Below are positions 1-43,427 of a stretch of 43,427 bases of DNA, in pieces; within the stretch, counting starts at the first letter, position 1, and every line of letters starts with the position of its first letter. The position numbers were made by a program, and so were the translations under genes. The notes below the pieces were generated by a model, which saw only the letters and a list, made by a program, of their open reading frames with translations, had not been told where the DNA came from and did no database searches. The stretch spans positions 1-43,427 of the forward strand of contig JAPPGU010000046.1 of NCBI GenBank assembly GCA_028821265.1. The letters are read 5' to 3'. The stretch is from a bacterium. Its GTDB lineage: Bacteria; Actinomycetota; Acidimicrobiia; Spongiisociales; Spongiisociaceae.

Positions 1-1106
1 AGCTGCGGGACGATGGTGGATTCGACGTCGGATGAGATGCCGGTGCCTCGGGTCCGGAAGAGGGAGTCCATCTCATCGAAGAAGACGATCACCGGGACGC
101 CCTCGTCCGACTTCTCACGGGCTCGCTGGAAGATCAGCCGGATCTGCCGCTCGGTCTCCCCCACGTACTTGTTGAGAAGCTCCGGGCCCTTGATGTTGAG
201 GAAGTAGGACCGGGCGTCGTCGTAGCCGGTGCGTTTCGCCACCGCGTCGGCCAGGCTGTTTGCCACCGCCTTGGCGATGAGGGTCTTGCCGCATCCGGGC
301 GGCCCGTAGAGGAGAACTCCCTTGGGCGCCACCAGTCCGTATTCCTCGAACAGGTCCCGGTGGACGTACGGGAGCTCTACGGCGTCCTTGATCGCTTCGA
401 TCTGCTCGTGAAGTCCGCCCACCTGGGCGTAGGTGACGTCGGGGACCTCCTCGAGCACCAGCTCCTCCACCTCGGGCCGGATCAGCCTCTCGTAGGCGAG
501 GCCGTGCCGGGGGTCGATGCGGACGTGGTCCCCGATCCTCAGGAAGACCCGCTGCAGCGGCCCCGCCAACTCCACAACCCGCTCCTCGTCGGCGTGGGCC
601 ATCACCAGCAGCCGGTCGTCGGAGAGTATCTCCTTGATGGTGACGACCTGGCCCTGGCGGTCGAAGTCCCTCACCTCCACGATGTTCATCGAATCGTTCA
701 CCAGCACCTGCTGGCCCCGCTGGAGCGCCTTGATCTCGATGGAGGGCTGGGCGTTCACGCGCATCTGGCGCCCCCCGCTGATCACATCGACGGTGCTGTC
801 GCTGTTGACACCCAGCACCGTGGCGAACGGATTGGGGGCGGTAGTGAGCTTGTCGACCTCGGCCCGGAGCATGGCGAGCTGCTCCCTGGCCTCCTCCAGT
901 ACTGCGGACAGCTTCTCGTTGCGCTGGCCGGCCATCGCGAGTTGGGCCTTGGCCTCGGTGAGACGGCCCTCCAGGAGCCGGACCCGGCGCGGGCCGTCCT
1001 GGAGGCGACGGCGCAGGACGGAGACCTCTTCCTCGAGCGCGTGTACGGTGCCTCGGAGCGCGTTGATCCGGTGCTCGTATTCGTACGGCATCTGTCGATC
1101 AGTCAC
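1..1106 (-). CDS. mpa: Proteasome-associated AAA ATPase Mpa/ARC, 3' end beyond window
   Basis: Ring-forming AAA unfoldase that feeds pupylated proteins to the actinobacterial 20S proteasome in the cytoplasm. The reading frame stays open to the window edge, so the C-terminus is missing. Visible from the N-terminus are a coiled-coil segment (about residues 5-80), an OB-type interdomain (about 90-190), and the AAA module with Walker A GPPGCGKT and Walker B IVFFDEMD, followed by an arginine-rich region (LFRTRGTG). A GTG start at 1106 is preferred over the ATG at 1091 because GAGGCGGG lies seven bases upstream of it and a TATACT -10 box lies at 1130-1135. The order trmI then mpa on the same strand matches the conserved actinobacterial proteasome locus, so dop, pup and prcBA are expected beyond base 1. 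The family call is secure; the exact start is less so. Confidence 0.93.
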
Positions 1107-1129
1107 TCGCCCGCCTCAGCATTGCGGGC

Positions 1130-1135
1130 AGTATA
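1130..1135 (-). promoter_or_regulatory. -10 box upstream of mpa
   Basis: TATACT on the minus strand, near the actinobacterial TANNNT consensus. It would place the transcript start about 17 nt before the GTG start of mpa. This implies that mpa has its own promoter besides any read-through from trmI. The -35 region is not convincing. Confidence 0.5.
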
Positions 1136-1185
1136 CGAGTGGACACACGAGTGGACGTCCTCTTCTCGAACAATTGCGTGACCTC

Positions 1186-1977
1186 TCATGGCGGGCTGAC
1201 GCATCGGGCGGTGGTCACGAATCCGGTGTGGCCGACCATCCCGTGATCCGGGCGGACCGAGCGGCCCGCGACGTGCCACGTCCGGAGCAGGATCTCGAAG
1301 GTCTCGACATCGACGAACCGCTCGCTGGACTCCAGGGTGCTGTGGAACCTGTCGACCTGTGGAACGGTCGGGACGTAGCCGGCCACCAGGCCGCCGGGTC
1401 GGAGCGTCTTGGCCGCGGCCGGGATGACCTGCCAGGGCTCCGCCAGGTCGAGGACGAGGCGGTCGTGGCAGACCTCGGCCGCGATCTCACGGACATCGCC
1501 GACGCGCAGGTCGAGGTGGTCGGGAATCGAACCGAAATAGCGTTCGATGTTGGCCCGCCCGCGGGCGGCATGGTCTTCGCGGAGCTCGCACGAGATCACC
1601 CGGCCGGTCGGGCCCACCGCCCGTACCAGGGCCAGGGTGGCGGCGCCGGAGCCCGTGCCGGCCTCCAGGACGGTGGCGCCGGGGCGGATGTCGGCATACA
1701 CGAGGATCGGGCCGAGATCCTTCGGGTACACCACCTGCGGCCCGCGGCGCATCTTGAGAACGTAATCGGCCAGGCGGGGACGGACGCCGACCAACGGCGC
1801 GCCGTTCGAGGACGTGAACCTGGTGCCCTCGGGCCGGCCGATGATGTCGGCGTGGGCAAGGCGTCCCCGGTGGTACTGGAAGGTACCGGTGGAGCGGAGT
1901 CGCAACAGGTACTTGCGACCCTTGTCGTCGAGCAGGAGAGCCGGTTCGCCCTCCCCGAACGGGATTCCCGCAGCCAC
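1186..1977 (-). CDS. trmI: tRNA (adenine(58)-N(1))-methyltransferase TrmI
   Basis: SAM-dependent enzyme methylating A58 in the T-loop of tRNAs. The N-terminal part (about residues 5-60) is the small beta domain typical of TrmI, starting GIPFGEGEPALLL. The Rossmann domain has SAM motif I VLEAGTGSGAATLAL, then ISCELREDHA and the post-motif VLDLAEPW. An upstream extension of the frame to 2067 is possible. The GTG at 1977 is preferred because the conserved protein begins just there and GGAGG lies 12 nt before it, at the end of the upstream miniprotein ORF. It follows that ORF after 5 nt, so the two are probably co-transcribed. Being upstream of mpa is the usual actinobacterial arrangement. About 263 residues, normal for the family. 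Confidence 0.92.
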   Translation of the reverse strand: MAAGIPFGEGEPALLLDDKGRKYLLRLRSTGTFQYHRGRLAHADIIGRPEGTRFTSSNGAPLVGVRPRLADYVLKMRRGPQVVYPKDLGPILVYADIRPGATVLEAGTGSGAATLALVRAVGPTGRVISCELREDHAARGRANIERYFGSIPDHLDLRVGDVREIAAEVCHDRLVLDLAEPWQVIPAAAKTLRPGGLVAGYVPTVPQVDRFHSTLESSERFVDVETFEILLRTWHVAGRSVRPDHGMVGHTGFVTTARCVSPP

Positions 1978-1982
1978 GACGG

Positions 1983-2084
1983 TCAGAATCCTCCGAGCGA
2001 GGCCAGGCTGGCCACCAGGGTCAGCACCATGCCGGCTACGGTGACCCAGACCACCACCTTCACCCACGTGGGCGTCTGCCTCAT
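1983..2084 (-). CDS. 33-residue single-pass membrane miniprotein
   Basis: ATG-initiated short ORF (MRQTPTWVKVV..., ending SLGGF) with a strong ribosome binding site (AGGAGAG, five bases before the ATG). A short polar, lysine-containing N-terminus is followed by one hydrophobic segment (about residues 8-27) and a glycine-rich end. The organisation recalls the DUF4044/Prli42 group of tail-anchored miniproteins, known from Firmicutes stressosome work, but similarity at this length is weak evidence. It ends 5 nt before trmI, and its 3' end supplies the GGAGG for trmI, so translational coupling is likely. No function is assigned. Confidence 0.65.
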   Translation of the reverse strand: MRQTPTWVKVVVWVTVAGMVLTLVASLASLGGF

Positions 2085-2097
2085 GTGCTCTCTCCTG

Positions 2098-2163
2098 GTT
2101 TCTCGTTTCTAGTCTCTAGTGTCCATCATAACCAGCAACTAGCAACTAGAAACTAGCAACTAC
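2098..2163. repeat. Heptad inverted-repeat array A
   Basis: Two arms of tandem, degenerate 7-bp units. The left arm reads as GTTTCTC, GTTTCTA, GTCTCTA; the right arm as CAGCAAC, TAGCAAC, TAGAAAC, TAGCAAC. The right arm is the near reverse complement of the left (19 positions, 3 mismatches) around a centre at about 2120-2131. It is much AT-richer than the surrounding genes. It lies between the divergent starts of the miniprotein and the 78-residue ORF. The same unit recurs at five other places in this window. Confidence 0.8.
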
Positions 2164-2171
2164 AGATTCGC

Positions 2172-2177
2172 TAGCCT
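2172..2177 (+). promoter_or_regulatory. -10 box, probable leaderless start at 2183
   Basis: TAGCCT ends five bases before the GTG at 2183, with no ribosome binding site between. This spacing would put the transcript start on the initiation codon. The same box and spacing recur at several genes in this window. Confidence 0.45.
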
Positions 2178-2182
2178 GGACC

Positions 2183-2419
2183 GTGATGCTCCGGTTCCTC
2201 TCTGCTCGTCGCGGCGCCCGTTACCTTTTCCAAGGCCTTCGGCAAGGCAGGTGGCCGCTCATCCTGGTGGGCCTGACCGTACTCGTGGCGCGGTTCAACA
2301 AGTGTTGTCGGCCGGACGCCTCACGGGTGGCGACGGTCCGGGTGAAACCCGGTCAGAGCCTCGGACTACGGGTCTCCCGGCCCGGCGAGGCACCCACGAC
2401 CTTCCGCGTAGACAGCTAG
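2183..2419 (+). CDS. Small membrane-anchored protein of unknown function
   Basis: 78 codons from GTG (2183), or 77 from the ATG at 2186. Basic N-terminus, one hydrophobic segment (about residues 25-36, WPLILVGLTVLVARF), a CC pair, then a short basic beta-rich tail (VRVKPGQSLGLRVSR). I do not recognise the family. Support for its being real: a TAGCCT box placed for leaderless expression, GC-rich codon use like its neighbours, and a stop (TAG) falling exactly at the edge of repeat array B. The short length leaves doubt. Confidence 0.55.
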   Translation: MMLRFLSARRGARYLFQGLRQGRWPLILVGLTVLVARFNKCCRPDASRVATVRVKPGQSLGLRVSRPGEAPTTFRVDS

Positions 2420-2491
2420 TTGTTAGCAAATGGTTGTTAGTTACCATTTGAACAGTGTACTAGAGACTAACGACTAGCAACTAAAAGCTAC
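2417..2491. repeat. Heptad inverted-repeat array B
   Basis: Units TAGTTGT, TAGCAAA, TGGTTGT, TAGTTAC on the left and TAGAGAC, TAACGAC, TAGCAAC, TAAAAGC on the right, pairing imperfectly around about 2445-2455. It fills the whole gap between two convergent genes. The stop codons of both genes (TAG at 2417-2419 plus; TAG at 2488-2490 minus) are repeat units. Confidence 0.8.
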
Positions 2492-2679
2492 AGCCGGTGG
2501 ATCTCGATCCGGGCGCCGCGGCGTCTGGCGCGCCTCCGTCCGGCCAGGAAGACGATGGCGAGCGCGCCGGCCCAGGCCAAGGCGTTTCTCATCGCGGCCG
2601 AGCGGACGAAGTCACCGGTGTCGTTGACGGCTTCCTCGATCTGGTGAGCCTTGGCTTCGATGTCGTCACGGGTGATCAC
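2488..2679 (-). CDS. Small membrane protein (YtxH/DUF3618-like layout)
   Basis: 63 residues. An acidic amphipathic N-terminal helix (about 1-30) precedes a hydrophobic segment (about 31-48, ALAWAGALAIVFLAG) and a strongly basic C-terminus (RRRARRRGARIEI). The true start is the GTG at 2679, which overlaps the TGA of the upstream holin-like gene as GTGA. The open frame runs to 2772, but that extension is only a shadow of the upstream gene. The layout (charged helix, one membrane segment, arginine-rich tail) resembles small DUF3618-type proteins that accompany Holin-X genes in actinobacteria; this assignment rests on context only. Confidence 0.7.
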   Translation of the reverse strand: MITRDDIEAKAHQIEEAVNDTGDFVRSAAMRNALAWAGALAIVFLAGRRRARRRGARIEIHRL

Positions 2680-2981
2680 AGGGACTCCCTGGGACGGTTG
2701 GCCAGCCACATCACGAAGAGAGCCAGCAGGGCGGCCAGCGCCGCGCCGATGAAGTAGCCCAGAACACTCCACAGCGCGCTGTCAGGAAGCAGGTCCAGCA
2801 CCAGTCTGAGCCCGGCGATCGAGAGCATCAGCCACCCCGCGGCGAACAGCAGTCCCGCCAGCAGGCTGAACCCCGCGAAACGCGCCACCCGGCGCAAGGG
2901 CGCCACCGTCTCCTGGGCGAGGTATGCCTTCGACATCTCGAGCAACTCGGACATCAACTGGGGGATTTCGGCTTGCTTCAT
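2676..2981 (-). CDS. Phage-holin-family (actinobacterial Holin-X) membrane protein
   Basis: 101 residues. The first 30 are an amphipathic helix (ELLEMSKAYLAQETVAP), followed by two hydrophobic segments (about 35-60 and 70-95) and the short basic tail NRPRESL. This is the layout of Phage_holin_3_6 / Holin-X proteins, which are normal chromosomal genes in actinobacteria with no proven role; no phage genes lie nearby. Its stop overlaps the next gene by four bases, so the two make a small operon. The ATG at 2981 has no clear ribosome binding site. Confidence 0.72.
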   Translation of the reverse strand: MKQAEIPQLMSELLEMSKAYLAQETVAPLRRVARFAGFSLLAGLLFAAGWLMLSIAGLRLVLDLLPDSALWSVLGYFIGAALAALLALFVMWLANRPRESL

Positions 2982-3068
2982 GCGTGTGTGATCCGGCAGG
3001 GGTACGCAAGCCTAGCGAGTGAAGGTGGGTAATCCTCATGGAAAATGGGTATCGGCGCCCGGGAGGCT

Positions 3069-3611
3069 TCATCCCAGCAGGGGCTTGTAGGCCTCCAGGA
3101 ACCGTTGGTAGGTGGCCACTCCGGATCTCTGCCGCTCGATCTCGTCCTCGGTCAGCCGCCTCACCGGCTTGGCCGGGATGCCCATGGCGAGCGTCCAGGG
3201 CGGGATGACCCGGCCCTCCGGCAGCACTGCGCCGGACGCCAGCCAGGCGCCCTCGCCCAGCTCGGAGCCGGTGAGGGCCATGGCGCCGATCCCGACCAGG
3301 CAATGGTCGCGGACCTTGACGCTGTGCAGCACCGCGGCGTGACCGACCGTGGTGTCCCTGCCCACAATGCACGGGAAGCCGGGGTCGCAATGCATCACCA
3401 CGTTGTCCTGGAGGTTCGATCCCTCCCCCACCACCACGCGGTCCAACTCGGCGCGGATAACCACCCCGAACATGACCACGGCGCGGGCCTCGATCACAGC
3501 GTCGCCGTAGATGTGAACGCCCGGCGCCACGAACGAGTCGGGATGGATGGAAGGGGATCCCAGGACCACCGGTCCCTCAGGTTCCCCGTGGGTTTGATCG
3601 GCCCGGGACAC
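3069..3611 (-). CDS. Gamma carbonic anhydrase family protein (left-handed beta-helix)
   Basis: 180-residue hexapeptide-repeat protein predicted to form a trimer with metal sites between subunits. The repeat core spans about residues 15-145. The three histidines expected as zinc ligands are visible in NVVMHCD and in VGHAAVLHS. The C-terminal helix (about 150-178) is typical of YrdA/CaiE-type members. True carbonic anhydrase activity is not guaranteed, since many members have unknown substrates. The start is GTG at 3611, six bases after a TATCCT box, which fits a leaderless transcript. A GGAGG lies 12 nt upstream as an alternative signal. Confidence 0.88.
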   Translation of the reverse strand: MSRADQTHGEPEGPVVLGSPSIHPDSFVAPGVHIYGDAVIEARAVVMFGVVIRAELDRVVVGEGSNLQDNVVMHCDPGFPCIVGRDTTVGHAAVLHSVKVRDHCLVGIGAMALTGSELGEGAWLASGAVLPEGRVIPPWTLAMGIPAKPVRRLTEDEIERQRSGVATYQRFLEAYKPLLG

Positions 3612-3617
3612 GACCGA

Positions 3618-3623
3618 AGGATA
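3618..3623 (-). promoter_or_regulatory. -10 box of the gamma-carbonic-anhydrase gene
   Basis: TATCCT, six bases before the GTG start. The spacing suggests a leaderless mRNA. Confidence 0.4.
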
Positions 3624-3690
3624 CCTCCGGCCCGGTGAACGACTGGTCTATCCGTGGATTGGCCTGGTTGGTCCGCAGACAAGCCATGGG

Positions 3691-3774
3691 TGTCGGAGAG
3701 AGGACTCGAACCTCCACGCCCTTGCGGGCACTAGGCCCTCAACCTAGCGCGTCTACCAGTTCCGCCACTCCGAC
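3691..3774 (-). tRNA. tRNA-Leu (GAG)
   Basis: Class II tRNA, 84 nt to the discriminator A. Acceptor arms GTCGGAG and CTCCGAC pair fully. The anticodon stem CTAGG/CCTAG encloses the loop TTGAGGG, anticodon GAG. The long variable arm (TGCCCGCAAGGGCG) is typical of leucine tRNA, and the T-loop is TTCGAGT. CCA is not encoded (ACCC follows). Confidence 0.95.
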
Positions 3775-3789
3775 CCGAGCGGGGGCACG

Positions 3790-3795
3790 AGTATA
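3790..3795 (-). promoter_or_regulatory. -10 box of tRNA-Leu(GAG)
   Basis: TATACT, 15 bases upstream of the mature tRNA 5' end, as expected for a short leader. It lies between the downstream end of the MBL hydrolase gene and the tRNA. Confidence 0.6.
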
Positions 3796-3814
3796 CCCAC
3801 CGCGGGGCCCTTGA

Positions 3815-4444
3815 TCAGTTGACGCCGAGCCGGGCGATCCGGTCGAGCACCCCGGTTCGCTCCGCGCCGATGGTGGTGCTGTCACCATGGCCGGTGTGGA
3901 CGACGGTCTCGTCCGGTAGGACCAGCAACATGTCGCGGATACTCCGGAGCAGGGTGGGCCGATCGCTGAAGCTCCGTCCGGTAGCCCCCGGACCCCCGTT
4001 GAACAGGGTGTCTCCCGAGAACACCAGCCCGCTTCCATCGTCCAGGAAGCAGCACGAGCCCGGTGAGTGACCAGGGGTGTGGATCACTGCCAGCTCGTGT
4101 CCGGCCGCCCGCAGGGTGGCGCCGTGGGCCAGGTCGCGATCAGGTGTGGCATCGGCATACACCATGTCCCACAGCATCCGGTCGTCGGGGTGCAGCATGA
4201 TGGGAGCGTCTACGTGCTCACGCAGGGCGACCGCCGAGTTGATGTGGTCGTTATGGCCGTGGGTTGCGACGATGGCAATCACTCGCCGTCCCGCTACCGC
4301 CTCCACTATCGGCGCGTGATCGTGGCCGGCGTCGATCACCAGAACCTCCTGATCGTTACCGATCAGCCAGATGTTGTTGGTGACCTCCCACTCCCCGCCG
4401 TCGAGGCGGAACAGCCCGTCGGTGGTTACCAGTTCGAGTGGCAT
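3815..4444 (-). CDS. MBL-fold hydrolase paired with mycothiol formaldehyde dehydrogenase
   Basis: 209-residue metallo-beta-lactamase-fold protein. Metal ligands: THGHNDH (about residues 61-67), the histidine of HTPGHSPGS (about 120-128), the aspartate of FSGDTLF (about 145) and the histidine of HTGHGD (about 188). This is the glyoxalase-II-like pattern for thioester hydrolysis. It lies 13 nt downstream of mscR on the same strand. The same pairing occurs in mycobacteria, so a role in splitting S-formylmycothiol or a related mycothiol ester after formaldehyde oxidation is a reasonable inference. The fold is certain; the substrate is inferred from context. Confidence 0.88.
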   Translation of the reverse strand: MPLELVTTDGLFRLDGGEWEVTNNIWLIGNDQEVLVIDAGHDHAPIVEAVAGRRVIAIVATHGHNDHINSAVALREHVDAPIMLHPDDRMLWDMVYADATPDRDLAHGATLRAAGHELAVIHTPGHSPGSCCFLDDGSGLVFSGDTLFNGGPGATGRSFSDRPTLLRSIRDMLLVLPDETVVHTGHGDSTTIGAERTGVLDRIARLGVN

Positions 4445-4457
4445 GGTCGAGCCCGCC

Positions 4458-5543
4458 CTAAAAGACGACGACCGAACGAAGTACTTCCCCGCGCTCCATC
4501 TTGTGGAAGGCCTCCTCTACGTCTCCCACTCCGATCGTCTCGGAGACGAAGCGGTCCAGATCGAGACGGCCCTGGAGGTACAGGTCGATCAGCATGGGGA
4601 AGTCCTTGGAGGGGAGGCAGTCCCCGTACCAACTCGACTTCAGGGCGCCTCCGCGGCCGAAGACCTCGATGAACGGCAACTCGAGGGTCATGTCGGGGGC
4701 GGGCACCCCCACGAGCACCACGGTGCCGGCCAGGTCACGGGCCTTGAAGGCCTGCTGGTAGACGTGTGGCAGGCCGATCGCCTCGATGGCCACATCGACC
4801 CCGTTGCCTCCGGTCAGCGCCTTGATGGCATGGACCGGGTCCTCGTCGTTGGAGTTGATGGTGTGGGTGGCCCCGAACTCTGTCGCCCATTCGAGTTTCC
4901 GGTCGTCGATGTCCACCCCGATGATGGTGGTGGCTCCGGCGAGCTTGGCCCCGGCGATGGCGCCGTCGCCGACTCCTCCGCAGCCGAACACCGCCACGCT
5001 GTCGCCCGGGCCCACGCCCCCGGTGTTCATGGCGGCCCCTATGCCTGCCATGACCCCGCAACCGAGCAGGCCGGCCGCCACCGGCGAGGCGGCGGGGTCC
5101 ACCTTCGTGCACTGCCCGGCCGCCACGAGGGTGGCATCCGCGAACGCGCCGATGCCGAGGGCAGCCGACAGCTCCGTGCCGTCGGCGAGGGTCATCTTCT
5201 GGGAAGCATTGTGGGTGCTGAAACAGATGTTGGGCCGGCCCCGCAGGCATGACCGGCACTGGCCGCAAACCGCCCGCCAGTTCAGGATGACGAAGTCACC
5301 GGGCTCCACCTCGGTCACCCCGGCGCCCACCTCCTCGACCACCCCGGCCGCTTCGTGGCCCAGGAAGAAGGGGAATTCGTCGTTGATGCCTCCCTCGCGG
5401 TAGTGGAGGTCGGTGTGGCAGACCCCGCACGCCTGAATGCGGACCACCGCCTCGCCGGGACCGGGGTCCGGTATGACGATCTCCTCGAGGGTCACCGGCT
5501 CACCAACTGCCTTCGATACCACACCCTGCACGGTCCGCGGCAT
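4458..5543 (-). CDS. mscR: S-(hydroxymethyl)mycothiol dehydrogenase
   Basis: Zinc-dependent, medium-chain alcohol dehydrogenase that oxidises the formaldehyde-mycothiol adduct using NAD. 361 residues, the usual length. The catalytic zinc site is in CGVCHTDLH (about residues 39-47) and GHEAAG (about 63-68). The structural zinc cysteines are in [15 protein letters not shown] (about 93-107). The coenzyme site is [12 protein letters not shown] (about 195-206), with the NAD-type acidic residue in [11 protein letters not shown] start with a strong ribosome binding site (GGAGAGGAAA). Its presence implies that the organism makes mycothiol. Operon partner: the MBL hydrolase immediately downstream. Confidence 0.93.
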
Positions 5544-5601
5544 TTTCCTCTCCTCTGCTGACGTTGCCCGAAAGACTAGTGGCCGGGACCGATCCGAGGC
5601 T

Positions 5602-7134
5602 TCACGCCGCGGACGGTGCCCAGAGTTCGGTCCCGGGATGGAACTGGCTCCACGCGAACCAGAAGGATTCGTGTGCGGGTATCTCCGCCCCGTCCGGTCC
5701 CCGGGCGCGCAGGCCGCCTCCGTCCAGCACGACGAAGACCTCCCCGTACTCGACCGGTTCCCCCCGTCTCAGCGTCGCCAGCGCCTCGGCCACCGGGAAG
5801 GCCACCGCGGTGGGGGCCTCTCCCCCGTCGACCAGCACGCCCAGTACCTTCTCCTGGACCGGCAGGCGGTCGTCCCAGTCCCCGATCGGGAAGATAGGAC
5901 CGTGGTCGTCCCGGCCGCGCAGGGGATCGTCCGGGTAGGACCGGCCTATCCCGCCGTCCTGGGCCACGATGAGAGTATGCGGATTGGCCGCCTTCCACTC
6001 CCCCCACCGCGAGGCCACCACGGTGGTCTGAGGCAACCGGACGCCCGCCTCCCGGAGGGGACCGCTCACCGCCTGGCCGGTGAACGTGTCGAACATGGAA
6101 CGCGTGTGGTACTCGTACATCATCTTGTTGGAACGCGAGAGGAGCCCGGAGGTGCGGAGTTCGAAGGTCCCGGCTTCCCCGAGCCGCTGGCGGACCGAGT
6201 CGGGCGCCATGTCCGTGAAGTAGGCCTGGGCGGAGCCGCACAGGGTGCAGTACGGGATCCCCAGTCGCCTGCCACCGATGGTGATGTTGACCATCTCGTG
6301 GACTTCCATGATGTTCTTGGGGAACGCCACCGCCTCCCCGTTGACGGTCACCGCGAACACGTATGCCTCGTCGGGGTAGTAGTCACCCTCGGAGGCGGGG
6401 ACCAGCAGGGGATCGTTGAGCGCCGGGATGCAGCCCCTGGGGCACGGCAGGTGCGTCGTGTTGAGCGGGCGATCGTCGATCAACACCCCGCCCCACGTGA
6501 CGTGACGCCAATCGATGAGTGAGTTCTCGTCGGCGAAGAAGGGTGCCCATCCCAACTCGATCAAGGTGTACAACCCGCCCTTCCACGTGCCTAACCCGGG
6601 CGGCGCCGGCGTGTCCCATGCGATCAACTGGTTGGTGGCGTCGCGCCACGGGTTCGGGCCGAGCTCCACGCCTGTCAGTTCGGTGAACGCGTATTGGAGG
6701 CCGGAAGCCTCGGGAGGGATGAAACGCATGAGATCCGCGATGACCCAGGCGACGCGCAGGTCACCTGACCGGCCGAGGCGGAGGATGGCCTCAGTGTCCA
6801 GTCCGGTGGTCAACGAGTCGAGCACGGCTTGAAGATCGGCCTCTGTGTCCACCTCCAAGGCGGCCTCAGCTGTAGTGGCCGGCGCTTCATCAGCTGAACC
6901 GGCCGGCGTCGTGGTTTCGGCGGATACCTGCTCGGGCGCCGTCGCAGGAGCCTGGTCGGTCGGTTGGTCCCGGCCGGACGTGGTGGAAGGTGCCGTCAGG
7001 CCGGTCGTGGTGGTGGTCTCGACCGGTTCGGCCTGCCGGCTCGACGGTCCGCCGGATCGGATGGCGACCAGCGCCACGACACCCACCAGCGCCACCAGAC
7101 CGATCAGGAGCGCCCAGCGCCGTCCCGGGTTCAT
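5602..7134 (-). CDS. DUF3179 domain-containing membrane-anchored protein
   Basis: 510 residues. An N-terminal membrane anchor (about residues 7-25, [19 protein letters not shown]) is followed by a Thr/Ala/Pro-rich low-complexity linker to about 95, a helical region, then the DUF3179 domain (about 210-500). The domain hallmark is [14 protein letters not shown] (about 296-309), a CxxC motif, together with [13 protein letters not shown]. The function of DUF3179 is unknown; the exported, cysteine-containing domain could bind a metal or cofactor, but nothing here proves this. The ATG start is preceded by GAGG at seven bases. It lies 77 nt downstream of secG and may be transcribed separately, as a GC-rich inverted repeat lies between them. 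Confidence 0.85.
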
Positions 7135-7174
7135 GCCGAAGCCTCGCCGGGGGTTCCGGTCATCAGCCGGGGTG

Positions 7175-7200
7175 CCGGCCCGCTCCCGATCGCCGGCCGG
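7175..7200 (-). terminator. Possible terminator hairpin after secG
   Basis: CCGGCC and GGCCGG arms with a 14-nt loop, 11 nt past the secG stop. There is no U-tract, so intrinsic termination is uncertain. It could equally be a mere GC-rich palindrome. Confidence 0.3.
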
Positions 7201-7211
7201 AGATCATGAGT

Positions 7212-7451
7212 TCAGCGGCCGAGAAGGATCGCCAGGCTGACGGTGGTGGCCGCGAAGAGGACCGCAACGAAGACGGTCATGCGATCCAGGTTGCGCTCGG
7301 CGAGCGTGGACCCGCCCATGCCGCCGGCCTGCATCCCGCCGCCGAACATATCGCCGAGCCCACCCTTGCCGGCATGGAGCAGGATCAGGAAGACCAGGGC
7401 AACCGCCACGATCAGATGAAGTACGGTGATGATGGCGATCGCGATTGTCAT
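7212..7451 (-). CDS. secG: Protein translocase subunit SecG
   Basis: 79 residues with the SecG layout. Membrane helix 1 (about 4-24) is followed by a glycine/methionine-rich cytoplasmic loop (GGLGDMFGGGMQAGGMGG, about 29-47) and helix 2 (about 56-76). It assists the SecYE channel in protein export. The position after pgk, tpiA and gpmA follows the usual actinobacterial pgk-tpiA-secG order. ATG start; the short leader lies against repeat array C. Confidence 0.93.
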   Translation of the reverse strand: MTIAIAIITVLHLIVAVALVFLILLHAGKGGLGDMFGGGMQAGGMGGSTLAERNLDRMTVFVAVLFAATTVSLAILLGR

Positions 7452-7461
7452 GGGTAGTCCC

Positions 7462-7623
7462 TGGTCAGTCAGTGGTGAGCGGTCAGTGGTCAGCTTACCA
7501 ACCTCGTCGGCGTAGCCCAGAACATCCTCGAGCCGCTGTCGGCCGTGCGCGGTGACCCTTGGGGTATTCGGCTACCGATGTACGTCTAGAAGCCATTCAC
7601 GGGCCACTGACCACTGACGACTA
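7462..7623. repeat. Heptad inverted-repeat array C (CAGTGGT variant)
   Basis: The left arm at 7462-7497 contains TGGTCAG, TCAGTGG, TGAGCGG, TCAGTGG, TCAGC units. The right arm at 7602-7623 contains CCACTGA, CCACTGA, CGACTAT. A 12-bp perfect inverted match (GTCAGTGGTCAG) links the arms across about 110 bp of otherwise plain sequence. The array lies between gpmA and secG; the gpmA stop codon (TAG, 7621-7623) is the last unit. The unit differs from arrays A, B, D, E and F but keeps the 7-bp period and the AGT core. Confidence 0.7.
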
Positions 7624-8370
7624 TCCCGCCTGGGCGGCTACGGCGGCGGCGGCGGCCTCCGCTACCGCCGGATCGCCCAGGTACCTGTCTCCGGCATACT
7701 CGAGATCGCCGTCCAACTCCACGACCAGCGGGATCCCGGTGGGGATGTTGAGCCGGGTGATCTCCTCGTCGCCGATACCTTTCAGGTACTTGAGCAGGGC
7801 GCGGATGCTGTTGCCATGGGCGACCACGAGGACACGTCGTCCTGAGGAGAGATCGGGCATGATCCCCGCCTTCCAGTAGGGCACGGCGCGAGCGACCACA
7901 TCGGCGAGGCACTCGGAGGCGGGGAGGTCGGCGGCGGCCACGTCCTGGTACCTCCTGTCGAGGCGGGGATGGCGCGGATCGTCCCTCTCCAGCGCCGGGG
8001 GCGGCACCGCATAGCTCCGCCTCCACTGGAAGACCTGGTCTGCGCCATGCAGGGCGGCGGTCTCCTTCTTGTTCAGACCCTGCAGGCCGCCGTAATGACG
8101 CTCGTTGAGCCTCCAGCTCCGCCTGATGGGCAACCAGTGCAGGTCCATGCGGTCCAGGGCGAGGTTGGCGGTGCTGATGGCCCTTCGCAGCAGCGAGGTG
8201 TGGACGATGTCGAAGCTTAGGCCTTCCCCGGCCATCAGAATTCCGGCGGATACCGCCTCGTCCTCACCGCCGGCGGTGAGCGGAACGTCGGTCCAGCCCG
8301 AGAAGCGATTCTCGAGATTCCAGGTGCTCTCGCCGTGTCGGAGCAGGACCACCTCGTTCGGTCGGGTCAT
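7621..8370 (-). CDS. gpmA: 2,3-bisphosphoglycerate-dependent phosphoglycerate mutase
   Basis: Interconverts 3- and 2-phosphoglycerate in glycolysis. 249 residues, normal length. The phospho-histidine motif is LLRHGES (residues 9-15), the substrate loop FSGWTDVPLT follows, the acid/base region is RLNERHYGGLQG (about 87-98), and the second catalytic histidine is in VVAHGNSIRAL (about 181-191). ATG start with upstream GAGGGAG. It begins 16 nt after tpiA in the same operon. Having gpmA inside the pgk-tpiA-secG cluster is less common than the usual three-gene run. The C-terminus is an alanine-rich tail. Confidence 0.95.
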   Translation of the reverse strand: MTRPNEVVLLRHGESTWNLENRFSGWTDVPLTAGGEDEAVSAGILMAGEGLSFDIVHTSLLRRAISTANLALDRMDLHWLPIRRSWRLNERHYGGLQGLNKKETAALHGADQVFQWRRSYAVPPPALERDDPRHPRLDRRYQDVAAADLPASECLADVVARAVPYWKAGIMPDLSSGRRVLVVAHGNSIRALLKYLKGIGDEEITRLNIPTGIPLVVELDGDLEYAGDRYLGDPAVAEAAAAAVAAQAG

Positions 8371-8386
8371 TGGTGTCCGCTCCCTC

Positions 8387-9163
8387 TCAAGTCCAGTACT
8401 TCACGCAGGCCGCCAGCGTCCCGGGGTCGAGAGATGCCCCCCCGATCAGGCCGCCGTCTATGTCCCGCTTGGCCATGAGAGCGGCCACGTTACCCGGGTT
8501 GATCGATCCTCCGTAGATGATCCGCACCTGATCGGCGGCTTCGCCATGGCGCGATCGGATGCGGTTCCTCAAGTGCGAGATCATCTCCTGGGCCACGGAT
8601 GGCCGGGCGTGCCGGCCGGTGCCGATGGCCCATACCGGTTCGTACGCGACCACCAGCCGGGCCACCTGATCGGACGGTATCCGGGCGAGAGCGCCCGAGA
8701 CCTGCCGGCCCACCGTCTCTTCGGCATCTCCGGCCTCGCGTTCCTCCAGGGTCTCCCCCACCGCCACGATCGGCACGATCCCGTCCGACAGCGCCGCCCG
8801 AGCCTTCCTGTTGACCATCCGGTCGTCCTCACCGAAGTGTCGGCGGCGCTCCGAATGGCCGACTATGACGTGGCTGACAGCCAGCTTGGCCAGCATGCGA
8901 GCCGATACCTCACCGGTGTGGGCGCCCTCCTTGGCCCAATGGACGTTCTGCGCCACGATGTGGATCGGAAGGTCGTCCATCTGGACCACGGTCTGGACCG
9001 AGCGGAGCGAGGTGAAGGACGGCGCGACCCCCACGTCGACGCGGTCGTAGTCGGCAAGGTCGAGTTGGTAGCTCAGAGCCTGGACCCATTGCATAGCCTC
9101 GAAATAGGTCCCGTGCATCTTCCAGTTGCCCACCATAAGGGGTTTGCGCGCTACCGGGCCCAT
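8387..9163 (-). CDS. tpiA: Triosephosphate isomerase
   Basis: 258-residue TIM barrel interconverting glyceraldehyde-3-phosphate and dihydroxyacetone phosphate. Catalytic residues are visible: Asn/Lys in VGNWKM (residues 11-16), the histidine of VGHSERR and the glutamate of AYEPVWAIGTG. The phosphate site is YGGSINPGN. The open frame extends far upstream inside pgk, but the ATG at 9163 is the start because the conserved protein begins there. It overlaps the pgk stop by 13 bases, so the two are translationally coupled. Confidence 0.96.
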   Translation of the reverse strand: MGPVARKPLMVGNWKMHGTYFEAMQWVQALSYQLDLADYDRVDVGVAPSFTSLRSVQTVVQMDDLPIHIVAQNVHWAKEGAHTGEVSARMLAKLAVSHVIVGHSERRRHFGEDDRMVNRKARAALSDGIVPIVAVGETLEEREAGDAEETVGRQVSGALARIPSDQVARLVVAYEPVWAIGTGRHARPSVAQEMISHLRNRIRSRHGEAADQVRIIYGGSINPGNVAALMAKRDIDGGLIGGASLDPGTLAACVKYWT

Positions 9164-10335
9164 CGTTCCAGTCCTCTCACGCCCGGCAGGGTCTTGCCTT
9201 TCAGGAGCTCCAGCCCGGCCCCGCCGCCTGTCGACAGATGGTCGAGGTCGGCCTGGCAGCCGAGCATTCGTAGAGCGGCCACGGAGTCGCCACCGCCCGC
9301 TACCCGGAAGGCGCCCGACCGGGCCATCGCGTCCGCCACGGTAGCGGTCCCCGACCGGAACGCCTCCCACTCGAACACCCCCATGGGGCCGTTCCAGAAC
9401 ACCGACCCCGATCCCCCGATGACCTCGGCGAACTGCTGGGAGGTTTCGGGGCCGATGTCCAGGCCCCAGGTGTCCTCCTCTATGGAGTTCACACCCACCG
9501 CGGTAGCGCCGGCCTCCTCCTCGAAACGGTCGGCCGTGACTATGTCGGACGGCAGGACCAGACGGTCCGCCTCGGGGCTGGCCAGGAGTTCGCGTAACGA
9601 ATCGAAATAGTCCGGTTCGACCAGCGAGTTGCCGACCTCGTAGCCCTCGACGGCGAGGAAGCTGAAGCACATACCGCCGCCCACCAGCATGGCGTCCACC
9701 TTGGGTAGCAGCGCTCGGATCAGCGGAAGCTTGTCGGAGATCTTGGCGCCCCCCAGCACCACGGTGAATGGGACGGGCGGGTTGTCCATGAGCGTGCTGA
9801 ACACGGCCAACTCGCGTTCGAGCAGCGGCCCGGCGGCCGATCTGAGCAGGGCGGACACCCCGGTGGTGGAAGCATGGGCCCGGTGGGCCGAACCGAACGC
9901 GTCCAGCACGAACAAGTCAGCCCATTCAGCCAACTCCGACGCGTAATCGGGGTCGTTGGTGGTCTCGCCGGGATGGAAGCGCGTGTTCTCGAGCAGCACC
10001 ACGTCGCCCGGACCGGCGCCTGCGATCAGGCGGCGGGCATCCTCGCCGACCGAGTCGGCGGCATGGACGACCGGGAATCCACCCAGCTCGGCCAGTGCCC
10101 TGGCCACGGGGGCCATTCGCATCCCGTCCACCACGCGGCCCCGGGGCCGCCCCAGATGGCTGCACAGGATGACCGTCGCGCCGGCGTGTCGTAGTTGGTC
10201 GATGGCGAGGAGCGCCGCCCGGAGGCGAAAGTCATCGGCCACCCGGCCGTCTCGCAGGGGAACGTTCAGGTCGGACCGGAGAAGCACGCGGCGCTCGGAC
10301 ACCGGAAGATCCGTGACGGTCAAGAACCTCTCCAC
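9151..10335 (-). CDS. pgk: Phosphoglycerate kinase
   Basis: 394 residues; makes ATP from 1,3-bisphosphoglycerate. Motifs in order: RSDLNVPL (about 20-27), SHLGRPRG (about 59-66), FGSAHRAHAST (about 147-157), VLGGAKISDK (about 194-203), and the C-terminal nucleotide loop GGGDSVAALR (about 350-359). GTG start at 10335, 12 nt after the rapZ stop, with only weak GGGG upstream. A TTG four codons in is the alternative. The conserved actinobacterial gene upstream of pgk is usually gap; here rapZ lies directly upstream. Confidence 0.95.
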   Translation of the reverse strand: MERFLTVTDLPVSERRVLLRSDLNVPLRDGRVADDFRLRAALLAIDQLRHAGATVILCSHLGRPRGRVVDGMRMAPVARALAELGGFPVVHAADSVGEDARRLIAGAGPGDVVLLENTRFHPGETTNDPDYASELAEWADLFVLDAFGSAHRAHASTTGVSALLRSAAGPLLERELAVFSTLMDNPPVPFTVVLGGAKISDKLPLIRALLPKVDAMLVGGGMCFSFLAVEGYEVGNSLVEPDYFDSLRELLASPEADRLVLPSDIVTADRFEEEAGATAVGVNSIEEDTWGLDIGPETSQQFAEVIGGSGSVFWNGPMGVFEWEAFRSGTATVADAMARSGAFRVAGGGDSVAALRMLGCQADLDHLSTGGGAGLELLKGKTLPGVRGLERWAR

Positions 10336-10347
10336 CAGTCCCCGTCT

Positions 10348-11241
10348 CTACTGCTCGACATCCCGATGCCGGATGGTGGCGTGATAACCCTCGTCCCCCA
10401 GCCACTCCCCCAGTTCCTCGGCGATGGCCACGGAGCGGTGGCGCCCTCCCGTGCAGCCGATCCCGATGCTCACGTAGGACTTGCCCTCTTCCCGGTAGCG
10501 GGGGATCAGGAACGAGAGGAGGTCACGGATCCGATCCAGAAAGCCACGAGCGTCGTCAGTACCGAGCACGAAGGTACGAACCGCCTCATCGCGACCGGTC
10601 AAGAGGCGGAGACCGGGCATCCAGTGAGGATTCGGGAGGAACCGTACGTCGAACATCAGGTCATTGTCACGGGGCGTGCCGTTCTTGAAGCCGAACGAGG
10701 TGACCGCCAGGCGCATGGCGTGCTCATCCACCAGCGCCGAGAGGTGGCTCCCGAACCACTCGCGAAGCTGATGGACGTTCGTCTCGCTCGTGTTGATGTA
10801 CATGTCGGCCCGGAGCCGGAGGTCGACCATCATCTCGCGCTCGGCGGCGATCGAGTCGGCCAGGGTCGGCAATCCGAGGGGGTGGGGCCGGCGGTGCTCC
10901 TCGTAGCGGCGGATCAGGACGTCGTCATCGGCGTCCAGGAAGACCAGCGTCATGCCGATACCGGCCTGTTCCAACTCCTGGATGTGGGTCTCGAGCTCCG
11001 TGAGCGGGAAGCCGCCGCGGCTGTCCAGGACCACCGCCAGGTGCCGGCCGCCCGCTCGCAGGTCGTTCAGTTCGAGAACCTGGCGGAGCAGGAGTGGGGG
11101 AAGGTTGTCGATCACGTAGAAGCCGAGGTCCTCGAGGACCTTGGCGCCGGTGGAGCGGCCGGCGCCGGAAAGACCGGTCAGCACCAGCAACCGGGTACCG
11201 GGGCCCGTCGTGGAAGATACCGGGGCGTCGGGCTCAACCAT
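10348..11241 (-). CDS. rapZ: RNase adapter / P-loop protein RapZ (YvcJ)
   Basis: 297-residue nucleotide-binding protein. Walker A GLSGAGRST (about 23-31), Walker B LVFLDADDD (about 99-107), and the C-terminal RapZ signature GIGCTGGRHRSVAIAEELGEWL, seen as GCTGGRHRSV (about 267-276). In enterobacteria RapZ controls GlmZ RNA decay; in Gram-positives its role is less clear. The ATG overlaps the uvrC stop by eight bases, giving translational coupling. In most actinobacteria yvcK and whiA follow; here pgk follows directly. Confidence 0.94.
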   Translation of the reverse strand: MVEPDAPVSSTTGPGTRLLVLTGLSGAGRSTGAKVLEDLGFYVIDNLPPLLLRQVLELNDLRAGGRHLAVVLDSRGGFPLTELETHIQELEQAGIGMTLVFLDADDDVLIRRYEEHRRPHPLGLPTLADSIAAEREMMVDLRLRADMYINTSETNVHQLREWFGSHLSALVDEHAMRLAVTSFGFKNGTPRDNDLMFDVRFLPNPHWMPGLRLLTGRDEAVRTFVLGTDDARGFLDRIRDLLSFLIPRYREEGKSYVSIGIGCTGGRHRSVAIAEELGEWLGDEGYHATIRHRDVEQ

Positions 11242-13060
11242 GGAGGGTAGCGTAGAGGTTCTCGGCCACCCGTTGCGGCACCACCTCGGCCAGCTGGCTC
11301 ACGCTGGCCTCCCGCATCTTCTTGACCGAGCCGAACGTCCGGACAAGCGCCTTCTTGCGAGCCGGTCCGACCCCGTCCACGTCGTCGAGTATGGAATCGA
11401 TCATCCGCTTCCCGCGGAGTTGGCGGTGGTACATGAGGGCGAAGCGGTGGGCCTCGTCGCGGACCCGCTGGAGCAGGTGGAGCGCGGGCTGGTCCCTGGG
11501 GATGACGATCGGATCGACCTGGCCCGGGACGTAGACCTCCTCCATGCGCTTCGCCAGTCCCGCTACCGGAATGTCGAGATCGAGCTGGGCGAGGACCTCG
11601 ACCGCCCGGGCGATCTGCCCCGGCCCACCATCGATCAGGACGAGCGACGGTGGGTAGGCGAACTTGCCCCGTTCGGAGACGGGCTTGTCCAGGTCGGCTA
11701 GGTAGGCACTGAAGCGACGGCGGATGACCTCCTCCATGGAGGAGAAGTCATCCTGCCCGGTCACCGTGCGGATCCGGAACCTCCGGTAGTCGCCCCGCCG
11801 GGGCAGCCCGTCCTCCAGGACCACCATCGAACCCACGGTGTGGCGCCCCTGGATGGTCGAGATATCGTAGGCCTCGATCCGGAGCGGCGGCTCCGGAAGG
11901 GCCAGGGCGGTCTGGAGGCTGCGCAGGTCCCGGGCCCGGGCGTTGTGGTCCGACTGGCGTCTCAGCCGATGCCGCAGGAGAGCCTCGGAGGCGTTGGTCT
12001 TGGCGGTCTCGAGCAGGCGGCGCTTGGCGCCACGCTTGGGAGATCTGAGAGTCACCCGAGTACCGCGTCGCTGTGACAGGAGGTCCGACCACGGCTCGTC
12101 GTCCGGAGGCAGCGCCTCCACCAGGATGAGACGGGGCGGTGGTGAGGACTCGTCGTAGAGATCCCGGAGGACGGTGGCCGTGACCTGGGAGGGGGTCACG
12201 TCCTCGACCTTGTCGATGATCGAGCCCAGCCGACCCACGATGCGGCCGTTGCGCACCTTGAGCACCTGCACCGAGGTCTCGAGGTCGGTCTCGTCCGTGG
12301 CGATCAGGTCGAAGTCCTCGCGCCGCTCGGTGACCACCTCCTGGCGGGCCACCGCGCGCCTCACATCCTGGGCCTGGTCCCGGAGGCGGGCGGCGCTCTC
12401 GAAGTCGAGTCTGTCCGACGCCTCGCGCATCCGGGCTTCTATGCCATCGATCAGGTCGTCGGCGCTACCCGAGAGAACCTGCTCCAGGCCGCTCACGTAC
12501 CCGGCGTAGGCATCCGGGTCGACGTAGCCGACGCAGGGCGCCGAGCATCGCTCGATCTCGTACTCGATGCATGGCCTGCCCTTGAGCTCGTGGCGCCGGA
12601 ACACCGCATCCGAGCAGGTACGGATCGGGAGCGACTTGAGCAGCAGGTCCAGGGTGTTGCGGATGGCATAGGCATGGGCGTACGGGCCGAAATACCGGGT
12701 TCCCTTCCTCTTGGCGCCCCGGACCACCCGAGCCCGCGGCCACAGGTCGGACCGGGTTATGGCCAGGTAGGGATAGCTCTTGTCGTCTCGCAGCCGGATG
12801 TTGAAGCGGGGGCGGTGCTCCTTGATGAGCGAGAACTCCAGGAATAGGGCCGCCACCTCGCTGTCGACCATGATCCATTCCACGCCGTCGGACGCATCGA
12901 CCATGGCCTGGGTCCGGGGCGGCAGGTCGCCGGTGAAGTAGGTGGAGACCCGCTTGCGAAGAGACTTGGCCTTGCCCACGTAGTTGACCCGGCCATGCCG
13001 ATCACGGAACAGGTAGGCGCCCGGCGCGTCGGGGATCTCGGCGGGCAGGGGACGGTTCAC
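11234..13060 (-). CDS. uvrC: UvrABC system protein C
   Basis: Dual-incision nuclease of nucleotide excision repair, about 608 residues. GIY-YIG domain at the N-terminus (GAYLFRD, then VNYVGKAKSLRKR, about 14-36), a cysteine cluster of the CIEYEIERCSAPC type (about 160-172), a UVR motif (about 200-235), the RNase H-like domain with EAYDISTIQG and LVLIDGGPGQ, and a C-terminal helix-hairpin-helix (DDVDGVGPARKKAL). The frame is open upstream to a TTG at 13087, but the GTG at 13060 matches the family N-terminus (RPLPAEIPDAPG). It lies directly behind the K+ channel gene on the same strand, 4 to 31 nt away depending on the start. Confidence 0.95.
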   Translation of the reverse strand: MNRPLPAEIPDAPGAYLFRDRHGRVNYVGKAKSLRKRVSTYFTGDLPPRTQAMVDASDGVEWIMVDSEVAALFLEFSLIKEHRPRFNIRLRDDKSYPYLAITRSDLWPRARVVRGAKRKGTRYFGPYAHAYAIRNTLDLLLKSLPIRTCSDAVFRRHELKGRPCIEYEIERCSAPCVGYVDPDAYAGYVSGLEQVLSGSADDLIDGIEARMREASDRLDFESAARLRDQAQDVRRAVARQEVVTERREDFDLIATDETDLETSVQVLKVRNGRIVGRLGSIIDKVEDVTPSQVTATVLRDLYDESSPPPRLILVEALPPDDEPWSDLLSQRRGTRVTLRSPKRGAKRRLLETAKTNASEALLRHRLRRQSDHNARARDLRSLQTALALPEPPLRIEAYDISTIQGRHTVGSMVVLEDGLPRRGDYRRFRIRTVTGQDDFSSMEEVIRRRFSAYLADLDKPVSERGKFAYPPSLVLIDGGPGQIARAVEVLAQLDLDIPVAGLAKRMEEVYVPGQVDPIVIPRDQPALHLLQRVRDEAHRFALMYHRQLRGKRMIDSILDDVDGVGPARKKALVRTFGSVKKMREASVSQLAEVVPQRVAENLYATLHG

Positions 13061-13091
13061 GGGACAGTGTCCATCGGTATCGAACAACCCA

Positions 13092-15176
13092 TCAACCGAA
13101 CGCGCCGAACCACCGGTCGTGGATCTGCTTGTAGATGCCGGACTCGATGAGGTCCAGAAGGGCCAGGTCGATCCGCTCGCGTAGCGCGGTGTCGTCCTCG
13201 CTGACCATCAGCCCGTACTGGACCTTGTCGAACAGTGGCCCGACCGTGGTCACCGTGCCCTCGCCCCGGTGCGACACGTGGAACTGGAGAACCGGAGCAT
13301 CGAACACGACCGCATCGACCTCGCCCTGCGCCAGCTGGTCGTAGGCGTCTTCGAGATCGTGCACCACGACCGGTCCGACACCGATACCGGTCAGGTAGTC
13401 GTATCCGGCCGAGTCATGGACGGTAGCGATCCGGTGACCCGGGAGATCGGCGGGTCCGTCGATGTTGCCGCGGAGTTCGTTCACCGCCAGCGAAGAGGCG
13501 ATGGCAGCGGTGAAGCTGGCGAACACCAGGGTTCCCAGGGCGATCCAGATCAGGGCGAACAGCCTGCCCGGTTGTCCGCGGGCCACCTTGTCCCCGTAAC
13601 CGACCGTGCTCATGGTGACGACGGACCAGTAGAACGAGTCCCAGATGCCCCGGCCGTACGGCACCGCGAAGTCCGGGTTGTGCTTCCGTTCCAGCCACCA
13701 GATCAGGTGGGCGGCGACCAGAACGGCTACCGCGAACACCACCAGCAGCCAGGGCAGGTCCGAACCCCAGATAGCCGACAGGAAGACCCCGATGCGGTCC
13801 CAAACCGCTTGGGAGCCGCTGGTAGGGGTCATGATGGTGAGGCCGGTGTCCAGCAGGGGAAGGGAGAAGTCGATCGCTTCCTCGCGGGGGCCGGTGATCG
13901 CCGCGCCCCCCAGTCCCACGTCAGCCACCCCGCGGTTGATGTCGTCCACTTGCTTGGCGACGGTGTCGACCGCGTAGATCTCGACCGTCATGCCGAGGCG
14001 GGCGGCGATGAGCTCCACCAGGTCGACCTCGAAGCCGCTGTACGTACCTTGGTTGTAGATCACGAAGGGCGGAAGGGTGCGGGCGGCTACATGGAGCACC
14101 CCGCCGGCGGCGACAGTGCCCCCGCCCACGGCGCTGTCCAGGGCGATGGCCTCCGGATCGGCGGCTTCGATCCACACGGACACCACGTTCGAATTACGTT
14201 CCACCCAATCTTGGGCGTGCCGCCGGATGTCCTCCGGGTCACCCTGGTCCCGGACCATGTGGGCGTTCTGCGCGGAGATGTCCTCCAGGGAGATCACGAC
14301 CTGTTCTAGTAGCCGGCGAACGGACGGGTTGGCATCGAGGAAGCGGGAGTTCGCCACAGCCCGGATGTCGTTGGGGGGCCATCCCACCAGGCACGGATCG
14401 TTGGCGCAGCCCGGTATGCCCGGTATCGACGTCTGGTCGAGAAAGGCCGACTGGTCAGGAGGCAGGGAGGGGAAGGGTGTCTCCAGCCACACCACGTCAC
14501 GGCCTGGCACCAGCTGGCCGACGGTCCAGTTGGGAGTCCACGTGTAGTAGAGAACCGGTTGACCCGCCTCGAACCGGGCGATGGTCTCGGCGATTAGCGG
14601 CGAGTAGTCGCCCTGAACCTGTTCGACCGTGGCATCCAGCCCGAATGCTTCGAGATGGTGCTCGATGACGTGGGAACAGGTCCACCCGGTCTCGCAACCG
14701 ATCAGGTCGGCCCGCCCATCGGCGTCCAGGTCGAACAGCGCGGCGACTTCAGGATCGGCCAGGTCTCCGAGGCTGGTTATGCCGTGCGCCCGTGCCGTGG
14801 CCGCGTCGACGAAATAGCCCTGGAGAGCCCCCGCGTCGACTTGCGTCCCGACCCGCTCCACGAGGTCTTCCGCTATAAGACCGTCGTGGGTGGGGAACCA
14901 TCCGTTCACCCACAGATCGACCTCGCCTGCGGCCACCGCGCGGTAGAAGTCCGGGTTCTCCATGGTGACCGGACCTTCGACGCGATACCCCAGGCGCAGT
15001 AGCAGGAGCCGGTACACCTCCGCCTGGAACCAGCCGGTGTCCCAGGTCGCCCGGGCCATCCGCACGGTCTTGGCCTCGACGGGATCCCCCTCCGGCTGGC
15101 CCAGCGCCGGGAGGACCGCCCCCATGGCCAGCAGCGCCAGAACCGACAGCGAGCAGGCGATCAGGGTGCGGCGCAC
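13092..15176 (-). CDS. OpuAC-fused, GluR0-like ligand-gated K+ channel
   Basis: About 694 residues. Order of parts, numbered from the GTG at 15176: signal peptide (about 1-26); OpuAC/ProX-type solute-binding domain (about 36-335) with tryptophans at 45, 89, 93, 213 and 217 and a Ca-loop-like DLDADGRAD (149-157); periplasmic amino-acid-binding half S1 (about 359-456); helix M1 (about 473-495); pore loop with K+ filter TVGYGD (524-529); helix M2 (about 539-564) with SFTAAIASSL, reminiscent of the iGluR SYTANLAAF gate; S2 (about 568-691). In S1, ITGPREEAIDFS keeps the arginine (431) that binds the ligand carboxylate in glutamate receptors; in S2, VVFDAPVL keeps the acidic residue (626). An upstream TTG at 15203 is possible, but GGAG lies six bases before the GTG. 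Predicted role: a K+-selective channel gated by extracellular solutes. Confidence 0.9.
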   Translation of the reverse strand: MRRTLIACSLSVLALLAMGAVLPALGQPEGDPVEAKTVRMARATWDTGWFQAEVYRLLLLRLGYRVEGPVTMENPDFYRAVAAGEVDLWVNGWFPTHDGLIAEDLVERVGTQVDAGALQGYFVDAATARAHGITSLGDLADPEVAALFDLDADGRADLIGCETGWTCSHVIEHHLEAFGLDATVEQVQGDYSPLIAETIARFEAGQPVLYYTWTPNWTVGQLVPGRDVVWLETPFPSLPPDQSAFLDQTSIPGIPGCANDPCLVGWPPNDIRAVANSRFLDANPSVRRLLEQVVISLEDISAQNAHMVRDQGDPEDIRRHAQDWVERNSNVVSVWIEAADPEAIALDSAVGGGTVAAGGVLHVAARTLPPFVIYNQGTYSGFEVDLVELIAARLGMTVEIYAVDTVAKQVDDINRGVADVGLGGAAITGPREEAIDFSLPLLDTGLTIMTPTSGSQAVWDRIGVFLSAIWGSDLPWLLVVFAVAVLVAAHLIWWLERKHNPDFAVPYGRGIWDSFYWSVVTMSTVGYGDKVARGQPGRLFALIWIALGTLVFASFTAAIASSLAVNELRGNIDGPADLPGHRIATVHDSAGYDYLTGIGVGPVVVHDLEDAYDQLAQGEVDAVVFDAPVLQFHVSHRGEGTVTTVGPLFDKVQYGLMVSEDDTALRERIDLALLDLIESGIYKQIHDRWFGAFG

Positions 15177-15202
15177 GATGGTCTCCGGTAGGGACTGCGC
15201 CA

Positions 15203-15208
15203 AGGCTA
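15203..15208 (-). promoter_or_regulatory. Candidate -10 box of the K+ channel gene
   Basis: TAGCCT on the minus strand, 26 bases before the GTG at 15176, leaving a short leader that carries the GGAG site. It makes the TTG at 15203 an unlikely start, because transcription would begin downstream of it. Confidence 0.4.
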
Positions 15209-15357
15209 GCCAGCCCTGATTACTCCAGTTCCCGGCATGCCGACGCGCTCACTCCCCTCTCCTGTAGTGGCCCATCCATGAATGATCGGGGCTCGTATCG
15301 GTCCTTCCTCGCCCAATAAATACTTGGGTTTCCCCGACCGAGCGGTGCCTCTCTCCG

Positions 15358-15363
15358 TATAGT
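15358..15363 (+). promoter_or_regulatory. -10 box of the BCCT operon
   Basis: TATAGT in the 250-nt divergent gap between channel and carrier. The transcript would begin near 15370, directly before the hairpin at 15373-15402. An AT-rich stretch (about 15313-15325, AATAAATACTT) lies upstream and could hold a regulator site. No firm -35 box. Confidence 0.45.
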
Positions 15364-15372
15364 CAACGAGCA

Positions 15373-15402
15373 CGGGTCCCGCCGGGACGGCCGCGGGACC
15401 CG
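15373..15402 (+). promoter_or_regulatory. Leader hairpin of the BCCT operon
   Basis: CGGGTCCCGC and GCGGGACCCG form a perfect 10-bp stem with a 10-nt loop, 24 nt before an 11-codon leader ORF. The loop contains GGGAC, so an alternative small hairpin GTCCC-GCC-GGGAC is mutually exclusive with the large one. This could be an operator palindrome on DNA or a switch in the mRNA leader. Confidence 0.6.
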
Positions 15403-15426
15403 GCAGGCGACTGAAAGGAGGCCCGT

Positions 15427-15462
15427 ATGGTCATCAGCATCGGGAGGTGGCGCCATGGCTGA
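15427..15462 (+). CDS. 11-codon leader ORF before the BCCT gene
   Basis: MVISIGRWRHG, starting at an ATG with a very strong ribosome binding site (GAAAGGAGG, five bases away). It runs through the ribosome binding site of the carrier gene (GGGAGG) and stops eight bases inside it. The peptide itself has no feature I recognise. The likely role is translational coupling: ribosomes finishing here restart at 15455. Together with the hairpin it suggests control at the level of translation. Confidence 0.5.
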   Translation: MVISIGRWRHG

Positions 15463-17233
15463 CGGCAAGGGTCACGACCAGGACCTCGATCTCACCGGCA
15501 TATCCGAGGCCTACGAGGACTGGGAGAAGGACCAAGAACGCCGCCGCGAGGCTGCCATCCGGGAACGTGCGCACTTCCAGGGTCTTCAGGTAGACCCTGA
15601 CATCGACTTCTATCCCGAGGTGGCCGATCGGGAGCCCGGTGACAAGAACATAGTCAGGTGGGGATTCGACATACATCCCCAGGTGACGTTCTACGCCGCG
15701 GGATTCCTGGTGATCTTCATCGCGGCCACCCTGATCTTCCCGGATCAGGCGGGTGGGGTGTTCAGCGCCATCCTCACCTTCATCAACGAGAAGGTGGGCT
15801 GGCTGTACATCATCGCGTTCAACGTCTTCATCGGAGCCGCGCTCTACTTCGCGTTGGGCAGGTACGGCAAGATACGACTAGGCGGCCCGGGGGCCCTACC
15901 GGAGTTCTCCACCCCCGCCTGGTACGCCATGCTGATCTCGGCCGGCCTCGGCATCGGGTTGATGTTCTGGGGCGTGGCAGAGCCGATCTTCCACCTGACG
16001 GCGCCGCCTCCCCTGTTCGACGTAGAACCCTTGTCGACGGGCGCGGCCCGGGCATCGCTGGCGACCTCCTACCTCCACTGGGGGATCCATGGATGGGCGC
16101 TGTACGGCCTGGTAGCCCTCGCCCTGGGGTTCTTCGCCTATAACCGGGGACTGCCCCTGACCTTCCGCTCGGTCTTCTACCCGATCCTCGGTCCGAAGAT
16201 CTACGGCGGATGGGGCAATGCGATCGATATCCTCACCGTGGTGGCCACCCTCTTCGGTCTGGCCACTTCGCTGGGGTTCGGCGCCTCGCAGGCCGCCGCG
16301 GGGCTGAACAAGGTCTTCGGCGTACCGGATACCCTGCTGGTCCAGATTCTGCTCATCGCAGGTATCACGGGGCTGGCCACCATCTCGGTTGTGGCCGGCC
16401 TGGACGCCGGAGTCAAGAGGCTCAGCGCGCTCAACGTATGGCTGGCCGCGGCCTTCCTGGTCTTCGTACTGGCGGTGGGCCCGACCCTGCTGGTCCTCTC
16501 GCTGTACGTGGAGAGCATCGGCGTCTACATCCAGATCCTGCCGGAGTTCTCGTTCTGGAACGCAGCCCTGCTCGACACGCAGTGGCAGCAGTGGTGGACC
16601 ATCTTCTACTGGGGATGGTGGATCTCCTGGTCCCCCTTCGTCGGCATGTTCATCGCCCGGATCTCCAAGGGGCGCTCGGTACGGGAAATGATCATCGGTG
16701 TGATCGTCCTTCCCTGCCTCCTGTGCTTCCTGTGGTTCGCGGTGTTCGGCGGAGCGGCCATGAATCTCCAGATGACCGGAGAGTTGGACGTGGCGACGGC
16801 TGTGAACGAAAACGTGGCGACAGCCCTGTTCGTGATGCTGGAGGCCTTCCCATGGACCTTCTTCGTCTCGATAGTGGGCATCCTGTTGCTGGTCTCGTTC
16901 TTCGTCACCTCGTCGGACTCGGGGTCCCTGGTGGTTGACCACCTGACCTCGGGCGGAAAGCTCGACTCGCCCAAACCGCAGCGCGTGTTCTGGGCGCTGA
17001 TGGAAGGCGCGGTGGCGATCGTGTTGCTGGCCGGAGGCGGCCTGTCCGCCCTCCAGACAGCCGCCGTGGCTACCGGACTGCCGTTCCTCTTCGTGCTCCT
17101 GATAATGCTGTGGAGCCTGAAGAAGGCCTTCGACGAAGAGCTCGACCTTCTGGAGAGCCACTACGACGAGGCCATCTTCCAAGCCCAGCACAGCGGCTTG
17201 ATCGAGCGGCTGGAGAGAGGAGGTGACAAGTGA
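15455..17233 (+). CDS. BCCT-family betaine/quaternary amine transporter
   Basis: 592-residue secondary importer of the BetP/OpuD family. A hydrophilic, charged N-terminal tail (about 1-70) precedes 12 predicted helices. The BetP aromatic boxes are complete: W209, W214 and Y217 in LHWGIHGWALYG, and W386, W388, W389 and W392 in YWGWWISWSPFVGMF. The glycine stretch GLGIGLM (164-170) in helix 3 resembles the Na+-coupled members more than the CaiT exchanger. Expected action: Na+-driven uptake of glycine betaine or a relative under osmotic stress. ATG with GGGAGG upstream, overlapped by the leader ORF; the stop overlaps the next gene as GTGA. The long N-terminal tail could be an osmosensor, which in BetP lies in the C-terminus. 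Confidence 0.95.
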   Translation: MADGKGHDQDLDLTGISEAYEDWEKDQERRREAAIRERAHFQGLQVDPDIDFYPEVADREPGDKNIVRWGFDIHPQVTFYAAGFLVIFIAATLIFPDQAGGVFSAILTFINEKVGWLYIIAFNVFIGAALYFALGRYGKIRLGGPGALPEFSTPAWYAMLISAGLGIGLMFWGVAEPIFHLTAPPPLFDVEPLSTGAARASLATSYLHWGIHGWALYGLVALALGFFAYNRGLPLTFRSVFYPILGPKIYGGWGNAIDILTVVATLFGLATSLGFGASQAAAGLNKVFGVPDTLLVQILLIAGITGLATISVVAGLDAGVKRLSALNVWLAAAFLVFVLAVGPTLLVLSLYVESIGVYIQILPEFSFWNAALLDTQWQQWWTIFYWGWWISWSPFVGMFIARISKGRSVREMIIGVIVLPCLLCFLWFAVFGGAAMNLQMTGELDVATAVNENVATALFVMLEAFPWTFFVSIVGILLLVSFFVTSSDSGSLVVDHLTSGGKLDSPKPQRVFWALMEGAVAIVLLAGGGLSALQTAAVATGLPFLFVLLIMLWSLKKAFDEELDLLESHYDEAIFQAQHSGLIERLERGGDK

Positions 17234-18162
17234 TCAAGAGATCGAGCACACGGATCGCCGCTGTCGCGGCCTTTGTGCTGGTGCTCTCGGCCTGCGCCGT
17301 CCAGGAAGAGGAAGGCCCCGTGGCGATCGCCCGGGCCGACTGGAGTTCCGGCTACATGCAGGCTGCCATCTACGCGCAGCTGATCGGGGAACTCGGGTAC
17401 GAGGTCACCGATCCGGCGGCCGCCGAACTCAGGCCCTACTCGTTCTATCCCGCCCTTGCGGCCGGACAGTACGACCTGTGGGCCAACGGCTGGTTCCCCC
17501 TCCACGATATTTTCCTGGAGGGAGAGAACGTCACCGGCCAGGCGGTCGAGCTGCCCATCGAGGCGGTGGGCTGGCAGGTGGCCGGCGGCGGCGGTGAAGG
17601 CATCATGGTCGACAAGGCCACGGCCGACCGGCTGGGAATCTCCTCGATGGACGGTGTGGCCGCCAATGCCGGCGTCTTCGACAAGAACGGCAACGGCAAG
17701 GCGGACTTCATCGGCTGCAATGTCGGATGGGGATGCCAGATCGCCTTCAACGAGCAGATCGCCAACGAAAGCTGGGGCGCCGGCGTGGAGCAGATCTCCG
17801 GCACCTACGACCAGCTGATCAGAGGCGTCATCGACGAAATAGAGGCCGGCGAGTCGGCGGTGTTCTATGCCTGGACCCCCAACTGGACCAGCACCGTCCT
17901 GGTGCCGGGCCAGAATGCCGTGTGGGTGCAGTCGGACATCAACGACATCCGAGCGGTGGCCAACACCGACTTCCTGGATAGGAACCCGGACATTCGCCGC
18001 CTCCTCGAGGTGGTGGCGATCCCGTTGGCCGACATCGCGGCACAGAACGCCAGGATGGCCGCCGGGGAGTACTCCGAGGCCGATATCGAGGCCGACGCCG
18101 CGGCTTGGATCGCCGACAACCGTGCCCAGGTCGACGACTGGCTGGCAACGGCACGCGGCTGA
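17230..18162 (+). CDS. OpuAC/ProX-like lipoprotein coupled to the BCCT carrier
   Basis: 310 residues. Lipobox LSAC with the lipid cysteine at 22, so anchored to the outer face of the membrane. The mature part is an OpuAC-type quaternary amine-binding domain with tryptophans at 38, 84, 88, 215 and 219, a Ca-loop-like DKNGNGKAD (151-159) and a cysteine pair in GCNVGWGC (162-169). Almost every one of these features has a counterpart in the N-terminal domain of the K+ channel (NGWFP, WTPNWT, NDIRAVAN, DIAAQNA). GTG start with AGGAGG at six bases; it overlaps the carrier stop by four bases. No ABC permease or ATPase lies nearby. It may deliver solute to the carrier or sense it; both are inference. 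Confidence 0.93.
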   Translation: MIKRSSTRIAAVAAFVLVLSACAVQEEEGPVAIARADWSSGYMQAAIYAQLIGELGYEVTDPAAAELRPYSFYPALAAGQYDLWANGWFPLHDIFLEGENVTGQAVELPIEAVGWQVAGGGGEGIMVDKATADRLGISSMDGVAANAGVFDKNGNGKADFIGCNVGWGCQIAFNEQIANESWGAGVEQISGTYDQLIRGVIDEIEAGESAVFYAWTPNWTSTVLVPGQNAVWVQSDINDIRAVANTDFLDRNPDIRRLLEVVAIPLADIAAQNARMAAGEYSEADIEADAAAWIADNRAQVDDWLATARG

Positions 18163-18194
18163 CAGGTCTAAACCGAGACATCAAAACAGCTAGG

Positions 18195-18234
18195 AAGACC
18201 CGGCTCCTCAACGATTCAAGAGGAGTCGGGTCTT
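18195..18234. terminator. Strong terminator hairpin after the osmolyte operon
   Basis: A 15-bp stem (AAGACCCGGCTCCTC with GAGGAGTCGGGTCTT, one G-U pair) and a 10-nt loop, 33 nt past the lipoprotein stop. The arms begin with AA and end with TT, so it can act on both strands. On the minus strand it also follows the methyltransferase gene, whose stop is at 18266. Confidence 0.85.
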
Positions 18235-18265
18235 CGCGCGTAGGGGTCGAGTCCCGGCAGCCCGG

Positions 18266-18991
18266 CTATCTCCGCTGCCACCGGAGCGCCATGAGGTGGG
18301 GGATGTCCCGGTGCTTGGCAAGGATCGGATCCCTGGCGGCCACGCGAGGGCCCACTCCGTCCTCCAGCACTTCCTCCAGAGACCAACCTGCGGTGGCGGC
18401 CTCGGTGAGCAGCCTCCCGATCGGCCGGTGGATGAACTCCACGGACCGGTTCCCGGCCGGCTCCCGGGACCGGCCCGGGTTCAGGTAGTCCCCGAACCTC
18501 CAGAACAACTCGCCGTCGGTCGGGTCGATCACCGGCCCGGACCGGGGCGCCGTGTAGACCGGATGGTTGATGACGACCACCAGCGATCCACCGGCGCGGG
18601 TGACCCGGGCGGTCTCGGCGAAGAAGCCTGCCGAGCCCTCGAAGTGCTCCAGCGCCAGCACGGCGTAGGCGCCGTCCACCGCCTCGTCGCGTACGCACGC
18701 CAGGTCGGGCAGCCGTCCGAGGAACACAGGATGGCGGCCGGAGGCCAGGCGCGCCAGCTCGAGACTGACATCCACACCGATCACGCGGACGCCCCGGGCC
18801 GCCGCCCTCTCGCCGATGCGCCCATCCCCGCAACCCAGATCCAGCAATACCTCCCCGCTCCGCGGCCGAAGCACTTGGAAGAAGAGCGGATCCACTTCTT
18901 CCCGGTAGGCCGGATCATCGGCCTCGGCGGACCACCAGCCGGCTAGGTCGATCCAGTCGTCTGCTTGCTCATGTCTCCGTGGCGTCCTCAT
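18266..18991 (-). CDS. Class I SAM-dependent methyltransferase
   Basis: 241 residues. SAM motif I is LLDLGCGDGRIGERA (about 49-63), the acidic residue after strand 2 is in IGVDVS (about 72-77), motif III is AVLALEHFEG, and GGSLVVVINHP follows. It is closest in style to UbiE/UbiG-type small-molecule methyltransferases, but the substrate cannot be read from the sequence. It begins 15 nt after the uvrA stop and is probably the last gene of the uvrA transcript. Glycine-betaine synthesis by methylation was considered, because the next locus handles betaine, but no glycine/sarcosine methyltransferase signature is visible. Confidence 0.85.
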   Translation of the reverse strand: MRTPRRHEQADDWIDLAGWWSAEADDPAYREEVDPLFFQVLRPRSGEVLLDLGCGDGRIGERAAARGVRVIGVDVSLELARLASGRHPVFLGRLPDLACVRDEAVDGAYAVLALEHFEGSAGFFAETARVTRAGGSLVVVINHPVYTAPRSGPVIDPTDGELFWRFGDYLNPGRSREPAGNRSVEFIHRPIGRLLTEAATAGWSLEEVLEDGVGPRVAARDPILAKHRDIPHLMALRWQRR

Positions 18992-19006
18992 GGCCGTCCA
19001 TTCTCA

Positions 19007-21913
19007 TCACCGGCGGTCCCAGGCATCGAGTTCGGCCGAAGGCAGGGGCAGGAGTATCTCTGGGCCGACTGCCTGGTCGGCCAACTGGCCGGGGGCTCGG
19101 AGTACGTCCCGCAGGAACTTGCCGGTGTAGGACTCGGGTACGGCGGCCACCTGCTCGGGGGTCCCCGAGGCCACGATCCGTCCGCCCTCGTCCCCGCCTT
19201 CCGGGCCGAGGTCGATGATCCAGTCGGCGGAGCGCACCACGTCCAGGTTGTGCTCTATGACCACCACCGTGTTGCCCGTGTCCACGAGGCGGTGGAGCAC
19301 CTCGAGGAGCTTGCGCGTGTCCTCGAAGTGCAGTCCGGTGGTGGGCTCGTCGAGGATGTAGAAGGTGTTGCCGGTGGCCCGCTTGCCCAGTTCGGAGGCC
19401 AGCTTCACCCGCTGGGCCTCGCCACCCGAGAGGGTCGGCGCGGGCTGGCCCAGACGGATGTAACCGAGGCCGACATCGCAGATGGTCTGGGCGATCCGGG
19501 CAATCGGAGGCTGCGCCTCGAAGAACGAAAGCGCCTCCTCGGCGGGCATGTTCAGCACGTCTGCGATCGACCGGCCCTTCCACAGCACCTCCAGGGTGTC
19601 CCGGTTGTAGCGCCGGCCCTCACAGACCTCGCACAGCACGTAGACGTCCGGCAGGAAGTGCATCTCGATCCTGATGTTGCCGTCGCCCCGGCACGCCTCG
19701 CAGCGCCCGCCCTTGACGTTGAACGAGAACCGCCCCGGCATGTAGCCGCGGGCCCGGGACTCCGGTGTGGAGGAGAACAGCTTGCGGATCCGGTCGAACA
19801 CCTTCGTGTACGTGGCGGCATTGGAGCGCGGGGTGCGGCCGATGGGCGACTGGTCGATGTTGATCACCTTGTCGAGGTGCTCGACCCCTTCGATGCGGCG
19901 ATGCCGCCCGGGAACGGCCCGCGACCGGTACAGCCGGCTGTGGAGGCCTTTCGACAGGATTTCCTGGACCAGGGAGGACTTGCCGCTACCGGACACCCCC
20001 GTCACGGCGATCAGCTTCCCCAGGGGGAGGTCCACGTCGAGGTCGCGCAGGTTGTTCTCGGCGGCCCCGATCACCCTGAGCGACCGCCCGTCCCCGTTGC
20101 GGCGCTGTTCGGGTGTGGGGATGCGACGCCGGCCGGCCATGTAGGCGCCGGTCAGCGACTCCGGCTCGGCCACTAGGTCGGAGAGGTCCCCCTGGGCCAC
20201 CACGTGCCCGCCCCGCTCCCCTGCTCCCGGGCCCAGGTCGACCACATGGTCGGCGGTCCGGATGGTCTCCTCGTCGTGCTCGACCACGATCAGGGTGTTG
20301 CCGAGATCACGGAGCCGGAGCAGCGTCTCCAGCAGCCGCCGGTTGTCGCGCTGGTGGAGGCCGATGGAAGGCTCGTCGAGCACGTAGAGAACGCCCACCA
20401 GCCCGGAGCCGATCTGGGTTGCCAGGCGGATGCGCTGCGCCTCGCCTCCGGAGAGGCTGGCCGCGCCCCGGTAGAGGGTCAGGTACTCGAGACCCACGTC
20501 GAGGAGGAACCTGAGACGCTCCCGGATCTCCTTGAGCACCGGACCGGCGATGGTCGCATCCCGTTCGCCGAGCTCCAGCCGCTCGAGGGCTTCGAGCGTG
20601 CCCCGGATCGACCGGTCGCAGACCTCGAAGATGTTCATTCCCCCCACGGTGACGGCCAGTGACACCGGGTTGAGGCGGGCGCCGGAGCAGGTCGGGCAGG
20701 GTACCTGGCGCATGTACTCCTCGTACAACGACCGGGCCCGATCCGACTCGGTCTGCTCGTGGCGCCGTCGCAGTACCGGGATCACCCCTTCGTACTTGGC
20801 CCGGTAGCGCCGCCGGCGGCCGAACCGGTTGGTGAAGGACACCTGGATCTTGAGGTCTCCGGTTCCGTACAGCACGGCCTGCTGGTGCTCGCTGTCAAGG
20901 TCGCAGAACGGGGTGTCGACGTCGAAGCCCAGCGTTCTCGCCAGGCCGTTGAGGAGATGCTGGTAGTAGCGGTTGCTGTTGCTAGCCCACGGGGCGAGCG
21001 CGCCGTCCGCGATGGAGCGCTCGTCATCGGGCACGACCAGACGGGGGTCCACCTCGAACCTGGTGCCGATACCCGAGCAGGCCTCGCAGGCGCCGTAGGG
21101 GCTGTTGAACGAGAACGAGCGGGGCTCCATCTGGTCGAACGAGATACCGCAACTGTCGCAGGAGAGATGCTGGCTGAAGGTCAACTCGGACCCGCCGATG
21201 ATGTCGATGACCGCGGTGCCGCCCGTCAGTCCCAGGGCGGTCTCCAGAGAGTCGGTGAGGCGCCGCACACCGCCCCGGCCTGCTACCAGCCGGTCCACCA
21301 CCACCTCGATGGTGTGGGTGTAGTAGCGGTCGAGACGGATGGACTCGGCCAGGTCGACGATCTCACCGTCGACCCTGGCCCGGCTGAATCCCTGGCGGGA
21401 CAGGTCCCGGAACAACTCCTCGTACTCCCCCTTCCGTCCCCGGACGATGGGCGCCAGCACCTGGAAGCGGGTGCCCTCGTCGAGCCCGGCTATGCGGTCG
21501 ACGATCTGCTGGGGCGTCTGGCGCTCCACCACCTTCCCGCACCGGGGACAGTGGGGCGTACCGATCCGGGCATAGAGGAGGCGGAGGTAGTCATGGATCT
21601 CGGTGACGGTTCCGACCGTGGAACGGGGATTCCGGCTGGCGGTCTTCTGGTCGATCGAGATGGCAGGTGACAGGCCCTCGATGAAGTCCACGTCGGGCTT
21701 GTCCATCTGGCCCAGGAACTGGCGTGCGTACGCCGACAGGCTCTCGACGTAGCGGCGCTGGCCCTCGGCGTAGATGGTGTCGAACGCCAGGCTGGACTTT
21801 CCGGACCCGGACAGGCCGGTGAAGACGATGAACCTCTCTCGCGGCAACTCGATGGAGATGTCCTGGAGGTTGTGCTCGCGTGCTCCGCGAACGATGAGCT
21901 TGTCTCTGATCAT
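19007..21913 (-). CDS. uvrA: UvrABC system protein A
   Basis: DNA damage recognition ATPase of excision repair, 968 residues. Two ABC modules: Walker [10 protein letters not shown] (about 33-41) and GVSGSGKSS (about 637-645). ABC signatures are in [13 protein letters not shown] (about 490) and [13 protein letters not shown] (about 830). Zinc-binding pairs are visible in [27 protein letters not shown] and CEVCEG. ATG start at 21913 without a clear ribosome binding site; a possible -10 (TAGCAT) lies about 45 nt upstream. It lies 135 nt downstream of uvrB. Confidence 0.97.
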
Positions 21914-22048
21914 GGGCCCGGGCGGTTCGGCGCAGGGGAAGCGGGGATACCGTTCATGCTAGTGGTCGCCCGTGACCAGCCACCATGACGGGCTACGGGC
22001 GGCCTGTCGCGTCACCTCCCGGGCATGACGACGGGCCGGCCCCGGTCA

Positions 22049-24067
22049 CTACCGGATTACCTCGCTCAGTTCCTTCATCTCGCGCTTGAGCTCGGTCACC
22101 TCGTCCCGGAGGCGGGCGGCGTACTCGAAGCGGAGTTCCCGGGCGGCTTCCCTCATCTCGTCCTCGAGGCTCTGGATCAGGCGACCCAGGTCTTCGCCGG
22201 CCAGTTCCACCGGGAAGCTCACCTCCATCGAGCCCAGGCTCCGGTCCCGGCGCCTGGAGGATGGACCGCTCGATGACACCAGCTCGAGGATGTCGGACAC
22301 CTTCTTGCGGATGGTCTGGGGGTCGATGCCGTGCTCCTCGTTGTAGCGCACCTGAAGGTGGCGGCGGCGGTTGGTCTCCCCGATGGCGGCCCTCATGGAA
22401 TCGGTCACGTCGTCCGCGTACATGATGACCCGGCCCGAGACGTTCCGGGCAGCCCGGCCGATGATCTGGATCAGGCTGGTCTCGGAGCGCAGGAAGCCCT
22501 CCTTGTCGGCGTCAAGGATCGCCACCAACGACACCTCCGGCAGGTCCAATCCCTCCCGGAGCAGGTTGATGCCGACCAGCACGTCGTAGTCCCCCAACCG
22601 CAGGTCGCGTAGCAACTGGACCCGTTCGAGGGTGTTGATCTCCGAATGGAGGTAGCGGGCCCGGACCCCCATCTCCAGCAGGTAGTCGGTCAGGTCCTCC
22701 GACATCTTCTTGGTCAGCGTGGTGACCAGTATCCGGTTCCCCAGCACAGCCTGGTCCCGGATCTCCCCGATCAGATCGTCTATCTGGCCCTTGGCCGGCC
22801 TGACGACTACCTCGGGATCGACCAGCCCGGTGGGCCGGACTATCTGCTCGACGATGTTGTCGGACTGCCTGCGCTCGAAGGGGCCGGGCGTGGCCGACAT
22901 GAAGACCACCTGGCCGGTCTTCTCCAACCACTCGTCGAAGCGCAGCGGCCGGTTGTCGAGCGCCGACGGCAGGCGGAAACCGTGTTCCACGAGCACGTCC
23001 TTCCGGCTCCGATCCCCCTCGTACTGGCCGTGGAGCTGCGGGATGGCCACGTGGCTCTCGTCGATGATGGTCAGGAAGTCGTCCGGGAAGTAGTCCAGCA
23101 GCGTGTAGGGCGCCTCCCCCGGCTCCCTGCCGTCGATGTGGCGGCTGTAGTTCTCGATCCCGGAGCAGAACCCCACCTCGCGGATCATCTCCAGGTCGTA
23201 GGTGGTACGCATGCGGAGCCGCTGCGCCTCGAGCAGCTTCCCCTGCTGCTCCAGTTCCGCCAGCCTCTCCCGCAGCTCTGCCTGGATACCCACCATCGCC
23301 CGCTCCATGCGTTCCTCCGAGGCGGCGTAGTGGGTGGCCGGGTAGACCCACAGCTCCTTCATCTCGTCGATGATCTCACCGGTCACCGGGTTGATACGGA
23401 CGATCCGGTCCACCTCATCGCCGAAGTACTCCACTCGGGCGATGGTCTCCTCGTAGGCGGGGAAGACTTCGAGGGTGTCGCCCCTGACCCGGAACCGCCC
23501 CCGCACCAGGTTCACTTCGTTGCGCTGGTACTGGATGTCCACGAGCCGGCGGATGGCCTGGTGGAGCGGGAACTCGACGCCCCGGATCAGCCGCAGGACC
23601 TGCCCGGCGTACTCGTCGGGACTGCCCAGGCCGTAGATGCAGGACACGCTGGCCACGATCACCACATCATCCCGGAACAGCAGCGACGAGGTGGCGGCGT
23701 GACGGAGCCGGTCGATCTCGTCGTTGATGGTGGCGTCCTTCTCGATGTAGGTGTCGGTCTGGGGGAGGTAGGCCTCCGGCTGGTAGTAGTCGTAGTAGGA
23801 GACGAAGTACTCGACCCGGTTGCCGGGGAAGAACTGGCGGAACTCCGAGGCCAGTTGCGCGGCGAGGGCCTTGTTGGGAGCGATCACCAGGGCGGGGCGC
23901 TGGGCCTGCTCGATCGTCCAGGCGATGGTGGCGGACTTCCCGGAGCCGGTAATGCCCAGCAGGGTCTGGAACGCGTCGCCGCGCTCCACACCTTGGGCGA
24001 GCGCGGCGATGGCGGCAGGTTGATCACCGGCCGGGTTGAAGTCGGAAACAACTGCGAAATCCGCCAC
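22049..24067 (-). CDS. uvrB: UvrABC system protein B
   Basis: Damage-verifying helicase of excision repair, 672 residues. Walker [11 protein letters not shown] (about 39-48), the beta-hairpin region [17 protein letters not shown] (about 92-108), DESH box TIIDESHV (about 337-344), helicase motif [11 protein letters not shown] (about 535-543) and a C-terminal UVR motif for UvrC contact ([20 protein letters not shown]). GTG start at 24067, eight bases after a TATGAT box, with no ribosome binding site in between. This may be a leaderless gene. The downstream gap to uvrA holds nothing else I recognise. Confidence 0.97.
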
Positions 24068-24075
24068 GCCGCTCG

Positions 24076-24081
24076 ATCATA
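24076..24081 (-). promoter_or_regulatory. -10 box of uvrB
   Basis: TATGAT, one base from the classical consensus, eight bases before the GTG start. No LexA-type palindrome is visible around it, so SOS control is not supported. Confidence 0.55.
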
Positions 24082-24201
24082 GGAGGGTGCGGTGACAAGC
24101 GGCTGGAGGAGGTACTCCGCAGGGATCTGCCACGGACTCCCCGGTGAGGGGACGGCGCCGGGATGGTCTATCGTTCGTCGCCGGCGGCGACTCGAGGGAC
24201 G

Positions 24202-25254
24202 ATGCCCGACTACGGCGACATGCACGGATGGCACGACGGGGAGTTCGTCGAGCGTCCTGACTCCGAGCTTCCGGCGTACATGGGGGCCACGACGTTCGCC
24301 AAGCTGCCCCTGGTAACGGACATCGGCCAGATCGCCGACCTGGCCCCCGACGCGGTCATCGTGGGCGCGCCGCTCGATGACGGCACCACCTACCGGCCGG
24401 GGGCGAGATTCGGGCCCCGGGCGATACGGACGGGCAACAACAACTACGGCGTGTTCCACTCCCTCCAACTCGGCGTGGACGTCTTCGATGTACTCGACGT
24501 GATCGACGCCGGTGACGCCAACATCGAACCGGTGTGGCTGGAACGTGGCTACGCGATGATCTACCGGAAGGTGCGTGACCTGGCCGCGACGGGGACGGTG
24601 CCGGTCGTCCTCGGAGGCGACCACGGCATCACCTGGCCGTCGGCTACAGCCATCGCGGAGGTGAACGATCCGGCGCGGATCGGGATGGTCCACTTCGACG
24701 CCCACGCCGACACCGGCGAGGTCTTCGGACCGATCGCGAACCACGGGTCCCCGATGCGGAAGCTCATCGAGTCGGGCGCCATCGCCGGACCCAACTTCGT
24801 CCAGGTGGGGCTCCGGGGCTACTGGCCGGGCGGGGAGACCCTGGCCTGGATGCAGGAGAAGGGCTTCCGGACGCACTTCATCACCGAGATCGAGGAGCAT
24901 GGCGCCGAGGCGGTGGTCGACCGGGCGATCGAAGAGGCATTGGACGGCGCCGATGCCGTGTACCTGAGCGTGGACATAGACGTTCTGGACCCGGCCTACG
25001 CTCCGGGGACGGGAACGGCCGAGCCTGGCGGGATGAGTACCCGCGAGCTGCTACGGGCGGTACGCCGGATAGTCGGCGCGGTCGAATTGGCGGGCATGGA
25101 CGTGGTGGAGGTCTCCCCGCCCTTTGACCATGCCGATCTGACCGCGATGGCGGCCAACCGCGTGGTGATGGAGGCCCTCTCCGCGCTCGCCGTCAAGAAA
25201 CGGTCGGGCACCGGCGTCCGGAGGTCTACCGGCCGGGTCGGGGGCGGGTCCTGA
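24202..25254 (+). CDS. Agmatinase/ureohydrolase family enzyme
   Basis: Arginase-superfamily dimanganese hydrolase, about 350 residues. Metal ligands: GGDHGIT (about 148-154), DAHADT (about 171-176) and SVDIDVLDPAYAPG (about 255-268). The N-terminal GAPLDDGTTYRPGARFGP matches the agmatinase/guanidinobutyrase group rather than arginase. The reaction would release urea from a guanidino compound; agmatine, guanidinobutyrate or guanidine cannot be told apart here. The ATG at 24202 (GAGGG upstream) is preferred over the ATG at 24163, because the earlier codons look like leader sequence. Its 3' end overlaps the convergent coaE by 29 bases. Confidence 0.9.
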   Translation: MPDYGDMHGWHDGEFVERPDSELPAYMGATTFAKLPLVTDIGQIADLAPDAVIVGAPLDDGTTYRPGARFGPRAIRTGNNNYGVFHSLQLGVDVFDVLDVIDAGDANIEPVWLERGYAMIYRKVRDLAATGTVPVVLGGDHGITWPSATAIAEVNDPARIGMVHFDAHADTGEVFGPIANHGSPMRKLIESGAIAGPNFVQVGLRGYWPGGETLAWMQEKGFRTHFITEIEEHGAEAVVDRAIEEALDGADAVYLSVDIDVLDPAYAPGTGTAEPGGMSTRELLRAVRRIVGAVELAGMDVVEVSPPFDHADLTAMAANRVVMEALSALAVKKRSGTGVRRSTGRVGGGS

Positions 25255-25819
25255 TTCGTGCCAGGGCGTCGTCGAGCGCCGTGGCCAGATGCTCCCGCGT
25301 GCCCTCGTTGTCGATGACGTAGTCCGCCGCTTCCAACCACGCCCCCCGGGCGGGCTGAGCGGCCAGGCGGGAGTCGATCTCCCCTTCGGACATGCCCCGC
25401 CCGCGGAGCCGCTTCCTTCTGAGTTCGAGAGGTGCTTCGATCACCACCCACAACCAGCTGTCGTCGACCAGGTCCGCCAGGACCGGAATCTCCACGGCCG
25501 CCGGACGGTCGCCTGCCTCCCGGGCCCATCGGGCGATGCCGCGGCGAATGGCCGGGTGGGTGATCGCCTCGAGTTCGGCGAGTTGATCCCGGTCGCGGAA
25601 GACGATGCGTCCCAGCGCGCGCCGGTCGATCGCTCCGCGGGTCACGGCGGCCGGCCAGCGCTCGGCAACCCTGCGGGCGACCGGATGGCCTACCTCGAGG
25701 ATCGAATGTCCTACCTGATCGGAGTCGAGAACTGCGAAGCCCCGCTCGGCCAGCAACCGCCCTGCCTGTGACTTACCGGAACCGATGCCCCCGCCGATGG
25801 CCAACCGCAGCGGCTTCAT
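25226..25819 (-). CDS. coaE: Dephospho-CoA kinase
   Basis: Last step of coenzyme A synthesis. 197 residues. Walker A GGGIGSGKSQ (about 9-18), the substrate aspartate region AVLDSDQVGH (about 29-38), ITHPAIRRG (about 85-93), and the LID region ending ELRRKRLRGRGMSE (about 132-145). It begins 16 nt after rpsA in the same direction, a very common bacterial pair. The 3' 29 bases lie antisense to the end of the agmatinase-family gene. Confidence 0.95.
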   Translation of the reverse strand: MKPLRLAIGGGIGSGKSQAGRLLAERGFAVLDSDQVGHSILEVGHPVARRVAERWPAAVTRGAIDRRALGRIVFRDRDQLAELEAITHPAIRRGIARWAREAGDRPAAVEIPVLADLVDDSWLWVVIEAPLELRRKRLRGRGMSEGEIDSRLAAQPARGAWLEAADYVIDNEGTREHLATALDDALARIRTRPRPGR

Positions 25820-25835
25820 GAGCGGCCCCGCCTGG

Positions 25836-27254
25836 TTACCGGCGGCCGATCCCCCGCTCCTTCAGTTCTTGGAGAATCGCTTCGAGGGAGGCGTCCACGT
25901 CAAAGGAGGGCTGCTTCTCCTCCTTGGTATCCGCTCGCTCGAACTCGGACACGGCGGGGCGCCGGCGCCTGGGCGGACGGTGACCCGACTGGCGGGCGCT
26001 GAACTCGGGTAGTGCCTGCTTGATGGAAAAACTCACCCGGCGGCGGCCCTCGTCCATCTCGGTCAGCTTGACCTTGACCCGCTGGCCGATGGAGAGTTCC
26101 AACTCGGGGGACTCGACCCGATGCATGGCGATCTCCGAGACGTGGACCAGACCCTCTACGCCGTCTCCGACCGCCACGAATGCCCCGAAGGGCACCGTCT
26201 TGATCACCTCTCCCTCGAGAACGGTCCCGACCTCGTGCTGGCGGCTGAACGCCTGCCACGGATCGGCGGTGGTCTGCTTGATGGACAGGGATATCCGCTC
26301 GCGGTTGCGGTCGATCTCCAAAACCTTGACGGTCACCTTCTGGCCGACCTTGACCACCTCCGACGGATGGTTGACGTGCTTCCAACTCAACTCGGAGACG
26401 TGCACCAGGCCGTCCATGCCGCCCAGGTCCACGAAGGCCCCGAAGTTCACTACCGACGAGACCGAGCCGGTGCGGGTCTCGCCCACCGTGAGGTTGCTGA
26501 GAAACGCGCCCCTCTGCTCGGCCTGGGCCTCTTCCAGGTAGGCCCGCCGGGATAGCACCACGTTGTTGCGGTTGCGATCCAGCTCGATGACCTTGGCCTC
26601 GATGTCCTCGCCCACGAACGGGTCGAGATCACGAACCCGGCGGAGATCGACCAGGGAGGCGGGCAGGAAGCCCCGCAACCCGATGTCCACGATCAACCCG
26701 CCCTTGACCACTTCGATCACCGTGCCCCGGACGGTGCCCTTATTCTCCTTGACCGCCTCTATCTGGCCCCAGACCCGTTCGTAGAGGGCCCGCTTCTTGG
26801 ACAGGATCAGACGGCCGTGCTCGTCCTCCTTGTCGATGACCAGCACTTCGATCTTCTGGCCGATCGAGACGATCTGGTCGGGCGTGACGTTCTTGCGGAT
26901 CGACAGTTCCTTGAGCGGAACCACGCCCTCGGACTTGTAGCCGATGTCGACCAGGACCTCATCCTGGCCCATGCTGACTACGTGTCCTTCGAGGATGTCG
27001 CCCTCTTTGAACTCGAGGACGGTCTCGGCGATGGCGGCTTCGAAGTCCTCGGGGCCGAGGTCGTCCGGAAGGGAGCTGACGCTACGAGCCTTGATGGCGG
27101 GCGGCCCCATGACCGGGTTGTTGTCATCCGGATTGTCGACCATCTCGGTCGGCACGACGACGGGCGGGAGGGATACCGGTGCGTGGGGGGTTGCTTCCGG
27201 CGTGGCAGGGCCGGTGTCCTGAGCGTTGTCTGTTCTATCGGCGGGAGTTTCCAT
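25836..27254 (-). CDS. rpsA: 30S ribosomal protein S1
   Basis: 472 residues with four S1 RNA-binding domains (about 84-154, 171-236, 257-327, 343-413), the usual number in actinobacteria. Repeats three and four show the clear NFGAFVDLGGMDGLVHVSEL-like core. The first 65 residues are an unusually long, Pro/Thr/Asp-rich extension without known domains; the C-terminus is basic then acidic. S1 helps load structured mRNAs on the ribosome. ATG start with a weak GGAAAG site. A 145-nt leader from the promoter at 27406 may carry autoregulation. Confidence 0.95.
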   Translation of the reverse strand: METPADRTDNAQDTGPATPEATPHAPVSLPPVVVPTEMVDNPDDNNPVMGPPAIKARSVSSLPDDLGPEDFEAAIAETVLEFKEGDILEGHVVSMGQDEVLVDIGYKSEGVVPLKELSIRKNVTPDQIVSIGQKIEVLVIDKEDEHGRLILSKKRALYERVWGQIEAVKENKGTVRGTVIEVVKGGLIVDIGLRGFLPASLVDLRRVRDLDPFVGEDIEAKVIELDRNRNNVVLSRRAYLEEAQAEQRGAFLSNLTVGETRTGSVSSVVNFGAFVDLGGMDGLVHVSELSWKHVNHPSEVVKVGQKVTVKVLEIDRNRERISLSIKQTTADPWQAFSRQHEVGTVLEGEVIKTVPFGAFVAVGDGVEGLVHVSEIAMHRVESPELELSIGQRVKVKLTEMDEGRRRVSFSIKQALPEFSARQSGHRPPRRRRPAVSEFERADTKEEKQPSFDVDASLEAILQELKERGIGRR

Positions 27255-27405
27255 CTTTCCTATTTCTCTGCGGGAGGTCCTGGTCTGAATACGAGCCGGG
27301 ACGCATCACGCCTCGGCAATGCTGATCGTGTCGATGTGGTTGGTTGTGGACCTCCAGGCAGGAAAACCGTCTCCGCTATGCGTTGCCGGTGACGGAGCGC
27401 GCCGA

Positions 27406-27411
27406 AGAATA
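27406..27411 (-). promoter_or_regulatory. -10 box of rpsA
   Basis: TATTCT in the 219-nt gap between polA and rpsA, giving a leader of about 145 nt. The rest of the gap (27255-27473) shows GC-rich inverted repeats next to the polA end (about 27415-27470) but nothing else I recognise. Confidence 0.45.
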
Positions 27412-27473
27412 ACACCTCCCCGGCCGGCCCGGCGGGCGCATCCTGGGAGGGTATCCACCCGCCGCCCGCCTCG

Positions 27474-30122
27474 CTACTCCTTCACGGAGGCGAGATCCGG
27501 TCCGATTCCCACGTCGACGGTGAGCGGCACGGCAAGTTCCACCACCCCCTCCATCATCTCGCGGACGAGGCGGACGGTGGGCTCGACAGCATCCTCGCGG
27601 ACCTCGAACACTAGCTCGTCGTGGATCTGGAGCAGCATCCTCGCCTGTTCGGGAGCCAGGTGCCTGTCGAGTTCGATCATCGCGATCTTGATGACATCGG
27701 CGGCGGAACCCTGAACGGGTGCGTTCAGCGCCATCCGCTCCCCCATGTGGCGGGTCCGCCAGTTGCTAGACAGCAACTCGGGAAGGTACCGGCGGCGCCC
27801 GAACAGCGTGGTGGTGTAGCCGACCTTTCGAGCCTCCCGCACCACCTCCCTGAGGTAGTGGCGCACGTCGGGGAACTGCCGGAAGTAGGTGTCCATGTGC
27901 TCCTGGGCCTCCGCCCGTCCGATCTTCAACCGCTCGGCGAGGCCGTATGCCTCCATCCCGTAGAGGAGGCCGAAGTTGATCGCCTTGGCCCGGCGCCTGG
28001 TGTCCGCCTCGACCGTGTCGGCGGTGAGGCCGAACACGCGCGCCGCCGTGGCGGTGTGGATGTCCTCACCGGCCAGGAACGCACCCAGCAGCCCGGGGTC
28101 CTCGGAAAGGTGCGCCAGGATCCGGAGCTCGATCTGGGAGTAGTCGGCCACCACGAACCGGAAGCCCTCCGCGGCGACGAAGGCTCGCCGGATGGTGCGG
28201 CCGAGCTCGGATCGCACCGGGATGTTCTGGAGGTTGGGCCGGTCCGAGGACAGTCGCCCCGTGGAGGCGCCCGTCTGGTTGAACCGGGCGTGGATGCGCT
28301 TATCGGGCCCGATCAACGGCAGGTAGCCCTTGACGTAGGTGCTGCGGAGCTTCTCCACCTCGCGGTAACGAAGGACGAGCCCGACGATGGGATGGTCTTC
28401 CTTCAGTTTTTCAAGTACCGAGGCATCGGTGCTGGGTGTTCCCCGGGGGGTCTTCTTCAGCACGCGCAGCCCGAGGTCGCCGAACAGCACCTTTCCGAAT
28501 TGCTGGCTGGACTTGATGTTGAACTTCCGACCGGCCTGTTCGTGTATCCGGGTCTCCAACCCGGCGAGTTCGGCCCCGAGGCCTGCGCCCATCTCCTCGA
28601 GGTAGTCCCTGTCCACCCCGATACCGTGCTGCTCCATCCGGGCCAGCACCCGCACCAGGGGCAGTTCCATCTCTCGTAGCAGGGTCAGCTGGTCCCGATC
28701 GGCCAGCTCCGCCTCCATAACGGCCTGCAGGTCGCGGACCGCCATGGCCCTGGCTCCGGCGGCCTCCAGGTCCGGGCCGCCACCGAAGTCGAAGGTGGCC
28801 TGGCCGTTATCGGCCGCCCCGCTCTCGGAAGCGTTCAGGTCGACCGCCAGGAAGCGGGAGGCTAGGTCCTCCAGCTTCTCCGATCGACCGGCCGGGCCGA
28901 TGATGTATCCCGCCAGTTCGGGATCGAACTCCAGCCCGTCCAGTTCGTAGCCGGTCCGGTGCATCTCCTGCGCCAGTTTCTTCGACTTGTAGGCGGAATG
29001 AGGCACGCCGGGATCGGCCAGAGCAGGAGCGAGGTGTTCCAGGAGCGACGCGGGCACGTAGTAGGCCGTCCGTTCGGACCCGTCAGGCGCCGCCCCACCG
29101 AGAAGGGGGACGACCATCAGCCCGGTCAACTCGCCCGACTCGTGAACCGGCTCCACGGCCAGACCTGCCGCGCCTGCCAGCGTGGCGGCCTCGGTCGCCG
29201 ACTGCACCACCCGGACCTCCAACTCGATGGCAGTCTCGGCGGCCGGAGGAGTGCCGCCCTCCTGATCCGTCAGGCGTGTCCATAGGGTGGCGAACTCCAG
29301 CCTGTCGAAGACCGCTTGCACCGACGGCCAGTCAAGGTCTCTCCTGCGCAGCCGGTCCTCATCGACCTCGAGATCCAGGTCGTCGACCAGCGCCATCAGC
29401 TCGCGGTTGAGCAGGACCTGTTCCCGGTGGGTGGTGAGGTTGCTACGCAGTCTCGGAGAGAAGCTCTCGACATGCGAGAAGACACCCTCCAGGTCGTCGA
29501 ACTCCGACAGGAGCCGGGCGGCGGTCTTCTCTCCCACTCCCGGAACACCGGGCAGGTTGTCGGACGTGTCCCCGCGCAGGGCTGCGTAGTCCAGATACTG
29601 CCCCGGCCTCACCCCGTACTTGCCCTCGACCCAATCCGGATCGACCACCACCGTGTCGGAAATGCCGCGGCGGGTGTAGATGACCTTCACGGTCGGGGAC
29701 ACCAACTGGAAGCTGTCACGGTCTCCCGTGACCACCAGCACCTGCCAACCGAGGTCGGTCACCATCTTGACCAGCGTCGCGATCACGTCGTCGGCTTCGA
29801 ATCCGGGGCGTTCCATCTGGAGGATCCCCATGGCCTCCAGCACTTCACGGATCAGGGGAAGCTGGCTCCGGAACAGGTCGGGCGCCGACTCTCTCTGGGC
29901 CTTGTAGTCGGCGTAGCGCTCCGTGCGGAAGGTGGACCTCCCCACGTCCCACGCCACCGCCATGCCGTCGGGCCGGTGCTCGCCGAGCAGCTTGATCAGC
30001 ATCGAGGTGAAGCCGAACGCGGCGTTGGTCACCTGGCCGGAGCTGGTAGCGAGGTCGGGAGGAAGGGCGTAGAAGGCGCGGTAGGCGAGACTATGGCCGT
30101 CCACAAGGGCCAGGGTGGGCAT
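27474..30122 (-). CDS. polA: DNA polymerase I
   Basis: 882 residues. The N-terminal 5' nuclease domain (about 1-290) shows DGHSLAYRAFYALP, FEADDVIATL and VTGDRDSFQL. The middle domain has lost the proofreading DxE signature (the equivalent place reads AGLAVEPV, about 319-326), as is usual in actinobacteria, so it is probably inactive. Polymerase motifs: A VADYSQIELRIL, B RRAKAINFGLLYGM, C LQIHDELVFEV. ATG start at 30122, six bases after TACGAT, with no ribosome binding site; probably leaderless. Confidence 0.97.
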   Translation of the reverse strand: MPTLALVDGHSLAYRAFYALPPDLATSSGQVTNAAFGFTSMLIKLLGEHRPDGMAVAWDVGRSTFRTERYADYKAQRESAPDLFRSQLPLIREVLEAMGILQMERPGFEADDVIATLVKMVTDLGWQVLVVTGDRDSFQLVSPTVKVIYTRRGISDTVVVDPDWVEGKYGVRPGQYLDYAALRGDTSDNLPGVPGVGEKTAARLLSEFDDLEGVFSHVESFSPRLRSNLTTHREQVLLNRELMALVDDLDLEVDEDRLRRRDLDWPSVQAVFDRLEFATLWTRLTDQEGGTPPAAETAIELEVRVVQSATEAATLAGAAGLAVEPVHESGELTGLMVVPLLGGAAPDGSERTAYYVPASLLEHLAPALADPGVPHSAYKSKKLAQEMHRTGYELDGLEFDPELAGYIIGPAGRSEKLEDLASRFLAVDLNASESGAADNGQATFDFGGGPDLEAAGARAMAVRDLQAVMEAELADRDQLTLLREMELPLVRVLARMEQHGIGVDRDYLEEMGAGLGAELAGLETRIHEQAGRKFNIKSSQQFGKVLFGDLGLRVLKKTPRGTPSTDASVLEKLKEDHPIVGLVLRYREVEKLRSTYVKGYLPLIGPDKRIHARFNQTGASTGRLSSDRPNLQNIPVRSELGRTIRRAFVAAEGFRFVVADYSQIELRILAHLSEDPGLLGAFLAGEDIHTATAARVFGLTADTVEADTRRRAKAINFGLLYGMEAYGLAERLKIGRAEAQEHMDTYFRQFPDVRHYLREVVREARKVGYTTTLFGRRRYLPELLSSNWRTRHMGERMALNAPVQGSAADVIKIAMIELDRHLAPEQARMLLQIHDELVFEVREDAVEPTVRLVREMMEGVVELAVPLTVDVGIGPDLASVKE

Positions 30123-30128
30123 GCGATG

Positions 30129-30134
30129 ATCGTA
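30129..30134 (-). promoter_or_regulatory. -10 box of polA
   Basis: TACGAT six bases before the ATG. Its placement implies a leaderless polA mRNA. Confidence 0.45.
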
Positions 30135-30146
30135 GCCGTAGCCTGG

Positions 30147-30250
30147 AGTTCGTACTTCGTCGTCTGTGGTCGGTACTCCGATGTCGTCAGCTCAGTAGAT
30201 GAAAACGTACGTGTCAACTAGCAACTCACAACTAACGACTAACAACTACC
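30147..30250. repeat. Heptad repeat array D
   Basis: The right part (about 30214-30250) has clear units CAACTAG, CAACTCA, CAACTAA, CGACTAA, CAACTAC, ending 3 nt before the 3' end of tRNA-Leu(CAA). The left part (about 30147-30195) is a more diverged run of 7-bp steps (AGTTCGT, ACTTCGT, CGTCTGT, GGTCGGT). It fills the polA to tRNA gap. Confidence 0.65.
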
Positions 30251-30253
30251 CGG

Positions 30254-30337
30254 TACCGGGAATGGGACTCGAACCCATACGCCCTTGCGGGCACCGGATT
30301 TTGAGTCCGGCGCGTCTACCAATTCCGCCATCCCGGC
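30254..30337 (-). tRNA. tRNA-Leu (CAA)
   Basis: Class II tRNA, 84 nt to the discriminator A. Acceptor GCCGGGA pairs with TCCCGGT (first pair G-U). Anticodon stem CCGGA/TCCGG, loop CTCAAAA, anticodon CAA. Long variable arm TGCCCGCAAGGGCG, identical to that of tRNA-Leu(GAG). T-loop TTCGAGT. ACC follows the acceptor arm, so CCA is at most partly encoded. Confidence 0.95.
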
Positions 30338-30348
30338 GAGGGAGCACG

Positions 30349-30354
30349 ATCTTA
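30349..30354 (-). promoter_or_regulatory. -10 box of tRNA-Leu(CAA)
   Basis: TAAGAT, 11 bases before the mature 5' end of the tRNA. Confidence 0.5.
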
Positions 30355-30408
30355 CCCCGACGGCCCTACCTTGCGGATCGTATCCTCCTCATGGCCGGGT
30401 CCGCTCGC

Positions 30409-30414
30409 TAGCCT
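30409..30414 (+). promoter_or_regulatory. Candidate -10 box of lepA
   Basis: TAGCCT about 74 nt before the lepA start. The same hexamer precedes several other genes here. Confidence 0.35.
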
Positions 30415-30487
30415 GCAGCTTCCGGACCGGGTGAGTTCGCCAACCCGCGATGCCCGCACGATCCGTCTTCGAGCACCGTCGCAGGTC

Positions 30488-32275
30488 ATGGATCAATCTC
30501 GTATACGCAACGTCGCGATCATCGCCCACATCGACCACGGCAAGTCGACGCTGGCTGATCGATTCCTGGAGATATGCGGGGCCGTCGAGGCCCGGCGCAT
30601 GCGCGCCCAGTACCTCGACAACATGGAACTGGAGCGAGAGCGCGGTATCACCATCAAACTCCAGAGCGTCCGACTCGAGTACGGTCCGTGGAGGATCAAC
30701 CTGATCGACACGCCCGGCCATGTCGACTTCGGATACGAGGTGTCCCGGTCGTTGGCGGCCTGCGAGGGGGTGATCCTCCTGGTGGACGCCGCCCAGGGCA
30801 TCGAGGCCCAGACCCTGGCCAACTGCACCCTGGCTATGGAGCACGATCTGGCCGTGGTGCCGGTTCTCAACAAAGTGGACCTGCCCGCCGCCGACCCCGA
30901 CCGGGTGGCCGAGGAGATCGAACGGGTGCTGGGATTCCCGGCCGAAGAGGTGCTGGCGGTCTCGGCCAAGACCGGGGAGGGCGTCACCGCGCTCCTCGAC
31001 GCGATCTGCCGGCGCGTGCCGCCCCCTGAGGACGATCCCGATGCCGAGTTGGCCGCCCTGGTGTTCGACTCCCATTTCGACACCTACCGTGGGGTCATCA
31101 GCTCGATCCGGATCGTGCGGGGCACGCTTCGCTCCGGCTCGCGGGTGCGTTTCATGCAGACCGGCGCCGTCTACACCGTCCAGGAGATCGGCGTACGCAC
31201 CCCGGCAGCCGTGCCCGTGGAGCAGCTGGGCCCCGGAGAGGTGGGATACCTGATATCGGGGGTCAAGAACACGGCGGAGGCCCGGCCCGGCGAGACCGTT
31301 ACCGATGCCGACCGTCCCTCCGCCACTCCCCTACCGGGCTATCGCGAGCCCAAGCCCATGGTGTTCTGCGGGCTCTACCCGCTGGATGGGGACGAGTACC
31401 CCGAGCTGCGGGACGCCCTCGACCGGCTGCGCCTCAACGACTCCAGCTTCAGTTATGAGCCGGAGACCTCCACGGCGCTCGGGTTCGGCTACCGGTGCGG
31501 CTTCCTGGGCCTGTTGCACATGGAGATCATCACCCAACGCCTCGAGCGCGAGTTCGCCCTCGACATCATCGCCACGAAGCCGTCGGTGGAGTACCGGGTG
31601 CGGACTGCGGCCGGGGACGAGCTACCGGTCGACAACCCCGCCAAGATGCCCCCCGCAGGAGAGGTGGTGGCCATCTCCGAGCCGATCCTGGCGGCCAGCA
31701 TCATCAGCCCGGCCCGCTACACGGGACGCCTGATGGACCTCTGCCAGGGCCGCCGCGGGCGCATCAAGGGGATGGAGTACCTGTCTCCCGAGCGGGTGGA
31801 ATTGCGTTACCGCGTCCCGCTGGCCGAGGTGGTGACCGACTTCTACGACCAGCTGAAGAGCCGGACCCGGGGTTACGCCAGCCTCGACTACGAGCCCGAC
31901 GGGTACGAGGACGCCGACCTCGTGAAGGTGGACATCCTGCTGCATCACGACCCGGTCGACGCCTTCAGCGCCATCGTCCACCGGGAGGCCTCCTATCCCT
32001 ACGGCCGCCGGATGACCGAGAAGCTCAGGGAGCTGATCCCCCGCCAGCAGTTCGACGTGCCGATCCAGGCCGCCATCGGGAGCAGGATCATCGCCCGCGA
32101 GACCGTCAAGGCCTATCGAAAGGACGTCACCGCGAAGCTCTACGGGGGCGACGTGACCCGCAAGCGCAAGCTGCTACAGCGCCAGAAGGCGGGTAAGAGG
32201 AGGATGAAGGCGATCGGAAGCGTCGACGTCCCGCCCGAGGCCTTCATCTCGGTGATGAGGATGCCTGGCTCCTAG
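30488..32275 (+). CDS. lepA: Elongation factor 4 (LepA)
   Basis: 595-residue translational GTPase that acts on stalled or misplaced ribosomes. G1 AHIDHGKST (about 12-20), switch I RGITIK, G3 DTPGHVDF, G4 NKVDL, G5 VSAKTG. The EF4-specific end contains [20 protein letters not shown] and the basic tail [16 protein letters not shown]. The open frame reaches back to 30371, but the ATG at 30488 ([12 protein letters not shown]) matches the family N-terminus. Only a weak AGG precedes it. Confidence 0.97.
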
Positions 32276-32380
32276 CTGCCGGGGCGCAGCGGCTTGCGGT
32301 GTGTGTGGGTGGCGGCCGGGCATTCGTCATTCCCGGGACCCGACAGCCCTGCACACCCTATGCACGCGCCGTCTGCCATG

Positions 32381-32485
32381 GGTGGTGATTACAAGGTAAC
32401 GCGCCAGGTCACATCCGTGAAGGCCGCTTCACGATCAATCTTGAGGATTGAAGGCTTCTGAGCTCTCCTCCCCGGCATCACCACC
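32381..32485. ncRNA. Candidate structured RNA element between lepA and trpA
   Basis: The 273-nt gap between convergent lepA and trpA can fold into a closed multi-stem shape. An outer 9-bp stem (GGTGGTGAT at 32381-32389 with ATCACCACC at 32477-32485) encloses a 7-bp hairpin (CGTGAAG/CTTCACG, 32416-32433) and a 6-bp hairpin (TCAATC/GATTGA, 32435-32451). No promoter or U-tract is evident. It could be a terminator region, an mRNA 3' structure or a small RNA. No known family was recognised. Confidence 0.25.
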
Positions 32486-32548
32486 ATTGACGGGACACCA
32501 TGCCCGACCGGGTGGGTTCCGGCACCGGGAGTATCGGCCCCGGTTGGG

Positions 32549-33340
32549 TTAGGAGAGGGCGTTGGCGAGGGCGCGGGTGGCGGAGGCTATCTCGGGTATC
32601 GGATCGTCCGATGCCAGCGCCCGGCGCACGAGGGCGGACCCGACGATGATGCCGTCCACGTGTGGCGCCAGGGCGGCCGCCTGCTCGGGAGTTCCGATGC
32701 CCACGCCCATCACCAAAGGCGTCCCGGTCACAGCCCTGATCCGCTCCGCGAGGCGGCGAGGGACGTCCGACACCTCGTCCCGCTCCCCGGTCACCCCCAT
32801 CGCGGCCACGCCGTAGATGAACACCGGGTCGCGGGCGGCGATCCTGGCGAGGCGCTCGTCATGGGTGGTGGGCGCGGCGAACAGCACCAGGCCGATCCCC
32901 GCTCCCTCGGTGGCCTCGATCACCGGCCCGGCCTCCTCGAGGGGGAGGTCGGCCACGATCAGGCCCGCGGCTCCTGCGTCGGCGGCTCGGCGGGCGAACT
33001 CGTGCGGGCCGACCCGGAACACCGGGTTGGCATAGGACATCGCCAGCGAGGGCCGGCCCGTGGCCTCCACTACCCGGCGGAGGACCTCGAACCCACCACC
33101 GAGCGTCATGCCCTGCTCGATCGCCCGCTGGCTCGCCACCTGGATGGTGGGTCCGTCCATGAGCGGGTCGCTGTACGGGATGCCGACCTCGAAGGCATCA
33201 GCCCCGGCTTCCGCCATCGCTACGAACGTCTCGACCGTCTCTCCCGGGCTGGGCAGTCCGGCGGTCATGAAGGGCAGGAAGGCGGTGCGACCCTCCCGCC
33301 GCACGTCGGCGAACAGCCTGTCGAGGCTCTCGCGGCTCAT
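32549..33340 (-). CDS. trpA: Tryptophan synthase alpha chain
   Basis: 263-residue TIM barrel that splits indole-3-glycerol phosphate. Catalytic residues in FEVGIPYSDPLMDGP (Glu and Asp, about 47-61). Other motifs: LIVADLPLEEA (about 124-134) and the phosphate loop MGVGIGTPEQ. It begins 4 nt after trpB. It is the last gene of the operon, followed by the structured gap to lepA. Confidence 0.97.
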   Translation of the reverse strand: MSRESLDRLFADVRREGRTAFLPFMTAGLPSPGETVETFVAMAEAGADAFEVGIPYSDPLMDGPTIQVASQRAIEQGMTLGGGFEVLRRVVEATGRPSLAMSYANPVFRVGPHEFARRAADAGAAGLIVADLPLEEAGPVIEATEGAGIGLVLFAAPTTHDERLARIAARDPVFIYGVAAMGVTGERDEVSDVPRRLAERIRAVTGTPLVMGVGIGTPEQAAALAPHVDGIIVGSALVRRALASDDPIPEIASATRALANALS

Positions 33341-33344
33341 CGGA

Positions 33345-34553
33345 TCACCTCATCCCGATCTTGGAGGCGATCATCTCGACGTCCTTGTCGCCGCGCCCCG
33401 AGAGGTTGATCAGGACCGTGCGGTCCCGCAACGCATCCGCCTCCCTGGCCACCCAGGCAATTGCATGGGCCGACTCGAGGGCGGGGATGATCCCCTCGGC
33501 GCGGGAGAGCAGGTCGACCCCACCCAGGGCCTCCTCGTCCGTTATGGACACGTAGCGGGCCAGGCCGGTGTCCGCGTAGTAGGCGTGCTCCGGACCGACC
33601 CCGGGGTAGTCGAGGCCCGCCGAGATGGAATGGGCCTCCAGTACCTGGCCCTCGTCGTCCTGGAGCATGTAGGTGCGGGCGCCGTGGAGGATGCCAGGTG
33701 AACCGGCCCCGATCGACGCGCCGTGCCGGCCGGTCTCGATCCCGTGACCCGCCGCCTCCACGCCGACGAGCTCCACCCCCTCCCGACCGGCGAACGGATA
33801 GAACATGCCGATGGCGTTGGACCCTCCGCCCACGCAGGCGACCACCACGTCGGGCGTCTCCCCTTCGAGCTGGGCGATGCTCTCCTCCCCGATCACCTTC
33901 TGGAACTCCCGGACGATCCACGGGAACGGATGCGGTCCCACGACCGAACCGATTATGTAATGAGTGGTCTCCACGGTGCGCACCCAGTCACGCATGGCCT
34001 CGTTCACGGCGTCCTTCAGGGTTCCGGCCCCCGAGGTGACCGGGACCACGTCGGTCCCGAGCATGCGCATCCTCTGCACGTTGAGGGCCTGGCGTTCGAT
34101 GTCCTTCTCGCCCATGTAGACCAGGCACTCCAGGCCGGCGTAGGCGGCTGCGGTGGCGGTGGCGACCCCGTGCTGGCCGGCGCCGGTCTCGGCGATCAGC
34201 CGGGACTTGCCCATGCGGTTGGTGAGAAGGGCCTGGCCCAGGGCGTTATTGATCTTGTGGGCGCCGGTGTGGGCCAGATCCTCCCGCTTGAGGAGGACGC
34301 GCACGCCGAGCTCCTGCGACAGATGGTCGGCGGAGCGGAGGGGGGTGGGCCGGCCCGTGTAGCTGACCAGCAGGTCATGGAACGCGCTGACGAAGCCCGG
34401 GTCGATCCACGCCTCGGCGAACTCGGCGGCCAACTCCTCCAGGGCGGGCATGAGGGTCTCGGGAGCGAACATGCCCCCGTAATCGCCGAACCTGCCCCGC
34501 TCGTCCGGCCGGTCCAACCTGGGGCCCGGACCCGTCGCGGCGGTTACCGTCAT
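33345..34553 (-). CDS. trpB: Tryptophan synthase beta chain
   Basis: 402-residue PLP enzyme joining indole and serine. The PLP lysine is in [13 protein letters not shown] (about 95-107), the glutamate in ETGAGQHG (about 121-128), and the phosphate loop is [10 protein letters not shown] (about 240-249). The open frame goes back to 34745 inside trpF; the ATG at 34553 is chosen because it overlaps the trpF stop as ATGA and fits the family N-terminus ([16 protein letters not shown]). Confidence 0.97.
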
Positions 34554-35164
34554 GGACTCTCCTTCACCCGTTTGGCGTTCCTCACGAAGCTGCGGATCCT
34601 GGCGGGATCCTTCACCCCGGGCGCAGACTCTAGGCCGGACGAGGCATCGACGCCCCATGGACGATGACGCGCCACCGCGTCCGCGACGTTCGAGGGGTTC
34701 AGACCGCCCGCCAGCACGTACCGGCTGCCCGGAAGCGGGAGCCACTCCGCGGCGACCCGGCGGCCCGTCCCGCCCAGGTCGTTCGCCGAATACCCGTCGA
34801 GGAGGGCGGTGAAACCGGACGCGATGGTCCCCAGGTCCACCGGGCCCCGTACGCGGTGGGGCCGGAGCACGAAGGCCCCGACCGTGGCGGCCAGGCGGGC
34901 GGCCTCGGACGCGTGGTCACCGTAGGGTTGCACACCGGCGGCGCCTACCCGGTCCAGCAGGTCGATGAGGTGGTGGGGATGGGCGTCGAGGGTGAGGATC
35001 ACCGCGGGCACCCGGGACACGGAGGCCAGGCGGGCGGCGCGCTCCACCTCCAGGTACCGGGGAGTTCCGGGGATCAGGTTCAGGCCCAGCGCGTCGGCGC
35101 CGGCGTCGGCCGCCGCCTCCACATCACCGGCGGTGCGCATGCCGCAGACCTTCACCCAGGTCAT
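34550..35164 (-). CDS. trpF: Phosphoribosylanthranilate isomerase
   Basis: 204-residue TIM barrel. The N-terminal catalytic cysteine is in VKVCGMRT (about 4-11); the catalytic aspartate is expected in the SANDLGGTG region. The C-terminal phosphate loop is [10 protein letters not shown], followed by [16 protein letters not shown]. Coupled to trpC by an ATGA overlap and to trpB by another. A separate trpF gene implies that the actinobacterial bifunctional PriA is not relied on alone for this step. Confidence 0.94.
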
Positions 35165-35928
35165 GCCGCCCCCTTGAGCCCGGAGATGGCCGCGGCCGGA
35201 TCCGCCGACCTCGACAGGTACTCCCCCACCAGGATGGCGTCGTATCCGGCGGCTCTGAGCCGGGCGGCATCCTCCGGGCCCTGCACGCCGCTCTCGGCAA
35301 TCCGGACGTCGACGCCGGCCAGCAACGGCGCGATCTCCTCCGAGGTGGCCAGGTCCACGTCGAAGGTCCGCAGGTCCCGGTTGTTGACCCCCACCACCCT
35401 GGCGCCGGCGTCCAGTGCCCGGATGGTCTCCTCCCGGCTGTGGACCTCGACCAGCGCGGCGAGCCCCGCTTCATCGGTGGCGCGGAGCAGCCGGGCGAGG
35501 AGTGCATCGTCGAGTATCGCCACGATCAGCAGCACCGCATCGGCGCCCATGGCCCTGGCCTCCCAGACGTGGGCGGTGTCGAGGGTGAAGTCCTTCCGGA
35601 GCGCCGGCAGCGACGTCGCGGACCGGGCGGCCCGGAGGTCGTCGGGGGTTCCCACGAAGTGATCCGGCTCCGTCAGGACCGACATCGCGGACGCCCCACC
35701 CGCTTCGAAGGCCGCGGCCCGCTCGGACGGGTCCATACCGGTGTTGATCACCCCCTTCGAGGGCGACGCCCTCTTGAACTCGGCGATGATCGACAGCCCG
35801 GGACCGCCTAGGGCGCCGTTGAAGTCCCGCGGCGGCGGCAGGCCGGCAGCTGTTTCGCGCAGCTGATCCTGGCGCGCCCTCACCTCGGGCAGGCGGCGGC
35901 GCACCGAGGCGAGAACCTTGTCCAGCAT
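35161..35928 (-). CDS. trpC: Indole-3-glycerol phosphate synthase
   Basis: 255-residue TIM barrel. Catalytic residues in IIAEFKRASPSKG (about 47-59), LRKDFTLD (about 106-113), AVLLIVAIL, LVEVHS, and the end region IAESGVQG. The open frame reaches 36003; the ATG at 35928 fits the family N-terminus (MLDKVLASVRRR) and lies seven bases after a TAGCCT box, with no ribosome binding site. Probably leaderless, with its own promoter inside the operon. Confidence 0.96.
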   Translation of the reverse strand: MLDKVLASVRRRLPEVRARQDQLRETAAGLPPPRDFNGALGGPGLSIIAEFKRASPSKGVINTGMDPSERAAAFEAGGASAMSVLTEPDHFVGTPDDLRAARSATSLPALRKDFTLDTAHVWEARAMGADAVLLIVAILDDALLARLLRATDEAGLAALVEVHSREETIRALDAGARVVGVNNRDLRTFDVDLATSEEIAPLLAGVDVRIAESGVQGPEDAARLRAAGYDAILVGEYLSRSADPAAAISGLKGAA

Positions 35929-35935
35929 GGGGCGA

Positions 35936-35941
35936 AGGCTA
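35936..35941 (-). promoter_or_regulatory. -10 box of trpC
   Basis: TAGCCT in the 92-nt gap between ygfZ and trpC, seven bases before the ATG. It suggests an internal promoter separating trpE-ygfZ from trpCFBA. Confidence 0.4.
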
Positions 35942-36020
35942 CTCGCCCTGGTGGGCGTAAAGGTATAGGGCAGGGGCCGGGGGGCCGTCCCGGCGCAGCG
36001 CACCAGGTGGCCTGGAAACG

Positions 36021-36962
36021 CTATTCCGTCCCGGCGGTCATGGGTAGCCCGTGGACTTCCGCTTCAGCCTGCGCGCCCTCCCAGGTCACGGTGACGCGGC
36101 TTCCGGGTGGGGCTTCGCGGCGGATCAGGGCCAGCGCGATCGGGGCGTTCAGCCCCGGACTCTCCCCCACCGTCGCCAACTCACCCACCAATCTCTCCCC
36201 ATGGGTTACCCGGGCGCCCACCGGCGGCACGACCGGTTCGAGCATCCTCAATCCCCGGAGGTGGCGGTTGACCCGGCCCCGGCTGTCGATGCGGGCCACC
36301 AGTTCCTGCCCCAGGAAGCAGCCCTTGGTGAACGAGACCGCCTCGGGAACCAGGCCGGTCTCCTGCGGGATGGTCTTGGCGTTGACGTCGATGCCCATCC
36401 TGGGTTCCCCGGCCTCGATCCGCAAGGCGTCGACAACGCGGCGGCCGATCGGGACGGCGCCGAGTTCCTCGATCGCCTGCGGCCCCAGACCGGCGACCAG
36501 GCGGCGCCGCACCGGCCGCTCTCGCAGCTCGGCGGCCAGCACCCCCTGCTCCTCCCGCCAACCGCCCGGCGCGCCGGGGACACGGTCGCCGGGTCCCCAC
36601 ACGTCGAGCGCCGGCCGGTCATCCCCGCTGAACTCGACATCGACGCGCAGCCGCCAGCGCGACAGCGAGGCAACAACCGCCGCCTGGCGGGCCGCGTCGG
36701 TGACGATCCCCACCCGGTCCTCGTCGCGCAGGACCCAGATCAGGGCGTCCAGCTTCCCGCGGGGCTCCAGGAGGAAGGACCTGGCCGTCTGCCCGGGAGC
36801 GAGCCCCTCGATGTCCTGGCTGAGGATGCCTTGCAAGTAGGTGATGGCATCCGGTCCGACCGCCCAGAACAGGCCGAGCGTGTCCGTGGCGAATCCCGCC
36901 ACGCTCCGGGCATGGGCATACCCGGCCCTGAAGTCGTCGGGCTCGCCGGCCAGGGTGGTCAA
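36021..36962 (-). CDS. ygfZ: Folate-binding protein YgfZ (GcvT-like)
   Basis: 313 residues of the aminomethyltransferase-like fold. The YgfZ signature is complete: FTKGCFLGQELVARIDSRG (about 222-240), with the conserved cysteine of KGCFLGQE. These proteins help maintain iron-sulfur enzymes in a folate-dependent way. The ATG overlaps the trpE stop as ATGA, so it is translated together with trpE, an unusual place for this gene. Not GcvT itself: the protein is too short and carries the YgfZ motif. Confidence 0.93.
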   Translation of the reverse strand: MTTLAGEPDDFRAGYAHARSVAGFATDTLGLFWAVGPDAITYLQGILSQDIEGLAPGQTARSFLLEPRGKLDALIWVLRDEDRVGIVTDAARQAAVVASLSRWRLRVDVEFSGDDRPALDVWGPGDRVPGAPGGWREEQGVLAAELRERPVRRRLVAGLGPQAIEELGAVPIGRRVVDALRIEAGEPRMGIDVNAKTIPQETGLVPEAVSFTKGCFLGQELVARIDSRGRVNRHLRGLRMLEPVVPPVGARVTHGERLVGELATVGESPGLNAPIALALIRREAPPGSRVTVTWEGAQAEAEVHGLPMTAGTE

Positions 36963-38437
36963 AGCAGATCGGCCCCCGCCACGGCCGCCATAGCCGCGGC
37001 CGCCTTGTCCTCCGTCTCCTGGAATTCGGCAGCCGGATCGGAGTCGGCCACCAGTCCGGCGCCCACCTGGACCCAGGCGGTGCCGTCGGCGATCACGACC
37101 GTCCGCAGGCAGATGGCGGTGTCCACGTTGCCGCTGAAGTCCATGTAGCCGGCGGCGCCGGCATAGGGACCGCGGGCCACCGGTTCCATCTCATCGATGA
37201 TCTCCATGGCCCGCACCTTGGGCGCCCCCGACACGGTGCCATGTGGGAACACCGCCCGGACCACGTCCACCGGACCCAACCCGTCACGGAGCCGTCCCGA
37301 CACGCCCGACACCAGATGCATGACGTGCGAGTAGCGCTCCACCACCATCAGGTCGTCCACGGTCACAGTGCCGTAGTCGCATACCCGGCCCAGATCGTTG
37401 CGCGCCAGGTCGATGAGCATGACATGTTCGGCCCGCTCCTTCGGGTCGGCCAGCATCTCCTCCTCCAAGGCCAGGTCCTCCGCCTCGGACACACCCCGCC
37501 TCCGGGTGCCGGCGATGGGGCGGGAGAACACGGTGCCGTCCCTGACCCGGGTCATCAGCTCCGGCGATGCACCCACCACGGTGACCTCCGGGTGCCTCAG
37601 GTAGAAGAGGAAGGGCGAGGGGTTGATGAGGCGCAGGGCACGGTAGAGACCGAACGGATCGCCCTCGAAAGGCGCTGCGATACGGCGGCTCAGCACCACC
37701 TGGTAGGCGTCGCCCTCCCGGATGTAGTCCTTGACCGTGAGGACGGCTTGCTCGAAGTCCTCGCGGTCCAGCGTGGAGGTGATCGGTAGGTCGGGCCGGG
37801 CGGAGCGGTCGGGTCGGGCGGCCGGGCGGTAACGAAGGGCCGTACCGAGCCGCTCCGCGGCGTCGTGGAGCCGGGTCACCGCGTCGTCGTACGCGGCGTC
37901 GAGGTCGTCCTCGAGGTCGACGAAGACGTTGCGAACCAGGTGCAACGTCTGGCGGGGATGGTCGAGCGCCGCCAGGCTACCGACGAACTGCCACATCATC
38001 TCGGGCAGCCCGCGGTCGTCGGGAGGCCGGTCGGGGAGCCGTTCGATGTACCGCACCGCGTCATAGGAGAGGTATCCGACCGCCCCGGAGTGCAAGGGGG
38101 GAAGGTCGTCCATCGGGTCGGTGGCGTAGCGGGCCAGGAACCCTTCGAGGACCGTGAGCGGATCGCCATCCGGCACCCGGACCCGGGCATCGTCCACGTG
38201 GCAGACGCCGTCCCGGCTGGTGAGGGTGAAGACCGGGTCCCACCCGAGGAACGACCAGTGCGCCCAACGCTCCCCTCCCTCGAGGGACTCGAGGAGGAAT
38301 CCGGGCGAGTCGCCGACCAGCTTGCCGAAGGCGCTGACCGGAGTCTCCCGATCGGACAGCAGGGCGATCCTGACCGGGACCACCGAGGCGTGCTCGGCCA
38401 GGCGGCGGAACTCAGCCGGGCTCGGAGTGACTTTCAT
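36959..38437 (-). CDS. trpE: Anthranilate synthase component I
   Basis: 492 residues; makes anthranilate from chorismate with an amidotransferase partner (TrpG) not seen in this window. The N-terminal feedback site includes FLLESLEGGERWAHWSFLG (about 47-65), in which the LLES motif binds tryptophan. The C-terminal chorismate-binding half shows AYQVVLSRR, TVVGASPELM, RPIAGTRRRG, DLARNDLGRV and PHGTVSGAPKVRAMEIIDE. ATG start six bases after a TAACGT box, with no ribosome binding site. No TRP-type attenuator leader could exist on such a transcript. Confidence 0.96.
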   Translation of the reverse strand: MKVTPSPAEFRRLAEHASVVPVRIALLSDRETPVSAFGKLVGDSPGFLLESLEGGERWAHWSFLGWDPVFTLTSRDGVCHVDDARVRVPDGDPLTVLEGFLARYATDPMDDLPPLHSGAVGYLSYDAVRYIERLPDRPPDDRGLPEMMWQFVGSLAALDHPRQTLHLVRNVFVDLEDDLDAAYDDAVTRLHDAAERLGTALRYRPAARPDRSARPDLPITSTLDREDFEQAVLTVKDYIREGDAYQVVLSRRIAAPFEGDPFGLYRALRLINPSPFLFYLRHPEVTVVGASPELMTRVRDGTVFSRPIAGTRRRGVSEAEDLALEEEMLADPKERAEHVMLIDLARNDLGRVCDYGTVTVDDLMVVERYSHVMHLVSGVSGRLRDGLGPVDVVRAVFPHGTVSGAPKVRAMEIIDEMEPVARGPYAGAAGYMDFSGNVDTAICLRTVVIADGTAWVQVGAGLVADSDPAAEFQETEDKAAAAMAAVAGADLL

Positions 38438-38443
38438 GGGTCT

Positions 38444-38449
38444 ACGTTA
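38444..38449 (-). promoter_or_regulatory. -10 box of trpE
   Basis: TAACGT six bases before the ATG, consistent with a leaderless trpE mRNA. Confidence 0.4.
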
Positions 38450-38545
38450 CCGAGCGAGCTACCGGGACGGGAACCCCGGAGTGGCGCCCCCGGCCATCGA
38501 TCAGGCCATGACATTGCTGCGGGCGCAGTCCATTGAGGCGAGGCC

Positions 38546-39421
38546 TCAACCCAGCACGACCACCGGCATGCCGATCGGCGCCCACTCGTACAGGAACTCC
38601 GCCTTGTCGGATCGTTGCCGTACGCATCCTGCCGACAGGGATTGGCCCAGTTGCTCGAGCGTCTGCACAGGCTCCCCGTTACTCCTCAGAGGTATGGCAT
38701 GAAACCCTATCCGCCACCCGTTCAAGCCCCACGCGAAACGCACCATGTCGTTCATGCTGCCGCCCCTGTATCCGTAGGCGATCGGCGACTTGGAGTAGAC
38801 CTCGTATTGACCGGCAGGAGGATTCCGGAACATACCGCTGACCGGGTAGCTATCCACAAGCGTGCCATCGGCCTCGACCAGCCACATCATCATCTTCTCG
38901 CCACGCCGGTCGTAGACCGCGTGCCGGCGGCCGCCGAGACCCACGTCCGGCGCCGTGAGCCCGGCCGACCAGAGCAACTGCGCATCGTTGAGGCGGATGG
39001 TTGCTCCGCCGTCCCGGGGCAGCGCAAGTTGGGCACCGTCGAAACCGTCCGTGCCGGAACGCCAGACCGGCCCACCTCCGAGCCGGGGCGCCGAGTACAT
39101 GACGAGGTCACCGTCCTGCTGCATGACGAGGCGGTCGCCTCCCATGCCGCGTGTGCCTGCCGACCAGATTTCCTCGACACCCCAATAGGGAGCGAGGTTG
39201 CGATACAGGACGAGATCGCCGCCCCAAAGGAACGCCAACCGGTACGAGCCGTCGGGAGACAGGAGGGATTGGCCGCGCAGCATAACGTCGCCGGGTCCGA
39301 GCGAGTCACGGAGGGACACCGGTGCTCGCCCTGCGCCGCCGCCCGCCTGGGCGAGCACGCCGGAAGCGGGAAGGAGGAGGGTCGCCAGGACCGCTATGGC
39401 GCCGATTCGGATCCGCATCAT
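38546..39421 (-). CDS. Secreted bulb-lectin / L,D-transpeptidase fusion
   Basis: 291 residues. Signal peptide (about 1-24, cleavage after GVLA). A bulb-type (mannose-binding-like) lectin domain (about 38-155) contains two sugar-site-like motifs, LWGGDLVLY and QQDGDLVMY. The C-terminal YkuD domain (about 165-291) has the catalytic histidine 241 (GFHAIP) and the SAGCVRQ motif with cysteine 266 and arginine 268. The enzyme class makes 3-3 peptidoglycan cross-links or attaches proteins to the wall. The lectin part may hold it on wall or capsule sugars. ATG start five bases after TATAGT, without a ribosome binding site. Confidence 0.88.
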   Translation of the reverse strand: MMRIRIGAIAVLATLLLPASGVLAQAGGGAGRAPVSLRDSLGPGDVMLRGQSLLSPDGSYRLAFLWGGDLVLYRNLAPYWGVEEIWSAGTRGMGGDRLVMQQDGDLVMYSAPRLGGGPVWRSGTDGFDGAQLALPRDGGATIRLNDAQLLWSAGLTAPDVGLGGRRHAVYDRRGEKMMMWLVEADGTLVDSYPVSGMFRNPPAGQYEVYSKSPIAYGYRGGSMNDMVRFAWGLNGWRIGFHAIPLRSNGEPVQTLEQLGQSLSAGCVRQRSDKAEFLYEWAPIGMPVVVLG

Positions 39422-39426
39422 ACGCG

Positions 39427-39432
39427 ACTATA
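39427..39432 (-). promoter_or_regulatory. -10 box of the lectin/L,D-transpeptidase gene
   Basis: TATAGT five bases before the ATG; leaderless spacing. Confidence 0.5.
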
Positions 39433-39494
39433 GGTCGACGATCGGCCAATTCCATACATTAAGGCTGGTGGAGGGGGGTTTCTACGTCCCGTGA

Positions 39495-39815
39495 TCAATC
39501 GGGCGGGTCGAGGTTTCTCCTCGTGGCCTCGGCGGCCATCTCCCTGGCCAGGTCGCTCAGCCAGCCGCGGAAGCCGTCCTTGTCAAGCGTCATCCGGGCT
39601 TTGTTGGCCTCGATCGCCTCCCGTTGCTCGGCCAGGAAGGCGTCTACCTCCCAGCCGGGCAGGTTCTCCGCGGCCTCGATGAGGCGGCTGGCGCCCTCGA
39701 TCATCCGGAACGCCCCGTAGATGGGCTTCTCATCGAGATGGAGCCTGGCGCAGGTGACCAGGTACAGCACGAAGTCGAACAGGAACTCCCGGGGATCGAT
39801 CTCCTGGCTGCTCAT
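39495..39815 (-). CDS. DUF6092-like conserved protein
   Basis: 106 residues, mostly helical, soluble. Recognisable stretch: LVTCARLHLDEKPIYGAF then MIEGASRLI, which resembles DUF6092 proteins; the function is unknown. The ATG at 39815 overlaps the stop of the nitroreductase gene as ATGA and is preferred over the ATG at 39830. Operon partner of the nitroreductase. Confidence 0.75.
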   Translation of the reverse strand: MSSQEIDPREFLFDFVLYLVTCARLHLDEKPIYGAFRMIEGASRLIEAAENLPGWEVDAFLAEQREAIEANKARMTLDKDGFRGWLSDLAREMAAEATRRNLDPPD

Positions 39816-40345
39816 GGTGATTCCGTCCACGGCTGACCGAACCGGTCGGCATGGACGGACGGCTGGAAGCCCTTGAGCGGCTTGGAGGGATTGGAGACCG
39901 GTACTCCCACCGCCATCAGCACCTCTGGACGCACATGCTCCGGGAGGCCCAGGATGGCCTGGACGACCTCTTCACTCCAACTGGTGACCTTGCACACGCC
40001 GATACCGAGCGCCGGCGCGGCGATGGCCATGAAGGCGGCGGACGCGCCCGCGTCCAGCCTGCTCACTACCTCAACCCCGCGCACCCCCGACTCGGCCTCC
40101 GACCTCACCAGGTCGCTGCATACGGCGATGGCCGCCGGGGCGTTGTTCACGAATCCCGGGCACGCCTGGCGGAGGGTGTGAACGATCCGTGGATCGGTGA
40201 TGACGACCAGGTGGCGGATTCCCGGTCGGGCCACCTGGGCCCGTCCGGCGGCATAGACCAGACGATCGAGTGTCGCCCGGTCGGGCGGTTCAGGCCGGAA
40301 CTCCCGGTGCATGCGGCGCCGTCGCATTGCCTCGAACACCGCCAT
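39812..40345 (-). CDS. Nitroreductase-family flavoprotein
   Basis: 177 residues. The FMN-binding start RRRRMHREFRPEP (about 8-20) and AAGRAQVARPG are typical; near the C-terminus EVLMAVGVPV marks the family end. The middle shows MAIAAPALGIGVC, the usual GLGSCW-like position. The substrate is unknown (quinones, flavins, or the F420/FMN chemistry of actinobacteria). The ATG at 40345 with AAGG upstream is preferred over the TTG at 40357. Confidence 0.88.
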   Translation of the reverse strand: MAVFEAMRRRRMHREFRPEPPDRATLDRLVYAAGRAQVARPGIRHLVVITDPRIVHTLRQACPGFVNNAPAAIAVCSDLVRSEAESGVRGVEVVSRLDAGASAAFMAIAAPALGIGVCKVTSWSEEVVQAILGLPEHVRPEVLMAVGVPVSNPSKPLKGFQPSVHADRFGQPWTESP

Positions 40346-40449
40346 CGGAGCCTTCAAATCCCTGTCCTTTCCCCGCCGCGGTCACGCACCGGGCGGATCA
40401 CAAAGCAACAACCCCCGTCCCCATCAACGGGAACGAGGGCCGTACCGGG

Positions 40450-40524
<75 letters not shown>

Positions 40525-40535
40525 CCGTGGGAAAC

Positions 40536-40541
40536 AGTTTA
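40536..40541 (-). promoter_or_regulatory. -10 box of tRNA-fMet
   Basis: TAAACT, 11 bases before the mature tRNA 5' end. Confidence 0.5.
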
Positions 40542-40601
40542 ACGCGTCGGGCGCCTACCGGCAATAGGGAGTCGTTCGGGGTGACCGGCGAGATAGCTCG
40601 T

Positions 40602-40772
40602 TCATTGGAGCACGGCAATAATGATCGCGGCCGCACTCGCAACCAGACCGGTCATCCACCCCACGATCCAGCGGGTCTGTTCGGCGAAGCGCCTCTCTAT
40701 GTCGGCGCGGAGACGCGAGATGGCAGCGTCCAGCCGGTCGGAGCTTACGTACTTCTCGGTAACCTGTGTCAT
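40602..40772 (-). CDS. 56-residue coiled-coil, tail-anchored miniprotein
   Basis: MTQVTEKYVS... then RLDAAISRLRADIERRFAEQ, a short amphipathic coiled coil (about 13-32), then WIVGWMTGLVASAAAIIIAV, one membrane helix near the C-terminus. The layout resembles CCDC90/DUF1640-like small proteins often seen beside toxin or nuclease genes, but no partner lies here. ATG start six bases after TAGATT; GGGGAC precedes the ATG. The rest of the gap (40773-40960) is AT-rich with no further gene seen. Confidence 0.7.
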   Translation of the reverse strand: MTQVTEKYVSSDRLDAAISRLRADIERRFAEQTRWIVGWMTGLVASAAAIIIAVLQ

Positions 40773-40778
40773 GTCCCC

Positions 40779-40784
40779 AATCTA
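40779..40784 (-). promoter_or_regulatory. -10 box of the coiled-coil miniprotein
   Basis: TAGATT six bases before the ATG; leaderless spacing. Confidence 0.4.
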
Positions 40785-40960
40785 CTTTCGTCGCTTGTCG
40801 GGGGAAGCTACTCTCTTACTCTACCATAAATAACCAACTGTAGCGTCGTCAACGGACTATCGATGTGGCCGGCATTCCCCCTCCGCACGTGTAGCAGGGT
40901 CGGGTAAGGCTTCGACGAGTACGATCGGGGCGGTCGCCGCCCGATGCACGGAGGTCATCA

Positions 40961-42382
40961 ATGAGCCAGGCTTCTGCTTCTGATAGCTTCGAGTGCGACC
41001 TCCTGCTCGAGGGTGGGGTGGTGATCACGCTGGACGGGAAGCGGCGCGTGCTGGATGACGGCGCGGTGGCCGTCTCCGGTGGGAAGATCGCGCAGGTCGG
41101 CGCCGCCGCCGGCATGCGGCACCTGCGGGAGACGGCCGGAAGGGTCGTCGACTGCCGGGGCAAGGTGGTCCTGCCAGGGCTGACCGACGGGCACACCCAC
41201 CTGTTCCAGTCGTTGGGCAGGGGACTCGGCGACGGTATGACGCTGGTGCCCTGGCTCCAGAAGTTCATGCTGCCCTACTCGAAGGCCATCACCAGGGAGA
41301 TGAGCGTGGCGGCCGTCCAACTCGGAGCACTCCAGGCGGCCCTCTCCGGAACCACGATGGTGGTGGACAACCACTATGCACCCACGGACACGGAGACCAT
41401 CCTCGCCGTGGCCGACGCGGTGGAAGAGGTGGGGATCAGAGGCGCCATCGCCCGGGGAATCTTCGGGGAGATGAACCCGGGCGGCGAGCTGATGGGGGTG
41501 GATCCGGACCTGTTCACGTGGACCAACCAGGAGGAGATCGCCATCACCGCCGAGTGCATGGCAGAGCGCCCGCGCGGCGGCCTGGTCGAGGTCTGGCCGT
41601 GCCCGGAGAACATCGTCTACGTCTGGCCGGAGCTCATAGATGCCTCCGCGGAGATGGCTGCGGTCGCCGGGGTTGGCTGGCACATGCACTGCTCCGAGGT
41701 GCAGGACGAGATCTCGTTCTTCATGGAGGTGCACGGAAGCCGTCCGGTGGCGTGGCTGGCCGACCGGGGGCTGCTGAGCCGCCACACCACACTGGCTCAC
41801 GCCGTCTGGCTGGATCCTGACGAGGTGGCCGCCATGGGCGCCTCCGGGGCCACCGCAGTGCACAACCCGATCTCCAACCAGTACCTGGCCTCTGGCGTGC
41901 TCCACCTCGAGGCGCTGCTGTCGGCGGGCGCCACCGTGGCCCTCGGGAGTGACGGGGTGGCCGTAGCCGGGCAGGACATCTTCGAAGCCATGAAGGCCGG
42001 GCTGCTGATGCACCGTGTCGCCAGCCTCGACTCCACCGCCACCACAGTGGAGCAGTTCCTCGAACTGGGGACGCGCGGCGGAGCGGCGATGACCGGCCTT
42101 GACGCCGGATCGCTGGAGCCGGGCCGGGCTGCCGACCTGGTGGTGGTGGATGTCTCCGGAGTTCGGCACACGCCGTGGAGCCGTCCGGTTGCTTCGGTGG
42201 TGCACTCCGGTAGCTCGGCCGACGTGGAGATGGTGATCGTCGGGGGCGAGATCATCGTGGAGGACGGCCGCTCCACGAGGGTGGACGAGGCCGAGGTAAG
42301 CGCCAAGGCGGGAGAGGCGGCCGCCCAACTCTTCGGCAAGGCACGCCTGAGCGAACTCGCCAAGGACTGGATCAGTTCCTGA
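40961..42382 (+). CDS. Amidohydrolase (AtzA/TrzN/8-oxoguanine deaminase-like)
   Basis: 473-residue metal-dependent deaminase/hydrolase. Metal ligands: HTH in LTDGHTHLFQS (about 76-86), the histidines of WHMHCSE (about 241-247), HAVWL (about 284) and the aspartate of ALGSDGVAVAG (about 328-338). The N- and C-terminal beta segments form the usual small domain. The family deaminates purines, triazines and similar rings, or hydrolyses related amides; the substrate here is open. ATG with a good ribosome binding site (GGAGG, six bases). Convergent with ccdA across repeat array E. Confidence 0.9.
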   Translation: MSQASASDSFECDLLLEGGVVITLDGKRRVLDDGAVAVSGGKIAQVGAAAGMRHLRETAGRVVDCRGKVVLPGLTDGHTHLFQSLGRGLGDGMTLVPWLQKFMLPYSKAITREMSVAAVQLGALQAALSGTTMVVDNHYAPTDTETILAVADAVEEVGIRGAIARGIFGEMNPGGELMGVDPDLFTWTNQEEIAITAECMAERPRGGLVEVWPCPENIVYVWPELIDASAEMAAVAGVGWHMHCSEVQDEISFFMEVHGSRPVAWLADRGLLSRHTTLAHAVWLDPDEVAAMGASGATAVHNPISNQYLASGVLHLEALLSAGATVALGSDGVAVAGQDIFEAMKAGLLMHRVASLDSTATTVEQFLELGTRGGAAMTGLDAGSLEPGRAADLVVVDVSGVRHTPWSRPVASVVHSGSSADVEMVIVGGEIIVEDGRSTRVDEAEVSAKAGEAAAQLFGKARLSELAKDWISS

Positions 42383-42437
42383 TTTCTAGTCTGTAGTCCT
42401 AGTTAATAGTGATAAAGCACAACTAGCAACTAGATAG
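42383..42437. repeat. Heptad inverted-repeat array E
   Basis: Left units TTTCTAG, TCTGTAG, TCCTAGT, TAATAGT; right units CAACTAG, CAACTAG, ATAGC. It fills the gap between the convergent amidohydrolase and ccdA genes. The ccdA stop (TAG, 42430-42432) is inside it. Both strands could fold it into a weak AT-rich hairpin. Confidence 0.78.
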
Positions 42438-43182
42438 CGGCTAGGTCCTCGAGGCCGAGCCTGATCATCCACTCGCTGATCAGGCTCGACAGATCGGTGA
42501 TGCGGCCGGTGATGAACAGCCAACCGAAGACGATCATCAGGAGGCCGGACAGGACGTTGATGGTCCGCAGATGGCGCTGAAGGAGCTTGATACCCGAGTA
42601 GAGCTTGGTCACGCCGATTCCGGCGGCGATGAACGGCAGGCCCATACCCATCGAGAACACGAACAGCAGGAGCATCCCCCTGGCGACCGTCTCCTGGGTC
42701 GCGGCCTGGGTGAGGATGGCCGCCAGCACCGGACCGATGCACGGGGTCCAGCCGAAACCGAAGGCCATTCCCATCACCAGCGGCGCCCAGCCGCCCAGTT
42801 GCGAGGGACGGACGTGGAGCCGCCGCTCCCGGTAGAGGAAGGCCAGGCGAGGCGACGTGCTGAGCGCCATCAGCACGATAACCAGCCCGAACACAGCGAT
42901 CAGCCAGCCCGCCGCCGTGGTGATGACGCCCTTGTTGCGGGCGAGCAGGCCTGCCACCGAAGTAGCCCCCGCTCCGAGGGCCACGAAGACGATCGTGAAC
43001 CCGAGCACGAACAGCACGGTGACCCGGAGCATCCGGGCTGTGGAGGCCTTCCCCTGTTGCAGATCGGCCACCGAGTAACCCGACATGAGCCCCAGGTATC
43101 CGGGCAGCAGCGGCAGCACGCAGGGCGATACGAAGGACAATGCCCCGAAGACGAGGGCGCTCAGGTAGCCGGCCGGGTCCAT
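42430..43182 (-). CDS. ccdA: Cytochrome c biogenesis / thiol transport protein CcdA
   Basis: 250 residues with six predicted helices; passes electrons from cytoplasmic thioredoxin to extracellular thiol proteins. The two redox cysteines are in SFVSPCVLPLLPGYL (about 16-30) and GWTPCIGPVLA (about 144-154). ATG with AGGA four bases upstream. The other cytochrome c maturation genes are not in view, so the target (haem proteins or other exported thiol proteins) is unknown. Confidence 0.94.
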   Translation of the reverse strand: MDPAGYLSALVFGALSFVSPCVLPLLPGYLGLMSGYSVADLQQGKASTARMLRVTVLFVLGFTIVFVALGAGATSVAGLLARNKGVITTAAGWLIAVFGLVIVLMALSTSPRLAFLYRERRLHVRPSQLGGWAPLVMGMAFGFGWTPCIGPVLAAILTQAATQETVARGMLLLFVFSMGMGLPFIAAGIGVTKLYSGIKLLQRHLRTINVLSGLLMIVFGWLFITGRITDLSSLISEWMIRLGLEDLAAI

Positions 43183-43191
43183 GGTCCTGGA

Positions 43192-43273
43192 TTCTAGTTG
43201 TCAGTCGCCGGTTGCCAGTCAGTAGCTAGTTGCTCTATTGACTAGAAACCAGGGACTATCAACTAGCAACTAA
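43192..43273. repeat. Heptad inverted-repeat array F
   Basis: Left units TAGTTGT, CAGTCGC, CGGTTGC, CAGTCAG; right units GACTAGA, AACCAGG, GACTATC, AACTAGC, AACTAAG. The mix of TAGT and CAGT forms links the two variants seen in arrays A and C. The fabI stop (TAG, 43270-43272) is within it. It lies between ccdA and fabI. Confidence 0.78.
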
Positions 43274-43427
43274 GTGGCGATGGCGTGGAAGCCGGCGTCC
43301 ACGTGAATGACCTCGCCGGTTACCTTGGTGGCGAAGTCGGAGAGCATGACGCAGATCATGTTGGCCACCGGAGTGGGATCGGACGTGTCCCAGGTGAGGG
43401 GGGCTCGCTCGCTCCAGACATCCTGGA
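43270..43427 (-). CDS. fabI: Enoyl-[ACP] reductase FabI, C-terminal fragment
   Basis: About 52 residues before the stop; the 5' part lies beyond the window. The end reads VWSERAPLTWDTSDPTPV, then MLSDFATKVTGEVIHVDAGFHA, which is the FabI form of the short-chain dehydrogenase C-terminus (the FabI-type VHVDGGFHA ending). Last reduction step of fatty-acid elongation. The call rests on these few residues only. Confidence 0.8.
   Translation of the reverse strand, partial: QDVWSERAPLTWDTSDPTPVANMICVMLSDFATKVTGEVIHVDAGFHAIAT

Follow-up and report, generated by a model that had tools for sequence, protein, structure and literature searches.

Which ligand and which process could a bacterial K+ channel serve when it carries a glycine-betaine-type binding domain and is encoded beside a BCCT-family carrier and a binding lipoprotein? 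To our knowledge, no physiological role has been established for bacterial glutamate-receptor channels, the class to which this channel is predicted to belong, and among described BCCTs we are aware of none that works with a binding protein.

The locus

In the window (the whole stretch of 43,427 nucleotides analysed here), the three genes lie together at 13092-18162 with the channel gene divergent from the other two, as the initial annotation had it:

13092..15203, minus strand: ProX-iGluR channel gene (703 aa from TTG; Pfam, NCBIfam, solved relatives, AlphaFold model)
15204..15454, no strand: divergent intergenic region between the channel and carrier genes
15455..17233, plus strand: BCCT-family carrier gene (Pfam, NCBIfam)
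17230..18162, plus strand: ProX-like lipoprotein gene (lipobox LSAC, by eye; Pfam, NCBIfam)

The lipoprotein and carrier genes overlap by 4 bp, and the true start of the channel is probably the GTG at 15176, giving MRRTLIA..., which matches its relatives. Neighbouring genes in the window encode UvrC, RapZ, UvrA and a methyltransferase-domain protein without an assigned family; they include neither ProV nor ProW, i.e. this is not the gene set of the ProU ABC importer. Elsewhere in this genome, C58 and C16 are the contigs that carry proV-type ATPase matches above cut-off (the window is C23).

A glutamate receptor-type channel with a ProX domain

On sequence grounds, the product of 13092-15203 is predicted to be a prokaryotic ionotropic glutamate receptor (iGluR) of the GluR0/NpGluR type with an added ProX amino-terminal domain, and so to bear two binding domains, one of the ProX (glycine-betaine) type and one split S1/S2 domain of the amino-acid type. 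Its parts, all on the minus strand, are:

14199..15071, minus strand: ProX/OpuAC amino-terminal domain, residues 45-335 (Pfam; cage W102, W174, W222 and H106; Cys pair C170/C176)
13824..14099, minus strand: S1 half of the amino-acid-type ligand-binding domain, residues ~369-460 (conserved T437, R440)
13473..13757, minus strand: M1, pore loop and M2, residues ~483-577 (Pfam, AlphaFold model)
13590..13607, minus strand: K+ selectivity filter TVGYGD, residues 533-538 (sequence, alignment)
13104..13469, minus strand: S2 half of the ligand-binding domain, residues ~579-700 (conserved D635)

Behind a signal-like N-terminal helix, Pfam matched OpuAC (3e-51, residues 45-335), Ion_trans_2 (2.1e-15) and SBP_bac_3 (8.1e-25), the last falling in two halves, S1 (~369-460) and S2 (579-700), that flank two transmembrane helices and a pore loop. 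Solved relatives include 1R9L (4.1e-58) for the ProX domain and, close to S1/S2, 2PYY (7.4e-35), whose title reads 'Ionotropic glutamate receptor bacterial homologue'; the sequence search also matched NMDA receptor chains. An AlphaFold model (mean pLDDT 83.1, pTM 0.50) had 1r9l as its top PDB match (2.2e-30, target TM 0.91), followed at about 2e-20 by the tandem domains of GlnPQ and by LBD-TMD parts of AMPA receptors. The S1/S2 halves (SBP_bac_3, 2PYY) rule out a plain voltage-type K+ channel with an added OpuAC domain. The initial annotation, which spoke of a K+ channel with a shared binding domain, was right about the pore and the OpuAC domain but incomplete, having overlooked the iGluR S1/S2.

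The plan of an amino-terminal binding domain followed by S1, pore and S2 is shared with eukaryotic iGluRs (NMDA, AMPA, plant GLR), in which an LIVBP-type domain takes the amino-terminal place; the present channel differs in its ProX-type domain, its K+ filter and its lack of M4. GluR0/NpGluR0-type channels (Group 1; Ger et al. 2010, PMC2950845) resemble it in the S1/S2 arranged around M1-P-M2, the K+ filter, the Arg/Asp pair and the signal-like helix, but here a whole ProX domain of about 290 residues precedes S1. GluR0 is described without an amino-terminal domain, and GluR0-type channels function without one, as far as the excerpted text of PMC6385376 goes. Group 1 iGluRs have no amino-terminal domain and this channel does, and we therefore count it as a variant of that group. 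Neither 'OpuAC' nor 'betaine' appears in the main text of that paper (PMC2950845), and our literature searches did not find a ProX-iGluR architecture.

Both putative ligand sites retain their key residues. In E. coli ProX, the counterparts of channel residues W102, H106, W174, C170/C176 and W222 in the alignment are W65, H69, W140, C136/C142 and W188, of which W65, W140, W188 and H69 are the cage residues (PMC10087775); prokaryotic iGluRs hold the amino acid by an Arg in S1 and an Asp in S2 (PMC2950845), here R440 and D635, assigned by eye on the alignment. Across an alignment of 58 fusion proteins, many of them closely related, hardly any variation is seen in the ProX cage, the Arg/Asp pair or the K+ filter: W174 and C170/C176 in 58/58, W102 in 56/58 (two gaps), position 222 as 50 W, 7 F and 1 Y; T437 and R440 in 58/58 and D635 in 56/58; G535 and G537 in 58/58 and Y536 in 56/58. 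The K+ filter is lost in two Jiangellales fusions (L081 and L100).

The carrier and the lipoprotein

The carrier gives a full Pfam BCCT match (PF02028, 2.5e-184) and, like BetP, BetT and TmaT, has both aromatic boxes (W209, W214, Y217 in TM4; W388, W389, W392 in TM8) and the GXGXG motif (GLGIG, 164-168). It differs from these carriers in the adjoining binding-protein gene and in the following feature:

15455..15679, plus strand: N-terminal extension of about 75 residues with the motif FxGLQ[VIL] (sequence comparison)

The same extension was present in 10 of the 13 channel-linked BCCTs examined. Among solved structures the carrier is nearest to the trimethylamine (TMA) symporter TmaT (508 bits) rather than BetP (303 bits), so its solute need not be betaine.

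The lipoprotein matches OpuAC at 3.6e-34, and its OpuAC region is 38% identical to that of the channel over 351 columns (E 5e-63). The motifs NGWFP, WTPNWT and NDIRAVAN occur word for word in both, as first reported, at channel/lipoprotein positions 100/86, 222/215 and 278/238. The counterparts of the cage in the lipoprotein are W88, H92, the Trp of GCNVGWGC and W215. Tryptophans, Cys pair and D-rich loop are indeed shared; alignment with E. coli ProX marks them as general features of the ProX family. Compared with ProX of ProU (1R9L), fold, aromatic cage and Cys pair are alike, but the domain is here fused to a channel or placed beside a BCCT, not an ABC permease and ATPase. The initial proposal of one binding domain shared by both arms goes too far: at loci of Deltaproteobacteria and of some Acidimicrobiales, a ChoX-like or OsmF-like relative stands in for ProX as the free protein. 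An identical domain in both arms is thus weakened as an idea by the 38% identity and by these other OpuAC kinds.

Distribution of the fusion and its link to BCCT carriers

We searched 138 genomes of the order and found the fusion in 21, the window genome and 20 others, every one of which carries the trio (21/21; 19 divergent, two convergent), in one case (G021) on a 3.0-Mb contig. A BCCT was found in 21/21 fusion genomes vs 5/117 others (Fisher 2e-20, the genomes not being independent). Pairs of BCCT and binding protein with no fusion found occur in five genomes of the order and also elsewhere, which rules out a requirement of the carrier for the channel.

Among 23 more distant fusion loci, 11 have an adjoining BCCT; these belong to Nitriliruptorales, Chloroflexi, Kiritimatiellae, Deltaproteobacteria and other Acidimicrobiales. 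Nine of the 11 also carry a separate gene of the OpuAC family, with three kinds represented overall. The trio also occurs in a strain with a name, Salsipaludibacter albus AS10 (L074). In L086 and L094 the BCCT is present and no free OpuAC gene was found within the short contig. Three other Acidimicrobiia loci have the trio genes in a co-directional run. Because some loci have a ChoX-like or OsmF-like free protein, the association of the fusion with a BCCT and a binding protein evidently arose more than once. The initial annotation had looked to conserved co-occurrence for support and to the lack of a second such genome as counter-evidence; the outcome is in its favour, with the trio in all 21 fusion genomes of the order and a BCCT beside the fusion in distant loci from several phyla.

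No BCCT was found in the available flanks of the other 12 distant loci, mostly cyanobacterial and including all seven cyanobacterial ones (the flanks of L080 and L088 are <2 kb on each side), nor near an eighth cyanobacterial fusion, L190. Clustering and inspection by eye found no common partner among the neighbours of these BCCT-less fusions. As controls, neither BCCT nor OpuAC was found near 31 unfused iGluR loci (0/31, several with short flanks), and no BCCT at 14 ProX-only loci (0/14). The first unfused set was nearly all cyanobacterial, and 13 loci from two other phyla were added; without Cyanobacteria, BCCT linkage was 0/15 for unfused vs 11/16 for fused loci.

The fusion is rare: when 198 and 201 genomes were sampled from two other phyla, none but the centre genome bore one. 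One unfused iGluR (L171) nests inside the fusions in the tree; a strict single clade of fusions was neither recovered, with that one unfused row inside, nor rejected (p-AU 0.37). Viral contigs held six stretches matching a pattern, none of them a relative, and none of the 146 plasmid records with a match covered 80% of the query; among the ten matches listed, the annotated ones are ProX. Most members are MAG contigs, and many fusion-bearing bacteria apparently come from the sea or salty places.

Catabolic-type genes lie near some deltaproteobacterial copies (all below NCBIfam cut-offs): upstream of the BCCT, PutA-like and cis-3-hydroxyproline dehydratase-like genes in L095 and a cis-3-hydroxyproline dehydratase-like gene in L099; in L101, genes resembling sarcosine oxidase alpha and beta, which run divergently to the BCCT.

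Possible roles of the module

The reading that we favour, though we put it at a little under an even chance, is a compatible-solute-responsive K+ module in which an outside solute, joined by an amino acid as the other ligand, would gate K+ flux while the carrier imports the solute. An outside solute such as glycine betaine would occupy the free lipoprotein and the amino-terminal domain of the channel alike; the lipoprotein would capture it at the mouth of the carrier, and occupancy of the ProX domain, alone or with an amino acid at S1/S2, would open or potentiate the pore. K+ gained as an emergency osmolyte could then leave as the compatible solute comes in, and, if the carrier is Na+-coupled, the K+ current would offset the inward charge. 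In the current model for B. subtilis, K+ is accumulated first and compatible solutes follow with K+ export (PMC8844918, in the portion available). Our searches for betaine-triggered K+ efflux returned mostly plant work. The more specific version, a dual-input receptor-channel for betaine and amino acid that releases K+ exactly when a binding-protein-assisted BCCT can replace it, is perhaps a one-in-three prospect.

Against this exchange model stand the distant fusions without a BCCT, the two Jiangellales fusions without the filter, the BCCT and binding-protein pairs without a fusion, the kinship of the carrier with TmaT, the proV-type ATPases elsewhere in the window genome and the rarity of the fusion. 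The deltaproteobacterial catabolic-type genes weaken it too and strengthen another, which we consider unlikely at about one chance in four: that all three proteins serve to sense nutrients or methylated amines in general, with carbon and nitrogen coming from betaines, choline, carnitine, TMA, TMAO or DMSP, and that the channel signals through membrane potential rather than serving osmotic balance. The kinship of the carrier with TmaT, an Na+/TMA symporter, fits such a role, but Met105 of TmaT is Leu165 in the carrier, the full-length NCBIfam model that scores highest is that for glycine betaine (540 bits against a cut-off of 650) and none of the genes flanking the trio in the window is evidently catabolic. 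BCCT specificity, according to the available part of PMC5818414, cannot be read confidently from sequence, which leaves room for these other solutes.

It is improbable that the ProX domain merely captures solute or aids assembly, with the pore answering only to an amino acid at S1/S2. Function of GluR0-type channels without such a domain (PMC6385376, same excerpt) and the nesting of L171 among fusions would suit this, but a mere assembly domain would not need the cage residues kept in nearly all fusions, and BCCT linkage occurs near fusions and at 0/31 unfused loci. Slightly more improbable still is the opposite sign, in which the solute would close a channel that otherwise admits K+ as the first osmotic response. 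Import of glycine betaine lowers K+ uptake in B. subtilis (PMC8844918, same portion), which would fit. Nothing in the sequence fixes the sign of gating. Ligand closure normally opens iGluR pores, however, and passive K+ entry requires a membrane potential beyond the K+ equilibrium potential, both of which speak against it. Chance neighbours or a single-assembly artefact, which the preponderance of MAG contigs might suggest, can be dismissed given the trio in 21 genomes of the order, on a 3.0-Mb contig in G021, and in S. albus AS10, and given its differing gene arrangements.

Implications

With a compatible-solute-responsive K+ module as the preferred reading, the gene neighbourhood of a bacterial iGluR here suggests both a class of ligand and a process, each open to direct test, and offers a candidate path for K+ release during compatible-solute uptake. 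The fusion also shows an iGluR core that has independently been given a binding domain at its amino terminus, which may inform how such domains gained control of gating, and the recurring pair of BCCT and binding protein is a second testable oddity. If the proposal is true, prokaryotic glutamate receptors would gain a physiological role, betaine-gated K+ channels would be added to those described, and BCCTs would join the classes of secondary carriers assisted by binding proteins.

Domain architecture of the channel

The channel, carrier and lipoprotein genes all lie where the initial annotation had placed them, and a methyltransferase-domain gene adjoins the last:

13092-15203, minus strand: channel (703 residues), ProX amino-terminal domain and iGluR core
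15455-17233, plus strand: BCCT carrier
17230-18162, plus strand: free ProX-like lipoprotein, overlapping the carrier gene by 4 bp
18266-18991, minus strand: methyltransferase-domain gene, no NCBIfam family above cut-off

The trio is flanked by UvrC, RapZ, UvrA and this unassigned methyltransferase-domain gene.

The channel protein carries OpuAC at residues 45-335 (Pfam, 3e-51), exceeds the NCBIfam ProX cut-off of 215 with 336 bits, and has SBP_bac_3 spread across 375-700 (8.1e-25) and Ion_trans_2 at 491-572 (2.1e-15; both Pfam). In sequence searches of solved structures its first half matched E. coli ProX (1R9L, 4.1e-58). The second half matched 2PYY, 'Ionotropic glutamate receptor bacterial homologue' (7.4e-35), with binding proteins and numerous NMDA receptor chains ranking after it. 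An AlphaFold2 model built from 32 fusions (mean pLDDT 83.1) predicts helices at 483-505, 516-532 and 544-577; its pTM of 0.50 makes the domain folds firmer than their mutual arrangement. Foldseek placed 1r9l first (2.2e-30, target TM 0.91, rmsd 1.6), followed by the tandem domains of GlnPQ and by LBD-TMD portions of AMPA receptors. These domain and structure matches indicate a predicted GluR0-type receptor-channel with ProX at its amino terminus, an architecture that is certain at sequence level. The proposed K+ channel with an OpuAC-type N-terminal domain thus stands as to domain and pore, but the core is that of a GluR0-type receptor with SBP_bac_3. GluR0 is reported to have no NTD (PMC6385376), whereas the window channel has a ProX NTD. 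Among the titles and abstract openings surveyed in the open-access literature, we found no OpuAC- or ProX-bearing glutamate receptor, and the terms OpuAC and betaine are both absent from the main text of the survey of prokaryotic iGluRs by Ger et al. (PMC2950845).

Carrier and free lipoprotein

The carrier is a full-length BCCT domain (Pfam, 2.5e-184). Its closest solved relative is TmaT (508 bits), a Na+/trimethylamine symporter; a 685-residue BCCT, choline transporters and BetP (303 bits) come after it. In the aromatic boxes, TmaT W146, W151, Y154, W325, W326 and W329 (PMC11708041) correspond to W209, W214, Y217, W388, W389 and W392. TmaT Met105 corresponds to Leu165. Family membership makes a methylated amine the probable solute. 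The free lipoprotein narrowly exceeds the NCBIfam ProX cut-off (217.1 bits against 215). It shares 38% identity with the fused domain of the window, so it is not a recent copy of it.

The carrier begins with an extension of about 75 residues (15455-15679) bearing an FxGLQ[VIL] motif. Of the 13 channel-linked BCCTs compared, 10 have such an extension, the three deltaproteobacterial ones lacking it (carriers with it: window, L086, L094, L082, L090, L097, L114, L074, L075, L034, L038), and in 5/5 BCCTs of the order from genomes in which no fusion was found. It was not seen in 28 background BCCT loci (27 genes, L141 and L189 being one gene, with a YYGLGV variant at the motif).

Predicted binding sites and selectivity filter

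The ligand residues of E. coli ProX, W65, H69, W140, G141, C142 and W188 (PMC10087775), align to channel W102, H106, W174, T175, C176 and W222. In an alignment of 58 fusions (the window and 57 loci, with many close relatives among them), W174, C170 and C176 are invariant, W102 is kept in 56 (gaps in the other two) and H106 in 48, and position 222 is W in 50, F in seven and Y in one. At the amino-acid site of prokaryotic iGluRs, PMC2950845 names an S1 Arg and an S2 Asp; visual inspection of the alignment places them at R440 (58/58) and D635 (56/58). T437 is likewise kept in 58/58. Position 599 is Ala in 40 of the 58 fusions and Thr in seven, with Thr in the aligned 2PYY. In animal receptors a Thr at the equivalent position contributes to holding glutamate's distal carboxylate, so the second ligand, at S1/S2, may be other than glutamate.

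The window channel has the filter TVGYGD, and Y536 is kept in 56 of 58 fusions. In the exceptions, L081 and L100 (presumably Jiangellales, going by their names), the K+ filter is replaced, by TPFGAGN in L081 (8815-10950) and with the same changes at 533 and 536 in L100, so these fusions would form a non-K+ pore or no channel.

Linkage within the order

Among the matches listed, at least 20 of the 138 genomes of the order, the window's included, have full-length fusions, and G026 has one further fusion split across two contigs; all fusion-bearing genomes come from two families. The grouping of channel with BCCT and OpuAC genes, which the initial annotation proposed to look for in other genomes, recurs: carrier and ProX-type lipoprotein adjoin the channel in 21/21 fusion genomes (divergent in 19, convergent in G133 and G115), and beyond the order a BCCT lies beside 11 of 23 distant fusion loci. 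BCCTs occur in 26/138 genomes of the order, 21/21 with a fusion and 5/117 others (Fisher 2e-20, overstated as the genomes are related). Those five, without a fusion among the matches listed (G014, G075, G089, G086, G088; completeness 81-92%), have an OpuAC-family gene beside the carrier (three ProX-like, two OsmF-like), so that a binding-protein gene adjoins all 26 carriers. Long open frames with two tandem ProX matches were seen in relatives of the window genome (G023:C69, G029:C63, G027:C89, G021:C1).

Linkage beyond the order

Scanning 84,980 species genomes and keeping the best 80 matches yielded 76 loci. Of these, 57 are single-ORF fusions, two are fusions broken into two ORFs (L096, L101), two hold the halves of a single gene divided between contigs (L076, L091), one is a fragment (L115) and 14 are ProX genes without a channel. 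The broken genes (L096:8926-11089, L101:8929-11087) each occupy two reading frames, through decay or sequencing error. Among these matches, 37 loci are close (titled Acidimicrobiia, Acidimicrobiaceae or bacterium), 18 shared with the order set and 19 new, and 34 have a BCCT; the three without (L062, L064, L073, all new) have only 58-163 bases of upstream flank. A third layout, carrier-lipoprotein-channel on one strand, occurs in L065, L067 and L072.

The 11 BCCT-adjoining distant loci come from Nitriliruptorales and Salsipaludibacter (L075, L074), other Acidimicrobiales or Acidimicrobiaceae (L082, L090, L097, L114), Chloroflexi (L086), Kiritimatiellae (L094, overlapping the channel gene by 4 bp) and Deltaproteobacteria (L095, L099, L101). 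No BCCT adjoins the other 12 (L078, L080, L081, L083, L084, L085, L088, L089, L092, L096, L098, L100), L080 and L088 offering less than 2 kb per side. A BCCT was present somewhere in 18 of 19 genomes examined behind distant-type fusion loci, the rough base rate being 43/198 genomes sampled from the window's phylum. Fusions are rare elsewhere: only the centre genome has one among 198 genomes of the L095 phylum and 201 of the L086 phylum, and clear fusions occur in 3/145 Cyanobacteria, two already found. Read by eye, many titles of fusion genomes hint at marine, hypersaline or sponge sources.

The free binding proteins encoded beside carrier and channel are of different kinds: ProX-like in Acidimicrobiia, L074 and L075; ChoX-like in L095, L099 and L101 (TIGR03414 134-136 bits in L095 and L101, the two scanned, below the cut-off of 379); and OsmF-like in L090 and L097 (97-118 bits, below the cut-off of 400) and, by profile search, L082 and L114. 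The short contigs of L086 and L094 hold no free OpuAC-family gene. Differing members of the OpuAC superfamily have thus been drafted separately beside related channels and carriers, the most telling indication that the parts are functionally linked.

Two other arrangements were seen. ProX and an SBP_bac_3-type domain are combined in a Chloroflexaceae lipoprotein (L104:330-2468) in which visual inspection showed no channel helices; it pairs the same ligand classes as the receptor-channel. In the window's class, a BCCT (G187:C1/L189:7490-10320) is overlapped by an OsmF-like frame, with no channel gene across 19 kb of sequence.

Control loci and ancestry

No BCCT or OpuAC gene lies near 18 unfused iGluRs, 16 of them cyanobacterial and two belonging to the order of the window (flanks reach 6 kb, one side being shorter in five). 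This set is weak alone because fused cyanobacterial channels also lack a BCCT. The same holds for 13 added unfused iGluRs, 10 from the L095 phylum and three from the L086 phylum (flanks 4 bases to 6 kb), among them a second, unfused iGluR of the L086 genome. With Cyanobacteria excluded, 0/15 unfused loci have BCCT or OpuAC neighbours, against a BCCT at 11/16 fused ones. ProX-only loci have no BCCT (0/14). Of 30 BCCT loci from the window's phylum sample, nine have an OpuAC-type gene within 1.5 kb, three being fusion genomes; the remaining 6/27 (four downstream, same strand and OsmF-like; two near-identical, opposite strand and ChoX-like) show that pairing a BCCT with a binding protein is a broader habit, one which the channel joins.

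A tree was built from 51 iGluR cores, 33 of them fused and 18 unfused, leaving out the 13 controls added later. One branch unites the fused cores with a single unfused cyanobacterial row, L171 (100/99; 97/96 with long rows removed), and monophyly of the fusions is not rejected (p-AU 0.37). This fits one fusion event and one loss, or a sister lineage.

Proposed function

Beyond the domain identities, residue conservation and linkage observed here, a functional link of channel, carrier and binding protein is well supported. A nutrient role, in which the solute would be betaines or proline betaine also used as food, fits the catabolism-like genes beside deltaproteobacterial BCCTs: upstream in L095 (1029-5335), PutA-like (581 bits, cut-off 747) and cis-3-hydroxyproline dehydratase-like (314 bits, cut-off 500) genes; upstream in L099 (3981-5159), another gene of this dehydratase-like kind (304 bits); and, divergent from the BCCT in L101 (1026-5636), genes resembling those of sarcosine oxidase alpha (678 bits, cut-off 1164) and beta (391 bits, cut-off 529).

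Of several mechanisms, exchange of solute for K+ seems the most likely. Under hyperosmotic stress B. subtilis takes up K+, then builds up compatible solutes and exports K+ (PMC8844918). In the module, which may have an osmotic role, both binding domains would be extracellular (signal-like helix, lipobox, iGluR topology), the lipoprotein would aid the carrier, and ligand binding would gate the channel and release K+. A K+ channel with a compatible-solute domain, beside a compatible-solute-type carrier, would thereby couple solute accumulation to K+ export.
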